Shown here: positions 1 to 64,000 of the stretch, in pieces
How the letters are laid out: each line of letters begins with the position of its first letter
How positions within the stretch are numbered: the stretch's first letter is position 1
Source: Brucella haematophila
GTDB taxonomy: Bacteria > Pseudomonadota > Alphaproteobacteria > Rhizobiales > Rhizobiaceae
Assembly: GCF_005938105.1 (NCBI RefSeq)
Contig: NZ_VCPE01000002.1
Location: 474,480-538,479, forward strand
DNA: 64,000 bases
Direction: 5' to 3'
The notes under the pieces: model-generated
The model's database searches: none
Seen by the model: the letters and a program-made list of their open reading frames with translations, nothing else
What the model was told of the DNA's origin: nothing
Position numbers and translations under genes: made by a program

Positions 1-302
1 CCGTCAAGATCAAGCACGCGCTCGGCTATGACGACTCGCTCGATGCGTTCGGCGTCCACGGTGTTGGCGGTTTCGTTGGTGCGGTTCTGACCGGTTTCTT
101 CGCAGACGCCACCATCAATGCAGCTGGCGAAGGTGCCACGATGGGCAAGCAGTTCTTCGGTGCTGCCGTAACTGTCGTTTACACTGCAATCGCTACGGCC
201 ATCATTCTCTACGTGGTCAAGGCTGTCATGGGATTGCGTCCAAGCAAGCAGGCCGAAATCGAAGGCCTCGATATCTCTTTGCACGGCGAATCTGTTCAAT
301 AA
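1..302 (+). CDS. amtB: Ammonium transporter, C-terminal end (partial)
   Basis: The first 99 codons (reading frame from base 3) encode the end of an Amt/Rh-family ammonium channel, an inner-membrane trimer that imports ammonium. The segment VHGVGGFVGAVLTGFFA matches the conserved last transmembrane helices, where a His lines the pore. One more hydrophobic helix (VVYTAIATAIILYVV) and a short polar cytoplasmic tail follow, ending in LHGESVQ. The start lies outside the window. In most alphaproteobacteria amtB follows glnK, which cannot be seen here. A strong hairpin terminator follows 22 bases after the stop. The family call is secure from the residues; the symbol rests on the usual family name. 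Confidence 0.9.
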   Translation, partial: VKIKHALGYDDSLDAFGVHGVGGFVGAVLTGFFADATINAAGEGATMGKQFFGAAVTVVYTAIATAIILYVVKAVMGLRPSKQAEIEGLDISLHGESVQ

Positions 303-324
303 GAACAATTCTCCCAAGACGAAG

Positions 325-351
325 AAAGGCGCGGGAAACTGCGCCTTTTTT
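325..351 (+). terminator. Rho-independent terminator after amtB
   Basis: An 8-bp perfect stem (AAAGGCGC paired with GCGCCTTT) with an 8-base loop is followed by a run of T. It sits just after the amtB stop and ends that transcript before ftsK. Confidence 0.85.
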
Positions 352-370
352 CATATGTGGACTCTAATCC

Positions 371-423
371 CTTTACGCATTTCCCTACGCAAAACCGCTT
401 CGCACTTTTGCTGGAAATGCTTT
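371..423 (-). repeat. Short copy of the GCATTTCCAGCAAAAGTGCG repeat family
   Basis: Read on the minus strand this matches the sequence at 60789-60836 over about 50 bases with few differences. Its first ~35 bases also match the left end of the two long repeats at 45836 and 49928. It is intergenic between amtB and ftsK. Confidence 0.7.
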
Positions 424-432
424 GACCCATGG

Positions 433-447
433 TTAATGCGGAATTAA
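433..447 (+). promoter_or_regulatory. CtrA-type box upstream of ftsK
   Basis: Exact TTAA-N7-TTAA spacing, embedded in the near-palindrome GGTTAATGCGGAATTAACC, about 90 bases before the ftsK start. TTAA-N7-TTAA is the established full CtrA site of alphaproteobacteria. That CtrA acts here is inference, but a division gene downstream fits. A second such box lies before ftsE at 38228. Confidence 0.65.
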
Positions 448-537
448 CCATCGCCGGATTAGGATCGGACCGATTCATTCTGCCCGTAGCTATTCTGTTA
501 TGGGCGACAGCAGAAATTTCGGTTCGGGACTGGCTAT

Positions 538-3129
538 ATGCGGCAAGGATATTCGCCCTCATACCCGCTGCGTGACGAGCGGATAACGGAAGACAGGCTT
601 CGCCTGACCAATATCTTCCGCAGGCAGTTCTATATACTGTTCGGTCTGGCGCTTTTGTCGCTGACGGCGATGGCCGTTGGCGCGCTGGCTACATGGAATG
701 TGGCTGATCCAAGCTTCAGCCATGCAACCGACAATCCGGTGACCAATGCGCTTGGCTATCCGGGCGCTGTCTTCTCCGATCTGGCCATGCAGTTTTTCGG
801 TCTGGCGAGCGTTCCCGCATTGCTGCCGCTGGTCGTGTGGTCGCTTCTCATGATGACGCGCGGCGGTATCGGCCGTGTCGCCAAGCGCAGCTTTGCCTGG
901 ATCGGTGCAGCCATTCTTTTTGCGGGCATTGCGAGCTGCTTTGCCGTGCCGGAAAGCTGGCCGATGCCAATCGGGCTTGGCGGTGTGTTTGGCGACATGC
1001 TGCTGCGACTGCCCGGCCTGTTCCTTGGCCAGTTCCCGCAGGGCGCAATCGCTTCGGCTATCGCGCTGGTTCTCGCTTTTCCCGCTCTGTGGCTCTGCCT
1101 TTTTGCGAGCGGCATCATTGGCCGTGGCATCATCAATCCGGTTCAGCCTGCACAACGTGGACGGACTGAGGATGATTTCATCGATGAGGATGACGAGGAA
1201 ACCGCTGGCGGTGGCTTCCAGTTCATCGGTGCGCTCACCCATCTCGTGCTGACGACGACAGCCAATTTCAAGCGTCTTACCGGACTTGGCCGCCGCCAGT
1301 CCCGCGACGAGGATTTCGGCGATATGCGCGCCGTGCGGCGCAGCGCTGAAACGCGCAACGGCGCCGAAGCGGGCAGGCGTCGCGAACCGGGCTTCGGTGG
1401 ACCATCGGCGGACGAAGCTCCGTTCGATATGGACGACCCGATGCATGATCCGATGGATGATGGCGCGGACGACGCACCGCTGGCCGGTCAGGAATGGCAC
1501 GATGCGCCGCCTGCACGCAGCCGGAAGGCGCGTGTCGAACAGGCCGCACCTTCGCCCAAGCCGGGCGCTCGCGCCCAGCGTGAAGCGCAGCCATCATTCC
1601 TCAAGGATAATGGCGTGTTTGAAATGCCGTCGCTGCATTTCCTCGCGGAACCCAAGCTGGTACAGCGCGATCCCGCTCTGTCGAAGGATGCGCTTGAGCA
1701 GAATGCGCGCCTGTTGGAAGGCGTGCTGGAAGATTTCGGCGTGCGCGGTGAAATCATCAATGTGAAGCCCGGCCCGGTGGTCACGCTTTATGAGCTTGAG
1801 CCAGCGCCTGGCATCAAATCATCCCGCGTTATCGGCCTTGCCGACGATATCGCCCGTTCGATGAGCGCGATTGCTGCCCGTGTTGCTGTCATTCCGGGCC
1901 GCAACGCCATCGGCATCGAACTGCCCAATCCGAAGCGCGAAATGGTTTACCTGCGCGAAATGCTGGCCAGCCGCGACTTCGAACAGTCCAAGGCGAAACT
2001 GGCGCTGGCGCTCGGCAAGACCATCAATGGCGAGCCGGTGATTGCCGATATCGCGAAGATGCCGCATGTGCTCGTTGCCGGTACGACCGGCTCGGGCAAG
2101 TCGGTTGCGATCAACACGATGATCCTGTCGCTGCTTTATCGCATGACACCGCAGGAATGCCGCCTGATCATGATCGACCCGAAGATGCTGGAACTCTCCG
2201 TCTATGACGGCATTCCGCACCTGCTCACGCCGGTTGTGACCGACCCGAAAAAGGCCGTGGTCGCGCTCAAATGGACCGTGCGCGAAATGGAAGACCGCTA
2301 TCGCAAGATGTCGAAGGTCGGCGTTCGCAATATTGACGGTTTCAATCAGCGTGTCGGTCTGGCGCAGAAGAAGGGCGAACCGATTGCACGCACTGTGCAG
2401 ACCGGCTTTGACCGCAATACCGGCGAGGCGATCTACGAGACCGAAGAGCTGGATCTGGCGCCAATGCCCTATATCGTCGTGATCATCGACGAAATGGCCG
2501 ACCTGATGATGGTCGCGGGCAAGGATATCGAAGGCGCGGTGCAGCGTCTGGCGCAGATGGCGCGTGCCGCCGGTATCCACGTGATCATGGCCACGCAGCG
2601 TCCATCGGTGGATGTCATCACTGGCACGATCAAGGCCAACTTCCCGACCCGTATTTCCTTCCAGGTGACATCGAAGATCGATAGCCGCACCATTCTGGGC
2701 GAGCAGGGCGCCGAGCAACTGCTTGGTCAGGGCGATATGCTCTTCATGGCTGGCGGCGGTCGCATCCAGCGCGTGCACGGGCCTTTCGTCGGCGACGACG
2801 AGGTGGAGCGCATCGTACAGCATCTGAAGCTTCAGGGCGTGCCGGAATATCTGGATGCCATCACTGAGGACGAAGAGGACGATGAGGGCGGTAGCGGCCC
2901 GTCTGGAACCTCCAATCTGGAAGATTCCGATGATCCGTATGATCAGGCCGTCGCTGTGGTGCTTCGTGACAAGAAGGCTTCCACGTCCTATATCCAGCGT
3001 CGTCTCGGCATTGGCTATAACCGGGCTGCGTCGATTATCGAGCGGATGGAAGACGAAGGGATTGTTGGTCCCGCCAACCATGCCGGAAAGCGCGAGATTC
3101 TCGTACCGACCGGTGACGATGACTTTTAA
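538..3129 (+). CDS. ftsK: DNA translocase FtsK
   Basis: Septal DNA pump that clears the chromosome terminus and activates XerCD during division. The 863 residues show the full FtsK layout. Four hydrophobic helices lie in the first ~200 residues. An acidic and basic low-complexity linker covers about 215-370. The RecA-like motor domain has Walker A GTTGSGKS at residues 515-522 and Walker B VVIIDE ending near 652. A C-terminal winged-helix gamma domain (from about 798, YDQAVAVVL... [12 protein letters not shown]) reads KOPS sites. It is a single-gene unit between a terminator and an intergenic repeat, with a CtrA box upstream. Brucella-group genomes may carry a second FtsK-like gene, so the paralogue number is not decided here. 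The ATG at 538 has no strong Shine-Dalgarno sequence. Confidence 0.95.
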
Positions 3130-3154
3130 GCCAGGGATATTTCGGCTCTGGAAC

Positions 3155-3293
3155 CTGCAAATGGCGTTGTTCTGCGCTTCCGGTGCTCATGTGTCATTTT
3201 TCGACGCATAATCTTGTCCGAAAAGTCTGCAACTTTTCGGGATTATGCTCGGAAGTACACTCCGCTCCGGTTCTCGAACCCCACCATTTTCGG
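3155..3293. repeat. Dispersed intergenic element interrupted by a nested hairpin
   Basis: The ends match the elements at 48983, 49814 and 54455: a CTGCAAATGGC start, GGTGCTCA, then CTCCGCTCCGG, TCTCGAA and CACCATTTTCG. In the middle, where the other copies read GTACCTTTAAGTAC, this copy carries the separate hairpin at 3206-3248. It fills most of the ftsK-lolA gap. Confidence 0.6.
3206..3248. repeat. Palindromic REP-like hairpin
   Basis: Outer arms GCATAATC/GATTATGC and inner arms CCGAAAAG/CTTTTCGG form a long imperfect stem. The same outer arms recur at 56764-56806, and a related hairpin occurs at 25364-25406. It could also serve as a terminator for ftsK, but no T-run follows. Confidence 0.6.
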
Positions 3294-3373
3294 CACGCCA
3301 TAGCCAAAATCTCATCGACCCTATGAAAACGGCACGCCACACTCGCGCCAAACTGGCGCGATAACCTGACGAT

Positions 3374-4066
3374 ATGATGAAAAGAGAAAGTATACCGATG
3401 ATATTCTCCCGTTTTTCAGCCTTTGCGAAAGCTGGTCGTCTTGCAGCCGTGCTGGGAATGGGTGCGGTTGGTCTTGGCGTCACGTCGCTGGTTCTGACGC
3501 CAGTTGCGGCGATGGCGCAGGGGGCTGGTGCTGCTGGTGCGGCGCAGCAGATCGCCGATCATTTTTCATCGGTTCGCACCATGACGGGCGAGTTCGTACA
3601 GTTCGGCCCGAAGGGCGACCAGACCGGTGGTACTTTCTATATCGAGCGTCCGGGCAAAATTCGCTTCAACTATAATAACTCGCCGATCCGCGTGATTTCC
3701 GATGGCGAGTCTGTGGTCATCAACAATCGTAAGCTGGATACGTGGGATCTCTATCCGCTGTCCAAGACGCCGCTCAAGCTGTTGCTGGCAGACCGTATCG
3801 ACCTTGGCGGCGGCCGTCTTCAGAATGTGAAGCAGGAACCGGACATGACCACGCTGGTGCTGGGCGACAAGTCGATCTTCGGCGATTCGAAAATCACCAT
3901 GATGTTCGATCCGAAGTCCTATGAGCTGAAGCAGTGGACCATCACCGATGCCCAGAAGCTTGATACGACGGTCATGATCTTCAACGTGCGCAGCGGTGTC
4001 CGTTTCACCGATGACATGTTCAAGATCGACTATCAGCGCATCGCCATGAAGCGCAAAGGCCAGTAA
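3374..4066 (+). CDS. lolA: LolA-like outer-membrane lipoprotein carrier
   Basis: Periplasmic chaperone that carries lipoproteins from the LolCDE complex to the outer membrane. The 230 residues begin with a long basic N-region and a hydrophobic stretch ending VAAMA, a good signal-peptidase I site near residue 49. The mature part matches the LolA fold: MTGEFVQFGPKG, then TGGTFYIERPGKIRFNY, followed by strands that close the half-barrel (MMFDPKSYELKQWTI). The ATG at 3398, which has a purine-rich stretch just upstream, is an alternative start that would shorten the N-region by eight residues. It lies between ftsK and xthA as in related genomes; a ftsK-lolA order is common in proteobacteria. No LolB is expected in this group. 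Confidence 0.85.
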   Translation: MMKRESIPMIFSRFSAFAKAGRLAAVLGMGAVGLGVTSLVLTPVAAMAQGAGAAGAAQQIADHFSSVRTMTGEFVQFGPKGDQTGGTFYIERPGKIRFNYNNSPIRVISDGESVVINNRKLDTWDLYPLSKTPLKLLLADRIDLGGGRLQNVKQEPDMTTLVLGDKSIFGDSKITMMFDPKSYELKQWTITDAQKLDTTVMIFNVRSGVRFTDDMFKIDYQRIAMKRKGQ

Positions 4067-4179
4067 CGGCCTTCACAAAAAGGTCAGCAATTGTCACCTT
4101 ACTGCGGCAAGCTGTTTGCATTTGCAGGATAAATGGTTAGGTTCGCGGCATCTTTTTCGTTGCTGCGAGTCCCACCCCC

Positions 4180-4986
4180 ATGGCTTTTTCCGTTGCTACC
4201 TGGAACATCAACTCTGTGCGCCTGCGCATGCCGCTGGTCGAGCAGTTTCTGCGCGACTATCAGCCCGATGTTCTGTGTCTTCAGGAAACCAAGTGCCCGG
4301 ACGATCAGTTTCCGTCCAAGGGTTTTCGCGCGCTCGGTTACGAGCATATCGCGATCAGCGGCCAGAAGGGCTATCACGGCGTTGCAACCATCTCGCGCCG
4401 TCCACTGTCCGGCGTTGAGAAAATCGGCTTTTGCGATATGGGTGATTGCCGCCATTTGAGCGCGGTGGTCGAGGCGGGGAACAAGAAGCTCCGCATTCAT
4501 AACTTTTACGTGCCTGCGGGCGGTGATGAGCCGGACCCGGCAATCAATCCGAAATTTGCCCACAAGCTCGGATTCCTTGAGGAAATGCGGGCCATTGTGG
4601 CAGATCGTCAGGATGGACTGTCGTCGATCCTGGTGGGCGATCTTAACATCGCACCGTTGGAAAACGACGTCTGGTCGCACAAACAGCTTTTGAAGATCGT
4701 CAGCCACACGCCGATCGAGACCGAGACGCTGGAAGATTTGCGCGTCAAGGGTGGCTGGAGCGACCTCATGCGCCAGATCATTCCGTCTGACCAGAAAATC
4801 TACACCTGGTGGAGCTATCGCGCCAAGGATTGGGATGAATCAGATCGTGGCCGCAGGCTCGACCATGTCTGGGGTTCTGCCGATCTGGAGGCCCATATGA
4901 AGGGTCTGCAAATTCTGCGCGATGCGCGTGGCTGGGAACGTCCGTCGGACCATGTTCCGGTTATTGCGACGTTCGATCTGGATTGA
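4180..4986 (+). CDS. xthA: Exodeoxyribonuclease III
   Basis: Base-excision-repair enzyme with AP-endonuclease and 3'-5' exonuclease activities. At 268 residues it has the usual length and all family motifs: an N-terminal WNINSVR, LQETK with the metal-binding Glu near residue 34, GDLNIAP near 150, the RRLDHVW motif and the terminal SDHVPV with the catalytic Asp-His. The start ATG at 4180 gives MAFSVATWNIN, the normal family N-terminus. It follows lolA after a 113-base gap and is probably transcribed alone. Cytoplasmic. The family call is firm. Confidence 0.95.
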   Translation: MAFSVATWNINSVRLRMPLVEQFLRDYQPDVLCLQETKCPDDQFPSKGFRALGYEHIAISGQKGYHGVATISRRPLSGVEKIGFCDMGDCRHLSAVVEAGNKKLRIHNFYVPAGGDEPDPAINPKFAHKLGFLEEMRAIVADRQDGLSSILVGDLNIAPLENDVWSHKQLLKIVSHTPIETETLEDLRVKGGWSDLMRQIIPSDQKIYTWWSYRAKDWDESDRGRRLDHVWGSADLEAHMKGLQILRDARGWERPSDHVPVIATFDLD

Positions 4987-5037
4987 TCCGGTAACAGTCG
5001 CTATATAGACGGCAGTCTAAGTAAGGAGAAAAGAACG

Positions 5038-5142
5038 ATGGATCAGACAGCACTGTATCGACCGACCAGTGTTTTCAATGTTTCCATGGTTCGCAATGAC
5101 TGCTCTTCTGACACTGCAGGATGTTTCCTGCATCACGGCTGA
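5038..5142 (+). CDS. Possible 34-residue leader ORF overlapping the ABC-F start
   Basis: An ATG at 5038 follows a canonical Shine-Dalgarno sequence (AAGGAG at 5023-5028, 9-base spacing) and opens a 34-codon frame (MDQTALYRPTS...) that ends in TGA at 5140-5142. It overlaps the beginning of the ABC-F gene in another frame. None of the candidate starts of the ABC-F gene (GTG 5069, ATG 5078, ATG 5096) has a comparable ribosome-binding site. The ORF could be a regulatory leader peptide or give translational coupling. It could also reflect a frameshift that separated the real start from the gene. No homology is recognised. Confidence 0.35.
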   Translation: MDQTALYRPTSVFNVSMVRNDCSSDTAGCFLHHG

Positions 5143-6682
5143 TGGCCGTACACTTTTCGAATCCGTTAATTTCAGCGTAGCCGAAGGCCGTATCGGGTTT
5201 GTCGGACGCAACGGCGTGGGTAAATCCACGATTCTCAACATCATGAGCGGTGCCTTGGCGCCAACATCAGGCACTGTTGCGCGCAGTGGCAGGCTCGGTG
5301 TTTTGCAACAGAACGTTCCCAATAACGGTGGGCAGACCCTGGCTGATCTGTTTGATCTGTCAGTTGCATTCGCCATGCTTTCGCGTATTGAAGCCGGGCA
5401 GGGTTCGGATAGCGACTTCGAACAAGCCGACTGGCTTCTGCCGCAGCGCTTTATCGACGCCTTGCAGCGTTTTGGACTGGCGTTTGAACCGCAGAGACGC
5501 CTTGCGTCGCTCAGCGGTGGGCAGAGGACTCGTGCGGCATTGGCCGCCCTGATATTCCATCAGCCCGATCTCATTCTGCTGGATGAACCGACCAACAATC
5601 TCGATCGTGATGGCCGAGAGGCGGTGATGGACATGCTGGCGGATTGGCGCGGGGCGGCAATTGTCGTCAGTCATGATCGCGCTTTGTTGCGCCAGATGGA
5701 CAGCATTGCCGAGCTTTCGCGAGGCGGCCTTCATCTTTATGGCGGCAACTGGGACTTCTATCACGACAGAAAGCAGGAAGAGCGGGACAATGCGGCCCGT
5801 AATCTGCAGCTTGCCCAGCGCGAAATGAAACAGGTTCAACGTAAGGCGCAGGAAGCAGTGGAACGTCAGACGCGCAGAGATGCGCGTGGGGCCAAATCAC
5901 GAGCCGATGCCGGTATGAGCAAACTGCTGCTCGATGCGCGCGAGGATCGAGCGCAGAAGACCGGCGGCAAGGGACAAGTGCTTGCGGATCGCAATGCGGA
6001 GAAGGCGCAGGCCCAACTGAAAGAGGCCGAGGCACTGGTCGAAACGATCAAGCCTATGCATTTCAGCGTCGAGGGCGCGGCTCTGCCATCTGGTCGTGTT
6101 CTTCTTGAAATGGAAGGCGTATCGGGTGGGCCGCTATCAGACCAGCCGGTCATCCGGGATTTTTCGATGAAGATTGTCGGACCAGAGCGCATCGCGATAT
6201 GTGGTGCCAATGGTGCGGGTAAGACATCGCTGCTGCGGCTTGTTACGGGAGAATTGCTGCCGATTGCCGGGCGTGTGCAATGTTTCGTGCCCATCGCCAT
6301 GTTCGACCAGCAGATGAATCTGATGGATCGCGAAGCCACACTTTATGAGAACTTCCGCCGTCTCAACCCGGATGCGAATGACAATGATGCGCGCGCGGCG
6401 CTGGCGCGTTTCTCATTTCGTGGTGAAGGCGCGAGCCGGTTAGCAGGAGAGCTGAGCGGTGGCGAATTGCTGCGCGCGGCGCTTGCTTGCGTTTTGGGGG
6501 GTACACAGAAGCCGGAATTGCTGATTCTGGATGAGCCAACCAATCACCTCGATCTCGATTCCATTGAGGCGCTGGAAGCTGCGTTGAACGACTATGAAGG
6601 CGGCTTACTTGTTGTCAGCCACGATCAGGCGTTTCTCGACGCCGTCGGAATGGAACGGGTGATTGATCTATCTGTCCAGTGA
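5096..6682 (+). CDS. ABC-F family ATP-binding protein
   Basis: Soluble protein with two ATPase domains and no membrane segment; ABC-F proteins act on ribosomes as translation factors or give antibiotic protection. Domain 1 has Walker A GRNGVGKST, signature LSGGQRTR and Walker B LILLDEPTNNLD. A charged, coiled linker rich in Arg, Lys and Ala follows. Domain 2 has GANGAGKTS, LSGGELLR and LLILDEPTNHLD. With the start at ATG 5096 (MTALLTLQDVS) it has 528 residues; the frame is open back to GTG 5069. Which ABC-F subgroup it belongs to (Uup, YheS, EttA or other) cannot be fixed by eye. A short upstream ORF with a strong ribosome-binding site overlaps its start. Confidence 0.88.
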   Translation: MTALLTLQDVSCITADGRTLFESVNFSVAEGRIGFVGRNGVGKSTILNIMSGALAPTSGTVARSGRLGVLQQNVPNNGGQTLADLFDLSVAFAMLSRIEAGQGSDSDFEQADWLLPQRFIDALQRFGLAFEPQRRLASLSGGQRTRAALAALIFHQPDLILLDEPTNNLDRDGREAVMDMLADWRGAAIVVSHDRALLRQMDSIAELSRGGLHLYGGNWDFYHDRKQEERDNAARNLQLAQREMKQVQRKAQEAVERQTRRDARGAKSRADAGMSKLLLDAREDRAQKTGGKGQVLADRNAEKAQAQLKEAEALVETIKPMHFSVEGAALPSGRVLLEMEGVSGGPLSDQPVIRDFSMKIVGPERIAICGANGAGKTSLLRLVTGELLPIAGRVQCFVPIAMFDQQMNLMDREATLYENFRRLNPDANDNDARAALARFSFRGEGASRLAGELSGGELLRAALACVLGGTQKPELLILDEPTNHLDLDSIEALEAALNDYEGGLLVVSHDQAFLDAVGMERVIDLSVQ

Positions 6683-6820
6683 ACTTTCAAATCGGCGTGC
6701 ATGATTTGCAGGCTGGTGGCCCTGTTCAATTCGACAGCAGATATTCTTGCAAAATTTGGGGGGAATTTTGAAGTTGTCCTTCGGGCCAAACCGCCGAAAG
6801 ACCAAGGGGATAGAATAAGA

Positions 6821-7528
6821 TTAGAGAAGACCGAAAGTGCGGGCCTTAGCGACGGCCTGAACTTTATTTACGGCAACAAGCTTGGTTAGCACGTTGCTGA
6901 TATGGAAGTTGACTGTGCGGGTTGAAATATTGAGTATCGCGCCGATGATTTCTGAGGTCTTGCCCTCACTCGCCCAGTGCAGGATTTCCCTTTCACGCGC
7001 GGTGAGATTGACTTCCGAAACGCAGTTCATGGTCGGGACATCAAGATGTTCATACATCGACAGATGGAGCAGATTGGCCGAAATCTGCATCTGGCGGCGT
7101 AAGGTGGCTATTTCGCCCGAAGATAGGGGCGGCTCACTTCTAATAAAAGACAGCATGCCGAATACGCCTTGTGCGGCCCAGCAAGGTTGCGAGATGCCAA
7201 CCTTGAAGCCGAATTTCTGCGCGTCCTCCCAGATTTGCGGAGCATCCGCGAACAACTTTGCCGACCAAACCAGCGGCTCTATGCTATTCAATGCTTTACG
7301 AACAAGCGGATCTTCTTCCGCGTATTTCTTGGACGCATAGTGATCTGTCCATTCTTGCGGTAATGAACCGAAGCTGAGCCACTTTACCACGCCATTGAGC
7401 AGTGGAACGCGCATGATATAGGACACATGTGCGAACCCGCGCTGTTTGGCATAGCTATCTATGTGCTCCAGGAGCTGCCCAGCATCATCGGCGGATTGCA
7501 TGGATTCATAAATTTGTTCCCATTTCAT
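6821..7528 (-). CDS. LuxR-family regulator with autoinducer-binding domain
   Basis: Transcription regulator of 235 residues. The N-terminal two thirds match the acyl-homoserine-lactone-binding domain. The invariant residues of the TraR/LuxR pocket are present: the Trp and Tyr of EWTDHY, the Asp-Pro of EEDP and the Trp of PLVWS. The C-terminal GerE-type helix-turn-helix covers about residues 170-230 (LTAREREILHWASEGKTS, then TVNFHISNVLTKL), with the conserved Glu, Leu and Gly. No luxI synthase is in the window, so it is a solo here or works with a distant synthase. It stands at the edge of the AT-rich accessory block and points away from it. Brucella has BlxR/BabR and VjbR of the same family. 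I do not equate this gene with either. Confidence 0.88.
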   Translation of the reverse strand: MKWEQIYESMQSADDAGQLLEHIDSYAKQRGFAHVSYIMRVPLLNGVVKWLSFGSLPQEWTDHYASKKYAEEDPLVRKALNSIEPLVWSAKLFADAPQIWEDAQKFGFKVGISQPCWAAQGVFGMLSFIRSEPPLSSGEIATLRRQMQISANLLHLSMYEHLDVPTMNCVSEVNLTAREREILHWASEGKTSEIIGAILNISTRTVNFHISNVLTKLVAVNKVQAVAKARTFGLL

Positions 7529-8064
7529 TGCAGGTACCCAATAAGAATGTTTTGTTTATGCTCGCATGTGACATTTAGTAGGATATTGTGTTCAGTTTTA
7601 CTGAACCAATTCCATCATATTACTCTTATTTTTACAAGAATTTAATAGGTCTTATAACAATTTTAATTTATTTTTATATATATGAATTGAAAATAAAGCT
7701 AAATTAGAATAATATTTATTTGTATTGTCTAATAAATATATTATAATATTATTTAAATAATATTTCATTGACGAATGTTATTTGAAATATTCTGTTATAT
7801 TATAGGTGTTTATATAAAATTATCTTTGGATAGCGTATAAGTTTTATATATTGCGATAAAAATTAATTAATTACGCGTTGTTGCATGCTGGAGGTATATT
7901 TTATACTATAATATATATTAGAAGGATAATTCTGAGTCTCATTCTCTTTTCTCTGAAATATAGAAAATTTCACCATAAGATTGCTTCTTCTGGTGAAAAT
8001 AGAAATATTAATCCGTGCCGCCACAAGCAATGGCGGCACAAAGGCTGTCGAATGATCGTTGGAT
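7529..8064. other. Extremely AT-rich intergenic spacer without genes
   Basis: More than 500 bases dominated by A and T, with many short TATA and AATATT palindromes (for example around 7730-7790), in a GC-rich genome. No credible ORF or RNA gene is visible. It contains the promoter of the LuxR gene on the minus strand and the 3' flank of the Ig-like gene. Such tracts are typical binding regions for xenogeneic silencers (MucR or other nucleoid proteins in this group); that role is inference. Confidence 0.7.
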
Positions 8065-10839
8065 TTAAGCAGTAGTATCAAGTTCGATGTGATCGAGTAT
8101 ATTCGACCAAGTGTCACCGATATAATATTCGGCCTCCAAAGTCCCATGATCGTAACCCATGAATTGCTCATGGGTGAAGTGAATGGGGATATCGTTCTTT
8201 GAGTCGTAATCGACCTTCGCGATTACCCCTTGACCAACATACGTGCCACCGAAACTGCCATCGTGATTGTTCATATACAGTATCAGATTGATGGTTTTAC
8301 CAATGGCTCCACTCCACCAATCCGCATAGGGGATAAGGACGTTGATTCCGTGGCCAATGCCATTGACGGTAATAATAGTGGCGTTGCCGTCAAACTTGGG
8401 CGCGGGTAGTACTCGACCGGGTTTGTTGTAGTCAGGATGGTTTTGTAATGTCGGACCAGACACGTCAGGGGAAAGTGTTCTACACATGTTAGTAACGCTG
8501 GATTGCGCATATACAGTCATATAGGCCAGCTTGTTGCGATTCGCGGAACCGTCTGACGGATCTGGAGTCAGGTAGGTATAAGGGATAATTACACCATCAC
8601 TAGCTTCTGACAGTAGTGCGATTCTTATATGTTCCTGTGGTGCTTTGTTTGGTGGATAGCTTGCAACCCAGAACACGATCCTATCCTCTGGCGGCAAGAA
8701 GTTCGCTTCCGGAACTGATAGGCTGAAACCCGGATTGTCGATCGAGTAGTGGTCTGGGATAGTGATGGGGTTTGGGTCAGAACGGATAGGCTTAATGTTC
8801 TCGCTAATATCTCCGGTGTCGAATGTTGCTATGACAAACTGTGCTTCATGAGCCCCGATAAAGGGGTCATCCTCGGGTCCGACCGAGGCTATGCCCATAA
8901 ATCGGAATTTGCTTCCAATCTTGAGAACACTGCGCCCATCGGGACCGGTTGTCGTAAAAACTTGTCCCTGCTTATTGACTGAGAGAGATTGGTACTGATC
9001 GTTGAAGTGGCCTAGACCGTACACATTTGGCGTGACGTTCCAGATTATTGTTTTGTCAGCTTGGGGTTTTCCATTACGAATGTAGAGATAGGTTAGGGTC
9101 ACAATCTGACTATCATCCCGCGGATCGATCTCATTGTCTGACGGGGGGTTATGGGCATAGTTCTTATCGAACAACAAAGAGACGTTTGGCGTATTCTGTT
9201 CGGCGATGAATGTCAGCGGGACGATCGTGGGAACGCAATTGCTCGCTTCCGAGATGGATAGAGACGTGACGAGTGGCGAGAATGAACTAACCCAAATCGT
9301 TGCGATACCGTATCTATCGGTTACAGGATAAAAATCACTCACGGTAATCAGGTTATTCGGGGCGACAATGAGCTTGCGACCGACTAGAGGATTCCCATTG
9401 TAGTCCTTGAGGGACATTTTTAGGGCAGTCGTTGCTCTGGTCGGTAATGGGTCGTTTACGGTAGGCGAAACCTGGGTTACGACGTTCGCGGTTACCTTAT
9501 AGACGGCGTTATAGGGTGCTCCGATTGATGGAGTGATGGTAACACTAAAGTTTTGCACGGTCCCTTGCGGAATGTCGACAAAGTTAACTGCACTTATCGC
9601 TAAGCCATTTTCATTCAGATTAGTTAGTGTTGGCAGAAAATATGCCGTACCGTCTCCTTTAATCGAGCCTTCCCAGGCAACAGAGAAGCCTTTTGGTGCA
9701 TTACCGTTCTCATCATGTATGATCACGTTGAACTGGCAGCTTTTCGCGGCTTCATAGATCGTGTCATCTGGCTGCGGACTGATAGAAGCAAAACGAGGCC
9801 CCCCCAGTTTAAAGACCGGGTAGTCTTGTTTGTACATTGGGTCGTCTTCCTCTCCGACGCTGCCCCCAGTCACATCCAGCCTAACTTCGTCACCCTGCCC
9901 ATATGCAACGTATTTACAAATGATTGTCGTCGTTGCTATGCCATCGTCATTGGTCAAACTGCTGGCCGGGGAAAGCTGTGCAATGTTATCCGCGAATGCA
10001 GCATTCGAAGCGGCCCAAGAGATTTTCCAATCGCGGTACACGTCACCGTGTCCCCTAACGGTGAAAAATGCCTTTAATGGGTAGGCAAACCCGGGCTGCA
10101 GCACCGAACCATTAGGCGGCCAGAAATTTGCAACATAGGTTGCACCGTAACTTCCGGGTTTCAGGAAGCATGTTGATTGAAATTCTGCGAACCCGTTGGA
10201 GTAATTATGAATGTCAAGTTCACAGTCATCGCGGTGGGTTGGTAATGTTACCAACGTTAAAAGACTATCTGTGGTTTGCACATTTATTTGATTGTCATTA
10301 GTCGGCGGTTTAGAAGTGAAAGTATTCACCACAGTCTTTCCAGAAAGAGGGTTTCCTGTTCCGTCGACACATAGAACGCGCAAATTTAAATCCCCTCCAT
10401 AAAGCTCGGTGTAAATCGGCCAAAGCCCATTTGGGTCGTTCTGGGGGTAAATTGTCTGTAAAATGTTGTCTTTACTGATCGGCGGCGCAGCCTTTGGTGC
10501 ACCGAACAGGCAGGTGAACTCGAGTCTTGAATCAGCTTCATCTTCTGGCCAGACAGCCAGACGAACCGACGCATTTGCGTTGGGATCTTCAAGATTTACC
10601 TGGATGCAATTAACGCCGTCACCTTTGCTATCAACGGACGTCGTCTCATGGCGCAGCGTGGCTTCGCCTTCGACAAGCTGCCAAATGAGCTTTTTCCCGA
10701 CCATTGGCTGGTGAAAGCTATCCTTGTATGCAATGGCAAGATCGACGAATTCATTCACCGGAAATGCAAAACCGGAAGTCGGTGTGCTGGCCATGTAGTG
10801 CAGATTATTATTGTTTTGAGTGAGAATGAACTGTCTCAT
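8065..10839 (-). CDS. Uncharacterised multi-domain Ig-like-repeat protein
   Basis: A 924-residue protein of unknown function. The start at 10839 (MRQFILTQNNNN) is chosen because AGGAGAG lies just before it; the frame is open to 10863. Several segments follow the pattern of bacterial Ig-like (Big_1/invasin-type) modules: a loop G-x-P/Q-x-x-G/D-K, a Trp or Val strand, then a D/N-G-x-A/G turn. Examples are QPMVGKKLIWQL, GNPLSGKTVVNTF, NAPKGFSVAWEG, GNPLVGRKLIVAPN and GKPQADKTIIWNV. The last ~110 residues form a different, aromatic-rich beta domain (VLIPYADWW ... GTLEAEYYIGDTW). I see no signal peptide, lipobox, membrane helix or sorting motif. It is downstream of, and probably co-transcribed with, the 398-residue gene. 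Codon use is more AT-rich than in flanking genes, suggesting transfer. Confidence 0.75.
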   Translation of the reverse strand: MRQFILTQNNNNLHYMASTPTSGFAFPVNEFVDLAIAYKDSFHQPMVGKKLIWQLVEGEATLRHETTSVDSKGDGVNCIQVNLEDPNANASVRLAVWPEDEADSRLEFTCLFGAPKAAPPISKDNILQTIYPQNDPNGLWPIYTELYGGDLNLRVLCVDGTGNPLSGKTVVNTFTSKPPTNDNQINVQTTDSLLTLVTLPTHRDDCELDIHNYSNGFAEFQSTCFLKPGSYGATYVANFWPPNGSVLQPGFAYPLKAFFTVRGHGDVYRDWKISWAASNAAFADNIAQLSPASSLTNDDGIATTTIICKYVAYGQGDEVRLDVTGGSVGEEDDPMYKQDYPVFKLGGPRFASISPQPDDTIYEAAKSCQFNVIIHDENGNAPKGFSVAWEGSIKGDGTAYFLPTLTNLNENGLAISAVNFVDIPQGTVQNFSVTITPSIGAPYNAVYKVTANVVTQVSPTVNDPLPTRATTALKMSLKDYNGNPLVGRKLIVAPNNLITVSDFYPVTDRYGIATIWVSSFSPLVTSLSISEASNCVPTIVPLTFIAEQNTPNVSLLFDKNYAHNPPSDNEIDPRDDSQIVTLTYLYIRNGKPQADKTIIWNVTPNVYGLGHFNDQYQSLSVNKQGQVFTTTGPDGRSVLKIGSKFRFMGIASVGPEDDPFIGAHEAQFVIATFDTGDISENIKPIRSDPNPITIPDHYSIDNPGFSLSVPEANFLPPEDRIVFWVASYPPNKAPQEHIRIALLSEASDGVIIPYTYLTPDPSDGSANRNKLAYMTVYAQSSVTNMCRTLSPDVSGPTLQNHPDYNKPGRVLPAPKFDGNATIITVNGIGHGINVLIPYADWWSGAIGKTINLILYMNNHDGSFGGTYVGQGVIAKVDYDSKNDIPIHFTHEQFMGYDHGTLEAEYYIGDTWSNILDHIELDTTA

Positions 10840-11233
10840 CCTGCTCTCCTGATTTTTAAACAAACGGGAAAACTTGCCAGCTCCACCCGAACTGGCAATT
10901 CAATTGGTTGTCGAGCGTTCTATGGCTTTTGCCGAAGGTGCCTTTGTTTTCATTCATGGCAACGAATGGCACACTGATCTTTGTCGACCGGAGCTAAGAT
11001 CAAGAGCAGGTAGGCGATCCAATTCAACCCGATTGGATTTTGCTTTCCAGCACACGAAGTGAGTTTGAGATGCGCCCCTTTTTGGACGCAATGCTCATCA
11101 GATGTGTCTGTAGGATTATGATAGCTCGCTCGTTGTGGGGGCAGAAAATCCGCCTGATCGGAGAACCTCTTTACGTATGCATGTTCCTATCCGTGCAGGC
11201 AGCTTCGGGCAGGATAAATGATCGCTCTGAAGG
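10840..11233. other. Spacer between the two Ig-like genes, with a hairpin
   Basis: About 390 bases with no convincing gene on either strand. On the minus strand a 7-bp stem (TTGCCAG/CTGGCAA, 10874-10898) lies about 35 bases before the downstream start, followed by GTTTTCCC. It resembles a weak terminator or attenuator. The spacing is long for a simple operon, so the downstream gene may also have its own promoter. Confidence 0.5.
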
Positions 11234-12430
11234 TTATTCGCTATCGTCTGGGGCTGGGCCGACAGTGTTGAGAGATCCGTGATCCCAGTTTTGAGGCTTG
11301 GCAACGAAATTACCAGCGGCGTCCAACAAATTATAGTCGATGTAGAAAACACCGGCCTCGTAGCCCTGGTCTTCACCGCTGATACCATAATCTGCGAGAT
11401 CTTTCGCTTGTATGGTCATCTTATACTTCTGTGCAACGGTGTTCGCTGGAATTTTTGGACTAACTATGCTTAAACGGTTTTGATGTTTCGCGTCGGTGCC
11501 CTGGTAGTAACCGTCCAGGGTAACGAGCAATTGGATCGCGCAGTTTGCCTCAAATGGGCCACTCGGTATGATCGGCAGATCGATATACACATCCGTATCT
11601 CTGGCTGGCGCATTGATATAATGCACATTATTAAACAGAGAAGGATCAGAGCCGATAATGGTGCGATGCGGTGACTGCCCCGGCTTGTCGGTACTGGAGT
11701 TGACTACACCCAAGGTGAGCGGAAGTGCCGTTTCGCCGTTAATTGCGTTAAAGAGCATATAGGTGAAGGTGTTTTCTACGGCGTGATCATCATCCTGGCC
11801 CGCCTTCAGATATGTGGTAGGAACCTGAAAGCCTTCATCCAAGACGTTGTGGACTGTGTCAATCACACAACGTGAGGGGACGCCGGTTCTGCTGATCACC
11901 AGGGCAGCTGTTGCACCCGGTACCGGATCATAGCTTTCATTAACCGACAGAGGCAGGTGGAAGGTAATAGTGTCTCGGTCCAGGGACACCGGAATGTTGT
12001 TCTTATCATCCAGGAAGGTCGTAAGCGGACCATAGATATCGTCCGCTTTGGCAGGGTCTACCCAGGCAACGAATTTGGGTAGGTTGGCTGGTTGGGTGCT
12101 CTGGTCAGTACCAATGTAGATACTGGGAGTTACGATGGCTTGTGCGTCCGACCAGATGTAGAATGTCAGCGTGCCCTGGGGGTTCGTTTTCACTTTATAG
12201 CCGAGTTTCTGGCTGCCCGGCACAGCAGCTCCCTGAGCGTCCAGAACTTGAACCAGATCCGTATCAACGCGCACCGTGATGTCAACTGACGGAACTACTG
12301 CGCCGGTTGCGCTGCCGTCGCGGGTCTGTAGGTTGAATTTGATGACCCCCGATGTGTTATCCATGGGCTTGGTCGAGTCTGCCGGCGTCGCTAAAATATT
12401 CACGGCGTCGAGTTTGATTATAGTAGCCAT
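11234..12430 (-). CDS. Uncharacterised Ig-like/beta-rich protein, partner of the 924-residue gene
   Basis: A 398-residue protein of unknown function. The start at 12430 (MATIIKLDAVNIL) has AAGGTAAA upstream. The first ~140 residues look like one Ig-like module (GAVVPSVDITVRVDTD ... KTNPQGTLTFYIWSD). The middle has a PGATAALVISR segment and an AVENTFTYMLF segment. The C-terminal ~120 residues (VYIDLPIIPSGPFE ... YEAGVFYIDYNL) resemble in rhythm and length the C-terminal domain of the neighbouring 924-residue protein, suggesting related end domains. No signal peptide or membrane helix is visible. Both genes run leftwards from an AT-rich promoter region shared, back to back, with the autotransporter. 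Base composition is more AT-rich than in the chromosomal flanks. Confidence 0.7.
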   Translation of the reverse strand: MATIIKLDAVNILATPADSTKPMDNTSGVIKFNLQTRDGSATGAVVPSVDITVRVDTDLVQVLDAQGAAVPGSQKLGYKVKTNPQGTLTFYIWSDAQAIVTPSIYIGTDQSTQPANLPKFVAWVDPAKADDIYGPLTTFLDDKNNIPVSLDRDTITFHLPLSVNESYDPVPGATAALVISRTGVPSRCVIDTVHNVLDEGFQVPTTYLKAGQDDDHAVENTFTYMLFNAINGETALPLTLGVVNSSTDKPGQSPHRTIIGSDPSLFNNVHYINAPARDTDVYIDLPIIPSGPFEANCAIQLLVTLDGYYQGTDAKHQNRLSIVSPKIPANTVAQKYKMTIQAKDLADYGISGEDQGYEAGVFYIDYNLLDAAGNFVAKPQNWDHGSLNTVGPAPDDSE

Positions 12431-12868
12431 TGAATTTACCTTATGTTTGACAATGCGCAACAACAATGGATTTTTATGCGCCCCTCAACAACTGTCGGGA
12501 CGGGCATGAAACTTGTTGATACTGCCAGTTGCGCGTGTATTAGGCCCATCCATGGATGTTGCTGATGGTGCGTTTGCGTAGCAGTTTTTGATTTCCAGAA
12601 CGCGTACCGTTCGGCATCACACGATGCTTCAATCATCTTTTGGCAGCCTGTTGGTCAATCGCCAAAAGGGTATTTTAAAATATACTCTAATTATTTCTGA
12701 ATATATAAACAAATAAATGCTAATTTAAATATCATAAATATGTAAATTATTCGCTGACCGAAATCAATACGTGTAATTCTACCAAATAAAGAATGGTGTT
12801 TTCTTATTACTTTAATTGATATAAAGGAAGAGGGGATTATCCATCAATTTATAATTAGAGATTGCTAA
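12431..12868. other. AT-rich divergent promoter region
   Basis: Lies between the leftward Ig-like pair and the rightward autotransporter. Bases 12660-12860 are strongly AT-rich (TATATAAACAAATAAATGC and similar). No gene is visible. It must hold the promoters for both directions, a natural place for shared regulation; no specific operator could be recognised. Confidence 0.6.
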
Positions 12869-15800
12869 ATGATACTACTTCTGCGCACTCGGCGTTCAAC
12901 GGGCGTGACTTTCAGTGCTATATTTCACCGAAAGAAACGGAACCTTCGTGCTGGCGTCGCACTGCCTGTCTCTCTTTTTTGGGGAGCATTGTTTGCGCTG
13001 CCGACCGTGCCTGCCTTTGCGCAAACAGTGGGGGGTGATGGCGGCACTCTCTATAACTATCCGGATACGATTGGCCAAGGCGGTGGACCAGGAGAGGATG
13101 GGGTGCCGGGGCACGTTCCCGCAGTTCAGAGTTTCCCGGGGCTTGGCGGTGGTGGTGGTGGTGCCGGAGGTGGAAAAGGGGCGGTTGGTGTCGTTGGAGA
13201 TCCCCAAGGCGTTACTAGCGCGATCGGCGGTAACGGCGGAGATGGTGGCGATCATGGTTATGTTGTCAGTACGGTGATCCCGGGCGGTTATACCAATACT
13301 CAGTCGTGGAGTGGAACGTCTGGCACACGAGGACAGGACGGGACGGATTCGCAGGTTGTCGGGAAGTCGGCTGGCGGTGGTGGTGGTGGTGGCGCTGGCG
13401 GTTATGGCCTGGTAATCAGTAAGGGGCAGCCCGTCACCAATCAGGCAGCGCTTAACGGCGGTGATGGCGGTGATGGCGGTGATGGCGGGGTGGATACAAA
13501 CCCAACCGCCACATCATACGTCTTTTCAGGAGCTGCCGGCAGTGGCGGCGGCGGCGGCATCGGGCTTTGGATGGATGACGATAATGTGTCCGTAATCAAT
13601 GCGAGCACGATTACTGGCGGAGCTGGGGGAAAGGGCGGAGACACCAAGGCTCATAGTTATGCCGTTGGCACAACCGGCAATGGCGGCGCCGGGGGGGCTG
13701 GCATCTATGGCGCCGAGGATGATGGGTCGGGCAATGATGTCGCGCGGCCTGGCTCAACGGTTGTGAATCAGGCGGCCGGCGTCATCACTGGCGGAAAAGG
13801 TGGTGCTGGCGGGAATACGGATACAGCACAGCTTGTGTCAGGACTTTGGCTCGCCGATATTATAGGAGCCAACGGGGGTGCGGGTGGTGCTGGGATTTAT
13901 GGTGTCTTCAGTGTGGATAATCAGGGCGGTGTCATCACGGGTGGTGACGGCGCTAACGGCGGTGTGGGCAGCCAAGACACAGGTGTCCAAAATGGTCAAA
14001 CACGTGAGGCAGCAGGTGGAGATGGCGGCGCAGGTGTTTTCCTGGTTCTCCATGATGACGGGTCTGTGGCGACGGTCGACAACGCCGGCGCGATCACTGG
14101 CGGCAATGGAGGAAATGGAGGTGATGCCAAAACGACCGGAGCAATTGCCAAAGATCAGAGTGTTGGAGGGCATGGCGGCGCTGGCATTCAGGGGGATACA
14201 GGCGGTACTATTACCAATACTGGTAGTATCCACGGCGGCAACGGTGGCAATGGTGGCCATACGGCCGCGACAGGCGAGAATGACGGCGATGGCGGTGCTG
14301 CCGGTGATGGTATTTCGGGCACCAATCTGACGGTCATCAATAGCGGCATGATTGCGCCGGGCATCGCGGGCAGCGCTGGCAGCGGTCAGAAAGGGGTCGG
14401 TGGTTATGCGATCCGTATGGAAGGCGGTCAGAGCACTCTGGAGCTTCATGCAGGTTCGGACATTCAGGGGAATGTTTTCGCCGACGAATTGGTAGATGCA
14501 GATACCGGAACCAGCACAGACAGCAATATTTTCATTCTCGGTGGAGCGACGTCCAGTAAATTCGACAAAACGCTTTCCATGGGCAGAGACGGCACTGCTC
14601 AATATGAAGGCTTCTCAACCTTCATAAAAAATGGCGCGAGTACGTGGACGCTTGAAAACACCTATAATTTAAACTGGCAGATTCGCGGCGGTGTGCTGGA
14701 AATCGATGACCAGGGTGCTTTGGGCAGCGGCGTCACCATTGATACCGGTGATGGCGCCAGTAAAGGGTTCTTATCCTATAACCAGAACGGGACTACGCCG
14801 ACAACATTCGGTGGCACGATTATCGGTGACGGCGGTCTTCGCAAGGAAGGCACTGGCGAACTTGTGCTGACGGGCAACAATTCCTACAGCGGCGGCACCG
14901 AATTGAACGGGGGTGTGATTTCGGTGGATGACGACACTCGCCTCGGGAATCAGACCGGTGTTTTGAACTTCAACGGCGGAACACTGAAGATAATGGGCAC
15001 GTCGATGACATCGACGGATCACGCCATTACCTGGGGCAATAACGGTGGTGGTTTCGACATTGATAGTGTCGACAACACTTTTACCATTACAACTGATCTC
15101 GCCGGAAGTGGCTCACTGATCAAAGACGGCGCTGGAACGCTCGCTATGACGGGCCTGGATAGCTACGCCGGTATCGTGGCGATCAAGGGTGGCGTGTTGC
15201 AGATCGGCGATGGCCAGACGAGCGGAACATTGGGCACGGGGGCTTCTGTTGCGATTACCAGCGGTACATTGGCCTTCAATAGAAGTGACGATGTCCTTGT
15301 AATTAGCCAGGTGATTAGCGGCAATGGCGGTCTTGTGCAGGCGGGCGCCGGAACGACGACCCTAGTGGGCGACAACTCTTACCTCGGTGACACTGACATC
15401 CAGGCAGGGACTCTTCAGCTGGGTCAAAACGGAACGACGGGCGCACTGGATCCCAGAAGCACCATCCATATCTCAGCCAACGCAAAATTGGTCATCAGTC
15501 GCAGTGACATCGCCAGCCCCTTTAGTTTCGACAACTTGATCAACGGTGATGGCCAGGTCGTGATTAACGGGGATGGTCGAGTTACACTCACCAACACGGG
15601 TAGCAGCTACACTGGCGGCACAAAGCTCGATGATGGTACACTTATCATCGGTTCCGACATGGTTCTCGGTTCTGGTGATCTGACATTGAACGGCGGCACG
15701 TTGCGGGTGGAATCTCCATTTACAATGAACCGTGCCATCAATGTTCTGGCCCCGAACGGCAGGGTCAACATGCTCGATACAGCTCAGAACTTGACGTTCT

Positions 15801-18800
15801 CCGGAACCTTGACGGGGAGTAATGCCTCAAGCTTTACCAAAATAGGCGCTGGTGATCTATGGTTCGATCAAGCGGCAACTGCGACGGGCTTTACAGGTAC
15901 TGCCAACGTCGATGAAGGCGCTATGCGGGTTAGCAGCACGTTCGGCGGCAAGGTCAATGTCAACAGCGGCGGCGTGCTTGGCGGTACTGGTACGGTTGGC
16001 GACACGCATATTTCCGCTGGTGGAACGTTGGCCGGACTTTACGGCACGACGCTAAAGATCGAGGGGGGGCTGACGGTCGACAGAGATAGCGCCGTTCAAG
16101 TCAATATCGGCACATTGCCGTTCTCTACGGGTATGTTCAACGTTACCGGAAATCTTACACTCAAGGGAAAACTTGACGTTACCACTAGTGGAGTCGCAGC
16201 TCCTGGAATATATCGCATTTTTGACTATGATTCCAGTAAAACGAACGACTATGCCGATTTCACATTGGGTACGGTAGATGACGTTGCCGTTAGTTCCGAT
16301 GACTGGAATATTGAGAAGACGAATCCTGGCCAGATCAACCTCGTCAATATGCAGGGAATGACGTTTGTTATTTGGGATGGCCAAAATATGGTTGATAGCA
16401 ATCAAGTCCATGGCGGCGACGGAACCTGGAATGCTGCGGACACAAATTGGAAAGATTATGGGAGTCAATCGATCAATGGCAAATGGACGGATGGTTCCGT
16501 TGCTGTTTTCACGACAACCCCGGGAACCGTAAACATTGATAATCATGCGGCCGGTGTAAATGCATCGGGCTTGGTGTTTGAGACAAATGGCTACAAGATC
16601 ACCGGTGATCCCATCACACTCGTTCAGGGCGAGAATGCAACAGCACCGTTTATACAGGTCGGGGTGAACAATAGGGCGGATGATATACCGACGGCCACAA
16701 TAGGCACGGTTTTGCACGGAGCAAACGGTCTAACGAAGACCGGTAACGGCACTTTGATTTTGACAAAAAATGCCGATTATTCCGGTTCTACGATTGTATC
16801 AGCGGGCACGCTCCAATTGGGAGATGGCGGTACTTTGGGGGCGGTTAGTACGAATATAGAGCTGAAGGATGATGTCTTCGGTCATGGTACTTTGGTGTTC
16901 GACCGCTCGGACAACAGCAATGTCTTCAATCATCAGATTACTGGCGGCGGTGATGTTATCCAGCGCGGTACGGGGATAACTATTCTCTCTGGAAACAATA
17001 GTTTTACTGGCGGTCTGACCATCGAGCACGGTATCGTCCAGGCTGGCATTGCAGATACCGCATTCAGCGCGGGTCGCGTGAGGATTGAGAAAGATGGCAC
17101 GCTTGATCTTCAGACATTCAATGAAACCATCGGCGGTTTGGTTGGGAGCGACGATGGCAATGGCAAAATCGCACTTGGCGGCGGAACTCTGACGCTCAAT
17201 CAGGACTTCAGCGACAGATTTTCCGGTGACATTTCGGGAACCGGCGGTCTTTGGAAAAATGGGACGGGTACTCTGACGCTTTCGGGCCAGAACGAGTATT
17301 CGGGTCTTACAACTGTCAATGTTGGCTCTCTCGTACAAGGCGCTCAGGGGGCTTTCAGTGATGCATCCGCTTACACTGTTGTTAACGGCGCGACGCTCGA
17401 TCTGGGCGGCTTTGAAACCAAGATGCAGTCATTGAAGAATGGCGGCACAGTCAATTTCGGCGGCGCTGGCGGTATCCATCTGAATATCGCTGGAGACTAT
17501 GCCGGTAACGGCGGCACGCTCGTGATGAACACCGAGTTGGGCGACGATAACTCCAATACGGACAGGATGAGCGTCGCTGGCAATACATCAGGGAACACGA
17601 CCGTAGTGGTTAAAAACCGTGGCGGTCTCGGTGCTCAGACGGTGAATGGTATCGAACTGATCGATGTTAGCGGTAGCTCTGATGGTACATTCAATCTTCA
17701 AGGGGATTACACCACCAAGGATGGTCAGCAAGCCATTCTGACATCGTCGGCCTATGCCTATACCCTACAAAAGGGGAGTGCGAGCGGTTCGAATGACGGT
17801 GATTGGTATTTGGTTAGCCAAAATACGCGAAGCACTCCTGATGGTCCGTCGCCGGATTGTGACGATCCGAATGGTTGCTCTAACAATCCAGACACGCCTT
17901 CACGGTTCAGCCCGGCAGCTCCGGTTTACACGTCCTATGCTGCTAGCATGCAGGCACTGAACCAGTTGCCGACATTGCAGCAGCGCCGCGGCGACCGTTA
18001 CTTCGCCAAGAAGACATCGGCTCTCCGCGGTTCTTCGTCCGACGCTGGCGAGACGGATGATCGCGCCATTTGGGCACGTATCGAAGGTGCGCATAATCGT
18101 TTGGAACCGAACACGACTGCCGGGCGTGTTCAGCAGGATGTCAACACTGTCATCATGCAGGCAGGTGTCGATGGACAGTTCTACGAGGATGAGAATGGTC
18201 GATTGATTGCAGGCATTACCGGCCAATACGGAAATGGCCGCGCCAAAACGTCCAGCGAATTCGATGACTCCCTTGGCGGCGGTCAGTTGAACACGCAGGG
18301 CTGGGGTCTGGGTGGAACGATCACCTGGTATGGCAATGACGGCTTTTATGTCGATGGACAGGCTCAGGCCACCTGGTACAAGACCGATCTCAGCTTTGGT
18401 GGTGGCAACAAAGGGCTGTCGAATGACAATAACGGCTTCGGCTATGCGCTCAGCATGGAAAGCGGAAAGCGTTTCGATCTCGATGAGCATTGGTCGCTGA
18501 CGCCGCAGGCACAACTGATGTTCTCGTCAGTCGATTTCGATACGTTCTCGGATAGCTATGGTGCCACTGTCAGCAACCGTGATGGCAACAGCCTCAACGG
18601 TCGTCTTGGTCTTGCCGCCAACTATGCCGATAGCTGGCAAGGAGCGGATGGTCGCGCAGTGAACGCCAATGTCTATGGCATCGCCAACCTCTATCAGGAG
18701 TTCCTCGGCGGTACGAGCATCAACTATGGCGGAACTCGGATGAAGGCTGATCAGGATCGCACTTGGGCGGGCGTCGGTTTCGGTGGCACCTATGCGTGGT

Positions 18801-18910
18801 CGGACGATAAGTATTCGATCTACGGTGAGGGCACGCTCAACACTTCGCTCACGCACTTTGCAGATAGCTATGCCGTCAAAGGCAATGTGGGCTTCCGGGT
18901 GAACTGGTAA
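12869..18910 (+). CDS. Large autotransporter adhesin (type Va secretion)
   Basis: A 2013-residue surface protein. The N-terminus is an extended, basic signal peptide (FHRKKRNLRAG then a hydrophobic core) with a cleavage site after AFA at residue 51. Residues about 55-550 are Gly-rich low-complexity repeats (GGNGGNGGD, VITGGDGANGG). From about 648 to 1490 there are at least seven autotransporter-associated beta-strand (PATR) repeats of the form GSGSLIKDGAGTLAMTG with LQIGDG. A Pro/Asp/Asn linker near 1665 precedes the C-terminal beta-barrel, which begins about 1731 (RAIWARIEGAHN) and ends in the aromatic FRVNW. The first half should form a beta-helix passenger. In Brucella an adhesin gene of this class (bmaC) lies, as I recall, near otpR on chromosome I, so this may be its positional counterpart; it is much shorter than B. 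suis BmaC. Only a weak ribosome-binding site precedes ATG 12869. Confidence 0.9.
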   Translation: MILLLRTRRSTGVTFSAIFHRKKRNLRAGVALPVSLFWGALFALPTVPAFAQTVGGDGGTLYNYPDTIGQGGGPGEDGVPGHVPAVQSFPGLGGGGGGAGGGKGAVGVVGDPQGVTSAIGGNGGDGGDHGYVVSTVIPGGYTNTQSWSGTSGTRGQDGTDSQVVGKSAGGGGGGGAGGYGLVISKGQPVTNQAALNGGDGGDGGDGGVDTNPTATSYVFSGAAGSGGGGGIGLWMDDDNVSVINASTITGGAGGKGGDTKAHSYAVGTTGNGGAGGAGIYGAEDDGSGNDVARPGSTVVNQAAGVITGGKGGAGGNTDTAQLVSGLWLADIIGANGGAGGAGIYGVFSVDNQGGVITGGDGANGGVGSQDTGVQNGQTREAAGGDGGAGVFLVLHDDGSVATVDNAGAITGGNGGNGGDAKTTGAIAKDQSVGGHGGAGIQGDTGGTITNTGSIHGGNGGNGGHTAATGENDGDGGAAGDGISGTNLTVINSGMIAPGIAGSAGSGQKGVGGYAIRMEGGQSTLELHAGSDIQGNVFADELVDADTGTSTDSNIFILGGATSSKFDKTLSMGRDGTAQYEGFSTFIKNGASTWTLENTYNLNWQIRGGVLEIDDQGALGSGVTIDTGDGASKGFLSYNQNGTTPTTFGGTIIGDGGLRKEGTGELVLTGNNSYSGGTELNGGVISVDDDTRLGNQTGVLNFNGGTLKIMGTSMTSTDHAITWGNNGGGFDIDSVDNTFTITTDLAGSGSLIKDGAGTLAMTGLDSYAGIVAIKGGVLQIGDGQTSGTLGTGASVAITSGTLAFNRSDDVLVISQVISGNGGLVQAGAGTTTLVGDNSYLGDTDIQAGTLQLGQNGTTGALDPRSTIHISANAKLVISRSDIASPFSFDNLINGDGQVVINGDGRVTLTNTGSSYTGGTKLDDGTLIIGSDMVLGSGDLTLNGGTLRVESPFTMNRAINVLAPNGRVNMLDTAQNLTFSGTLTGSNASSFTKIGAGDLWFDQAATATGFTGTANVDEGAMRVSSTFGGKVNVNSGGVLGGTGTVGDTHISAGGTLAGLYGTTLKIEGGLTVDRDSAVQVNIGTLPFSTGMFNVTGNLTLKGKLDVTTSGVAAPGIYRIFDYDSSKTNDYADFTLGTVDDVAVSSDDWNIEKTNPGQINLVNMQGMTFVIWDGQNMVDSNQVHGGDGTWNAADTNWKDYGSQSINGKWTDGSVAVFTTTPGTVNIDNHAAGVNASGLVFETNGYKITGDPITLVQGENATAPFIQVGVNNRADDIPTATIGTVLHGANGLTKTGNGTLILTKNADYSGSTIVSAGTLQLGDGGTLGAVSTNIELKDDVFGHGTLVFDRSDNSNVFNHQITGGGDVIQRGTGITILSGNNSFTGGLTIEHGIVQAGIADTAFSAGRVRIEKDGTLDLQTFNETIGGLVGSDDGNGKIALGGGTLTLNQDFSDRFSGDISGTGGLWKNGTGTLTLSGQNEYSGLTTVNVGSLVQGAQGAFSDASAYTVVNGATLDLGGFETKMQSLKNGGTVNFGGAGGIHLNIAGDYAGNGGTLVMNTELGDDNSNTDRMSVAGNTSGNTTVVVKNRGGLGAQTVNGIELIDVSGSSDGTFNLQGDYTTKDGQQAILTSSAYAYTLQKGSASGSNDGDWYLVSQNTRSTPDGPSPDCDDPNGCSNNPDTPSRFSPAAPVYTSYAASMQALNQLPTLQQRRGDRYFAKKTSALRGSSSDAGETDDRAIWARIEGAHNRLEPNTTAGRVQQDVNTVIMQAGVDGQFYEDENGRLIAGITGQYGNGRAKTSSEFDDSLGGGQLNTQGWGLGGTITWYGNDGFYVDGQAQATWYKTDLSFGGGNKGLSNDNNGFGYALSMESGKRFDLDEHWSLTPQAQLMFSSVDFDTFSDSYGATVSNRDGNSLNGRLGLAANYADSWQGADGRAVNANVYGIANLYQEFLGGTSINYGGTRMKADQDRTWAGVGFGGTYAWSDDKYSIYGEGTLNTSLTHFADSYAVKGNVGFRVNW

Positions 18911-18916
18911 AATCGC

Positions 18917-18960
18917 TGCGGATCTGGGAAGGGCCCGTTATCGGGTTCTTCCCACCGCAG
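18917..18960 (+). terminator. Hairpin after the autotransporter gene
   Basis: A long two-part stem: CTGCGG/CCGCAG outside and GGGAAGGGCCCG against CGGGTTCTTCCC inside. It lies 7 bases after the stop. There is no T-run, so it may protect the mRNA end or act with Rho. Confidence 0.55.
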
Positions 18961-19184
18961 TAGTTTGATACTGATATGAGTAGTGATCTCTGTTTTTGGG
19001 CATCATGTGAGTGCCAACTGGATGGGCACGGCGGATGCTGTCAAATATCAGCGGTCTGTAGAGCTTGAGACAAACTTTACTCAAGAGCATTCCCGGCAAA
19101 AATCGGGAGTGCCTCGGCAGAGAAAATAGCCGATGGTCTGATGTAGTCCGTCGACGATCGAGCGAACGGACTGGAAGCGAACAA

Positions 19185-19219
19185 AAATCGCCGATCTGAT
19201 CCCATCAGGTCGGCGATTT
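19185..19219 (-). terminator. Rho-independent terminator of the cenR/otpR-CNB unit
   Basis: On the minus strand, a near-perfect 16-bp stem (AAATCGCCGACCTGAT against ATCAGATCGGCGATTT) is followed by TTTTTGTT. Confidence 0.8.
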
Positions 19220-19248
19220 CCTTTCTTGGGTAAAATTTCCGGTAGAAA

Positions 19249-19710
19249 TCAGTCGCCATTGCCGAGACGAGGCGCGACCTTCTCAATCTCACCGATCAGG
19301 TCCAGCAAGTTACGGCTGATATGTCCATGCAGGGAGGCTGCCACTTCGGGATATTCTTCCAGAATGCGCCGGAAGATCGAGCGGCTGATGCGGATCACTT
19401 CGGTTTCCGCTTCGGCGACTGCGCCGGTAAGGCGTGATGTCTGGGCGATGAGAGCCATCTCACCAAGCATCGCACCGGGGCCGACAGGGCGGATCGATAT
19501 CCGCCCCTCATCAGCATCGTGAAACAGGGTAATGTTGCCGGAAACGACGATATAGGCGCAGTCAGCGCTCTGGCCTTCACGGAAAAGCTCGCGGCCCGCG
19601 CGTAGCACAAGCCGCTCGGCGCCGAAGGCAAGAAGGCGCAACTGTTCGGGTGTGAATGACTCGAACAGGCCCACCGTGCCGAGAATGCGAATATCGTCGT
19701 CTAGCGCCAT
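19249..19710 (-). CDS. Cyclic-nucleotide-binding domain protein
   Basis: A 153-residue protein made almost entirely of one CAP/PKA-regulatory-type cyclic-nucleotide-binding domain. The phosphate-binding cassette is recognisable as LGEMALIAQTSRLTG, with the Glu that holds the ribose and the Arg that holds the cyclic phosphate. No DNA-binding helix-turn-helix follows, so it is not a Crp/Fnr regulator. It lies 34 bases downstream of the response-regulator gene on the same strand and shares its terminator. In Brucella melitensis the gene next to otpR is annotated as a cAMP-dependent kinase regulatory subunit; this appears to be the same pair. The ligand and partner are unknown. Confidence 0.85.
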   Translation of the reverse strand: MALDDDIRILGTVGLFESFTPEQLRLLAFGAERLVLRAGRELFREGQSADCAYIVVSGNITLFHDADEGRISIRPVGPGAMLGEMALIAQTSRLTGAVAEAETEVIRISRSIFRRILEEYPEVAASLHGHISRNLLDLIGEIEKVAPRLGNGD

Positions 19711-19744
19711 AGATTGTCAATACACCTGCATCGGGCGCTGTCCA

Positions 19745-20428
19745 TCACGGGACAAGCTTGTATCCCCCGCTTTCTGTGACGAGAAGCGTGGCATTGGACG
19801 GGTCTTTCTCGATTTTCTGGCGCAGGCGATAGACGTGGGTTTCGAGCGTATGGGTGGTCACGCCCGAATTATAGCCCCAGACCTCTTCCAGCAGCACATC
19901 GCGACCGATGACCTTGTCGCCAGCGCGATAAAGATACTTGATGATCGCCGCTTCCTTTTCGGTCAGGCGAATCTTTGCACCCTTCTCGTCGATGAGCAGT
20001 TTCTGCCCCGGCTTGAACGTGTAGGCGCCGACCGTGAAGGTCGCGTCTTCGCTTTGCTCATGCTGGCGTAACTGCGCGCGGATACGCGCAAGCAGAACGG
20101 CAAATTTGAACGGCTTGGTGACATAGTCATTCGCGCCGGATTCAAGACCGAGAATCGTGTCCGATTCAGTGTCATGTCCGGTCAACATAATGATCGGGGA
20201 CTTGAAGCCGCCTTTGCGCAGAAGCTTGACAGCCTCGCGGCCATCCATATCCGGCAGACCCACATCCATGATCAGAAGATCGACGATGCCGTTGCGCGCA
20301 GTCTGAATGCCCTTGGTGGCATTGTCTTCTTGCAGGATCTGGAATTCTTCACACAGCTCAAGCTGCTCGACGAGGATGGAGCGGAGATCTTCGTCGTCAT
20401 CCACAATCAGAATTGTACGGCCTGTCAT
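19745..20428 (-). CDS. cenR: OmpR/PhoB-family response regulator (CenR/OtpR type)
   Basis: Response regulator of 227 residues. The receiver domain has the acidic cluster VDDDED, the phospho-acceptor Asp in LLIMDVGLPD, the switch Thr in IMLTGHD and the Lys in VTKPF. The C-terminal winged helix (about 130-227) has LTEKEAAIIKYLYRAG and THTLETHVYRLRQKIE. It is co-directional with the cyclic-nucleotide-binding gene. The pairing matches otpR of B. melitensis, related to CenR, which controls envelope integrity and morphology in alphaproteobacteria. No histidine kinase is nearby, as expected for an orphan regulator. The symbol is given from this context. A divergent L,D-transpeptidase-like gene follows. 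Confidence 0.8.
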   Translation of the reverse strand: MTGRTILIVDDDEDLRSILVEQLELCEEFQILQEDNATKGIQTARNGIVDLLIMDVGLPDMDGREAVKLLRKGGFKSPIIMLTGHDTESDTILGLESGANDYVTKPFKFAVLLARIRAQLRQHEQSEDATFTVGAYTFKPGQKLLIDEKGAKIRLTEKEAAIIKYLYRAGDKVIGRDVLLEEVWGYNSGVTTHTLETHVYRLRQKIEKDPSNATLLVTESGGYKLVP

Positions 20429-20588
20429 GCCTGTCCTCGTTACTCTTTGATTTAAATATGGCTCTTCGTGTTTTATGACACTTAATGGCCAGAAGTTGAA
20501 GCGGCGAAACGCGAATCATGTTTTCACCAGCTTCAGGGGGCGGATTGTAAACATGTTTTGCCCGAAAACTAAAAATGGAGACGGGGGC

Positions 20589-21134
20589 GTGACCAGATAT
20601 CAAGGAAGCCGTGGGGTCGGCATCATCAATGTGCGGGCCAAGCCGGGCCACAAGACTCGCGGACTGCTTACTGCTGGCAATCTGGTGCTGGAATGCGCGC
20701 TTGGCAAGGGGGGCATCAGCGCTTTCAAGCGCGAGGGCGACGGCGCAACGCCTTTGACCGCCATGCGTCTGCTGTACGGATATCGCCGTGGCGATAAGGG
20801 ATCTCTACCGACAACGCAGCTGCCGTTGCGCAGAATCCGCCGTCTGGACGGCTGGTGTGACGCGCCGGGCGACCGCAATTATAACCGGCCGGTGCCGCTG
20901 CCTTACAAGGCCAGTCACGAAGATATGTGGCGCAAGGACGATCTCTACGATGTCTGTATCGTGATGGACTGGAATATCCTGCCGCGCCGCCGAGGCTGCG
21001 GCAGCGCCATTTTCTTTCACCTTGCATGGCCGGGCTATACGCCGACCGAGGGCTGCATCGCATTGAAGCGCGCCGACATGGCGCGTCTCTTGCCGCATCT
21101 ATCAGACCGGACGGTTGTTCGCGTCCTGCGATAG
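20589..21134 (+). CDS. L,D-transpeptidase-like (YkuD-fold) protein
   Basis: Cell-wall enzyme family that forms 3-3 peptidoglycan cross-links or attaches proteins to peptidoglycan through a catalytic Cys. The signature lies near the end: FFHLAWPGYTPTEGCIALKRAD, i.e. a His, then T-E-G-C-I-A-L with the nucleophilic Cys and a downstream Asp. The GTG at 20589 is preferred because GGAG lies 9 bases upstream, giving 181 residues; the frame is open to ATG 20553 and ATG 20475. With this start there is no clear signal peptide, unusual for a periplasmic enzyme. It is divergent from cenR, which fits a common envelope theme. Confidence 0.72.
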   Translation: MTRYQGSRGVGIINVRAKPGHKTRGLLTAGNLVLECALGKGGISAFKREGDGATPLTAMRLLYGYRRGDKGSLPTTQLPLRRIRRLDGWCDAPGDRNYNRPVPLPYKASHEDMWRKDDLYDVCIVMDWNILPRRRGCGSAIFFHLAWPGYTPTEGCIALKRADMARLLPHLSDRTVVRVLR

Positions 21135-21144
21135 TTTTGATTTG

Positions 21145-22632
21145 TCAGTGTGCGGCGGCGGGAACGACTTTCACTTCGTTGCCCTGCACATCATAGAGCT
21201 TTCCGCCGAGGAAATAGTCGCCATCGTGCAGTTCGGCGATGTGGTGATGGCGAATGATGCGCTCGGTTCCTTCCGAGAACACAGACATTTGATCGGTATT
21301 GCCGGTCTTGAATTCGTTGAACATCAGGTTCAGCACAATGGCCATCAGTGCAGCCGAGCTGATGCCGGAATGGAAGATGGTTTCAAACCAGGCCGGAAAC
21401 TGGTGATAGAATTGCGGCGCGGCAATCGGGATCATGCCGAAACCGATGGAGGTCGCCACGATGATCAGATTGACATTGTTCTGATAATCGACCTTCGACA
21501 GCGTGCGAATGCCGCTGGCCGCAACTGTGCCGAAAAGCACGATGCCCGCACCGCCCAGAACCGCTGGCGGAACGCAGGCAATCACGCGTCCCATCACCGG
21601 CAGCAGGCCAAGTGTCACGAGGATGAGACCGCCGGTCGCGACGACAAAGCGGCTTTTCACGCCTGTGACCGCCACAAGCCCGACATTCTGCGCAAAAGCG
21701 CTCTGTGTGAACGAGCCGACCACAGGGGCAAGAATGCTCGATGCCATGTCGGCACGCAGGCCGTTGCCGAGCCGGCGGGAATCGACCTTGGTACCGATGA
21801 TTTCACCGACAGCGAGAATGTCCGCCGAGGTTTCAACCAGAGTCACCAGAATGACGATAAACATGGAAATGGTCGCGGCGATGCTGAACACCGGCATGCC
21901 GAAATGAAAGATTTCCGGGAAAGCCATGATCGGGCCTTCGCTGACCCTCGAAAAATCCGTCATGCCAAGCGCCCAGGCGATCAGCGTGCCACACACCATC
22001 GCAAGCAGGATGGATAGGCGGGAAATTGTGGCGCTGCCGATTTTGCTCAAGACAAGTACGAGCGCCAGCGTCAATCCAGCGAGGCCGATATTGGACATGC
22101 TGCCGAAGTCGGGCGCATTGCTGTTACCGCCCATCGCCCAGCGGGCGGCAACAGGCATCAGCGTCAGGCCGATGGTTGTGATGACGATGCCCGTCACGAG
22201 CGGTGGAAAGAAGCGCGTGATGCGTGAGAAAATCGGCGTTATCAGAAAGCCGATAAAAGCCGCTGCCATGACGGAGCCGAGGACGACTTGCAACCCCGCT
22301 TCACCGCTGCCACTGGATGTGACGATGGCCACCATCGTGGCGACGCCCGCAAAGGACACGCCCTGCACGAGCGGCAACTGGCATCCGAAAAAGGGAATGC
22401 CGATGGTTTGCAGTACGGTGGCGACACCGCCTGCAAAGAGCGAAGCCGTGATGAGAAGCCCAACTTCACTGGGGCTCAGTCCTGCGGCCTGACCGATAAT
22501 CAGTGGAACCGCGACAATGCCGCCATACATGGTCAGCACATGCTGAAAACCATAGGCAATGTTGGCAGCAACCGACAGTTTTTCATCTTCGGGGCGCGAA
22601 ACTGCATCCGCCCCGGACAGGTGCGTATTCAA
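21145..22632 (-). CDS. NCS2-family purine/pyrimidine permease
   Basis: Inner-membrane nucleobase:cation symporter of 495 residues with about 14 hydrophobic segments. The NCS2 motif is clear at QNVGLVAVTGVKSRFV; the substrate-contact helices include YGFQHVLTMYGG near residue 30 and PLVQGVSFAG near 90. The motif sequence favours the xanthine/uric-acid branch over uracil permeases, but substrate cannot be fixed by eye. The 10-base gap to the convergent L,D-transpeptidase gene leaves no space for a terminator. It is a single gene with a 214-base upstream region towards the MocR gene. Confidence 0.88.
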   Translation of the reverse strand: MNTHLSGADAVSRPEDEKLSVAANIAYGFQHVLTMYGGIVAVPLIIGQAAGLSPSEVGLLITASLFAGGVATVLQTIGIPFFGCQLPLVQGVSFAGVATMVAIVTSSGSGEAGLQVVLGSVMAAAFIGFLITPIFSRITRFFPPLVTGIVITTIGLTLMPVAARWAMGGNSNAPDFGSMSNIGLAGLTLALVLVLSKIGSATISRLSILLAMVCGTLIAWALGMTDFSRVSEGPIMAFPEIFHFGMPVFSIAATISMFIVILVTLVETSADILAVGEIIGTKVDSRRLGNGLRADMASSILAPVVGSFTQSAFAQNVGLVAVTGVKSRFVVATGGLILVTLGLLPVMGRVIACVPPAVLGGAGIVLFGTVAASGIRTLSKVDYQNNVNLIIVATSIGFGMIPIAAPQFYHQFPAWFETIFHSGISSAALMAIVLNLMFNEFKTGNTDQMSVFSEGTERIIRHHHIAELHDGDYFLGGKLYDVQGNEVKVVPAAAH

Positions 22633-22846
22633 TGCTACTCCCTCCCGGCAGACGGGTTTAGACCAGTCTGCCCTCTCCGTTCTCCCTGCGCAATCGCGTT
22701 GTGGCTGTCCGAGTTATGCCGCACACGAAAATACGCAATGTCTCCTCCAAGACAGTCGCAAGAGTATAACGACAGTCGTCCGCATGACTGTGCGTCTTTT
22801 GCTTGAAATTGTTTTCGACGCGGAGAGGCTAATGTTGTGGGTGGAT

Positions 22847-24328
22847 TTAGTGCCCGGTTGTTTTCATCGCTTCTTGCAGAACCGTGAAAACAGCGGGGTC
22901 AGTTGATTGCGCCACATTGAAGCGCAGATAGGAACTTGCGGTCCGTGACGGGCTGAACACATCACCCGGCGCCAGAACGACACCCTTGTCGAGAGCGTGT
23001 CTGGCAATGATGCCGGAGTCCATTCCATCCGGCAGGCGCGCCCAGAGAAACATGCCGCCTTGTGGTTCGTTCCAGAGTTCAAGTCCTGCGGCCTTCAGGC
23101 GTTTGGCGGTCAGCGTCATGGCGTCGGCCAGCTTGGCGCGCATACCTTCGATGTGACGGCGATAGGTGCCGTCAGTCAGAAGCGCATGGACGACTTGTGC
23201 TGAAATCGAATTGCCGCCGAAGGTGGTGGCCAGCTTCAAATCAGTGAGGCCGTCGATCCAGTCGCTGCGCCCGGCAATGTAGCCGACGCGGGCCGCAGCC
23301 GAGAGGGTCTTGGAGAAGCTGCCAATGTGCAGCACACGCTCGAACCCGTCGAGTTCCGCCAGCAGCGGCGCTGGTGAGGGATGAAAATCGCCGAAGATAT
23401 TATCCTCGACGAGAATGATGCCATGGGCTTCCGCGAGTTTCAAAAGGCGATGCGCGGTTGCGGGCGACATGACGCCGCCGGTCGGGTTTTGCAGCCCTGC
23501 ATTGGAAATATAGAGTTTCGGCGCATGTTCGGCGGCTGCCTTGGCGAAGGCTTCGAGGTCCGGGCCGCTATGTGTATAGGGGACGCCGATCAGCTTGACG
23601 CGATGGGTCAGCAGTACAGCCTGAAAGTTGAAATAGCACGGATCGTCTACCAGCACGGTGTCGCCCGGCTGGAGCAGAAAGCGGCAGATGAGATCGATGG
23701 CCTGCGTGCCAGAATCGGTCAGTACTATCTCGCCGCCGGAAATATCCATGCCCTGTTCCGCCAGCCGGTGCGCGAGGTGGCTGCGCAACGGACGAAAGCC
23801 GAGCGGTTCGCCATAGGTGGCGAGATCGCTGCGCTCATCGCGGGCAATGGCGCGGAGCGCCCGCCGGATACCTTCAAGCGGTAGCCATTCATCCGGCAGC
23901 CAGCCGCAGCCGGGCTTCAGCGTCTTACCTTCGGTTTCCAGCGATTGGCGCATGACCCAGAATGGATCGATCTGCCGGTCCTTGTGTGGTGTGGTCGTGG
24001 CCAGCGAAAAGGGCTGGCGCGCCCGTTCCGACACATAGAAGCCTGCGCCGCGGCGTGACTGGATGATGCCTTCGGCGACCAGCCGGTCATAGGCCTCGAC
24101 AACGGTCGATTTGGAAACGTCCATCGTCTCGGCAAGCCGTCGGATCGACGGCAGGCGGGCACCTGGTGCAAGGCTCATGGCCGCAATGCGTCCACGGATA
24201 ATGGCCATGACTTTTTCAACGAGCGAGGTCTTTTCCGCAGCAGCGTTTTCATCGCCGCGTGCGCTATCGACGCCCGCATAAGCGGCTTCCACGGCTTCCA
24301 GGCTGCGCAAAAGGCCCGTCGATATCAT
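22847..24328 (-). CDS. MocR-type GntR/aminotransferase transcription regulator
   Basis: A 493-residue fusion. A GntR winged helix (about 38-105: VMAIIRGRIAAMSLAPGARLPSIRRLAE, then VSKSTVVEAYDRLVAEGII) is followed by a fold-type I aminotransferase domain. The PLP lysine is in HIGSFSKTLSAAARVGY, and the Asn and Asp of the pocket are in NPTGG and VDDPCYF. MocR proteins sense PLP or amino-compound levels and usually control an adjacent divergent gene. Here that gene is the DMT exporter at 24455, so an amino-acid or metabolite exporter under its control is a fair inference. The 126-base intergenic region probably holds the operator. Confidence 0.9.
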   Translation of the reverse strand: MISTGLLRSLEAVEAAYAGVDSARGDENAAAEKTSLVEKVMAIIRGRIAAMSLAPGARLPSIRRLAETMDVSKSTVVEAYDRLVAEGIIQSRRGAGFYVSERARQPFSLATTTPHKDRQIDPFWVMRQSLETEGKTLKPGCGWLPDEWLPLEGIRRALRAIARDERSDLATYGEPLGFRPLRSHLAHRLAEQGMDISGGEIVLTDSGTQAIDLICRFLLQPGDTVLVDDPCYFNFQAVLLTHRVKLIGVPYTHSGPDLEAFAKAAAEHAPKLYISNAGLQNPTGGVMSPATAHRLLKLAEAHGIILVEDNIFGDFHPSPAPLLAELDGFERVLHIGSFSKTLSAAARVGYIAGRSDWIDGLTDLKLATTFGGNSISAQVVHALLTDGTYRRHIEGMRAKLADAMTLTAKRLKAAGLELWNEPQGGMFLWARLPDGMDSGIIARHALDKGVVLAPGDVFSPSRTASSYLRFNVAQSTDPAVFTVLQEAMKTTGH

Positions 24329-24454
24329 CTGTACTCTCTTTCGTACCAGTACAGTTTGCCAGAATTGTCCGGTAACTGTCTCTGATTATTTCGGCAAGTT
24401 CGCGGCATTGTCCGCAAAATTCATAGACGATTTTGTTGAAAGCTGAAAAGACAC

Positions 24455-25357
24455 ATGAGCGAGAATGTTGGGAACAAGGTGGTTGTTAGCCAGACCGTGG
24501 GTAACAAGACGGCCGGGTGGTTGAATGGATTTCTCGGTGTGCTGATTTTCTCAGGCTCGCTACCCGCGACGCGTCTCGCCGTCATCGATATCGATCCGAC
24601 TTTTCTGACACTGGCACGCGCCTCGATTGCCGGTCTGCTGGGCATGGCGTTACTGCTGGCATTTCGCGAACCTTTTCCGCGCAAGAGTGATGTCATTTCA
24701 CTCATTGTCGTGGCACTGGGCGTCGTGGTCGGCTTTCCGCTGCTGACGGGCATTGCGCTGCAACATATGACCTCTGCCCATGCGATTGTCTTCATCGGAC
24801 TGCTGCCGCTTTCGACGGCGGTATTTGCGGTGCTGCGCGGCGGCGAGCGTCCGCGTCCGTTGTTCTGGCTATTTTCGATCGTGGGCGGCGCTATCGTCGC
24901 GTCCTATGCGTACGGGCAGGGCAGCCAGTCCACATTGCTCGGCGATGTGCTGATGCTGGGGGCGATCATTGTCTGCGGGCTTGGCTATGCGGAAGGTGCG
25001 AGCCTGTCCCGTAGGCTTGGCGGCTGGCAGGTCATTTGCTGGGCGCTGGTCTTCTCACTGCCGATCATGCTGCCGCTGACCATTCTCATGCGTCCTGAAA
25101 CATGGGCAGGGATTGGGGCCATGGCCTGGGGCGGACTGGTCTACGTTTCGCTGTTCTCGATGCTGATCGGCTTTTTCTTCTGGTATCGCGGGCTGGCGCA
25201 AGGCGGCGCTGCGACGGTTGGTCAGCTTCAGCTCTTGCAACCGTTTTTCGGCCTGATGCTGGCGGCGGGCATTGCGGGCGAACCCGTCAGCATGGGCATG
25301 GTCGCGACAGCGGGAATCGTTGTGCTCTGCGTCGCAGGAGCGAAACGCTTTGCTTAA
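24455..25357 (+). CDS. EamA/DMT-family transporter
   Basis: A 300-residue inner-membrane protein with ten hydrophobic helices and two EamA repeats (GFLGVLIFSGSLPATRLAV; LGDVLMLGAIIVCGLGYAEGA). DMT members of this type export amino acids or other small metabolites. It is divergent from the MocR regulator, which suggests that the regulator controls it. A palindromic hairpin follows the stop. Substrate unknown. Confidence 0.85.
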   Translation: MSENVGNKVVVSQTVGNKTAGWLNGFLGVLIFSGSLPATRLAVIDIDPTFLTLARASIAGLLGMALLLAFREPFPRKSDVISLIVVALGVVVGFPLLTGIALQHMTSAHAIVFIGLLPLSTAVFAVLRGGERPRPLFWLFSIVGGAIVASYAYGQGSQSTLLGDVLMLGAIIVCGLGYAEGASLSRRLGGWQVICWALVFSLPIMLPLTILMRPETWAGIGAMAWGGLVYVSLFSMLIGFFFWYRGLAQGGAATVGQLQLLQPFFGLMLAAGIAGEPVSMGMVATAGIVVLCVAGAKRFA

Positions 25358-25363
25358 GCAAAA

Positions 25364-25406
25364 GCACATCCCGAAAAGTGTGAAACGGTTTTCGGATAAG
25401 ATGTGC
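25364..25406. repeat. REP-like hairpin, possible bidirectional terminator
   Basis: GCACATC/GATGTGC outer arms and CCGAAAA/TTTTCGG inner arms, 6 bases after the DMT gene and before the convergent methyltransferase stop. The inner arms match the hairpin at 3206. A degenerate, reversed relative lies near 41069-41112. Confidence 0.6.
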
Positions 25407-25408
25407 GT

Positions 25409-26065
25409 CTAACTGAATGCCCAGACGGTCGTGCGCTTGACCTCGGAATCTTCCAGCGCACGCGTCACTGGCACTGTGTAGACAGCAAGCTGCCGTAAGC
25501 GCTCTTTCGGCAGATAGGAGCGACCCGGATCACCGACAATGATCTCAGCGCCGCGTTCTGCCAGTTTTGCAAACCATGGAATAAGCCGGTCGGCCAGCGG
25601 CTTCTCATAGAAGACATCGCCCGCCAGAACCACATCCCAGCCGTGATCGGTGCCGATCAGATCTTCAAGGCTTGCCGTCACTGCAACGCCGTTTGCCGTG
25701 GCGTTGATGTCAATTGCGGGAAGCGCGAAGGGATCGATATCCGAAGCGATAACGCTTTTTGCGCTGGCCTTCATGGCGGCAATGGCGACAATACCTGAGC
25801 CGGATGCAAAATCCAGCACAGTCTTGCCGCTCACGGCTTCCGGATGGTCGAGAATATAGCGCGCCACGCCCTGACCGCCCGCCCAGGCAAAGGCCCAGAA
25901 GGGCGGCGGCAGGCCGATTGTGGCCAGTTCTTCCTCTGTCTTGTGCCAGAGGTCGTGCGCTTCGTCAGCCAGATGCAGGCGGATTTCCGGCACATGCGGC
26001 GGTGCTTGCAGGCCGGTATTGGCCAGAATGAAGCTGCGCGTGCTGGTTTCCGCCGGATCGAGCAT
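25409..26065 (-). CDS. METTL20/ETFB-lysine-methyltransferase-like protein
   Basis: Class I SAM-dependent methyltransferase of 218 residues. Motif I is VLDFASGSGIVAIAA (about 83-97), the acidic motif II is SDIDPFA, and the family-typical D-x-F-Y-E box is in AGDVFYEKPLA. PPFWAFAWAGGQG before motif I is also typical. Bacterial METTL20 relatives methylate lysines of the electron-transfer flavoprotein beta subunit and ribosomal protein L7/L12. The start of etfB lies at the other end of this window. It is the last gene of the leftward tsaD-gpsA-yciI-EVE string, 9 bases after the EVE gene. It could instead act on another protein. Confidence 0.78.
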   Translation of the reverse strand: MLDPAETSTRSFILANTGLQAPPHVPEIRLHLADEAHDLWHKTEEELATIGLPPPFWAFAWAGGQGVARYILDHPEAVSGKTVLDFASGSGIVAIAAMKASAKSVIASDIDPFALPAIDINATANGVAVTASLEDLIGTDHGWDVVLAGDVFYEKPLADRLIPWFAKLAERGAEIIVGDPGRSYLPKERLRQLAVYTVPVTRALEDSEVKRTTVWAFS

Positions 26066-26074
26066 CGGTTTTGC

Positions 26075-26503
26075 TCAGATGTCTTTGGCGTCGAGGCCGC
26101 CCATGCGGCAGACTTCGATCCATTCGTCTTCCGTCACCGGCTGCACAGACAAGCGCATGGAGGTGACAAGCGCCATGTTCTCAAGCTTGGGGTTCGCCTT
26201 GACGTCCTTCAGCGTAACAGGCTTCGGCACATCGCGGACGGCCTTGATGTCCACGCAGTCCCAGCGCGGATCGTCGGTGGTGCTGTCGGGGTGCGAGAGA
26301 GCGCAGACCTCGACAATGCCAACCACTTCCAGCCCTTCATTGGAATGATAGAAAAAGCCTTTGTCGCCGATTTTCATGGCGCGCATGTTGTTGCGCGCCA
26401 GATAATTGCGCACACCATCCCATTGCTCGCCCTTTTCACCACGGGCCTTTTGCATTTCCCATGACCATTTGAACGGTTCGGACTTGAACAGCCAGTATGC
26501 CAT
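26075..26503 (-). CDS. EVE-domain protein
   Basis: A 142-residue single-domain protein. The EVE fold (PUA-like) is clear from MAYWLFKSEPFKWSW at the start, WDGVRNYLARNNMRAM, and GFFYHSNEG with VVGIVEV. EVE domains bind modified bases in DNA or RNA. The exact role in bacteria is unsettled, but members often stand near translation or tRNA-modification genes, as here with tsaD. It is co-directional with the YciI-like gene upstream (24-base gap) and the methyltransferase downstream. Confidence 0.88.
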   Translation of the reverse strand: MAYWLFKSEPFKWSWEMQKARGEKGEQWDGVRNYLARNNMRAMKIGDKGFFYHSNEGLEVVGIVEVCALSHPDSTTDDPRWDCVDIKAVRDVPKPVTLKDVKANPKLENMALVTSMRLSVQPVTEDEWIEVCRMGGLDAKDI

Positions 26504-26527
26504 TGCGTGTTCCCCAGTGCTTAAGCC

Positions 26528-26818
26528 TTAGGCGTTGGCAGGATTTTTGAAGGTCCAGTTCCATGGACGTACGGTGACGTCCTGAAACAGACCGGCCTTC
26601 GCATAGGGATCATTGGCGCCGATGGCTGTTGCAGCGGCCTTGTCTTCAGCTTCGACAACGAGAAGGCTGCCATTTGGCTTGCCGTCTTCGCCGAGGAAGG
26701 GACCGGCAAACTTCAGCACATCGCCAAGGCTCGTAAGATATTCGAGATGCGTCGGGCGCGTATCGAGGCGCACCTGCAAATGGTCGGGCTTGTCGTTGCA
26801 GAGAAGTGCAAAAAGCAT
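26528..26818 (-). CDS. YciI-like protein
   Basis: A 96-residue cytoplasmic protein. The start ATG at 26818 (MLFALLCNDKPDH) is supported by AGAGGA upstream; the frame runs open further but into gpsA. The YciI family signature is visible: an R-x-x-H motif (TRPTHLEYL), GPFLGEDGKPNGSLLVVEAED, and ANDPYAKAGLFQDVTVRPW with the Asp-Pro and final Trp. The function of the family is unknown; a dimeric ferredoxin-like fold with a putative His-Asp active pair is known. It follows gpsA after 11 bases. Confidence 0.88.
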   Translation of the reverse strand: MLFALLCNDKPDHLQVRLDTRPTHLEYLTSLGDVLKFAGPFLGEDGKPNGSLLVVEAEDKAAATAIGANDPYAKAGLFQDVTVRPWNWTFKNPANA

Positions 26819-26829
26819 CGTCTGGTCCT

Positions 26830-27816
26830 CTAGTCTTCGGTCTTGAGTGGTCGGTTGATGAGACTGGTTACAGCCTCGTCGATGGTAATTTTCCCGCTGA
26901 GCAAAGCGCCAACCGCATCGATGATAGGCGCGGAAATGCCGTGCTTTTCGCACAGTTCCGCAGCAATAGGCGCGGTAGCGACACCTTCGGCCAGAGGCCT
27001 GTTGGTCAGGTCTTCGCCGCGTCCCAGCGCAAGACCGTAGGAATAGTTGCGCGATTGTGATGATGAGCATGTCAGCATCAGATCGCCGAGGCCGGAAAGC
27101 CCCATGATGGTTTCCGGCTTTGCGCCCATGGCTTGTCCGATGCGGCGCAGTTCCGCGAAGCCGCGTGTGACGAGCGCTGCCTGCGCGCTCGCACCATAGC
27201 CGCGTCCGACAGCGGCGCCAGCGGCGATCGCCAGAACATTTTTCAAAGCGCCGCCGATTTCGACACCTTTGAGATCGGTGGTTGAATAGCAGCGGAAAGC
27301 AGGACCCGAAAGAAGTGCCGCCAGCCTGTCGGCTGTGTCTGCATCTTCACAGGCAACCGTCACCGCCGTTGGCAGGCCACGCGCCACGTCGGTGGCAAAA
27401 CTTGGGCCGGAAAGGGCGGCGATGCGATGGTTCGGCAAAACTTCGGCCACCACTTCCGACATCAGGCGTCCGGTGCCGCGCTCAATACCCTTCGCGCAAA
27501 GAACGACGGGCGCGGACTGTGGAATGAGGCCGCTCAGTTCGGAAAGGCCCATGCGCATGGCCTGTGCCGGGACTACGGCCAGAACGGCGTCAGCACCGGT
27601 CACAACATCGGCAGCCTTGGTGCTGGCGCGGATGCCGGCTGGTAGTTCAATGTCGCCCAGATAGCGCGGGTTGCGTCGGTTTTCGTTGATCGCTGCGACC
27701 GTGTCCGTATCGCGGGCGTAAAGCCAGGCTTCATGGCCGCTGGTCGCCGCCATGGCGGCAAGCGCCGTGCCCCATGCGCCGCCACCAAGAACGGCGATCT
27801 TCGTGTGAGCACTCAT
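26830..27816 (-). CDS. gpsA: Glycerol-3-phosphate dehydrogenase (NAD(P)+)
   Basis: Makes sn-glycerol-3-phosphate from dihydroxyacetone phosphate for phospholipid synthesis. The 328 residues start with the dinucleotide motif [12 protein letters not shown]. The catalytic Lys lies in KNVLAIAAG (near residue 190), and the substrate-binding [14 protein letters not shown] and SRNYSYG motifs follow. It overlaps the end of tsaD by 4 bases (ATGA type), so translation is coupled. The tsaD-gpsA order is common in alphaproteobacteria. Confidence 0.95.
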
Positions 27817-28892
27817 GCCTTGGCTCCGCGCCGTCCCGTGCCGATCAGCGGCGCGGATTTTTCATCGAGCGGCCAGCGCGAGCGCGGCGCGATGGCAAGC
27901 GAATCCGGCGTTTTGGTTGCGGCATGTTCAGCTCCGGCCCAGGCGATCATCGCTGCATTGTCGGTGCAAAGATTGAGCGGCGGTGCGATAAAGCTGAAGC
28001 CGTGTCTGGCGCAGAGCTGCTCCAGCGAAGCCCGCAGGGTCTTGTTGGCGGCGACACCGCCCGCGACGACCAGCGACGGTGTTGCGCAGTCCGGAAACTC
28101 CGCCTTGAAACGTTCGAGCGAACGCCCGACCCGGTCGGCAAGCGTATCGGCCACTGCGGCCTGAAATGAGGCGCAAATATCGGCGACATCCTGATCGCTC
28201 AGCGGCACCAGTTCGCTTGCCATCTGGCGCACGGCGGTCTTGAGACCGGAAAATGAAAAATCGAGCCGCGCTTCGCCTTTCAGCGGTCGGGGCAGGGCAA
28301 AGCGCTTGGGATCGCCCTGAAGCGCCATGCGCTCAACCGCCGGACCGCCGGGATAAGGCAGGCCGAGAAGCTTCGCCGTCTTGTCGAAGGCTTCACCCAG
28401 TGCATCATCGATTGTGGTGCCGAGGCGCTCATAATTGTTGAGCCCGCGCACCAGCACCATCTGCGTATGGCCGCCGGAAACCAGCAGCAACAGATAGGGA
28501 AATTCGAGCTTGTCGGTCAGCCGCGCCGTCAGCGCGTGGCCTTCGAGATGGTTTACGGCATAGAACGGCTTTTGCGCGGCCATGGCGAGCGCCTTCGCCG
28601 TCATCAGTCCCACGATCAGCCCGCCGATGAGGCCGGGACCGGCGGTGGCTGCCACGGCATCCACATCATCGAGCTGCATATCCGCATCCTGTAAGGCGCG
28701 TGCGACCAGCCGATCCAGCGCCTCGACATGCGCGCGCGCCGCAATTTCCGGCACAACGCCGCCATAAGGCTCATGTTCGGCGATCTGGCTCAGAACCACA
28801 TTGGACAGAATATGGCCTTCGCCCTTATCGTTGCGTTCAACGATAGCGGCGGCTGTTTCGTCGCAACTGGTTTCTATTCCAAGAATGCGCAT
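27813..28892 (-). CDS. tsaD: tRNA N6-adenosine threonylcarbamoyltransferase
   Basis: Transfers the threonylcarbamoyl group to A37 of ANN-decoding tRNAs, with TsaB and TsaE. The 359 residues begin [16 protein letters not shown]. The metal-binding H-x-x-x-H is in [12 protein letters not shown]. The ASKHA nucleotide-binding segments [13 protein letters not shown] and [13 protein letters not shown] are in place, as is the metal Asp region ([12 protein letters not shown]). It heads a five-gene leftward string and is divergent from hemC with 69 bases between, an arrangement common in this order. Confidence 0.96.
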
Positions 28893-28961
28893 TTGCGGTT
28901 AGACCCTGCCAGTCTCATATTTCTGATACTTCAAGCAACCCGGTACCATGGACGACGCAAT

Positions 28962-29891
28962 ATGCAAACACCATCCTTGAAGATTGGCACACGCGGTAGC
29001 AAGCTGGCTCTGGCTCAAGCTCACGAGACGCGTCGCCGCCTGATGGAGGCGCATGGCTTGCCGGAAGAGGCTATCGAGATTTTGCCCATGTCCACCGCTG
29101 GCGACCGCATTCAGGACCGTCCGCTGTCGGAAGTCGGCGGCAAGGGGCTTTTCACCGAGGAAATCGAGCAAGCGCTGAAGGACGGACGCATCGATCTCGC
29201 CGTTCATTCGACCAAGGATATGCCGACTGTTCTGCCTGAAGGACTGCATCTTTCCGTCTTTCTCGAACGCGAAGACCCGCGCGATGCTTTCATCGGTCGC
29301 ACGGCCAAGCGGTTTATGGATTTGCCGCAGGGCGCTGTCGTTGGTTCGTCGTCATTGCGCCGTCAGGCGCTGATCCGGCGTTTGCGCCCGGACATTCAGG
29401 TGGTGATGTATCGCGGCAATGTCGATACCCGTTTGCGAAAACTTGAAGCAGGCGAGGTTGATGGAACCTTTCTGGCCTGTGCAGGTCTGAAGCGGCTGGG
29501 CCTTGACGCGGCGATTACCGAACTGGTCGATCCGCTGACCTTCCCGCCCGCACCGGGGCAGGGTGCCATCGGTATTGAAAGCCGCATCGGCGATGCGCGC
29601 ATTGATGCGCTGCTGGCACCGTTGGCGCATCGCGACACGCAGGTAGCCCTTGCCTGCGAACGCGCGTTTTTGGGCGCGCTTGACGGCTCCTGCCGCACGC
29701 CGATTGCCGGTCTTGCCACTGTGGACGGCGACAAGGTGCATTTCCACGGCATGATCCTGACGCCCGATGGCACAAAGGCGCATGAAGTGACACTCGACGG
29801 TACGGCGTTGGAAGCGGCGGCGCTTGGGATTGAGGCTGCAAGCCAGGTTCGTGCCGCTGCCGGTCCGCATTTCTTCACCGACTGGGATTGA
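28962..29891 (+). CDS. hemC: Porphobilinogen deaminase
   Basis: Polymerises four porphobilinogens to hydroxymethylbilane. The start ATG at 28962 ([19 protein letters not shown]) gives the normal family N-terminus and 309 residues. The dipyrromethane cofactor Cys is in [11 protein letters not shown], the catalytic Asp in [13 protein letters not shown], and Arg residues for the acetate side chains lie in GSSSLRRQA. Its TGA overlaps the hemD start, so the two are translationally coupled. Confidence 0.96.
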
Positions 29892-30622
29892 TCTTGACCG
29901 GGCCGGGCGCAGCCATAGCAGGCAGGCGGGTTCTGCTGACGAGGCCGGAACCAGCGGCCCTGCTGACCGCCGCGAAACTCACTGATGCGGGTTTCGAGCC
30001 GGTGCTTCTGCCGCTCAGCCGCACGGTCTCAATGGCTTTTTCCCTGCCTGATACCCGTTTCGACGCATTGACGGTGACAAGCGCCAATGCGTTTCGCCAT
30101 GCGGGGCACGCTTTGCCGCAACGCGATATGCCGCTCTTCGCCGTTGGCGAGGGTACGGCGCGCGGCGCGCGTGAGGCGGGCTTCACCGATGTGGTCGACG
30201 GTGGCGGTGATGCGGTGCGTCTTGCTGAAACCATGCGTAAGGTTTTGCCGCAAGGCGCGCGCATTCTTTATCTGGCCGGGCGTGTTCGCCAACCCATTTT
30301 CGAAGAGCGTGTATCCGCTTCTGGTCTCGATATGACTGTCTGTGATGTCTATGATATTGAAACCATCGACTATTCGCGTGATGAGCTTCAGCGCAGATTG
30401 GGTACGCAACCGCTTGCGGCTGTGATGCTCTATTCCGGCGTAGCAGCGGAAGAATTTACCGCGGCGATGGGCAGGATTGCCCCGCCCTTTACCGAAAAGA
30501 CCCGCTTTTTGTGCATATCGGCGCGTGTGGCCGCAAAACTGCCTGCCGAATGGCAGGCAAATGCGCTGATCGCAGAACAGCCGGACGAGAAAGGACTTTT
30601 CCGTCTGTTTTCCAAACTTTGA
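29888..30622 (+). CDS. hemD: Uroporphyrinogen-III synthase
   Basis: Cyclises hydroxymethylbilane with D-ring inversion. The family is weakly conserved, but the call is supported by [12 protein letters not shown] at the start, the [15 protein letters not shown] motif, [14 protein letters not shown] and [17 protein letters not shown]. The length of 244 is normal. The first start in frame is TTG 29888, overlapping the hemC stop; TTG 29894 is an alternative. Both are rare start codons, consistent with coupled translation. It is followed by the mitofilin-like gene after 95 bases. Confidence 0.9.
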
Positions 30623-30717
30623 CTCTTTTAGACGCAACCTTCCTGCGACAGAGGATTTTATCTGTTAGAGTCACATAGAGTCTCACCGGCAGGCAATCGA
30701 CGATTACGAGAGGACCC

Positions 30718-32124
30718 ATGGCGAAATCCGGCACCCCGCGACATTCCAAACCGGCCCGCAATCCCGTAACGATCAATCTCGATCCATCGGATGTAAAGCG
30801 TGTCGATGAACACACGGGAGCCAGAGCGACACCGCCTGCCGAACCGGTCGGCAACTTTGCTCAAGCAACAGCAGCCAAGCCCGCTGAGGCGAAAGCCGCC
30901 GAAACGAAATCTGAGCCAAAGCCGGAACCGAAACCGGCAGCAAGTTCCACAAGTGCTGCGAGACCGCCCTTTACCGCAGGCGTCAAGCCGGAAGCGGAAA
31001 AGCCGCGCACGACCTCCGGTGCATCGTACACTGTACCGCCTGTCAGCAATGCCAATCAGGGTTCCAGCCCGAAGCCCGGTTCTGGTGCATCGCATCTTCT
31101 GGCCGGTATTGCCGGTGGCGTTATCGCGCTCGGTGGCATGTTTGCGCTGCAATGGGGCAATGTCATTCCGTCACCCGGCGCGCGCGTGACTGCCGAACAA
31201 CTGGCGCAGATGGAGCAGCAGATTGCCGATCTGCGCACCAATCCAACGCCTGCGCCACTCGACGCCGCAAGCCGCACGCAATTTGCCGATTTGCAGAAGA
31301 ATGTTCAGGCCGCAGAAATCAAGGCGGAAGCGGTTGCAGGCACCCTCACGCAATTGCAGCAGCAGGTCGAAGCGCAGCCGCAGGCGACTGGAGGTGCCGC
31401 TTCGGGTGATATTGAAGCGCTGAGCGGGCGTCTCGACGCGCTGGAATCGAAATTGTCGGCAGCCCAGAATCAGGTCGATCAGGCCGCCGCCAGTGTTTCG
31501 GGCAATAGCGGCACGATTTCTTCGCTCGAATCGAAACTGACCTCCTTGCAGGCAAAGGTCGGGGAAGCCGCTCGCCAGCCGGACGCGACAGCGCTGATCG
31601 CGGCCAATGCGCTGAAGACGGCCATTGATCGCGGTGGTTCGTTCAAGGTCGAACTCGAAACCTATGCCTCGCTTGCGCCGCAGGATAGTTCGGTCGAAGG
31701 CCTCAAGGCATTTGCCGATACGGGCGTGCCGACGGTGGCCGACCTCAATGCATGGTTCGGCCCGGTTGCCAATCGCATTGTCGCCACCGAAAACAAGCTG
31801 CCCGCCGATGCGGGTGTTTGGGATCAGCTCGTTGCCAGCGCCAAGGGGCTGGTAAGCGTTCGCCCTGTCGCGGGCAATGTGGAAGGCGAAGGCGTCGGTC
31901 CGACGACCGCACGCATGGAAGCTGCACTTCACGCTGGTGATCTGGAACGCGCCATCGGCGAATGGGAGAAACTCCCCGCCGATGCGAAAGCGGTTTCGGG
32001 AGAATTTGCGAACCAGATGAAGGTGCGCCGCGATGCCGATGCGCTGATCCAGCGTCTGGTTGCGGACAGCCTCAAGCCAAAGGCGCAGACTGACGCGGGT
32101 GCTGCGGCACCGGCGGGTAATTAA
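30718..32124 (+). CDS. Mitofilin/Mic60-like inner-membrane protein
   Basis: A 468-residue protein. Residues 1-120 are a disordered, Ala/Pro/Lys/Glu-rich cytoplasmic region. One transmembrane helix lies at about 124-146 (LLAGIAGGVIALGGMFAL). A long periplasmic coiled coil follows, and the C-terminal ~150 residues (SFKVELETYASLAPQDSSVEGLKAFADTG split over about 305-335, then VAGNVEGEG) match the mitofilin signature. In alphaproteobacteria such genes lie between hemCD and hemY and are the accepted bacterial relatives of mitochondrial Mic60, shaping intracytoplasmic membranes. Start ATG 30718 has GAGAGGA before it. A 12-base gap separates it from the hemY-like gene. Confidence 0.88.
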   Translation: MAKSGTPRHSKPARNPVTINLDPSDVKRVDEHTGARATPPAEPVGNFAQATAAKPAEAKAAETKSEPKPEPKPAASSTSAARPPFTAGVKPEAEKPRTTSGASYTVPPVSNANQGSSPKPGSGASHLLAGIAGGVIALGGMFALQWGNVIPSPGARVTAEQLAQMEQQIADLRTNPTPAPLDAASRTQFADLQKNVQAAEIKAEAVAGTLTQLQQQVEAQPQATGGAASGDIEALSGRLDALESKLSAAQNQVDQAAASVSGNSGTISSLESKLTSLQAKVGEAARQPDATALIAANALKTAIDRGGSFKVELETYASLAPQDSSVEGLKAFADTGVPTVADLNAWFGPVANRIVATENKLPADAGVWDQLVASAKGLVSVRPVAGNVEGEGVGPTTARMEAALHAGDLERAIGEWEKLPADAKAVSGEFANQMKVRRDADALIQRLVADSLKPKAQTDAGAAAPAGN

Positions 32125-32136
32125 GGGGGCTGGCCG

Positions 32137-33777
32137 ATGCTGCGTGTTTTATTCTATCTGCTGATCGTTGTGGCCCTTGGTTTCGGCTTTGCCTGGCTGG
32201 CCGATCGTCCCGGTGAGCTGGATGTCGTTTTTGCAGGCAACCATTACAATGTGCCGCTGATTACAGCGGTCGCCGGTATCGTGGCTATCGTGGCGGCGAT
32301 CCTGCTTTTGTGGTGGCTGGTAAAGAGCATTATCCAGTCGCCCTACACGCTGCGCCGCCATTTCCGTGCACGCAAGCGCGACCGTGGATATCAGTCGCTT
32401 TCGACCGGTCTGATTGCTGCCGGTGCAGGCGATGCCGAGGCAGCGCGCCGTATGACCAAGCAGGCTGGCAAGTTGCTGAATTCCGATCAGGAGCCGCTCA
32501 TCAAGCTTCTGGAAGCGCAGACGGCGATGCTGGAAGGCCGCACCGACGATGCCCGCAAGGGGTTCGAGGCCATGCTGGAAGACCCGGAAACCAAGCTTCT
32601 GGGCTTGCGCGGGCTTTACATCGAGGCGCAGCGCGTTGGCGCGATTGAAGCCGCACGCCACTATGCTTCCGAAGCTGCCAAGCAAGCGCCGCAGCTCGAA
32701 TGGGCGTCATCTGCGGTTATGGGCCAGTTCTGCGCTGATGGCGATTGGGACGGGGCGCTGAAGCTGGTCGATGCGCGCAAGCAGGCGCTGGCGCACAGCA
32801 AGGATACCGTGAAGAAGGAACGCGCCGCGCTGCTGACGGCCAAGGCCATGGCGACGCTGAATGTGGATCACACTCATGCACGCACCATGGCGCTGGAGGC
32901 AAACAAGCTCGCGCCAGATCTGGTGCCCGCCGCCGTGGTGGCCGCGCAGGCGCTGTTTACCGATGGCGAAGTGCGCAAGGGTTCCAAGATTCTGGAAGCG
33001 GCATGGAAGCGTTTCCCGCATCCGGATATCGCTTCCGCTTATGTCTATGCCCGGGCTGGCGACACGGCGCAGGACCGTTTGAAGCGCGCGCGGCATCTGG
33101 TTTCGCTGCGTTCCAACACAGCCGAAGGCAGTCTTGTGCTGGCGCGCGCGGCTTATGAAGCCGGAGATTTCAAGGCAGCGCGCGACAATGCCGATCAGGT
33201 GCTGAGGGCTCGCCCAACAGAAAGCGTCTATTTGCTGCTGGCCGATATTGAGGAAGCCGAGACTGGCGATCAGGGCAAGGTGCGTCAGTGGCTTGCCCGC
33301 GCGGTCAAGGCGCCGCGCGATCCGGCCTGGACTGCCGACGGCTATGTGTCGGAACGCTGGTCGCCGGTCTCGCCGGTCACTGGTCGCCTGAACAGTTTTG
33401 AATGGAAAGTTCCGGTTGTCGAACTTGCCCCGGTTGTTGAGGCGGAAGAGCCGGAAATCAAGGGGCCTGTCCCGGATGCTAAACCGGCAGTGCCCGTGTT
33501 GGTAACACCACCTGCTCGCGAAGCGCCAGTGAAAGCCGCTCCGCAGATCGACGTGGTGGAGGCCGAAGTGGTCGTGCCCGTCGCAGAACCCGTGAAAGCC
33601 GATGCGCCCGCGCCAGTTCAGAAGCGCGATGAAACTCCGCAACCGCCACTTGATGGAACTTCGTTCGATGATGTCGAAGACGGAGAGGACAAGCGCGGTC
33701 ATTTCGTCGTGGATGATCCGGGTGTGGATCAAAACAGCACACCGCGCAAGGCGCAGGGTGGTTTGCGCCTGTTCTAA
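32137..33777 (+). CDS. hemY: HemY-like tetratricopeptide membrane protein
   Basis: A 546-residue protein with two N-terminal membrane helices (LFYLLIVVALGFGFAWLA; AVAGIVAIVAAILLLWWLV), a short basic loop and a long row of TPR-like helical pairs to about residue 420. A Pro/Val/Glu-rich tail follows. This is the HemY_N family of the heme locus. It is not the oxygen-dependent protoporphyrinogen oxidase also called HemY in Gram-positives, and its exact job in heme synthesis is unsettled. Start ATG 32137 has AAGGGGG upstream. It is the last gene of hemC-hemD-mic60-hemY. Confidence 0.88.
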   Translation: MLRVLFYLLIVVALGFGFAWLADRPGELDVVFAGNHYNVPLITAVAGIVAIVAAILLLWWLVKSIIQSPYTLRRHFRARKRDRGYQSLSTGLIAAGAGDAEAARRMTKQAGKLLNSDQEPLIKLLEAQTAMLEGRTDDARKGFEAMLEDPETKLLGLRGLYIEAQRVGAIEAARHYASEAAKQAPQLEWASSAVMGQFCADGDWDGALKLVDARKQALAHSKDTVKKERAALLTAKAMATLNVDHTHARTMALEANKLAPDLVPAAVVAAQALFTDGEVRKGSKILEAAWKRFPHPDIASAYVYARAGDTAQDRLKRARHLVSLRSNTAEGSLVLARAAYEAGDFKAARDNADQVLRARPTESVYLLLADIEEAETGDQGKVRQWLARAVKAPRDPAWTADGYVSERWSPVSPVTGRLNSFEWKVPVVELAPVVEAEEPEIKGPVPDAKPAVPVLVTPPAREAPVKAAPQIDVVEAEVVVPVAEPVKADAPAPVQKRDETPQPPLDGTSFDDVEDGEDKRGHFVVDDPGVDQNSTPRKAQGGLRLF

Positions 33778-33958
33778 GCCGGTTCCACTTGAATAAAGCG
33801 TTGCTTAAAAACAACGCTGGCGACGTCATCTGCTGCGAACCGTCTTTCATGACGGTTTGTCGCGTTGTCTGGCGTGTTTACCCGGTTAGGTTCGCAGATA
33901 TGAAGGGCAGTGTTTCCCCATGAGGGAGAATCTGCATTGATATGTCTCGCGAGGGTGA

Positions 33959-34441
33959 ATGTTCGATCGTCTGTTGGAATTTTTGAAGGAGCTGCCCGGC
34001 AACGGTTTTCGCGACCGCAAGGGAGATATTTCCAAAGACGATCCCAAGCTTGCCGCTGCCGCCCTGTTGTTTCACATCATGGATGTCGATGGTGAGACGC
34101 GCGAGAGCGAGCGCAAGAAGCTCGCAGCGATGCTGTCGTTGAAATATAACCTCAAAGGCGATGCGCTGAAGAAGCTGATCAAGGCCGCCGAAGTGGCCGA
34201 CAGCGAGGCCATCGATTTTTCAAGCTTCACATCCGTTCTCAAGCGTCAGCTGGACTATAATGCGCGGCTCGATTTCGTGGGCCTGATGTGGGAAATGGTC
34301 TATGCCGATGGTGATGTCAGCGAAGTGGAAGCGGATGTGACATGGCGTATCGCGGAGCTTATCGGCATCCGTGAAGACGATCGCAATGCTCTTCAGGCGC
34401 GGGTGCAAATAGAAAAGGCGAGCCGTAGCTCGCCCTTTTGA
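33959..34441 (+). CDS. TerB-like helical protein
   Basis: A 160-residue all-helical protein resembling the TerB/DjlA-type domain. Paired acidic helices LAAAALLFHIMDVDGETRESERKKLAAML and LVGLMWEMVYADGDVSEVEADV (each given in part) show the repeated D-G-x-x-x-x-E metal-binding pattern: VDGETRESE and ADGDVSEVE. The TerB name comes from tellurite-resistance operons, but no other ter genes are present, so tellurite resistance is not implied. It is convergent with the MFS gene, with stops 3 bases apart. Confidence 0.82.
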   Translation: MFDRLLEFLKELPGNGFRDRKGDISKDDPKLAAAALLFHIMDVDGETRESERKKLAAMLSLKYNLKGDALKKLIKAAEVADSEAIDFSSFTSVLKRQLDYNARLDFVGLMWEMVYADGDVSEVEADVTWRIAELIGIREDDRNALQARVQIEKASRSSPF

Positions 34442-34444
34442 CCA

Positions 34445-35686
34445 TCAGGTCCGCCCTTGCAGGTGACGGGCCTTGCGTAATTGCGGGAACATAGCTGCCC
34501 AGATCATCGCGACCGCGATGGAGCCGACGCCGCCGATGACCACCGCCGGTACTGCACCGAGTGCCGCAGCCATCAGGCCCGCGCGGAATTCGCCCAGTTC
34601 GTTCGATGCACCGACAAAGACCATATTCACGGCATTGACGCGTCCGCGAACATGATCCGGTGTCCAGAGCTGCATCAGCGTTTCGCGAATGTAGACGCTG
34701 ATCATGTCGGCAGCGCCGGCCAGCGCCAGTGCGACGACGGACAACCAGGTCAGTGTTGAAACGCCGAAAATGATGTTGAACAGGCCGAAAAACGCCACGA
34801 AGACAAACATCACGCGGCCCGCATGGTCGCGGATCGGATGACCGGCCAGCCAGATTGCGGTGAGAACCGCGCCGATGCCGGGAGCAGAACGCAGCAGGCC
34901 AAGCCCCCACGGACCAAGGTCGAGAATATCCCGCGCATAGATCGGCAGTAGTGCGACCGTGCCGCCAAGCAGCACTGCAAAAAGATCGAGCGAGATTGCG
35001 CCCAGAACGATCTTTTCTTTCCAGATATAGCGGAAGCCGGCGAGCATGCTCGACATGGAGCGCTCTTCCGTCAGCGTGTGCTGCTTCGGTTTCGGGATAG
35101 AGAAGGTGAGAACCGCAGCCGCGATCAGGAAGATCGTGGCCACACAATAGGCCGCAACCGGCGAGATGCCATAAAGCAAGCCGCCCGCGACCGGGCCGAC
35201 AATGGTTGCAACCTGCCAGGCAGACGAATTCCACGACACCGCATTTGCAAAGTCTTCGGTCGGAACGAGGTTCACGACGAGCGATGCCGATGACGGTCCG
35301 AGGAAGGCGCGTGCAATGCCGAAGAGCAGAAGGCAGGCAAACACGGTCATCGGTTCGAACAGGCCCGCCAGCGTCAGTGAGAGCAGCAAAGCCGTGACGA
35401 CGGCTTCCAGAACCAGCGATAGTCCCATGATCAGACGTCTGCCGAAACGGTCGGCTGTCGCGCCGGTCACCAGAACAAGCAGCAATGCAGGCAGAAACTG
35501 CACCAGCCCGACCATACCGAGATTGAAAGCATCGCGGGTCTGGTCATAAATTTGCCAGCCGACCGAAACGCTGACGATCTGCACTGCAAAGGCGCTCAGA
35601 AAGCGCGCGCCCCAGTATTTCTTGAATGACGAGTGGCGGAATGCTGCGTAGCGATCCGCAGAAGAAGCATCAGTTGAGGGGGACAT
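34445..35686 (-). CDS. MFS transporter (MFS_3 / enterobactin-exporter-like)
   Basis: A 413-residue inner-membrane protein with about 12 helices. Features of the MFS_3 group are seen: FKKYWGARFLSAFAVQIVSVSVGWQIYD split over the first helix, motif A as GATADRFGRRLIMG between helices 2 and 3, and DHVRGRVNAVNMVFVG in the second half, typical of EntS-like exporters. Substrate unknown; siderophores and drugs are typical for the group. No regulator is adjacent. The upstream region holds the compound palindrome. Confidence 0.85.
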   Translation of the reverse strand: MSPSTDASSADRYAAFRHSSFKKYWGARFLSAFAVQIVSVSVGWQIYDQTRDAFNLGMVGLVQFLPALLLVLVTGATADRFGRRLIMGLSLVLEAVVTALLLSLTLAGLFEPMTVFACLLLFGIARAFLGPSSASLVVNLVPTEDFANAVSWNSSAWQVATIVGPVAGGLLYGISPVAAYCVATIFLIAAAVLTFSIPKPKQHTLTEERSMSSMLAGFRYIWKEKIVLGAISLDLFAVLLGGTVALLPIYARDILDLGPWGLGLLRSAPGIGAVLTAIWLAGHPIRDHAGRVMFVFVAFFGLFNIIFGVSTLTWLSVVALALAGAADMISVYIRETLMQLWTPDHVRGRVNAVNMVFVGASNELGEFRAGLMAAALGAVPAVVIGGVGSIAVAMIWAAMFPQLRKARHLQGRT

Positions 35687-35766
35687 TGCTCAAGACATCA
35701 AGAGGAAAGATGCTTGTTACTTACAGCATCCTTCCCATGATCGGAATCACTTTTTGGTGGCAAATG

Positions 35767-35954
35767 TTTCGCCCCTGTTTCTAGTGGTCTGATTCCAACA
35801 TTTGCATCCCTCGGTTCAAGCGCTGAGCAAATACTGGAATCAAAAGGACCACTAGCAACTATATGTATCTAGTGGATTTTTCGAATTTGACGTTTGAAAC
35901 AGCATCTATGTCAGTCGGGATTCAAACGTCAAATTCAATCCACCAGGGGCGAAA
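35767..35954. repeat. Compound nested palindromic element (two hairpins inside terminal inverted repeats)
   Basis: Terminal inverted repeats TTTCGCCCCTG (35767-35777) and CAGGGGCGAAA (35944-35954) enclose two long hairpins. Hairpin 1: CTAGTGGTC (35781) with GACCACTAG (35847), then TGATTCCA with TGGAATCA, then ATTTGC with GCAAAT. Hairpin 2: CTAGTGGAT (35870) with ATCCACCAG (35938), then a perfect 16-bp arm at 35883-35898 and 35921-35936. It looks like a small non-autonomous mobile element or a structured intergenic repeat. No coding capacity. Confidence 0.8.
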
Positions 35955-35964
35955 TGTCTTCAAT

Positions 35965-35991
35965 AAAAAAAGGCCGACATGAAGCCGGCCT
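35965..35991 (-). terminator. Rho-independent terminator of aqpZ
   Basis: On the minus strand AGGCCGGCTTCATGTCGGCCT forms a stem of AGGCCG with CGGCCT and is followed by a run of T (35965-35970 as A on the plus strand). It lies 20 bases after the aquaporin stop. Confidence 0.8.
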
Positions 35992-36011
35992 AGTCGATCC
36001 GGGAGGGCGGA

Positions 36012-36698
36012 TCAATCTTTGCCAAGCAGGCCTTTCCAGATGATCGCGCCGAGTGCAGCGCCGATCAAAGGAGCAACCCAGAACAGCCAGAGCTGGCTGA
36101 GTGCAGCTGTGTCAGCGAAGAGCGCAACGCCCGTCGAGCGGGCTGGGTTGACCGAAGTATTGGTCACCGGGATCGAAACCAGGTGAATGAGGGTCAGGCC
36201 AAGACCAATGGCGATCGGGGCAAAACCTGCCGGAGCAATCGACGAGGTCGAACCCAGAATGATGATGATGAAGAACGCCGTCAGGACGATTTCGATCAGC
36301 AGGGCCGATGTCAGGCTATAGCCGCCGGGCGACAATTCACCATAACCGTTGGAAGCAAAGCCCCCAGCCGTAAAGCCGCTTTTCCCCGAAGCGATCAGAT
36401 AGAGTACTGCCGCCGCAACGATGGCGCCCAGAACCTGTGCAATCCAGTAAGGGATCAGGTCCTTTGCCGGAAGTCTTCCGCCGATCACGAGGCCGAGTGA
36501 TACAGCCGGATTGAAATGGCCGCCGGAAATGCCGCCCACAGCAAAAGCCATGGTCAGGACAGTGAGACCGAAAGCAAAGGCGACGCCAAGGAAGCCGATG
36601 CCAAGTTCAGGAAAAGCCGCAGCGAGCACCGCGCTGCCACAGCCGCCGAAAACCAGCCAAAAAGTTCCGAAAAACTCAGCCGATAGTTTATTCAACAT
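36012..36698 (-). CDS. aqpZ: Aquaporin Z
   Basis: Water channel of the inner membrane, 228 residues with six helices. The two pore motifs are present: NPA as [11 protein letters not shown] near residue 63 and NPAR as [13 protein letters not shown] near 185. The His of the selectivity filter is in [13 protein letters not shown], and the Arg follows the second NPA, a water-selective rather than glycerol-selective pattern. Start ATG 36698 ([19 protein letters not shown]) is the normal family start; GGGGA lies upstream. Brucella has one aquaporin of this size (AqpX). Single-gene unit with its own terminator and a long AT-rich promoter region. Confidence 0.95.
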
Positions 36699-37173
36699 GG
36701 AAATCCCCAAGGTTGGTGTAGTGAAACTGGCCGAACGCGAATCAGATAACAAAAACTATATCCTTGTCATATTCTTCCGGCAATATTGTTGAAAGCAAAG
36801 AATGATTGTTATGCTTTTCTTCTCGATGCTGTTTTAGCAGTAAAGGCGCAAATTTATCCCAATTATATTGTTGTTTTTATCAAATTTCGCTATAAACAAT
36901 TGAATTTATTTAAATAATCCGTTTGCCTATTTGTTTAAAATAGAGCGCAGCTTTTTTAGCATATTGCTGCTTTTCCGCATTGATGGGATCACCATCGCTG
37001 GTCTCGCCAACGCCTCATTTGCAACGAAGTCCTGACCATGGTCTTCTGTCCTCGGGTCATTGCGAAGGGCGCTGTATGCGCGTTATAAGCGAAGGGTAGG
37101 CACGGGGCAGGCCCGCAACCGAAGAACAGCCATTTTCAAAGGCTGTCACAGAGCACGACAGGGAGTTTGCGGT
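36699..37173. other. Long spacer between aqpZ and a small lipoprotein gene
   Basis: About 475 bases. Bases 36750-36950 are AT-rich and hold the aqpZ promoter region. The rest is of ordinary composition and leads to the lipoprotein gene. No ORF, RNA or clear operator was recognised. Confidence 0.5.
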
Positions 37174-37446
37174 TTGAACACGCATCCGAAGACCAGAGGA
37201 TCGAGAACCCTAGTGGGCAGCGCTGTGGCAGTGGCGCTGATTTCCGTTCTTTCCGGCTGCACGGCGACCGCATGGACGGAAAAGGTCAAGATCGACTCCA
37301 CGCCGATGCCGACAGAGTGCGCCGGATGGCAGAAGATCGATCTCAAGCAGCGGACGACGATGGTTCTGCTGCGTCAGGACCCGAAGCTTGTCGTCGATAT
37401 CGATTCTCACAATCTCAAGGGACGCAATCTCGGCTGCTGGCAGTAA
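37174..37446 (+). CDS. Small putative lipoprotein
   Basis: With the TTG start at 37174, supported by GGGAG eight bases upstream, the product has 90 residues. It has a signal peptide (LVGSAVAVALISVLSGC) with lipobox LSGC, so the Cys near residue 28 would be lipidated. The mature part is short, with two further Cys (TECAGW and the final GCWQ) that could form a disulfide. The frame is open back to ATG 37060, but that region lacks features of a protein start. The function is unknown; no family is recognised. Single gene. Confidence 0.7.
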   Translation: MNTHPKTRGSRTLVGSAVAVALISVLSGCTATAWTEKVKIDSTPMPTECAGWQKIDLKQRTTMVLLRQDPKLVVDIDSHNLKGRNLGCWQ

Positions 37447-37484
37447 GCCGCAGCTTCAATCCACTCGTGTCATGTGCCCGGCAA

Positions 37485-38120
37485 TCAGGCCGGGCTCGCC
37501 ATTCGTATATCGACTTTCTCAATCGTGCCGCGCAGGGCAGGCAGCATTGTCTCGAAACGGATATTGCTGCCGGGCCGGATGCTTGTGCGCACCGGTTCCA
37601 ACAAGCGTTCGCGCTTTTGTCCGTCGCTATAGGTGATGCTGACAATCAGCGCCGGTGGCAGCCGGGTTTCGTGGCTGTCATTCCTGATGCTGGCGCCCAC
37701 ATTCAGCACATTGCCTTCGGCGCGCTTAGCAATATTGCTGGTGATGTCGGTCACTTTCAATGCGGGAACAAGCGGCAGTGAAGGCGATACGGTGGCGACG
37801 ACATCCGATGACTTGCCTGTCATGATCGTATAGCCGCCCGCCATCCAGAAGGCGGTCGTGGCGCAAAAGGCCACCAGAACCCAATAGGCGGCTCCGGGGC
37901 TGCTGGCGGTTTCCGTCACGATTGCGGGCCGATCCGTTTTGCGGAAAAGGGTAAAACCCGGTAGCACACGCGCCGTGGCAGGCTTTTGCCGTTCCGGCAG
38001 TACGGTTTCGAATTCGGCATCCTCGACTTCAGCAGCAGGCGACAGACGCCAGCCAGCAGGCTTTGCCGCATGCGGTTGGCCGCGCGCGCTACCTCTGGCT
38101 GATGATTGCTTCGCCATCAT
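37485..38120 (-). CDS. Membrane-anchored protein with a DUF3426-like periplasmic domain
   Basis: A 211-residue protein: a basic, disordered N-terminal ~75 residues, one membrane helix at about 80-100 (AAYWVLVAFCATTAFWMAGG), then a beta-rich domain (ALKVTDITSNIAKRAEGNVLNVGASIRND, given in part, then IVSITYSDG and GSNIRFETMLP). This resembles the FxLYD/DUF3426 domain of proteins beside ftsE in Rhizobiales. The usual N-terminal zinc ribbon is not visible. The second Met (38117) may be the true start. It is divergent from ftsE, with the CtrA box between. Confidence 0.65.
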   Translation of the reverse strand: MMAKQSSARGSARGQPHAAKPAGWRLSPAAEVEDAEFETVLPERQKPATARVLPGFTLFRKTDRPAIVTETASSPGAAYWVLVAFCATTAFWMAGGYTIMTGKSSDVVATVSPSLPLVPALKVTDITSNIAKRAEGNVLNVGASIRNDSHETRLPPALIVSITYSDGQKRERLLEPVRTSIRPGSNIRFETMLPALRGTIEKVDIRMASPA

Positions 38121-38227
38121 GAAGTCATCTTCCTCTGTGTTTTCTCGATAGTCCTTGCCAGCCTAGGCTGCCGCAAAATGGTTAATGCTTCGCTCGCGAA
38201 TATTTTAACGGCCGAAACGGGTCGGAT

Positions 38228-38242
38228 TTAACGCAAGATTAA
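38228..38242 (+). promoter_or_regulatory. CtrA-type box upstream of ftsE
   Basis: TTAA-CGCAAGA-TTAA, exact N7 spacing, about 85 bases before the ftsE start. In Brucella the ftsE promoter is a reported CtrA target, which supports the reading. Confidence 0.7.
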
Positions 38243-38325
38243 CCATAGAGGGTAAAGGTCGAATGGGTATTGATGCGTGGCGCGTGAAGGCTTCGCGCGC
38301 GCGAAGAGCAAAGAGAAACTGACCG

Positions 38326-38985
38326 GTGATACGTTTCGAGAATGTCGGCCTGAGATATGGAATGGGACCTGAGATCCTCAAGGATGTCAGTTTCCACATA
38401 CCGCCGCGTTCATTCCAGTTTCTGACTGGCCCTTCAGGCGCCGGCAAGACGTCGCTCATGCGGCTGCTTTTCATGGCGCTGAAGCCGACACGCGGTCTGA
38501 TCAACGTGTTCGGCAAGGATGTGGCGCGTCTCGATCACAGGCAAGTGCCTCTGCTGCGCCGCCGTATCGGCATTGTGTTTCAGGATTTCCGGCTGCTTGA
38601 CCACATGACCACTTACGAGAATGTGGCGCTTCCGCTGCGCGTGCGCGGCAAGGAAGAAGCCACCTACCGGCATGAGGTGGAAGAACTGCTGCATTGGGTT
38701 GGTCTCGGCGACCGCATGGGTGTTCTGCCGCCGGTTTTGTCCGGCGGTGAGAAGCAGCGCGCAGCCATTGCGCGTGCGCTCATCGATCAGCCGGAACTGC
38801 TGCTTGCCGACGAACCGACGGGCAATGTCGATCCGCCGCTCGCCAAGCGCTTGCTGCGCCTTTTCACGGAGCTTAACCGCTCGGGCACTGCTGTCATCAT
38901 TGCAACGCACGATCTATCCCTGATGGATCAGGTCAATGCGCGCCGCATGATTCTGGAACACGGGCGGCTCGACATCTATGAGTAA
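38326..38985 (+). CDS. ftsE: Cell-division ATP-binding protein FtsE
   Basis: ATPase of the FtsEX complex, which couples division to peptidoglycan hydrolase activation. The 219 residues hold Walker A GPSGAGKTS, signature LSGGEKQR, Walker B LLLADEPTGN and the switch His in IIATHDLS. The start is a GTG at 38326 (MIRFENVGLRYG). Its end overlaps ftsX by 8 bases. A CtrA box lies upstream. Confidence 0.95.
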   Translation: MIRFENVGLRYGMGPEILKDVSFHIPPRSFQFLTGPSGAGKTSLMRLLFMALKPTRGLINVFGKDVARLDHRQVPLLRRRIGIVFQDFRLLDHMTTYENVALPLRVRGKEEATYRHEVEELLHWVGLGDRMGVLPPVLSGGEKQRAAIARALIDQPELLLADEPTGNVDPPLAKRLLRLFTELNRSGTAVIIATHDLSLMDQVNARRMILEHGRLDIYE

Positions 38986-40015
38986 CACCCGCAGTGGCCG
39001 CCCAGGCGGCTGGCAGAAAATTCAGGATGACCTGAAGGTTCGTTTCGAGGACCTGAAGGATATGGTTCTGGTGCGCGTCGGCAAGCGCCGACAGCGCAAG
39101 GGGCCAAGCCCGATTGTGCCCGACGGAAGCGTTACCGGTACCGCTTTGGTGACCGTTATCGCGATCATGACCTTTCTCGCCTGCCTGACCATGGGTGGCG
39201 TGTCGCTGGTTCGTGCATCGGCTGCCGCCTGGCAGAGCCAGATTGCGCGGGAGGCAACGATCCAGATCCGCCCGGTCGAAGGGCAGGATATTGAAAAAGC
39301 CTTGCAGCAGGCGAGCGATATTGCACGCGGCTTTGCGGGCGTGAAGGCGACGAACATCATCGACAAGGATGCCACTGCGCGTCTGCTGGAGCCATGGCTT
39401 GGCACCGGCCTCAATATCGATGAACTGCCCGTGCCGCGCCTTGTCGTGGTGACTATCGACGAAAGCGCGCCGCCCGATTTCGGCACCATGCGCACGGAAC
39501 TGACCCGCGCCATTCCGGCGGCCAGCTTCGACGATCACCGGACCTGGGTGGATCGGCTGGTCTCGATGGCGCATACCACGGTTCTCGTCGGCACCGCCGT
39601 CCTGTCGCTGGTCATTGCGGCGACTGTTCTCACCGTCATTTTCGCCACGCGCGGTGCGATGTCCGGCAACAGCCACATCATCGAGGTTCTGCATTTCATC
39701 GGTGCGGAATCGAAATTCGTGGCCCGCGAATTCGAGTGGCACTTTTTCCGCACGGCGCTGAAGGGCGCTCTGTTCGGCGGCGCCGCCGCCATGCTGGTTT
39801 TCCTGATCTTTTCCTGGTGGGCTTCACGCCATATGGCGACGCCCGAAGGCGATCAGGCCGCTGCCATGTTCGGCAGCTTTGCCATTGGTCGCAGCGGCTA
39901 TCTCGGTGCCGCTGCCATCATCATTCTGGTCAGTGTCCTGACTATGCTGACCAGCCGCCTGACGGTTATCCGCCAGCTCGCAACCATGGATGGTCCGGGA
40001 GTACGCTCCGAATGA
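38978..40015 (+). CDS. ftsX: Cell-division protein FtsX
   Basis: Membrane partner of FtsE. The 345 residues show a basic cytoplasmic N-terminus (about 50 residues), a first helix near 52-76 (ALVTVIAIMTFLACLTMGGV), a large periplasmic loop and three C-terminal helices (TVLVGTAVLSLVIAATVLTVIFAT and two more). The periplasmic loop is where enzyme activators bind in other species. It overlaps ftsE by 8 bases and its TGA overlaps the next start (ATGA), so three genes form one translationally coupled unit. Confidence 0.93.
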   Translation: MSNTRSGRPGGWQKIQDDLKVRFEDLKDMVLVRVGKRRQRKGPSPIVPDGSVTGTALVTVIAIMTFLACLTMGGVSLVRASAAAWQSQIAREATIQIRPVEGQDIEKALQQASDIARGFAGVKATNIIDKDATARLLEPWLGTGLNIDELPVPRLVVVTIDESAPPDFGTMRTELTRAIPAASFDDHRTWVDRLVSMAHTTVLVGTAVLSLVIAATVLTVIFATRGAMSGNSHIIEVLHFIGAESKFVAREFEWHFFRTALKGALFGGAAAMLVFLIFSWWASRHMATPEGDQAAAMFGSFAIGRSGYLGAAAIIILVSVLTMLTSRLTVIRQLATMDGPGVRSE

Positions 40016-40929
40016 CAGTCTTTTGGCCCCATACGCTCCGTCGCACGCGAATTCCTGGTAGTTTTCCGAGTTATCGCCGCAATGCTGCGTATGATAGCCA
40101 GAGGAACGACGGACGAATCGCGCGCGCATTGGGCGGCGGATACCGGGCGAGTAACGATGCGGTGGCAGAGAAGCGAACAGCGGAAGAGATGCATGCAGGC
40201 GCCGTGGTCTGGCGGCGCAGTCCCCCTGTTGTTGCCCCTTCATCCTTGCTGCTTGCGCCAGCCAGATTCCTGTGGTCTGTCATGATGCGTATGCTCAGAC
40301 GTTTCCAACCCATCTCGATTGTGCTTTTTACGCTGCTTCTGGCTTTTCTCGTCGGCTTTGTCGTCTTCGGCGAGAAGGTGACGAGCATGACGCCGCCGGT
40401 GATCAATGAGCCGGCCGATGGTATCGTGGTTCTGACCGGCGGTCAGTCCCGCATTCAGGCGGCGGTCGATCTCTTGCAGGAAAAGCGCGGCAAGCGGCTG
40501 CTGATCAGCGGCGTGCACCCTTCGACCAATGAAAAATCCATACAGCGCGCGACCCATGCCGATCCGGGCCTGTTCGACTGCTGTGTCGATCTCGACCGTT
40601 CTGCGCGCAACACCGTCGGCAATGCCGAGGAAAGCGAGCATTGGATTCGCAACAACGAATATCATCGGGTGATCGTCGTTACGAACAATTACCATATGCC
40701 GCGCAGCATTCTGGAAATGTCCTACCGGATGAAGGACGTGGAATTCGTGCCCTACCCAGTGGTGAACGGCGACGGTCGCGAGCAAAGCTGGGTGGCCGAA
40801 GGCGACACATTGCGCGTGCTCTTCGTTGAATATGTCAAATATCTGGGCGCGGTCGTGCGCGTTGGCACGTCAGAGATTTTCGGCTTCGACATTCTCGACG
40901 GCGTGGTCGGTCAGAAGATCAATCGGTAA
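40012..40929 (+). CDS. YdcF/ElyC/SanA-family (DUF218) protein
   Basis: A 305-residue protein; start ATG 40012 overlaps the ftsX stop. A basic N-terminal region of ~90 residues precedes one membrane helix (FQPISIVLFTLLLAFLVGFV). The DUF218 domain then begins with ADGIVVLTGG and contains SARNTVGNAEES and VVTNNYHMPRS, the conserved motifs of the family. ElyC and SanA relatives act in envelope integrity at the lipid-carrier or peptidoglycan step. Linkage to ftsEX fits that role. Its enzymatic reaction is unknown. Confidence 0.85.
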   Translation: MTVFWPHTLRRTRIPGSFPSYRRNAAYDSQRNDGRIARALGGGYRASNDAVAEKRTAEEMHAGAVVWRRSPPVVAPSSLLLAPARFLWSVMMRMLRRFQPISIVLFTLLLAFLVGFVVFGEKVTSMTPPVINEPADGIVVLTGGQSRIQAAVDLLQEKRGKRLLISGVHPSTNEKSIQRATHADPGLFDCCVDLDRSARNTVGNAEESEHWIRNNEYHRVIVVTNNYHMPRSILEMSYRMKDVEFVPYPVVNGDGREQSWVAEGDTLRVLFVEYVKYLGAVVRVGTSEIFGFDILDGVVGQKINR

Positions 40930-41068
40930 CAAATAGGAAAATCCCGGCGGTCAGTCACCGTTTTCTGTATGGAAAATGGGGTAGTTCCTGATATACGAGT
41001 GCCCGAGATTTCGGAAAACGCAGGCCTGACAGTTTTTCGGGATTATGGTCTGACTGTTTGTTTTGAGC

Positions 41069-41112
41069 CCATCACTTCCGAAACCGTTTCACACTGTTCG
41101 GGATGTGCTCTA
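41069..41112. repeat. Degenerate hairpin repeat before plsC
   Basis: Read on the minus strand, GAGCACATCCCGAA, GTGTGAAACGGTTTCGGAAG and a GATGGGCTC end match the hairpin at 25364-25406 (GCACATCCCGAAAAGTGTG). It lies directly before the plsC start. Confidence 0.5.
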
Positions 41113-41133
41113 GCCAGGATACTCGCCGACACG

Positions 41134-41928
41134 ATGCTTCTCTACCTGCGCTCAATCCTCTTCAACGCTGCGTTTTACATCTGCACCCTGGTTCAGATGA
41201 TCCTTTATACGCCTTTCTATTTTCTGCTGCCGCGCAAGAAGGCATGGATCGTGCCGAAACTCTGGGCGCGGGTTAATCTGTGGCTTCAGAAGGTCATTGT
41301 CGGTACGGATTTCGTCATCGAGGGGCTCGAGAATATTCCGGAGGGCGCCTATATCTGCGCGCCCAAGCACCAGTCTGCCTGGGATACTTATGCCTTCCTG
41401 CCTTATCTGGATGATCCGGTTCTGATCCTGAAGCGCGAATTGATGCGCATCCCGCTGTTCGGCTGGTACATCGCCAAGATGGAGATGATCCCGGTGGATC
41501 GCGGATCGCGTGTGAAGGCGCTGCATTCGATCACCAAGGGCGCGGAAAAAGCCATCGCCGAAGGACGTCAGATTCTGATCTATCCCGAAGGCACGCGCCG
41601 GTCGCCAGGTGCGCCGCCGCAATATAAATACGGCATCGTGCATCTTTACGATGCGCTCGATCTGCCGGTCTTGCCGATTGCGCATAATGCCGGGCTCTAC
41701 TGGCCGCGCCGCAAGTTCCTGCGTTTTCCGGGCACCGTGCGCTGCCGAGTTCTGCCCCCGATTCCGCCGGGGCTTGAAAAGGAAGAGTTTCTGCGCCGTC
41801 TGATCGAAACCACCGAGACGGCCTGCGACGAGCTTCTGGTTGCGGCAAGCCGCGACCCCAACCCACCCCCGATGCCACCGACAGCTGTTGAGCGCTTGAA
41901 GGAGCTGGGCGTTTCCCCTCGCGGTTAA
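41134..41928 (+). CDS. plsC: 1-acyl-sn-glycerol-3-phosphate acyltransferase
   Basis: Adds the second acyl chain to make phosphatidic acid. The 264 residues start with a hydrophobic helix (LYLRSILFNAAFYICTLVQM). The H-x4-D motif is in KHQSAWDTYAF, the glycerol-phosphate motif in YPEGTRRSPG, and PVLPIAHNAG follows. Start ATG 41134 fits the membrane-anchored start; the frame is open upstream to 40969 through degenerate repeat sequence. It follows the YdcF-like gene by about 200 bases, possibly in the same transcript. Confidence 0.9.
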   Translation: MLLYLRSILFNAAFYICTLVQMILYTPFYFLLPRKKAWIVPKLWARVNLWLQKVIVGTDFVIEGLENIPEGAYICAPKHQSAWDTYAFLPYLDDPVLILKRELMRIPLFGWYIAKMEMIPVDRGSRVKALHSITKGAEKAIAEGRQILIYPEGTRRSPGAPPQYKYGIVHLYDALDLPVLPIAHNAGLYWPRRKFLRFPGTVRCRVLPPIPPGLEKEEFLRRLIETTETACDELLVAASRDPNPPPMPPTAVERLKELGVSPRG

Positions 41929-42051
41929 ACGTCCGAAGCCTTCATGTTCAACTTAAGTTAAACGACAATTAGTCGCGTTTTGTTGAAGTTTCGTTTTTCT
42001 TGCACGGAAACATGAAACCCGGTATCAGAGCGCGACACGAAAGGACCCATC

Positions 42052-42582
42052 ATGAATATTGATGCCATTTCCATCGGAACCAATCCTCCCGAAGACGTCA
42101 ACGTCATCATCGAAGTTCCGGTCGGCGGCCAGCCGATCAAGTACGAGATGGACAAGAAGTCCGGGGCTCTGATCGTTGACCGTTTTCTCTACACGCCGAT
42201 GACCTATCCGGGCAATTACGGTTTCGTACCGCACACGCTCTCGGAAGACGGCGATCCGATTGACGTTCTCGTCTGCAACACCCGTCCGCTGGTACCGGGT
42301 TCTGTGATCAATGTCCGCCCGATCGGCGTTCTGGTCATGGAAGACAATTCCGGCAAGGACGAAAAGATCATCGCCGTTCCGTCGCCGCATCTGACGCGCC
42401 GTTACGAGAAGATCCATGATTACACGGATATGCCGGAAATCACGCTGAAGCAGATTGCGCATTTCTTCGAGCACTACAAGGATCTGGAACCCGGCAAGTG
42501 GGTCAAGATCGGCGATTGGGGCGATGAACACTACGCTCGCAAGTTCATCGTTGAAGCGATCGAACGCGCCAAGGGCAAATAA
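42052..42582 (+). CDS. ppa: Inorganic pyrophosphatase (family I)
   Basis: Hydrolyses pyrophosphate and drives biosynthesis. The 176 residues carry the signature DGDPIDVLV with three metal-binding Asp, plus [12 protein letters not shown] and [12 protein letters not shown]. Length is normal for bacterial hexameric enzymes. AAAGGA precedes the ATG. A strong terminator follows. Cytoplasmic. Confidence 0.97.
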
Positions 42583-42617
42583 TCCGGGCGAGCAATCGCC
42601 GGTTTGCATTATGGTTT

Positions 42618-42658
42618 AAAACAAAAGCGCCCGATGATTCATCGGGCGCTTTTGTTTT
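42618..42658. terminator. Bidirectional terminator between ppa and yggT
   Basis: Perfect stem: AAAACAAAAGCGCCCGAT against its complement around a GATTC loop, with T-runs in both directions. It serves ppa on the plus strand and yggT on the minus strand. Confidence 0.9.
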
Positions 42659-42676
42659 CAGGCTCTGGTTTGCCGA

Positions 42677-42967
42677 TCAGAGGAAGAGCGGCAGCAGTGT
42701 CGTCCACATGAACTGGCGAATGAAGAAGATGATCAGGAGCAGGATGATCGGCGAAATGTCGATCCCGCCGAGATTGGGCAGGAGATTTCGGATCGGGCGT
42801 AGAACCGGCTCGGTCACCTTGTAGAGAAACTCTCCGACCGAGGCCACGAAGCGATTGCTGGAATTGACGACATTGAACGCATAGAGCCACGAATAGATGG
42901 CGCTGGCGATGATGATCCACGTGTAGATGTCGAGCGCCAGATCAATGGTGCGGAACAATGCAATCAT
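42677..42967 (-). CDS. YggT-family membrane protein
   Basis: A 96-residue protein with two hydrophobic helices ([20 protein letters not shown] and [15 protein letters not shown]) and the central motif [20 protein letters not shown], diagnostic for the YggT family. The function is not settled; links to osmotic stress, chloroplast membrane organisation and cell division have been proposed for family members. Convergent with ppa. Confidence 0.9.
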
Positions 42968-43262
42968 GAGTGTCTGTCTCCTTGACGATTGGCCGAGATG
43001 TAGCGATTGCTGCGATTGAGGACAAGTGCCCGATAGAGTGTCGGCTCAACTTTCGTGACCGAATTATCGTGCAGAAGCGCCGTTCAATCCCGTTTTGGTC
43101 CTATTTATTCACAGATCACCCCATATTCAGTATAGCTGTGATGATATGCGAACAAAAAATTAGAGCATACTAATATTATGTGCAGTGTTGCTATGCTCTG
43201 TAATAAATGCCAAGTGAACTGAACAGTGCTGACGGGTGTTTGGCTGAACGGATAAAACGGCA

Positions 43263-43955
43263 ATGAGTATTTCAGAGAATGGTCGCGATCCCTATAAGGA
43301 CCGCAAAAGCATCGAGTTTTCTTTCCGCGCCAAACGGTTTGCTCATATCCAGAAACTGATTGAAGCCGCACTTGCCGAAAAGCCGGAAGGCGAAAAGGTC
43401 GAGATTCTCGATCTCGGCGGATCGGAAAAATATTGGCTGATTGGCGAAGCCTTCATTGAAGCCAATCGCGATCGCCTGCATTTCACGCTGATCAATCCTG
43501 AGAAACAGGAAGAGAAGGACACGGAAACCTTCACCTTTCTGGTTGGAGACGCGACCGATCCGGCACTTTTTGCCGGGCGGACTTTCGACGTCGTCCATTC
43601 CAACTCGGTCATCGAACATGTTGGCGACTGGGCTGCCATCACGCGGTTTGCTGAAAACACCCGCAGGCTCGGCAAGCGCTATTATATGCAGACGCCGAAT
43701 TACTGGTTCCCTTACGAGCCGCATTTCCGCTTTATCGGATTTCAGTGGCTGCCGGTTCCGGTGCGCATCTGGCTGATGACCAAAATGCGGCTCGGCTTTT
43801 TCCCGCGTCAGGAAACCGCCGATGAAGCGCGCTTTCACGTGGAATCGATCCGCCTTCTGACCACGGGACAGGTGCGCAAGCTCTTCCCGGATGCACAGAT
43901 CGAATTTGAGAAGATTGCCGGACTGGCGAAATCCATTCTCGCGATCAGGGGATGA
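43263..43955 (+). CDS. Class I SAM-dependent methyltransferase
   Basis: A 230-residue cytoplasmic protein. Motif I is VEILDLGGSEKYW (a degenerate glycine-rich loop), and the post-I segment VVHSNSVIEHVGDW is typical of methyltransferases of type 11/23. RRLGKRYYMQTPNYWFPYEPHF follows. The substrate is unknown; the TPNYWFP-type motif recurs in methyltransferases of polysaccharide and secondary-metabolite loci. About 295 bases of ordinary sequence with no feature precede it. Convergent with the chaC gene. Confidence 0.78.
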   Translation: MSISENGRDPYKDRKSIEFSFRAKRFAHIQKLIEAALAEKPEGEKVEILDLGGSEKYWLIGEAFIEANRDRLHFTLINPEKQEEKDTETFTFLVGDATDPALFAGRTFDVVHSNSVIEHVGDWAAITRFAENTRRLGKRYYMQTPNYWFPYEPHFRFIGFQWLPVPVRIWLMTKMRLGFFPRQETADEARFHVESIRLLTTGQVRKLFPDAQIEFEKIAGLAKSILAIRG

Positions 43956-43978
43956 TTGTCATCCTCTGATGCGTCCTG

Positions 43979-44551
43979 TCAGTCGAAATCACGCGGCTGG
44001 CGTGATTTCGAGGCGATCAGATTGCCGACATGCTCCAGCGCGTGATCGCGCACGCGCATGTCATGCAGATGCTTTAGCGTATTGGCCACATAGTCGATAT
44101 TTGCGCCAGACTCGCCATGTGCGGAGGCAACAATTGCCGCTGCATCCTCGGCCTTGAGCGCACCGGCATATTGCACATGGCGGCGGTCGGCCACATAGAC
44201 CAGCCCCTGAACATCGCGTCCGTCGTGAAGGCGCAGCCGCAGCTTCTTTTCATGATAGACATTGTTCGACATTTCGCGTTCGCGCAGATAGACCATCACT
44301 TCGTCGGTCATTTCGCCCGGCACGCGAAAGGCCATGCCGAGGCAGGACCCGCCCGCGTCGAGGCCAAGCACCAGTCCGGGATGGTCGGGCGAGCCGCGAT
44401 GAAAATGCGAATAGATGCACAGGCTGCGACGATAGCCGTGCAGGCGGGCGCGAACGGTTTCCACATGTGCGAAACCGGGACGCCACATCAGCGAGCCATA
44501 GCCAAAAACCCAGAAATCACTCGTCCGCTTTTCATCGATGTGTTTTGTCAT
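43979..44551 (-). CDS. ChaC-like gamma-glutamylcyclotransferase
   Basis: A 190-residue enzyme that would cleave glutathione to 5-oxoproline and Cys-Gly. The fold signature is FWVFGYGSLMWRPGF at residues 13-27, the substrate loop Y-G-S-L. ARLHGYRRSLCIYS and LGMAFRVPGE follow, with the catalytic Glu in the latter segment. The start at ATG 44551 (MTKHIDEKRTSD) is chosen because sequence further upstream is not protein-like. Single gene, divergent from the DUF2125 gene. Confidence 0.88.
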   Translation of the reverse strand: MTKHIDEKRTSDFWVFGYGSLMWRPGFAHVETVRARLHGYRRSLCIYSHFHRGSPDHPGLVLGLDAGGSCLGMAFRVPGEMTDEVMVYLREREMSNNVYHEKKLRLRLHDGRDVQGLVYVADRRHVQYAGALKAEDAAAIVASAHGESGANIDYVANTLKHLHDMRVRDHALEHVGNLIASKSRQPRDFD

Positions 44552-44759
44552 GATGATATAATATTTGCCGTCTTTTGTTCGATTTCCATGGGTAATTGAT
44601 GGATATCCCTCGTTTTTTCTGAAGCTCCACTTCACAAGACTCAATCCTGCCATAATATGGCCACCAGTGAGGTTGAGCAAAACACTGTATCGAAAGATGC
44701 GTCGCTGGCGGCTTTGCCGCTTCTCAGGCTCAACTCTCTGACCGACATAAGGTTTTTCG

Positions 44760-45791
44760 ATGATGCATCCCGGGACGGAAGCTGGAACAGGGCAACGGAA
44801 GTCCAGAAAGCGCCCGATTGCGCTTGGCATTTTCCTGATCGTTCTCGTCGCCGGCTATACAGCCGGGTGGTTTTATGTGGCCGATCGCCTGCAAACGCGC
44901 GCGACGGCAGACATGGCCAAGCTTTCTGCTCAGGGCATCGGTGTGCGCTGCGAGGATTTGCGCACCAGCGGTTATCCGCTCCGCGTCAATGTGGTGTGTG
45001 ACAGCATTTCCTGGCAGAAGCCAAGCGCTGGCATGGCATTCCGCGCCGGGCGTTTCACCTCCGGCTCGCCTGTCTATGCGCCACGCTCGCTCAGCAACGA
45101 TCTGACCGGCCCCGCCTTTATCGAATTCCCCGGCTTGCAGCCGCTTGAAGTCAACTGGAGCAAGTTCAACTCCAACACCCGGCTTGCCCGCCCGTTCCCG
45201 ACCGAGATTGCGCTGGAAGCCCGCGACGTCGTCGTCGGTCGCCGCACGGAAACCACGACGACGGAACCGCTCAGCAGTCTGGAACAGATGGATTTCAGCA
45301 TGAGCGCTGCCGATGGCGCGCTGAAGCTGACTGGACGTTTTGCAGGACTGAAGCTCGCAGCACCCGTGATCGGTAACGCCAAGAGCCCCGAGATCGACGG
45401 TGTTGCCGATATCGAGATCGCCGATGCCGCCACGCTTCTGGGGTCTGGTTCTTCCGATTTCAGTCAGCGCCTGCGCGGCCATAGCGGCACGATCCATCAG
45501 GCGTTTCTTTCCATGCCCAATGGGGCCATGGTATCGCTGACCGGCCCGTTCTCCGTCGATGACGACGGGCTGATCAATGCTGATGTGAAGCTGACGCTGG
45601 TCAATGCCCAGTCGCTGGCGCAGGCAGGCCAGACGGTTTTCCCGGAGCAGGGCAGCAATATCGCCACCATCCTCTTCGCGCTCTCCGCCATGCCGAAAGA
45701 CGAAAACGGCAACCCCATGCTGGAGATTGCCGTTCGCAAGGGCAGGGCCAATGCCGGGTTCATTCCGCTTGGGCGGTTACCGGCGTTGTAG
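44760..45791 (+). CDS. DUF2125-domain protein
   Basis: A 343-residue protein with an uncleaved or cleaved N-terminal helix (ALGIFLIVLVAGYTAGWFYV) and a beta-rich periplasmic remainder. Two Cys in GVRCEDLRTSGYPLRVNVVC (about 62-81) are conserved in the DUF2125 family of alphaproteobacteria, as is the SGYPLR motif. The function is unknown. Its repeated strands resemble AsmA-like or lipid-transport proteins in a general way, which is only an impression. The 3' side is flanked by the long intergenic repeat. Confidence 0.8.
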   Translation: MMHPGTEAGTGQRKSRKRPIALGIFLIVLVAGYTAGWFYVADRLQTRATADMAKLSAQGIGVRCEDLRTSGYPLRVNVVCDSISWQKPSAGMAFRAGRFTSGSPVYAPRSLSNDLTGPAFIEFPGLQPLEVNWSKFNSNTRLARPFPTEIALEARDVVVGRRTETTTTEPLSSLEQMDFSMSAADGALKLTGRFAGLKLAAPVIGNAKSPEIDGVADIEIADAATLLGSGSSDFSQRLRGHSGTIHQAFLSMPNGAMVSLTGPFSVDDDGLINADVKLTLVNAQSLAQAGQTVFPEQGSNIATILFALSAMPKDENGNPMLEIAVRKGRANAGFIPLGRLPAL

Positions 45792-45835
45792 GGGAGTAGG
45801 GGAATAAGGGAGTAGGGCAGTATGTTTTTACTGCC

Positions 45836-45986
45836 CTAGAGCATTTCCAGCAAAAGTGCGTAGCGCCTACGCAAGGACATCAGTCCACTGGACTGATTTC
45901 TGATCCTGCTTCGATGCGTAGGATAATGCGTAAAAACAAATAGATAGAACGGTTCCACGATTCCGTTTTAACCGGAACCGCTCTAT
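45836..45986 (+). repeat. Long copy A of the GCATTTCCAGCAAAAGTGCG repeat
   Basis: About 130-150 bases filling the gap between the DUF2125 and tyrC stops. It aligns with the reverse complement of 49928-50059 with about nine in ten bases identical along ~125 bases. It includes an internal palindrome ATCAGTCCACTGGACTGAT and a right-end hairpin GGTTCC... GGAACC. Confidence 0.85.
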
Positions 45987-45994
45987 CTGTTGCC

Positions 45995-46933
45995 TTACTT
46001 CTTTTCGTTTGAACGCGTTGCAGCCTGACGGCCAAAGTCCGGCGCATCCACTTCCTGACCTGCATCGATAATGCCGCGGCGGACCGCACGTGTGCGCGTG
46101 AAGAGGTCGAACAGGGCCTCTCCGTCACCCCAGCGGATCGAGCGCTGCAATGAAGCGAGATCTTCCGAGAACCGCCCCAGCATTTCAAGGATAGCGTCCT
46201 TGTTATGCAGGCAGACATCGCGCCACATGGTCGGGTCGGATGCCGCCAGACGCGTGAAATCGCGGAAACCGGATGCGGAATATTTGATGACTTCCGACTT
46301 CGTCACCTGTTCCAGATCGCTGGCCGTGCCGACGATGTTGTAGGCGATGATATGCGGCAGATGCGAGACGATGGCCAGCACCAGATCATGGTGCTGCGGG
46401 TCCATGTGATCGAGCCGCGAACCGCAGGCCGTCCAGAAGGCGGTGAGCTTTTCCAGCGCGGCTTCATCCGTATCTGGAAGAGGCGTGAGGATGCACCAGC
46501 GATTGTTGAACAGTTCGGCAAAGCCCGCATCCGGTCCGGAATATTCCGTTCCGGCCAGCGGGTGGCCCGGAATGAAATGCACATTGGCGGGCAGTTCAGG
46601 CTGCATCTGCGCGATGACGGAAGCCTTGGTGGAGCCGACATCGGTGACGATGGCGCCCGGCTTCAGGCTTGCGGCAATCTGCTTTGCGACGGTGCCGGAA
46701 GAACCGACCGGCACCGAGACGATAACCAGATCGGCATCCTTGACCGCCTCGGCGCTGTCGGTCGTGTAGCTGTCGCCGAGGGCCAGTTCCTCGGCGCGCT
46801 TCAGGGTCTCGGCGCTGCGGGTTGCGATGGCGATATGGTTTGCAAGGCCTTCGCGACGAATGACGCGCGCCAGCGACGAACCGATGAGGCCGATACCGAT
46901 CAGCGCGATTTTATCAAAATGGATCGTGGACAT
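45995..46933 (-). CDS. tyrC: Prephenate/arogenate dehydrogenase (TyrA-type)
   Basis: Oxidative decarboxylation in tyrosine synthesis. The 312 residues start with the NAD motif ALIGIGLIGSSLAR. Conserved TyrA parts are HFIPGHPLAGTEYSGP with the catalytic His, and QHHDLVLAIVSHLPHI. No chorismate mutase or ACT domain is fused. It is 5 bases downstream of hisC, an arrangement common in alphaproteobacteria (hisC-tyrC), where HisC can also act on aromatic substrates. Rhizobiales enzymes are often called cyclohexadienyl dehydrogenase; the symbol reflects that. Confidence 0.92.
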   Translation of the reverse strand: MSTIHFDKIALIGIGLIGSSLARVIRREGLANHIAIATRSAETLKRAEELALGDSYTTDSAEAVKDADLVIVSVPVGSSGTVAKQIAASLKPGAIVTDVGSTKASVIAQMQPELPANVHFIPGHPLAGTEYSGPDAGFAELFNNRWCILTPLPDTDEAALEKLTAFWTACGSRLDHMDPQHHDLVLAIVSHLPHIIAYNIVGTASDLEQVTKSEVIKYSASGFRDFTRLAASDPTMWRDVCLHNKDAILEMLGRFSEDLASLQRSIRWGDGEALFDLFTRTRAVRRGIIDAGQEVDAPDFGRQAATRSNEKK

Positions 46934-46938
46934 TGATC

Positions 46939-48045
46939 TTACTTTAAAAACTCAGTGAGTGCGGCGACTACGCCGCGATTGGCTTCTTCCGGTCCGACAG
47001 TCATGCGCAGCGCATTGGGGAAACCGTATCCGCCAACGCGGCGCAGAATATAACCGCGCTTGGAAAGCCACTCATCCGCCTTGTCCGCCGAGTGCGCGGC
47101 GTCTTCGGGGAAATGGATCAGAAGGAAGTTCGTTACCGAAGGCGTGACCCGAAGGCCGAGCTTGGTGAACTCATCCGTCAGCCAGTTCAGCCAGGTGTCA
47201 TTATAGGCGACCGACTTTTCGACATGGTTGCGATCGCGAATGGCCGCAGCACCCGCTGCAATGGCGGGGGCGTTCATGTTGAACGGACCGCGAATGCGAT
47301 TGACCGCGTCAATCACATGGGCAGGCGCATACATCCAGCCGATCCGCAGGCCCGGAAGGCCGTGAATCTTCGAGAAGGTACGGGTCATCACGACATTTTC
47401 GTTCGACGAAACGAGTTCGAGGCCAGCCTCGTAATCGTTGCGGCGGACATATTCGGCATAGGCCGCGTCGAGGATGAAGAGGACATGCTTCGGCAGGCCC
47501 GCATGCAAGCGGCGCACTTCCTCGAACGGCAGATAGGTGCCGGTCGGGTTGGCCGGATTGGCAATGAAAACGATCTTGGTGCGCGGCGTAATGCCAGCAA
47601 GAATGGCATCGACGTCGATGCGCTCATTGCTTTCCTTCACTGTCACCGGTGTTGCACCGGCTGCCAGCGTCTGGATCTTGTAAACGGCAAAGCCATGCTC
47701 GGTGATGATGGCTTCATCGCCGGGCGCAAGATAGGTCTGGCAGAGAAGGCCAAGCAACTCGTCCGAACCGTTGCCGCACAGGATATTGCCAATGTTCAAC
47801 CCTTGCGTTTCGGCAATGGCCTCACGCAGCGCGAGCGCCTGTCCGTCGGGATAAAGCTCCAGCTTTTCGCCCGCGTATCGATAGGCCTCCACCGCATGGG
47901 GGCTGGGGCCGATCGGCGTCTCGTTGGAGGAGAGCTTATAGACCTTGGCAACGCCTTCCACATGTTCCTTGCCAGGCACGTAGGCTGCAATGTTGAGCAG
48001 GCCGGCCTTGGGCTGGGGACGGGAAAGGTTTTGCTGATCGGTCAT
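46939..48045 (-). CDS. hisC: Histidinol-phosphate aminotransferase
   Basis: PLP-dependent transamination in histidine synthesis. The start at 48045 ([19 protein letters not shown]) gives 368 residues. The PLP lysine is in [17 protein letters not shown], the Asn-Pro motif in [11 protein letters not shown], and the phosphate-cup residues in [10 protein letters not shown]. It is immediately upstream of tyrC, so it probably also serves aromatic amino-acid transamination. Upstream comes an unrelated methyltransferase gene in the same direction. Confidence 0.94.
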
Positions 48046-48168
48046 GATTTTGGCTCCGCCAAAAGAACAGTGTTGCTTAACGGGACGCTCAAGGGATTTG
48101 AGCCCCGATGCGACATAAACCGCCATGGGCGGGAAGTCGAGAAAAACCTTGTTTTCAAGGGAAAAGCG

Positions 48169-48927
48169 TCAGGTTTCCGCTTCTTTCTGCTTTGTTTTGC
48201 GCAGGCCCCCGACGGGGGTTCCAAGCACTGGCACGAAAACACGGCGGGACGAACGCTGCGCAACCGGCAGGCCCTGATAGAGACGCTTCTGTGCCTCCAC
48301 GACCAGAACGCCGGAGAAAAGCGGCCACAGCCGCCGCCCCATGCCTTCCAGCGCCAGACAGGGGCGCATCAACCAACGGCGCGTGGCGGGTGGAAAATGC
48401 AGCGCGTCGCTGACGGTGTTGACCGTGAAATTGGCTTCACGCAACAAGGTGGAAAGCTGGTCGCGGCTATAGGGCCGCCCGCTGCCGAAAGGTGTGTGCT
48501 CGAAGCGGGCCCAGACACCGCGGCGGTTCGGCACGACAATCACCAGCCGACCGTTGGGGGCGAGTACACGCCACATTTCCTTCAGCGTTTCCGGCGCGTT
48601 TTCCGCATATTCCAGTGCATGCACCATCAAAACACGGTCGATGGAGGAATCCGGCAGCGGCAGTTCTTCATCGAAGACCAAAGCCGTACTGGATTTGTCG
48701 GCTGACGGCCAGGCAATGGCACCTTGTCCGGCTGGCATGAAGGCAAAAGTGCGCTCGGTATCGGCGCTGAACCGGTCAAGATAGGGGAGGCAGTAGCCCA
48801 TTCCGACGAGACGCTCACCCGGTACGCGTTCCCACAAACCTGCAATCGCCATGCGTATGGCGCGCTCAGCCAAATGACCGAGTGTCGTGTCGTAAAAGGA
48901 GCGCAGTTCGATAATGTCCGGATGCAT
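48169..48927 (-). CDS. Type-11 methyltransferase-domain protein
   Basis: A 252-residue protein with a class I methyltransferase core: the usual glycine-rich motif I is reduced to GERLVGMGYCLPYL, the acidic strand region LVFDEELPLPDSSID and the motif VLMVHALEYAENAPETL are in place, and LKEMWRVLAPNGRLVIVVPN is the strand-4/5 signature. Substrate unknown. In related genomes it lies beside hisC, as here, with a 124-base gap. The altered motif I raises the question whether SAM binding is kept. Confidence 0.78.
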   Translation of the reverse strand: MHPDIIELRSFYDTTLGHLAERAIRMAIAGLWERVPGERLVGMGYCLPYLDRFSADTERTFAFMPAGQGAIAWPSADKSSTALVFDEELPLPDSSIDRVLMVHALEYAENAPETLKEMWRVLAPNGRLVIVVPNRRGVWARFEHTPFGSGRPYSRDQLSTLLREANFTVNTVSDALHFPPATRRWLMRPCLALEGMGRRLWPLFSGVLVVEAQKRLYQGLPVAQRSSRRVFVPVLGTPVGGLRKTKQKEAET

Positions 48928-49255
48928 CCGGGCACGCTATATCAAATCCTGTCAGCGGGGAATGGATATAAGAGCCTGTTCCAAAAGTCGCCCTGTGTGG
49001 CTGCAAATGGCAATTTTCTGCATTCCGGTGCTCACGTACCTTTAAGTACGCTCCGCTCCGGTACTCGAAAATCACCATTTTCGCACACACATGCCGTTTT
49101 TTGCTTCAGTCTCTAAGCCTGAGCTTGTTCACAGGCGGGGTGCATTTTTCTCAAACCATGCTATAGAGCGTGCCTTCTGCATGACAGCGCCTTCCGACAG
49201 TCTGAAACGGCTTCGGGTGTGAGAAGTACAGCAAACGATCAGGAGAGAACCGACA
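48928..49255. other. Spacer between a methyltransferase gene and hpt
   Basis: About 330 bases. It holds the repeat at 48983-49085 and the presumed hpt promoter region after 49110. No gene or RNA is seen. Confidence 0.5.
48983..49085 (+). repeat. Dispersed element, copy with GTACCTTTAAGTAC hairpin
   Basis: Starts AAAAGTCGCC, continues CTGCAAATGGCAATT, then GGTGCTCACGTACC, CTCCGCTCCGG and ATCACCATTTTCG. It matches the copies at 49814 and (reversed) 54455, and the split copy at 3155. It occupies the gap before hpt. Confidence 0.75.
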
Positions 49256-49792
49256 ATGCCAGAAGTCGGCGGCAAGACGATAGAAGTTCTGTTCAGCCCG
49301 GAAGATATTGCCGGTCGCAATCTTGAGCTGGCGAAGGCTATTGCCGAACGCAAGTTTCACAATCTGCTGACGATTTCCATTCTCAAAGGCTCGTTCATTT
49401 TCGCAGCCGACCTCATCCGCGCCATGCATGATGCAGGCGTTGAACCGGATGTCGAGTTCATTACCGTTTCCAGCTATGGCAAGGGCACGACCAGCACCGA
49501 GGTTCGCCTGCTGCGTGATATCGACAGCGAAGTTCGTGACCGCGACGTGCTGCTGATCGACGATATTCTGGAATCAGGCAAGACGCTCAAATTCGTCCGC
49601 GAACTGATGCTGGAACGTGGTGCGCGCAGCGTCAGCATCGCTGTCCTGCTCGACAAGAGCGTGCGCCGCAAGGTCGATCTGGAAGCTGATTTCGTCGCCT
49701 TCGAATGCCCGGATTATTTTGTCGTCGGCTACGGCATGGACGTGGCCCATTCGTTCCGGCAGTTGCCTTATGTCGGGCACGTCAAGGACTGA
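49256..49792 (+). CDS. hpt: Hypoxanthine phosphoribosyltransferase
   Basis: Purine salvage enzyme making IMP (and GMP) from the base and PRPP. The 178 residues contain the PRPP-binding motif VLLIDDILESGKTL near residue 100, the pyrophosphate loop ILKGSFIF, and the base-binding DYFVVGYGMD near the end. Start ATG 49256 follows AGGAGAG. Single gene between repeats on both sides. Confidence 0.94.
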   Translation: MPEVGGKTIEVLFSPEDIAGRNLELAKAIAERKFHNLLTISILKGSFIFAADLIRAMHDAGVEPDVEFITVSSYGKGTTSTEVRLLRDIDSEVRDRDVLLIDDILESGKTLKFVRELMLERGARSVSIAVLLDKSVRRKVDLEADFVAFECPDYFVVGYGMDVAHSFRQLPYVGHVKD

Positions 49793-49813
49793 GCGGCAAA
49801 TCCGCAATGCCGG

Positions 49814-49898
49814 GCTGCAAAGAGCGCTTTTCTGTGCGCCGGTGCTCACGTACCTTTAAGTACGCTCCGCTCTGGTGCTCGAAAATCACTCTTTTCGC
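49814..49898 (+). repeat. Dispersed element, second copy near hpt
   Basis: Same family as 48983-49085: GGTGCTCACGTACCTTTAAG, then CTCCGCTCTGG and CGAAAATCACTCTTTTCG. It lies right after hpt, so the gene is bracketed by two direct copies. Confidence 0.75.
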
Positions 49899-49927
49899 CA
49901 TGGCCTGACGAATTTGCTGAACAGCTT

Positions 49928-50059
49928 CTAGAGCGGTTCCGAACCGCTCGATCTATTTGTATTTTCGCATTATCCCACGCATCGAAGCAGGATGAGAAAT
50001 CAGTCCAGTGGACTGATTTCCCTGCGTAGGCGCTACGCACTTTTGCTGGAAATGCTCTA
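49928..50059 (-). repeat. Long copy B of the GCATTTCCAGCAAAAGTGCG repeat (inverted)
   Basis: Reverse-complement partner of 45836-45986. It shares the internal AATCAGTCCACTGGACTGATT palindrome region and the left end. The TAG stop codon of the TIGR02302 gene (50057-50059) lies within the element's left-end CTCTA. Confidence 0.85.
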
Positions 50060-52720
50060 ATCGAACTGTAACAGGCGCTGCAGATATTCCTTTTCCATCT
50101 GCGGCGTCAGCGCATTGCCGAGCTTGCGGCGGATTTCATCCAGAATTTCACGCGCGCGCTGAATATCGATTTCACCCGGAATTTTGGTGCCGTTGCCATC
50201 GTCGGCTCCCATGCCCTGCTGGCGTCCGAGCGGATCGCGGCCACGAGCGCCATTCGCGCCCTGACCCTGCTGGCCGTCCTGACCCATCGCCTGCTGCATC
50301 TTCTGCATCATGTCGCGCCCGGCACGACGCAGGGCGTCCAGAGCGCTGCCCTGATTGTCGTTGGCTTCCGCACCTTCATTGCGTCCCAGCGCTTCGGCAG
50401 CATTGCCCATGGATTTTCCGGCATCGCCGAAATCCTTGCCGGGTTCAATCCCCATGCCTTTCAGGTCTTCCGTGAGCTTCTGCAATTCCTGCTGCAATTG
50501 CTGCTGTTGCTGTTGCAGCTTGCGCATGGCCTCAGCCGTCTTTTCATCCGTCTGGCCGCCCTGCTGCGATCCGCCGCCCTTGGAGCCGTCATCGCCGGGA
50601 AACAGGCCTTCCATGTCTTCGTCTTCGCCCTGCATGCCTGCACCCGGATTGCTGTCGAACTGGCGCTGCTGCTGCTGGTCGAGATTGAATGTCTCATTCA
50701 TCATCTGCTGCTGGCGGCGCATCAGATCGCCAAGCTTGTTCATCTGCTGCTGCATCTGACCTTGCTGGCCCTGCTGTCCCTGACCTTGCTGGCCGGGCTG
50801 CGCCTGCCCCATCTGCAGATTGTTCATCAGGTCCTGCAATTGCGACAGAAGCTGTTCGGCCTGATCGCGCGAGCCCTGACGGGCCAGATTTTCGATCTGG
50901 TCCATCATGCGCTGCAGGTCTTTTTCCGTCAGCATCCGCGCATTGGGATCGGGCGCTGACTGGCGCGCATTCGGGTTCTGCTGCTGGCGCTGGGCGAATT
51001 CGCGCAGGAAATCCTGCATCGCCTTGCGCAGATCGGCGGTGAGTTTCTCGATCTCTTCCTGCGAGGCACCGTTTTGCAGCGCGTTTTTGAGCGCTTCCTG
51101 CGCCTGACGCAGACGCTTTTCGGCTGCCGAGAGATTGCCGTCTTCGATACCCAGCGCCACCTGCCACATGTAATCGGCAGTCTCGCGGAGCGAATCATCG
51201 CTGCGCGCCAGACGAAGCTTTGTGCGGATGGTCACGAGGCCGAGATAATGCGCAGCGTTCTTGATCGTTTCTTCCGGGCGCAGCATCAGCGCCGAGAGCA
51301 TGTCCAGCACATGATCGCGCTGATTGGCGTCGAGCGCCAGAATACGCCGCTGTTCGGCAATTGCGCGCGCGAGCGGGTTGCTGAATGGCCGTTCGGGAAG
51401 TGTTATGGTTTTGGTTTCACTGCGGCCGACCTGACCTGCCGCGTCGGTGACGACGAGGGTCAGTGCCACTTTCTGGCCAGCCCATGGATGTTCGGTCAGG
51501 TCCTTCGAGGTGGTGGCTTCCTTCACGCCGCGGCGTGGCAGTGCGAGCGGCAGTTCCGGTGCTTCGTAAAGCGGCGTTGCTTCTTCGTCTTCATCGATTT
51601 CCAGCGGCACGATTTCGGCAAAAGCCTTGGCCGGCGCATAATCATCATCGATTTCATAGGTGAGTTGCAGCGTGCCGTTCAGCGCGCGACCGGGTTCCTT
51701 GGTAAAGCGGATTGTCGGCGGCGTGTCGGGCGTCACCGCGAATTTCCAGCGCGCATCGGTGCCGGAAAGCGTCAGGGTTTCGTCTTCACGCAAATCGTAA
51801 CGGAAGTTGCGGCTGCCCGCGACAGCGCTTTCCTCCGGAGTCCGTACCGGCTTCAACCCCTTGGGTTCAGTCTGCTCTTCCTTCGGCGCGACGGGCTGGA
51901 CTTCCCGCTGCTCGCCCTCTGCATTGGTGGCGGTCAGGCGTTCCGAACTGCCGCCGATGACGCGGACCGAAAGCACACTGCCTTCCGGCACCGTAATCGC
52001 CTCGGCATTGCGGGCGTTGTCGGCGCTGACCGTCAGGAAGACCGGCGCGCGGCCCGTATAGCGCGGTGGCGTCACCCAGGCATCGACGCGGGCAACAGCG
52101 CCGCCTTCACCGGGGCGAATGTGAAACGCATCGGCAATGCGCCCGCTGCCAGAACTGGACGTATAGGCGAGCGCCGTGACGAATAGCAGCGCCACGGCGG
52201 CGCGCAGGCCATAAGGATCGCGTTCGGGAAGGCGCGGTCGCGGCAGGCCGGATTGCAGGTTCTTCAGCCGTTCGGCCATGCGGCGCTGGTGTTCGCGCCA
52301 CAGAGCCTGCGAAAAAGGATCGTGGGTGCCGGTGGCCATGTGGCCGGACTGCACGGCCAGCGGCTCATGCACAAGGCCGTTCACCGCCTCAATGCGCGCT
52401 GTGACATCGTCTTCGGTCGGCTGGCGGAAGCGGGACGGGAGATAAAGCGCAACCAGCCCTGCCAGTGCGAAGACCGTTAGCACGGCGATATGCAGCCAGC
52501 GCGGCATCATGCCGAACAGGCCAAACCAGCTGATGCTTGCGAAAAGTGCTGCCAGCAGAATCAGCGGCAGGACCAGCGGCCACAGACGTTCAAACCCGAC
52601 AGACAGGAAAGTGCGCAGGCGCAGACGCCGCAACAGCGCGCCATCGCCGGAAAACAGGCGCAAAAAGGCATCCCGCATCAGTTGCGGCTTATCCTTCTTG
52701 TCGTGGCCTTGATCCGTCAT
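50057..52720 (-). CDS. TIGR02302-family (DUF4175) large membrane protein
   Basis: An 887-residue alphaproteobacterial protein with start ATG 52720 (MTDQGHDKKDKPQLMRDAF). Two to three membrane helices lie in the first ~180 residues (LVLPLILLAALFASISWFGL; WLHIAVLTVFALAGLVALYL). A beta-rich middle with repeated strands (TPPRYTGRAPVFLTV; PPTIRFTKEPGRALNG) follows. From about residue 500 it is helical and extremely Gln-rich (QPGQQGQGQQGQQGQ), then ends in a short ordered motif ILDEIRRKLG. The function is unknown; the layout suggests an envelope scaffold. It lies downstream of lysA in the same direction, and its stop codon lies in an intergenic repeat. Confidence 0.88.
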   Translation of the reverse strand: MTDQGHDKKDKPQLMRDAFLRLFSGDGALLRRLRLRTFLSVGFERLWPLVLPLILLAALFASISWFGLFGMMPRWLHIAVLTVFALAGLVALYLPSRFRQPTEDDVTARIEAVNGLVHEPLAVQSGHMATGTHDPFSQALWREHQRRMAERLKNLQSGLPRPRLPERDPYGLRAAVALLFVTALAYTSSSGSGRIADAFHIRPGEGGAVARVDAWVTPPRYTGRAPVFLTVSADNARNAEAITVPEGSVLSVRVIGGSSERLTATNAEGEQREVQPVAPKEEQTEPKGLKPVRTPEESAVAGSRNFRYDLREDETLTLSGTDARWKFAVTPDTPPTIRFTKEPGRALNGTLQLTYEIDDDYAPAKAFAEIVPLEIDEDEEATPLYEAPELPLALPRRGVKEATTSKDLTEHPWAGQKVALTLVVTDAAGQVGRSETKTITLPERPFSNPLARAIAEQRRILALDANQRDHVLDMLSALMLRPEETIKNAAHYLGLVTIRTKLRLARSDDSLRETADYMWQVALGIEDGNLSAAEKRLRQAQEALKNALQNGASQEEIEKLTADLRKAMQDFLREFAQRQQQNPNARQSAPDPNARMLTEKDLQRMMDQIENLARQGSRDQAEQLLSQLQDLMNNLQMGQAQPGQQGQGQQGQQGQMQQQMNKLGDLMRRQQQMMNETFNLDQQQQRQFDSNPGAGMQGEDEDMEGLFPGDDGSKGGGSQQGGQTDEKTAEAMRKLQQQQQQLQQELQKLTEDLKGMGIEPGKDFGDAGKSMGNAAEALGRNEGAEANDNQGSALDALRRAGRDMMQKMQQAMGQDGQQGQGANGARGRDPLGRQQGMGADDGNGTKIPGEIDIQRAREILDEIRRKLGNALTPQMEKEYLQRLLQFD

Positions 52721-52775
52721 CCGGGCTTTCTGCTCTGTCTGCCAGTGTACACTCGAATGACAGGATAACATGCAT

Positions 52776-52801
52776 CATGGCAAAGGCGAGGCTTTGCCAT
52801 G
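52776..52801 (-). terminator. Perfect hairpin between lysA and the TIGR02302 gene
   Basis: 10-bp arms CATGGCAAAG and CTTTGCCATG around a 6-base loop. No T-run follows on the minus strand, so it may be an mRNA-processing or attenuation structure rather than a full terminator. Confidence 0.45.
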
Positions 52802-52843
52802 ATTAATTGGGCCATGATTAATGTGGACCATGATCCGAATGGA

Positions 52844-54109
52844 CTATAGCCAGTCCGGAATGGAATCGAGCGCGAGCAGCTCTTCGTAAGTGTGGCGTGG
52901 GCGAACGACATGGAAGCGGTCACCATCCACCAGAACTTCTGGCACGAGCAGGCGGCTGTTATAGGTGCTCGACAGAACCGCGCCGTAGGCGCCAGCTGTG
53001 CTGACGGCGATCAGGTCGCCGGGCGCTGGCTTTGTCGTTTCGCGGTCGAGACCGAGATAATCGCCCGTTTCGCAAACAGGCCCGACGAAATCGGCGCGGA
53101 TGCGCGGCGCGTCGTCCTTCGCCAGCTTGACGGGACGGATATCGTGGAATGCTTCATAAAGCGTCGGGCGGATGAGATCATTCATCGCGGCATCGACGAT
53201 GATGAAGTTCTTCGCATCGCCTTCCTTGACGAAAATCACTTCCGTCACCAGCAGACCGGCATTGCCGACGATCAGACGGCCAGGCTCGAAAACCGTCTTC
53301 AGGCCAAGCGGCTTGATGTGCTTGGCGACAATCTCCGCATAGGCCACAGGCAGCGGCGGCGGGTTGTTGTCGGTGCGGTAAGGAATGCCGAGACCCCCGC
53401 CGACATCGACATGGCGGATATTGTGGCCATCGGCGCGCAATTCCGTCACCAGTTGCGCCATCAGTGCAAAGGCATTGTCGAACGGCTCGAGATCGATGAT
53501 CTGGCTGCCGATATGCATATCGATGCCGACCACGTCGATACCGGGCAGGCTCGCCGCGCGAGCATAGGCCTCACGCGCCTTGATGCGCGGAATGCCGAAC
53601 TTGTTTTCAGACTTGCCGGTCGAGATCTTGGCGTGGGTCTTGGCGTCAACATCCGGATTGATGCGCAGCGATACCGAGGCAACCTTGCCAGCTGCAACCG
53701 CACGGGCCGAGAGGATTTCCAGCTCCGGCTCGGATTCGACGTTGAAGCAGTAGATACCGGCTTGCAGCGCGAAATCCATTTCGCGCGGCGTCTTGCCGAC
53801 GCCCGAAAAGACGATCTTGCTGGCGGGAATTCCTGCGGCGAGCGCACGGCGTATTTCGCCTTCCGAGACAGTGTCCGCGCCTGCGCCGAGCTTTGCCAGC
53901 GTCTTCAACACCGCCAGGTTCGAGTTGGCCTTCAGCGCATAGGCGATCAGCGGCTCCATGTCGGCGAAAGCTTCGCTGAAAACCCGGAAATGACGCTCGA
54001 TCGTGGCGCGGGAATAGACATAGAACGGCGTGCCGACCGCCTTGGCGATTTCAGGCAGGCTGACATTTTCGGCGTGCAGCACGCCGTCGCGATATTCAAA
54101 ATGATTCAC
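52844..54109 (-). CDS. lysA: Diaminopimelate decarboxylase
   Basis: Last step of lysine synthesis. The 421 residues have the PLP lysine in IAYALKANSNLAVL (near 60), the glycine-rich phosphate site VDVGGGLGIPY, the His in DMHIGSQI, and the C-terminal CETGDYLG motif with the active-site Cys contributed across the dimer. The start MNHFEYRDGVLHAE is the family norm. It follows the small lipoprotein gene by 19 bases; the argH-lipoprotein-lysA order is widespread in proteobacteria. Confidence 0.96.
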   Translation of the reverse strand: MNHFEYRDGVLHAENVSLPEIAKAVGTPFYVYSRATIERHFRVFSEAFADMEPLIAYALKANSNLAVLKTLAKLGAGADTVSEGEIRRALAAGIPASKIVFSGVGKTPREMDFALQAGIYCFNVESEPELEILSARAVAAGKVASVSLRINPDVDAKTHAKISTGKSENKFGIPRIKAREAYARAASLPGIDVVGIDMHIGSQIIDLEPFDNAFALMAQLVTELRADGHNIRHVDVGGGLGIPYRTDNNPPPLPVAYAEIVAKHIKPLGLKTVFEPGRLIVGNAGLLVTEVIFVKEGDAKNFIIVDAAMNDLIRPTLYEAFHDIRPVKLAKDDAPRIRADFVGPVCETGDYLGLDRETTKPAPGDLIAVSTAGAYGAVLSSTYNSRLLVPEVLVDGDRFHVVRPRHTYEELLALDSIPDWL

Positions 54110-54128
54110 GGAAGATAGTCCTTAAGAA

Positions 54129-54311
54129 CTAGAGCAGCTTATCGAGAATGAAAGGCTTGTCTTCCTTGGGTTTCGGCTTGGTATGCCCCTGATCGTCGGT
54201 AATGAGCGACGATGGCGGCGGCTCCAGCGGGCCCTTGCGTCCACAGGCGGCAAGCGTGGCCGCGAGTGCGGCGATCATAAGCACGGTAGAAATAGCGGAG
54301 CGGCCTGTCAT
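54129..54311 (-). CDS. Small LptM-like lipoprotein
   Basis: With the start at 54311 (MTGRSAISTVLMI) the product has 60 residues. It has a signal peptide with lipobox LAAC and the LptM/YifL-type motif CGRKGPLEPPPSS directly after the lipid-bearing Cys. LptM in enteric bacteria helps LptD oxidation and maturation; the same context (before lysA) is seen there. The rest is a short Lys/Pro-rich tail. A start at 54332 is also possible. Confidence 0.85.
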   Translation of the reverse strand: MTGRSAISTVLMIAALAATLAACGRKGPLEPPPSSLITDDQGHTKPKPKEDKPFILDKLL

Positions 54312-54454
54312 CAGCTTTGGTTCCTGAATCAAAATCTATTTGCGCTAGCTGTAACGCAAAATTCTCAAGAGTGAAATCATCCGTTGCCCGGATGATTTCA
54401 CATGACTTTATCTTGAACGGCTACAGTGTCTGAATCAAAAAGCGGCAGGCCGTG

Positions 54455-54557
54455 GCGAAAATGGTGATTTCGAGAACCGGAGCGCAGCGTACTTTTGGGT
54501 ACGTGAGCCTAGGTAAGCGCAGAAATTGCCATTTGCAGACCGGCATGGCGACTTTTA
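54455..54557 (-). repeat. Dispersed element, reverse copy near argH
   Basis: Reverse complement of the 48983 family: GCGAAAATGGTGATTTCGAG, CCGGAGCGCAGCG, then GTACGTGAGC and GCAAATGGCAATT read on the minus strand. It lies just after the argH stop. Confidence 0.75.
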
Positions 54558-54567
54558 GATCAGACAC

Positions 54568-57478
<2,911 letters not shown>

Positions 57479-57487
<9 letters not shown>

Positions 57488-57964
57488 AGTAAAGCCAGCC
57501 CGTTTCAGCCGCACAATGGCGAGATCGAGCGCTGACAGAAAGGCCGAGCGGTCCTTCGGTGAAAATGGCGCGGGGCCGCCGGTGATTTCTCCGGCGGAGC
57601 GCAGTGAATCCATCAGATTGCGTGTCGCAAGCGTGTTGCCGATGGTGCTCTGCGTGTGAACGCGTCCATTGGGCGCGATGACCGATGCGCCCTTTTCAAG
57701 CGACCGACTGGCAAGCGGAATATCGGCGGTGATGACGATTGCACCCGGTTGTGCATTTTCGGCGATCCAGTCGTCCGCCGCATCCAGCTTGTCCGAGACC
57801 ACAACCCGTTCTACCCGTTCGGCATCACGCGGGATTGCCACATGGCTGTTGGCGACCAGCACCACCGGAAGATTGTGCCGCTCGGCGACGCGGTAGATTT
57901 CAGCCTTCACCGGACAGGCATCGGCGTCGACAAGAATGCGGATCGTATTGGTTTCAGCGGTCAT
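57479..57964 (-). CDS. YaiI/YqxD-family (DUF188) protein
   Basis: A 161-residue cytoplasmic protein with a PIN-like fold. The family motifs are [20 protein letters not shown] at the start, the acidic patch [25 protein letters not shown] (in part), and [20 protein letters not shown] at the end, all with conserved Asp. Biochemical function unknown, though a nuclease-like role has been suggested from the fold. The start at 57964 ([10 protein letters not shown]) is chosen; the frame is open upstream. Convergent with and overlapping the LysE gene. Confidence 0.88.
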
Positions 57965-58079
57965 CCGTTCTCCATAAAAGGACCGGCGCCTTTTGGCAAA
58001 TTGAACGCTGCAATCAGATTTATGCGATAGGCGTTTCTGGCGAAGCGGTATATGGCGGGCCAAAATAAGAGAGTTTGTC

Positions 58080-58937
58080 ATGGCCGCCCGTTTCTTCCCC
58101 ATTATGTTTGTTCTGCTCTGGGCCACCGGCTTTATCGGGGCCGGGCTGTCCATGCCCTATGCAGAACCCTTCACCTTCATGGCGGTGCGGTTCTCCATTG
58201 CGGCCGTCATCATGACGCTTTGGGCGCTGGCAAGCAGGGCTGCGTGGCCGAAGGGGGCGACGCTGGTTCACGCAGCCATCGCTGGTTGTCTGATCCATGG
58301 CGCTTATCTTTCCGCGCTATTCTGGGCCGTGCATCACGGTCTGCCCGCAGGCATGTCGGGTCTTGTGGCTGGTTTGCAACCCATGCTCACCACGCTGATC
58401 GCCGCCATGCTTCTCGGGGAAAGAGCAAGCGGACGTCAGTGGGCGGGACTTCTGATCGGTTTTCTTGGCGTGGCCATGGTCGTCTGGCCGAAATTTTCCG
58501 CCGGTAGCGGGGTAGACCCGAAAAGCCTTGCCGCAGCATTTTTTGCGGTGCTGGCCATCAGCACGGGTACGGTCTGGCAGAAGCGTTTTGGAACGACCGG
58601 CGATTTGAAGACAGGCACTGCGGTTCAGTATATCGCCGCCGCTGCGCTGACCGCGCTTTGTGCTTTCAGTTTTGAAACCCGGGTGATCATCTGGTCGCCG
58701 CAGCTCATTTTCGCGCTGGTCTGGCTGACGCTGGCGATTTCCATCGGTGCCATTCTGGCGCTTCTGGTGATGATCCGCGAAGGTGCGATGTCGAAAGTCG
58801 CATCGCTGTTCTATCTCGTGCCGGGCGCTGCGGCGATCATGGCCTATCTGATTTTTGGCGAGACGCTCGGTCCGATCCAGATTGCAGGCATGGTCGTCAC
58901 CACGCTTGGCGTGGCCCTGACGACGATGAAGCGCTGA
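58080..58937 (+). CDS. EamA/DMT-family transporter
   Basis: A 285-residue inner-membrane protein with ten helices and two EamA repeats. The first shows [29 protein letters not shown] (in two parts), the second [25 protein letters not shown]. This subgroup resembles RhtA/YdcZ-like metabolite exporters; no substrate can be named. Convergent with the BrkB-type gene with no bases between the stops. Confidence 0.85.
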
Positions 58938-59801
58938 TTATTCGACGATCAAATCGGGCTGCTGCTCGCGTTTCCGGAAATTCATGATTGCGGCGTTGAT
59001 TTCCGCGCCGATGATGAAGATTGCCGACAGCATATAGAGGAAAACGATAGCCACCATGATCGAGGCAAGGCCCGCATAGGTGGAAACATAATTGGCAAAA
59101 GTCTCCAGATATTTCGCAAAGGCGGTTGCGGCGGCAAGCCAGGCGAAAAGTGTGATGATGATGCCGGGCAGAATATCGCCAAGGCTGCGGCGTCCTGCTG
59201 GCAGCCAGATATGCACCATGAACAGTGCCAGCACCAGAACCGCCACGGCGACACTGTAACGCCAGAACGCGATGGTGCCGGTGAAGGGCGCAATGTCGGG
59301 AAACCACTGCTCGGCAATGCGCACGGCGAGTGGTGCGAGAACCAGCAGAAAGCTGATTGCCATCAGGCTGAGCGTGCCAACCAGAACGAAACCGAGGCTT
59401 TGCAGGCGGCAAAAGATGATCGAGCGCTGGTCGGTGACGCGATAAGCGCGGTTGAGCGCGATGCGCAGCGCCTCCACGCCATTGGAGGCAAAGTACGCAG
59501 CAGCGATCACACTCAGCGTCAAAAGCCCGCTGCGCTGCACGGTCAGAACATTGGTCACTTCATTGGCGATGGGTGCCGCGATATTCGATGGCCACATGTC
59601 GAAAATGACATGAACCGCCGTTTGGGCAAATTCCTTGGTGCCGAGAAAGCTGGCGAGCGAGGTTGCGAAGATCAGGAAAGGAAACAGCGCCATCAGGCCC
59701 GACAGGGCGATGTGACTGGCAAAAGCCCAGCCGTCGTCCGAACTGAAATGACCAAGCACATCATAGGTAATCTGACGGAGAAAACGCCTGACTTTTCGCA
59801 T
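58938..59801 (-). CDS. YihY/BrkB-family membrane protein
   Basis: A 287-residue protein with six hydrophobic segments. The family signature GWAFASHIALSGLMALFPFLIF is near residue 25, with SNGVEALRIALNRAYRV and RRSLGDILPGIIITLFAWL later. The family was once misassigned as RNase BN; the RNase role is not supported for this protein. A transport or envelope function is likely but unproven. Confidence 0.88.
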   Translation of the reverse strand: MRKVRRFLRQITYDVLGHFSSDDGWAFASHIALSGLMALFPFLIFATSLASFLGTKEFAQTAVHVIFDMWPSNIAAPIANEVTNVLTVQRSGLLTLSVIAAAYFASNGVEALRIALNRAYRVTDQRSIIFCRLQSLGFVLVGTLSLMAISFLLVLAPLAVRIAEQWFPDIAPFTGTIAFWRYSVAVAVLVLALFMVHIWLPAGRRSLGDILPGIIITLFAWLAAATAFAKYLETFANYVSTYAGLASIMVAIVFLYMLSAIFIIGAEINAAIMNFRKREQQPDLIVE

Positions 59802-59945
59802 CCGCAGATTTTACCCCTTCGATCATTGGCCCAAGTTTCAGACACTTAAATCTAGCATCACCTGTCAGATTGCAAGGGTTGCGCCGTTTTAAAGCCCTTG
59901 CGAATCAAGCACTGTGGAGGAAACGCGGCGGCAGGATGGGACGAA

Positions 59946-60788
59946 ATGGCTGAGGAACGCGCAAATCGCAGCATCATCATAACCGGCTGCTCTTCCGGCA
60001 TTGGCGCTTATTGCGCGGAAGCCCTGCATCGTCGTGGATGGCAGGTATTTGCTACCGCTCGCAAGGAACAGGATATCGCCGCTCTGCAAGCCAAGGGGAT
60101 GACGGCTTATTATCTTGATTATGCCGAGCCGAACTCCATTGCTGCCCTTGCCGATGAAGTGTTGCGCAAGACGGATGGCAGGCTGGGTGCGCTGTTCAAT
60201 AATGGCGCTTATGCCCAGCCGGGCGCGGTCGAGGATTTGCCGGTGGAAGCGCTTCGCGCCCAGTTCGAAGCCAATTTCTTCGGCTGGCATGATCTGACGC
60301 GACGGGTGGTGCCCGTCATGCGCGGGCAGGGGCACGGGCGCATCGTTCATTGTTCGTCGATATTGGGGCTGGTGCCGATGAAATGGCGCGGCGCTTATGT
60401 CGCGTCCAAATTCGCCATCGAAGGCTTGATGCTGGCGCAGCGTATGGAGCTTGAAGGCTCCGGTGTGGAGGTTTCGCTGATCGAGCCGGGGCCGATTGCA
60501 TCGCAGTTCACCTATAATGCCGCCCGGCACGCGCAGGCCAATATCGATCTGGAAGCCTCGGTGCATCGCGAGCTTTATCAGCGCCAGATGGCGAAGCTGA
60601 CAAGCGGCGGCACCAAATCGAAGAACAAGCTTGGACCGGAAGCCGTCTATGATGTACTGCTTCACGCATTGGAGGCGCCGCGTCCACGTCCGCACTATGC
60701 GGTAACGAGGCCGGCGAAACTGGGAATTCTGGCGCGCCGCCTGATGCCGTCGCGTTGGCTGTACCGGATGCTGTCCGATCAGTCTTGA
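59946..60788 (+). CDS. Short-chain dehydrogenase/reductase
   Basis: A 280-residue classical SDR. Cofactor motif TGCSSGIGAYCAEAL near residue 13, the NNGAYAQPG motif, the catalytic Ser in HCSSILGLVP and YxxxK as YVASKFAIEG. IEPGPIASQF follows. The long C-terminus after about 220 is typical of SDRs acting on retinol, steroid or lipid-like substrates; the true substrate is unknown. The ATG at 59946 is preferred over the TTG at 59898. A short intergenic repeat begins right after the stop. Confidence 0.86.
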   Translation: MAEERANRSIIITGCSSGIGAYCAEALHRRGWQVFATARKEQDIAALQAKGMTAYYLDYAEPNSIAALADEVLRKTDGRLGALFNNGAYAQPGAVEDLPVEALRAQFEANFFGWHDLTRRVVPVMRGQGHGRIVHCSSILGLVPMKWRGAYVASKFAIEGLMLAQRMELEGSGVEVSLIEPGPIASQFTYNAARHAQANIDLEASVHRELYQRQMAKLTSGGTKSKNKLGPEAVYDVLLHALEAPRPRPHYAVTRPAKLGILARRLMPSRWLYRMLSDQS

Positions 60789-60836
60789 AGCATTTCCAGC
60801 AAAAGTGCGAAGCGGTTTTGCGTCGGATAATGCGTT
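60789..60836 (+). repeat. Short copy of the GCATTTCCAGCAAAAGTGCG repeat
   Basis: Nearly identical to the reverse complement of 371-423, directly after the SDR stop. Includes AGCGGTTTTGCGT and GGATAATGCGT, also seen in the long copies as GGATAATGCG. Confidence 0.7.
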
Positions 60837-60883
60837 GATGTGTTAAAGAACCAAAAGACTGCGGATGATGGGAAGGGAACAAG

Positions 60884-61087
60884 ATGGACGTTGTGTTCAA
60901 AGGCGCAGCCATGGTGGCCATGCTCGCCGTGGCGATTGTGTTGATCATTGGCCTGCGCAATATGATGCGCGGTGGAGATGCCAATTTTTCCAACAAGATG
61001 ATGCAGTTACGCGTATTCCTGCAATTCATCGCAATTGTTCTGATCGTGGGCGCAATCTATTTCGCGCGGCAGACCGGCGGACAGTAA
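60884..61087 (+). CDS. HIG1-like twin-transmembrane protein
   Basis: A 67-residue protein with two membrane helices (AAMVAMLAVAIVLIIGL and VFLQFIAIVLIVGAIYFA) joined by a short loop. The second part has the HIG1-type arrangement NKMMQLRVFLQF (Arg and Gln at the start of helix 2). Mitochondrial HIG1 proteins stabilise respiratory complexes; small alphaproteobacterial relatives are known, and a respiratory role here is inference. It is 3 bases upstream of the adenosyltransferase gene. Confidence 0.82.
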   Translation: MDVVFKGAAMVAMLAVAIVLIIGLRNMMRGGDANFSNKMMQLRVFLQFIAIVLIVGAIYFARQTGGQ

Positions 61088-61090
61088 GGC

Positions 61091-61669
61091 ATGGTCAAGC
61101 TCAACAAGATTTACACGCGCACCGGCGATGACGGCACCACTGGTCTTGCGAGCGGCCCGCGTCGGCTGAAGTCCGATCTGCGTGTGGAAGCCTATGGCAC
61201 GGTGGATGAAGCCAATGCCTGCATCGGCATGGCGCGGATTCATACCGGCGAACATGCCGAAATCGATGCGATGCTTTCGCGCATCCAGAACGATCTTTTC
61301 GATCTTGGGGCCGATCTTTCGACGCCTGATGACGGTAAGCCGCTGGCATATGAACCGCTGCGCATCGTTGCGTCGCAGGTTGCCCGCGTCGAAGCGGATA
61401 TTGATGGTCTCAACGCCCATCTCCAGCCATTGCGCTCCTTCATTCTGCCGGGTGGCTCGGCGGCATCGGCAGCTCTTCATCTGGCGCGCACGGTTTCGCG
61501 ACGGGCCGAGCGCCTGATGGTGGCGCTGGCGAAGATCGAGGGCGAGGTGGTGTCGCCGGAGGCGTTGCAATATATCAACCGCCTCTCGGATTTTCTCTTC
61601 GTCGCCTCCCGCGCCGTCAATGATAACGGCGCGAAGGACGTGCTCTGGGTGCCGGGCGCAAATCGATAG
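61091..61669 (+). CDS. Cob(I)alamin adenosyltransferase, PduO type
   Basis: Makes adenosylcobalamin from cob(I)alamin and ATP. The 192 residues begin with the ATP-binding signature KIYTRTGDDGTTGLASGPR, then VEAYGTVDEANACIG with the conserved Asp-Glu. The C-terminal SRRAERLMVAL and YINRLSDFLFVASR motifs are complete. Length is normal. It is coupled to the HIG1-like gene (3-base gap). Its stop abuts the queE stop with no spacer. No cobalamin riboswitch was seen upstream. Confidence 0.94.
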   Translation: MVKLNKIYTRTGDDGTTGLASGPRRLKSDLRVEAYGTVDEANACIGMARIHTGEHAEIDAMLSRIQNDLFDLGADLSTPDDGKPLAYEPLRIVASQVARVEADIDGLNAHLQPLRSFILPGGSAASAALHLARTVSRRAERLMVALAKIEGEVVSPEALQYINRLSDFLFVASRAVNDNGAKDVLWVPGANR

Positions 61670-62401
61670 TCAGACACCTCGCTTGTTGCCCCAGATCAGC
61701 ACATGCAACTGGGGCAGCACATGCGCTTCGAACCAGCGGTCTGCAATCACCGTGTCCACCAGCCATTCCATACGACGCATGATGCCATCGATGTCGATCA
61801 ACGCATCATCTGCCTCGGGCGGTGGCGGTGTGTGATTGCCGGGCTGGAGATAGACCGGCAGATGGGGATGACGCGCCGAGACATGCTTTGCAAAGGCATA
61901 ATCGGCATCATCGAAGATCACGAATTTCAGAACCACGCGCGGCTTCGGTCCTGCCGCTTCGACACAGGCCGCCAGTGCAACGGGGTCGAATTCCATCCCG
62001 CTTGACGGCGGCTTCGGGCTGAGCACCAGCGTGTCCAGCGTGGAAAACCAGTCCTTGGCGATAGAGCCTTGGGTTTCCAGCGCAAAGCGATAACCCTCCA
62101 CCTTGCCATGGGCGATGAGAGGTCCAAGAGGTTGTATGGCCGGATTGCCGCCCGAAAGTGACACTGTTAACGGCTTATTGCCCGAAAGTGTCGTCACTTC
62201 CTGCCAGATGGCTTCGACACCCATAGGCTTCCATTCATGGCGAAAGCGGCTTTCGACCGCGTGCAGGCTGTCGCACCATGCGCAACGGTAGTCGCAGCCG
62301 CCTGTGCGCACGAAGACAGTCGGTTCACCGATGAGCACGCCTTCGCCTTGAATGGTGGGGCCGAAAATCTCGCTGATGCGGATTTCGGATGCCGGTTTCA
62401 T
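61670..62401 (-). CDS. queE: 7-carboxy-7-deazaguanine synthase
   Basis: Radical-SAM enzyme that converts CPH4 to CDG in queuosine synthesis. Start 62401 ([21 protein letters not shown]) gives 243 residues. The cluster motif is C-x3-C-x2-C in [20 protein letters not shown] and [11 protein letters not shown] are typical for QueE. It overlaps queD by 4 bases, so queC-queD-queE form one coupled unit. Confidence 0.94.
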
Positions 62402-62766
62402 GGCTTTGCGCCGGGGCGATATTCCGCCCATGTCTTTGGCGTTTCACTCACCCGCACCGCCGAAATTTCCGGCCAGCGCGAATGGCACCAGTCGAAGAAA
62501 TGCTTTGCTAGCGTTTCGGCCGTGGTGTGTCCATGACCCAGCACATCGTTGAGATGCCGGTGATCGAACACGTCATCGATATAGCGTTTGAACGGCGCCA
62601 GCTCGTGATAGTCGCGCACGAAGCCATGTCCGTCGAGACCGGCGGCGGAAAGCTCCACTTCAACGATGTAATTATGGCCATGCAGGCGCGCGCATTGATG
62701 ATCGGCGGGTAGCCCGGTCAATTGGTGTGATGCGGAGAAGTGAAACTCCTTGGTGATGCGAAACAT
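62398..62766 (-). CDS. queD: 6-carboxytetrahydropterin synthase
   Basis: Converts dihydroneopterin triphosphate to 6-carboxytetrahydropterin. The 122 residues show the three zinc-binding His: FSASHQL and [10 protein letters not shown]. The catalytic Cys is in [10 protein letters not shown], and the Asp-His of FDHRHLND and the Glu at TAETLAKHF follow. It overlaps queC by one base and queE by four. Confidence 0.94.
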
Positions 62767-63464
62767 CAGGCGTTCCTCCTCTCAACGGCTTCACGCCAGA
62801 AATCGGCATCCTCATAGATAGTCGGGTCATTGACGCCTGCGAGGTGAAATGCCTCGCGACGCTCAACACAGGTGCCGCAGCGGCCGCAATGGTGCTCGCC
62901 GCCTTTGTAGCAGGACCATGTCGCCTCGAAAGGCGTGTTGTGTTTTGCGCCATCGGTGACGATATCGGCCTTGGATGCATGCACATAGGGTGCCAGCAGC
63001 TTGATATCGGCATAGCCGTCCAGCGCATGATTCTGCATCGTCTGGAAGGCGTCGATGAAGCCGGGACGGCAATCTGGATAGATGAAATGATCGCCGCCAT
63101 GGACGGCCAGCGCCACCGCATCGGCCTTTTGCGCGGCGGCCACACCAAAGGCAATCGCCAGCATGATGGCGTTGCGATTGGGTACGACGGTGATCTTCAT
63201 CGTCTCTTCGGCATAGTGACCGTCCGGAACGTCGACATTATCAGTCAGTGCCGAGCCGGTGAGGCTGGCGCCGATGGTACGGATATCGATGATCTGGTGC
63301 GGAACGCCGAGCCGTTCGGCACAGGCTCTGGCCGAATCCAGCTCCTTTCTATGCCGCTGGCCATAATCGAAGGAGAGAAGGCTGGTGAGTTCATGTTCCT
63401 CTGCGATGCTATGCGCAAGCGAAACGGAGTCGAGTCCGCCGGAGCAGACGACAAGCGTTTTCAT
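62766..63464 (-). CDS. queC: 7-cyano-7-deazaguanine synthase
   Basis: ATP-dependent conversion of CDG to preQ0. Start 63464 (MKTLVVCSGGLDSVSLAH) gives 232 residues. The PP-loop is SGGLDSVSL, and the zinc-binding Cys set near the C-terminus is CYKGGEHHCGRCGTC. First gene of queC-queD-queE. Its ribosome-binding site AAGGA (63474-63478) lies within the 3' tail of a preQ1-I-like aptamer, so translation of queC is probably repressed by preQ1. Confidence 0.95.
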   Translation of the reverse strand: MKTLVVCSGGLDSVSLAHSIAEEHELTSLLSFDYGQRHRKELDSARACAERLGVPHQIIDIRTIGASLTGSALTDNVDVPDGHYAEETMKITVVPNRNAIMLAIAFGVAAAQKADAVALAVHGGDHFIYPDCRPGFIDAFQTMQNHALDGYADIKLLAPYVHASKADIVTDGAKHNTPFEATWSCYKGGEHHCGRCGTCVERREAFHLAGVNDPTIYEDADFWREAVERRNA

Positions 63465-63473
63465 AGTCAGGGT

Positions 63474-63505
63474 TCCTTGTTTTGACCGGGTAGGCTGCGA
63501 CCGGT
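63474..63505 (-). promoter_or_regulatory. preQ1-I riboswitch aptamer before queC
   Basis: Read on the minus strand: stem ACCGG/CCGGU (5 bp) closes the loop UCGCAGCCUAC, and the A-rich tail CAAAACAAGGA follows. The UCGCAG loop start and the AAAACAAGG tail agree closely with the well-studied preQ1-I aptamer of Thermoanaerobacter tengcongensis. The AAGGA of the tail is the queC ribosome-binding site, nine bases before the ATG. Binding of preQ1 would hide it. The location before queCDE is the expected one. Confidence 0.85.
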
Positions 63506-63841
63506 TAGTGCGGAGCGTGTCGTAAAGCAGGATGACGCCTTTGTAAACGCCATGGATAAGGGAGCAGAAGGCACGAGGAGGCATGTCGCAATCTGAGAAT
63601 GAAGTTCTGTCAGAATAAATGGATATTAATCGATATAGATTGCCGAGGCTGATTGACGTGCACGTCAGGCGTCTTTACGTTTCCCGCCGATTTCTAATAG
63701 GAAGCGCCGTGGCTAACGGCTTTGTCACAGTGCTTTTTTCGGAGCCGCTTCCATGTCGGGTTCTCGTCGGAATCTGACATGCGGGCGGTGTTTCATGGCG
63801 GCATAGTCGTGCCGCAGGATTCATTGAAGAGGTGGTCGCGG
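63506..63841. other. Divergent spacer between queC and etfB
   Basis: Holds the queC promoter side, the palindrome at 63654-63667 and the etfB leader. No ORF or RNA gene is recognised in it. Confidence 0.5.
63654..63667. promoter_or_regulatory. Perfect 14-bp palindrome, candidate operator
   Basis: TGACGTGCACGTCA, fully symmetric, about 175 bases before the etfB start and about 190 before queC. It looks like a binding site for a dimeric regulator. No regulator can be named. Confidence 0.4.
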
Positions 63842-64000
63842 ATGAAAGTCCTTGTCGCAGTAAAACGTGTCGTCGATTACAACGTGAAGATCCGCGTGAA
63901 GGGCGATGGATCAGGCGTTGAGCTTTCGAATGTGAAGATGTCGATGAACCCGTTCGACGAGATTGCGGTTGAAGAGGCGATCCGCCTGAAGGAAGCTGGC
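63842..64000 (+). CDS. etfB: Electron-transfer flavoprotein beta subunit (partial, N-terminus)
   Basis: The first 53 residues ([20 protein letters not shown]) match ETF-beta, which with ETF-alpha carries electrons from acyl-CoA and other dehydrogenases to the quinone pool. [18 protein letters not shown] is the conserved AMP-binding segment. The gene runs off the window; etfA is expected next. GAAGAGG lies upstream. The METTL20-like enzyme at 25409 belongs to the family that modifies this protein. Confidence 0.95.

What the first reader, a model, noticed from the sequence alone, without database searches (positions are those of the whole stretch)
6821..18910. Accessory block: LuxR-type regulator, Ig-like protein pair and giant autotransporter
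Seen: four genes of lower GC content, separated by very AT-rich spacers (7529-8064, 12660-12868), set between ordinary chromosomal genes (an ABC-F gene and the cenR/otpR pair). Two genes encode Ig-like-repeat proteins of unknown role; they are divergent from a 2013-residue autotransporter across one promoter region, and a regulator with an intact AHL pocket stands at the edge. Inference: this may be one surface-interaction module under quorum control or xenogeneic silencing. The divergent layout allows the Ig-like proteins and the adhesin to be made together.
Basis: partly seen in the sequence, partly recalled or inferred. Interest (0 to 1): 0.75.

Follow-up and report, generated by a model that had tools for sequence, protein, structure and literature searches.

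The report
Autotransporter with signal-less Ig-like partners
A 12.6-kb inserted block joins a giant surface protein to two Ig-like proteins that show no export signal; distant relatives of those Ig-like proteins lie near the same general kind of surface protein in other bacteria, which suggests an undescribed family of partner proteins.

Summary
LuxR, big Ig, small Ig and autotransporter (AT) genes fill window 6670-19248. In a close relative the flanking matches lie 14 bp apart, so the block is an insertion: four genomes carry it here, 19 have the site empty. The small Ig protein is a stand-alone copy of the big one's C-terminal module (C-module). Neither shows a signal peptide by hydropathy. 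The C-module occurs in 12 of 35 genomes of the genus, at 13 loci; 12 have an AT-like gene within 6.5 kb, and the other is cut by a contig end. Relatives on Enterobacterales plasmids lie in clusters with inverse autotransporters; on three Salmonella plasmids the gene starts 11 nt after one and is followed by a LuxR-type gene. Two gamma loci also carry holin and lysozyme genes. The window LuxR is a second copy of a gene found in all 35 genomes and stands beside the C-module only at this site. Known partners of inverse autotransporters, ZirS and SinI, have signal regions; SinI is not detectably related. Best reading: a fast-diverging AT plus non-Sec partner cassette for surface interaction. The export route is unproven; no structure was obtained because the queue stayed full.

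The parts
6670..19248 (.). inserted block (12.6 kb) between the convergent ABC-F and otpR-like genes; edges are ends of DNA matches
   Evidence: Empty site in relative G030: window 3253-6669 matches L133 3770-7186 at 90.6% and window 19249-24000 matches L133 7201-11951 at 95.5%; 14 bp lie between the two matches
6821..7528 (-). LuxR-type regulator with autoinducer-binding and GerE domains; extra copy, nearer to LuxR of other lineages than to the native copy
   Evidence: Pfam; alignment to RhlR; identities and tree
7529..8064 (.). very AT-rich spacer (25.9% GC) upstream of the LuxR gene; inverted repeat 8015-8039 may be the terminator of the big Ig gene
8065..10839 (-). big Ig-like protein, 924 aa: N-cap, Big_1-type repeats, C-module; no signal peptide seen
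8068..9195 (-). C-module of the big Ig-like protein (ends ELDTTA)
   Evidence: alignments A3 and A7
10465..10839 (-). N-cap of the big Ig-like protein (M-x-x-F-I-L-T-Q-x-N-N pattern)
   Evidence: alignment A4
11234..12430 (-). small Ig-like protein, 398 aa: stand-alone C-module, ends SLNTVGP plus tail; no signal peptide seen
12431..12868 (.). divergent region between small Ig gene and AT (36.1% GC)
12869..18910 (+). autotransporter, 2013 aa: signal region, Gly-rich and PATR passenger, AC_1 autochaperone (1519-1614), beta-barrel (TIGR01414, 1534-2013)

Best explanation
The block is a horizontally acquired, fast-diverging autotransporter-plus-partner cassette. Shown: it is an insertion; the Ig-like C-module belongs to a family whose members show no signal peptide by hydropathy and, in the genus, lie close to a classical AT gene at 12 of 13 loci, while relatives in Enterobacterales lie in clusters with inverse ATs; the block LuxR is a second copy, nearer to LuxR of other lineages of the genus than to the native copy. 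Inferred: the AT shows its passenger on the surface by the usual Sec and barrel route. The Ig-like proteins are made in the cytoplasm, leave the cell by a route other than Sec (perhaps lysis of some cells, as in type 10 secretion), and act with the AT passenger outside the cell as an adhesive or recognition complex, comparable in role to ZirS or SinI. The AT-rich promoters may be silenced by MucR, and the LuxR protein may tune the block.
For: Empty site and insertion. C-module in 12 of 35 genus genomes, 13 loci; AT-like gene within 6.5 kb at 12 of 13, eight of them 45-500 bp away. Homology to gamma proteins: A7 profile against Pantoea 6.6e-12 and S. bongori 3e-6, A5 against Y. enterocolitica 2.2e-7; the Enterobacter and S. 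enterica proteins match the Pantoea one by tblastn (1e-10; 3e-28 to 7e-20); alignment of five gamma proteins against A7, hhalign 97.1%, E 6.3e-11. An inverse AT lies in the same cluster in these 5 gamma lineages: 2 nt, 11 nt, 1.1 kb, 7 kb and 10.5 kb away. No strong hydrophobic stretch at the N-terminus in 25 of 25 family proteins scored (0.12-1.44), against 8 of 9 AT/IAT proteins that have one (1.72-2.89). Lysis genes near two gamma loci. Published: of the proteins highly enriched in the Y. entomophaga secretion released by T10SS, nearly all lack a signal sequence (PMC10847048, passages).
Against: The converse link is weak: only 3 of 39 AT loci scanned have a C-module gene. A7 does not match the Enterobacter, Y. 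enterocolitica or S. enterica proteins at E 1 or less; their membership rests on A5 or on the Pantoea protein. No lysis cassette was recognised in the ORF lists of the window block or of the genus loci, but these lists stop at 90-100 aa and no profiles were run. No binding between Ig-like protein and AT is shown. At G003 the AT lies on the same strand and at G019 it is 4.6-6.3 kb away on the same strand. A signal-less N-cap protein (L067) has no AT near. In 2 of the 4 same-site alleles the small gene is split into separate frames (G016, G024) and the G016 big protein lacks the last domain, so the partners are not always kept. Signal peptides were judged by a simple hydropathy score, whose gap between the two groups is narrow (1.44 against 1.72), and not by a trained predictor. 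No structure was obtained.
Confidence: 0.45

Rival explanations
1. The big Ig-like protein is a type 1 secreted repeat adhesin (SiiE/LapA-like): signal-less at the N-terminus, exported by an ABC exporter through a C-terminal signal; the AT next door is a separate adhesin.
For: Giant tandem Big_1 repeats without signal peptide and a conserved C-terminus. A Big-type protein of 2642 aa on an E. coli plasmid that weakly matched the search (7e-3) lies next to a T1SS operon, but it does not match the C-module profiles.
Against: No T1SS genes were recognised by eye in the block or in the C-module loci read (not searched). The conserved C-terminus also exists as a stand-alone protein. Up to 1.27 Cys per 100 aa.
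Confidence: 0.15
2. Coincidence of accessory genes: this site and AT genes in general are landing places for mobile accessory genes, and the Ig-like genes have no functional tie to the AT.
For: The site takes unrelated inserts: G028 has an RHS protein here. RHS or RHS-like genes also lie near other ATs (L197, L184). LuxR varies independently. Only 3 of 39 AT loci scanned have a C-module gene.
Against: 12 of 13 C-module loci have an AT-like gene within 6.5 kb; by my count these are up to 9 distinct sites, though whether the eight others besides this one are truly distinct was not tested. On Salmonella enterica plasmids the C-module gene starts 11 nt after an inverse AT gene and in S. bongori 2 nt after.
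Confidence: 0.15
3. The signal-less Ig-like genes are orphan or decaying adhesin passengers, kept as cassettes for recombination or simply lost, and not working proteins.
For: Passenger-type proteins without visible signal and anchor occur near ATs in the genus: AC_1 protein L197:6272-7747 and YadA-head proteins L066:10285-11697 and L236:8637-10358. Small genes are split in G016 and G024. Same-site alleles are only 35.0-36.4% identical in the big C-module and 33.5% in the small protein.
Against: C-terminal motifs recur from alpha to gamma members, long frames are intact in most loci read, and in the window the AT passenger is not Ig-like, so no swapping is evident.
Confidence: 0.15

Closest known systems
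ZirT/ZirS/ZirU of Salmonella enterica (PMC2270342, passages read; PMC6714894, one passage)
   Same: A type V (intimin-like) outer membrane protein with a separately encoded partner in the same locus; the partner is secreted in dependence on it.
   Different: ZirS has a Sec signal (cleavage between residues 24 and 25 predicted, secretion Sec-dependent, PMC2270342); ours show none. ZirT is intimin/inverse-AT-like; the window AT is classical. Homology to ZirS itself was not tested.
SinH/SinI (NCBIfam NF040711, SinI family autotransporter-associated protein)
   Same: Barrel-less protein encoded directly next to an inverse autotransporter.
   Different: SinI has a hydrophobic N-terminal stretch and no match to A7, A5 or A1 at E 10 or less; neither the window proteins nor the seven relatives scanned match NF040711, while SinI does at 2e-111.
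BigA/BigB adhesion island of Brucella (PMC7697752, passages read)
   Same: Ig-like proteins in an accessory island in the same genus, with a helper gene, tied to adhesion.
   Different: BigA is itself an exposed outer membrane protein; here the Ig-like proteins show no signal and a separate AT is present. Sequences were not compared.
Type 10 secretion of signal-less proteins in Yersinia entomophaga (PMC10847048, PMC10101115, passages read)
   Same: Large proteins without signal sequence leave by holin/endolysin/spanin lysis; autoinducer-1 molecules are named among the controls of the producing subpopulation (PMC10847048, legend).
   Different: No lysis genes recognised at the window locus; only two gamma relatives have them nearby.
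Intimin/invasin Big_1 repeats (Pfam PF02369)
   Same: Repeats of the big protein are Big_1-type.
   Different: No inverse-AT barrel found and no signal peptide seen on the Ig-like protein.

Membership tests
Classical autotransporter (type Va) | C-terminal barrel domain with autochaperone and beta-helix passenger | tested here: met
   TIGR01414 1.9e-86, AC_1 1.1e-20 and PATR 8.4e-45. Pfam PF03797 itself did not score at E 1 or less.
Classical autotransporter (type Va) | N-terminal signal region | tested here: met
   Hydropathy peak 1.88 at residue 29, sequence; no trained predictor was used.
AHL-receptor LuxR proteins | Autoinducer-binding plus GerE domain with ligand pocket residues | tested here: met
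   Pfam; alignment to RhlR (which residues line the pocket is recalled).
AHL-receptor LuxR proteins | Binds an AHL and controls the block | not testable with these tools
   Needs experiment. No lux-box search and no AHL-synthase search was made; only inverted repeats were listed.
SinI family autotransporter-associated protein (NF040711) | Match to family model | tested here: not met
   No match at E 1 or less for the window proteins or seven relatives; SinI itself matches.
ZirS/SinI type partners | Sec signal peptide on the partner | tested here: not met
   Peak hydropathy 0.12-1.44 in 25 of 25 family proteins scored against 2.12 for SinI; crude score.
Type 10 secretion cargo | No signal peptide and a linked holin/endolysin/spanin cassette | tested here: inconclusive
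   Signal-less by hydropathy: yes. Lysis genes: none recognised at the window (ORF list only, 100 aa and up); present at Pantoea and S. bongori.
T6SS cargo | T6SS in the host genome | tested here: not met
   VipB PF05943 in 3 of 35 genus genomes (G001, G006, G031); absent from 11 of the 12 C-module genomes, the exception being G006.
T1SS repeat adhesins | RTX or C-terminal signal and linked ABC exporter | tested here: inconclusive
   No exporter genes recognised by eye in the block and no RTX family in the Pfam results; not searched further.
BigA/BigB | Sequence homology | not tested
   Their sequences were not fetched.

The most novel reading that the evidence does not exclude
A so far undescribed protein family, the C-module often ending in (L/I/V)(N/D)TVxP, forms two-part surface systems with type V adhesins of two architectures in two bacterial classes: signal-less partners are set free by lysis of some cells and captured by the AT on the surviving ones, in some loci under an AHL receptor encoded in the same cluster.
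Probability: 0.2. Interest if true: 0.82.

Novelty: new variant of a known kind. Interest (0 to 1): 0.62.

Why it matters
The separate autotransporter partners that I know of or met in the papers seen (ZirS, SinI) go with inverse autotransporters and carry Sec signals. A family without signal that goes with both classical and inverse autotransporters, across Alpha- and Gammaproteobacteria, would widen type V secretion from self-contained proteins to two-part systems and would pose a direct question: how do these proteins leave the cell? It would also give a testable role to proteins annotated only as 'Ig-like domain-containing' or 'hypothetical', whose C-module reached the cut-off of no Pfam or NCBIfam model in the members scanned.

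Tried and rejected
Led nowhere: structure prediction was asked for 24 times and each time answered 'busy', so there is no model and no fold search. PDB sequence searches gave nothing for the window's big protein, the N-cap or the G021 big protein, and only weak intimin matches (0.017) for the C-module. PHROGs had no match for the two window Ig-like proteins; the G016 big protein matched phrog_7803 of unknown function at 2.8e-11. The named-genome scan found three Ochrobactrum loci. Profiles gave nothing convincing in samples of the phylum (398 genomes each; the one hit outside the window genome, G467 at 1.4e-4, looks like an inverse autotransporter with Ig repeats), in 369 genomes of the class of G467 (14 hits at E 1 or less, best 0.0026) or in 396 other genomes of the order. 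Plasmid searches with the window Ig-like proteins themselves were empty; the gamma relatives came through neighbour genes at other genus loci and then through each other. Phages and E. coli genomes gave no match.

Considered and rejected: T6SS cargo; the E. coli CI5 plasmid hit as family member, because it does not match the profiles; Y. frederiksenii as confirmed member, because only a weak tblastn match (4e-4) supports it and A7 does not match, although a classical AT lies 0.9 kb beyond the next gene; an internal duplication D1/D2 within the C-module (hhalign E 0.32). No claim is made that the window LuxR and the Salmonella LuxR proteins share recent ancestry.
Full report
WHAT IS THERE. The window lies in G000, contig 12, bases 474480-538479, in a genome whose genus relatives include records titled Ochrobactrum. 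Between an ABC-F gene and the convergent otpR-like/cenR-like pair stand four genes: LuxR (6821-7528, minus), a 924-aa Ig-like protein (8065-10839, minus), a 398-aa Ig-like protein (11234-12430, minus) and a 2013-aa autotransporter (12869-18910, plus). ATG 10839 has AGGAG 6 nt upstream. GC is 51.1, 48.2, 51.8 and 55.0% for the four genes against 58.2% outside the block.

IT IS AN INSERTION. In relative G030 the matches to the two flanks of window 6670-19248 are 14 bp apart. The ABC-F gene was found in 24 of 35 genus genomes at E 1e-150 or less and the cenR-like gene in 33 of 35 at 1e-100 or less. From their coordinates, in 19 of the 24 the two genes lie 492-636 bp apart, so only the otpR-like gene fits between; three (G000, G016, G021) hold the block; in G024 the block is cut by contig ends; G028 holds another insert, 8.7 kb between the two genes, with a 1697-aa RHS protein. 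The other 11 genomes had no ABC-F match at that threshold; in three of the four of these that I read (G029, G023, G014) the otpR-like gene is next to another gene of the window's left flank, and in G032 no otpR-like gene was listed.

THE ALLELES DIFFER STRONGLY. Between the window and the same-site alleles, ABC-F is 86.9-90.3% identical (3 alleles), LuxR 96.2-97.0% (3), otpR-like 97.4-98.7% (3), cenR-like 100% (G021), AT barrel 86.2% and AT passenger 55.3% (G016). The C-module of the big protein is only 35.0-36.4% identical (3, that of G016 being cut short), the N-cap 42.6-73.9% (3), the small protein 33.5% (G021, the only other unsplit copy at this site). Big proteins are 924, 1141, 2035 and 2197 aa long. 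Small genes of G016 and G024 are split into separate frames.

THE TWO IG-LIKE PROTEINS. The big protein has an N-cap (M-x-x-F-I-L-T-Q-x-N-N), Big_1-type repeats and a C-module; the small one is a stand-alone C-module (hhalign 98.6%, E 1.1e-15). C-modules often end in a motif like LNTVGP. Neither protein has a strongly hydrophobic N-terminal stretch: the best 12-residue mean in the first 50 residues is 0.12-1.44 in 25 of 25 C-module or N-cap proteins scored, against 1.72-2.89 in 8 of 9 AT/IAT proteins (the ninth 0.95) and 2.12 in SinI. The window's small protein has the highest value of the 25, 1.44, so the gap is narrow. Left out of that count: the split small genes of G016 and G024, the G006 member (start unclear) and the S. 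diarizonae member L249 (near-identical to L245 at the ends seen). Starts were taken from annotation or chosen by eye.

LINK TO AUTOTRANSPORTERS IN THE GENUS. The A7 profile finds the C-module in 12 of 35 genus genomes, at 13 loci, and in none of the 396 other genomes of the order sample. At 12 of the 13 an AT-like gene lies within 6.5 kb: 45-500 bp at eight, 1.3 kb at G003, 1.9 kb at G007, 4.9 kb at G006 (where short glycine-rich frames that look like a broken AT start about 0.7 kb away) and 6.3 kb at G019 (a Gly-rich frame on the same strand starts 4.6 kb away). The thirteenth, G023:C6, begins 108 bp from a contig end and cannot be judged. Ten are divergent, G003 and G019 are not. The converse is weak: of 39 AT loci scanned after fetching by AT similarity, 3 had a C-module relative. 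A chance rate of a few percent per locus would follow from about ten AT genes per 5-Mb genome; this is my arithmetic, not a tool result.

LINK IN GAMMAPROTEOBACTERIA. A neighbour protein at G021:C43 and an RHS protein led to Enterobacterales plasmids. Enterobacter sp. CP057783 has a 341-aa protein (ends IDTVPPGKNC) divergent, 1.1 kb away, from a 1462-aa inverse AT (PF11924). Pantoea ananatis NZ_CP054911 has a 354-aa member (A7 6.6e-12) with an inverse AT 7 kb on, plus holin and Rz genes (Pfam) and amidase and lysozyme genes (annotation). Y. enterocolitica plasmids have a 535-aa member (A5 2.2e-7, ends in DTVPPGG plus tail) and RHS genes; YE165 has an inverse AT 10.5 kb away, in YE3 only a 392-aa Ig-like frame stands at that place. 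Three Salmonella enterica plasmids have an inverse AT, a C-module gene 11 nt later and a LuxR-type gene; Autoind_bind and GerE were found in the two LuxR proteins scanned. S. bongori NC_021871 has an inverse AT, a member 2 nt later (A7 3e-6, ends DIDTVAPGE), a holin gene (Pfam) and a lysozyme gene (annotation). A7 does not match the Enterobacter, Y. enterocolitica or S. enterica members at E 1 or less; Enterobacter and S. enterica are tied in by tblastn with the Pantoea protein (1e-10; 3e-28 to 7e-20). The alignment of five gamma proteins, Pantoea among them, matches A7 over 317 columns (97.1%, E 6.3e-11). One search matched 29 records; I read the surroundings of 7 (Pantoea, Enterobacter, three S. 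enterica, S. bongori, E. coli CI5), the last of which is not a family member. Most of the rest are Salmonella plasmids with the same identity as the Bareilly one, and Klebsiella AP023267 was not looked at. Y. frederiksenii came and is unconfirmed.

LUXR. All 35 genus genomes hold a relative (split in two frames in G028, with stops in G010; these two were left out of the tree). In the unrooted FastTree tree the block copies (window, G016, G021, G024) fall with the copies of G001, G006, G009, G012, G015, G017, G022, G023 and G029 (81-87% identical to the window copy), on the other side of a branch of support 0.998 from the native copies of the same genomes (69-70%). So the block LuxR is an extra copy, most simply from another lineage of the genus; this is an inference. 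It stands beside the C-module at 4 of 13 loci, all one site. That the native gene is babR is my guess. In Brucella, MucR silences babR and autotransporter genes and binds stretches of 74-83% AT (PMC10746212, passages read); the spacer 7529-8064 is 74% AT. This makes silencing plausible, not shown.

HOW IT MAY WORK. Shown: insertion, homology, linkage, no signal peptide by hydropathy. Inferred: export of the Ig-like proteins by a route other than Sec, and action with the AT outside the cell. T6SS is unlikely (VipB absent from 11 of 12 C-module genomes). Lysis-based release is suggested by two gamma loci and by the Y. entomophaga case (PMC10847048, PMC10101115, passages read), but no lysis genes were recognised at the window. 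Cysteine content (0.97 and 0.50 per 100 aa against 0.10 in the AT) leans towards folding in the cytoplasm, weakly; across the family it runs from 0 to 1.27, against 0.09-0.65 in the AT/IAT set.

COMPARISON. The nearest known kind is the separate partner of an inverse autotransporter: ZirS (PMC2270342, passages), SinI and the iatB neighbour (PMC6714894, one passage). The window proteins and seven relatives do not match NF040711, SinI does; SinI does not match A7. Not-in-print statement: searches of the held library listed 1, 11, 0, 12 of 20, 6 of 8,659 and 2 papers; by titles and starts of abstracts none of those listed describes a signal-less autotransporter partner family. Apart from PMC6714894 and two other papers of those listings (PMC7697752, PMC10746212), in which I read passages, they were not read, and most subscription journals are not held.

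Noticed in passing
L197:6272-7747 (G000:C12): 491-aa passenger-like protein with an AC_1 autochaperone domain but no visible signal peptide and no barrel, between an RHS gene and an AT in the window's own genome.
   Followed up: partly
L066:10285-11697 and L236:8637-10358: YadA-head proteins without visible signal or membrane anchor, next to C-module genes (G007, G019).
   Followed up: partly
L153:3413-8506, L184:3043-8484, L197:1153-6183: RHS or RHS-like proteins (L184 below Pfam's cut-off) without visible signal, near ATs or at the same insertion site; the L197 one has relatives on 87 plasmid records, in Y. enterocolitica together with Ig-like genes.
   Followed up: partly
L067:9929-12181 (G000:C12:156728 on): 750-aa N-cap plus Big_1 protein without C-module and without an AT in the 20 kb read, in the window's own genome.
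   Followed up: partly
L204:12815-14262 (G012): SapC-family protein and a second protein without visible signal, divergent from an AT.
   Followed up: no
L209:12001-16211 (G004): GoxA/LodA-like oxidase (below the curated cut-off) and an FAD-protein-like frame beside an AT and a C-module operon.
   Followed up: no
L154 (G026:C3): Tandem second ABC-F gene (55% identical to the window's; the first is 75%) next to the empty site.
   Followed up: no
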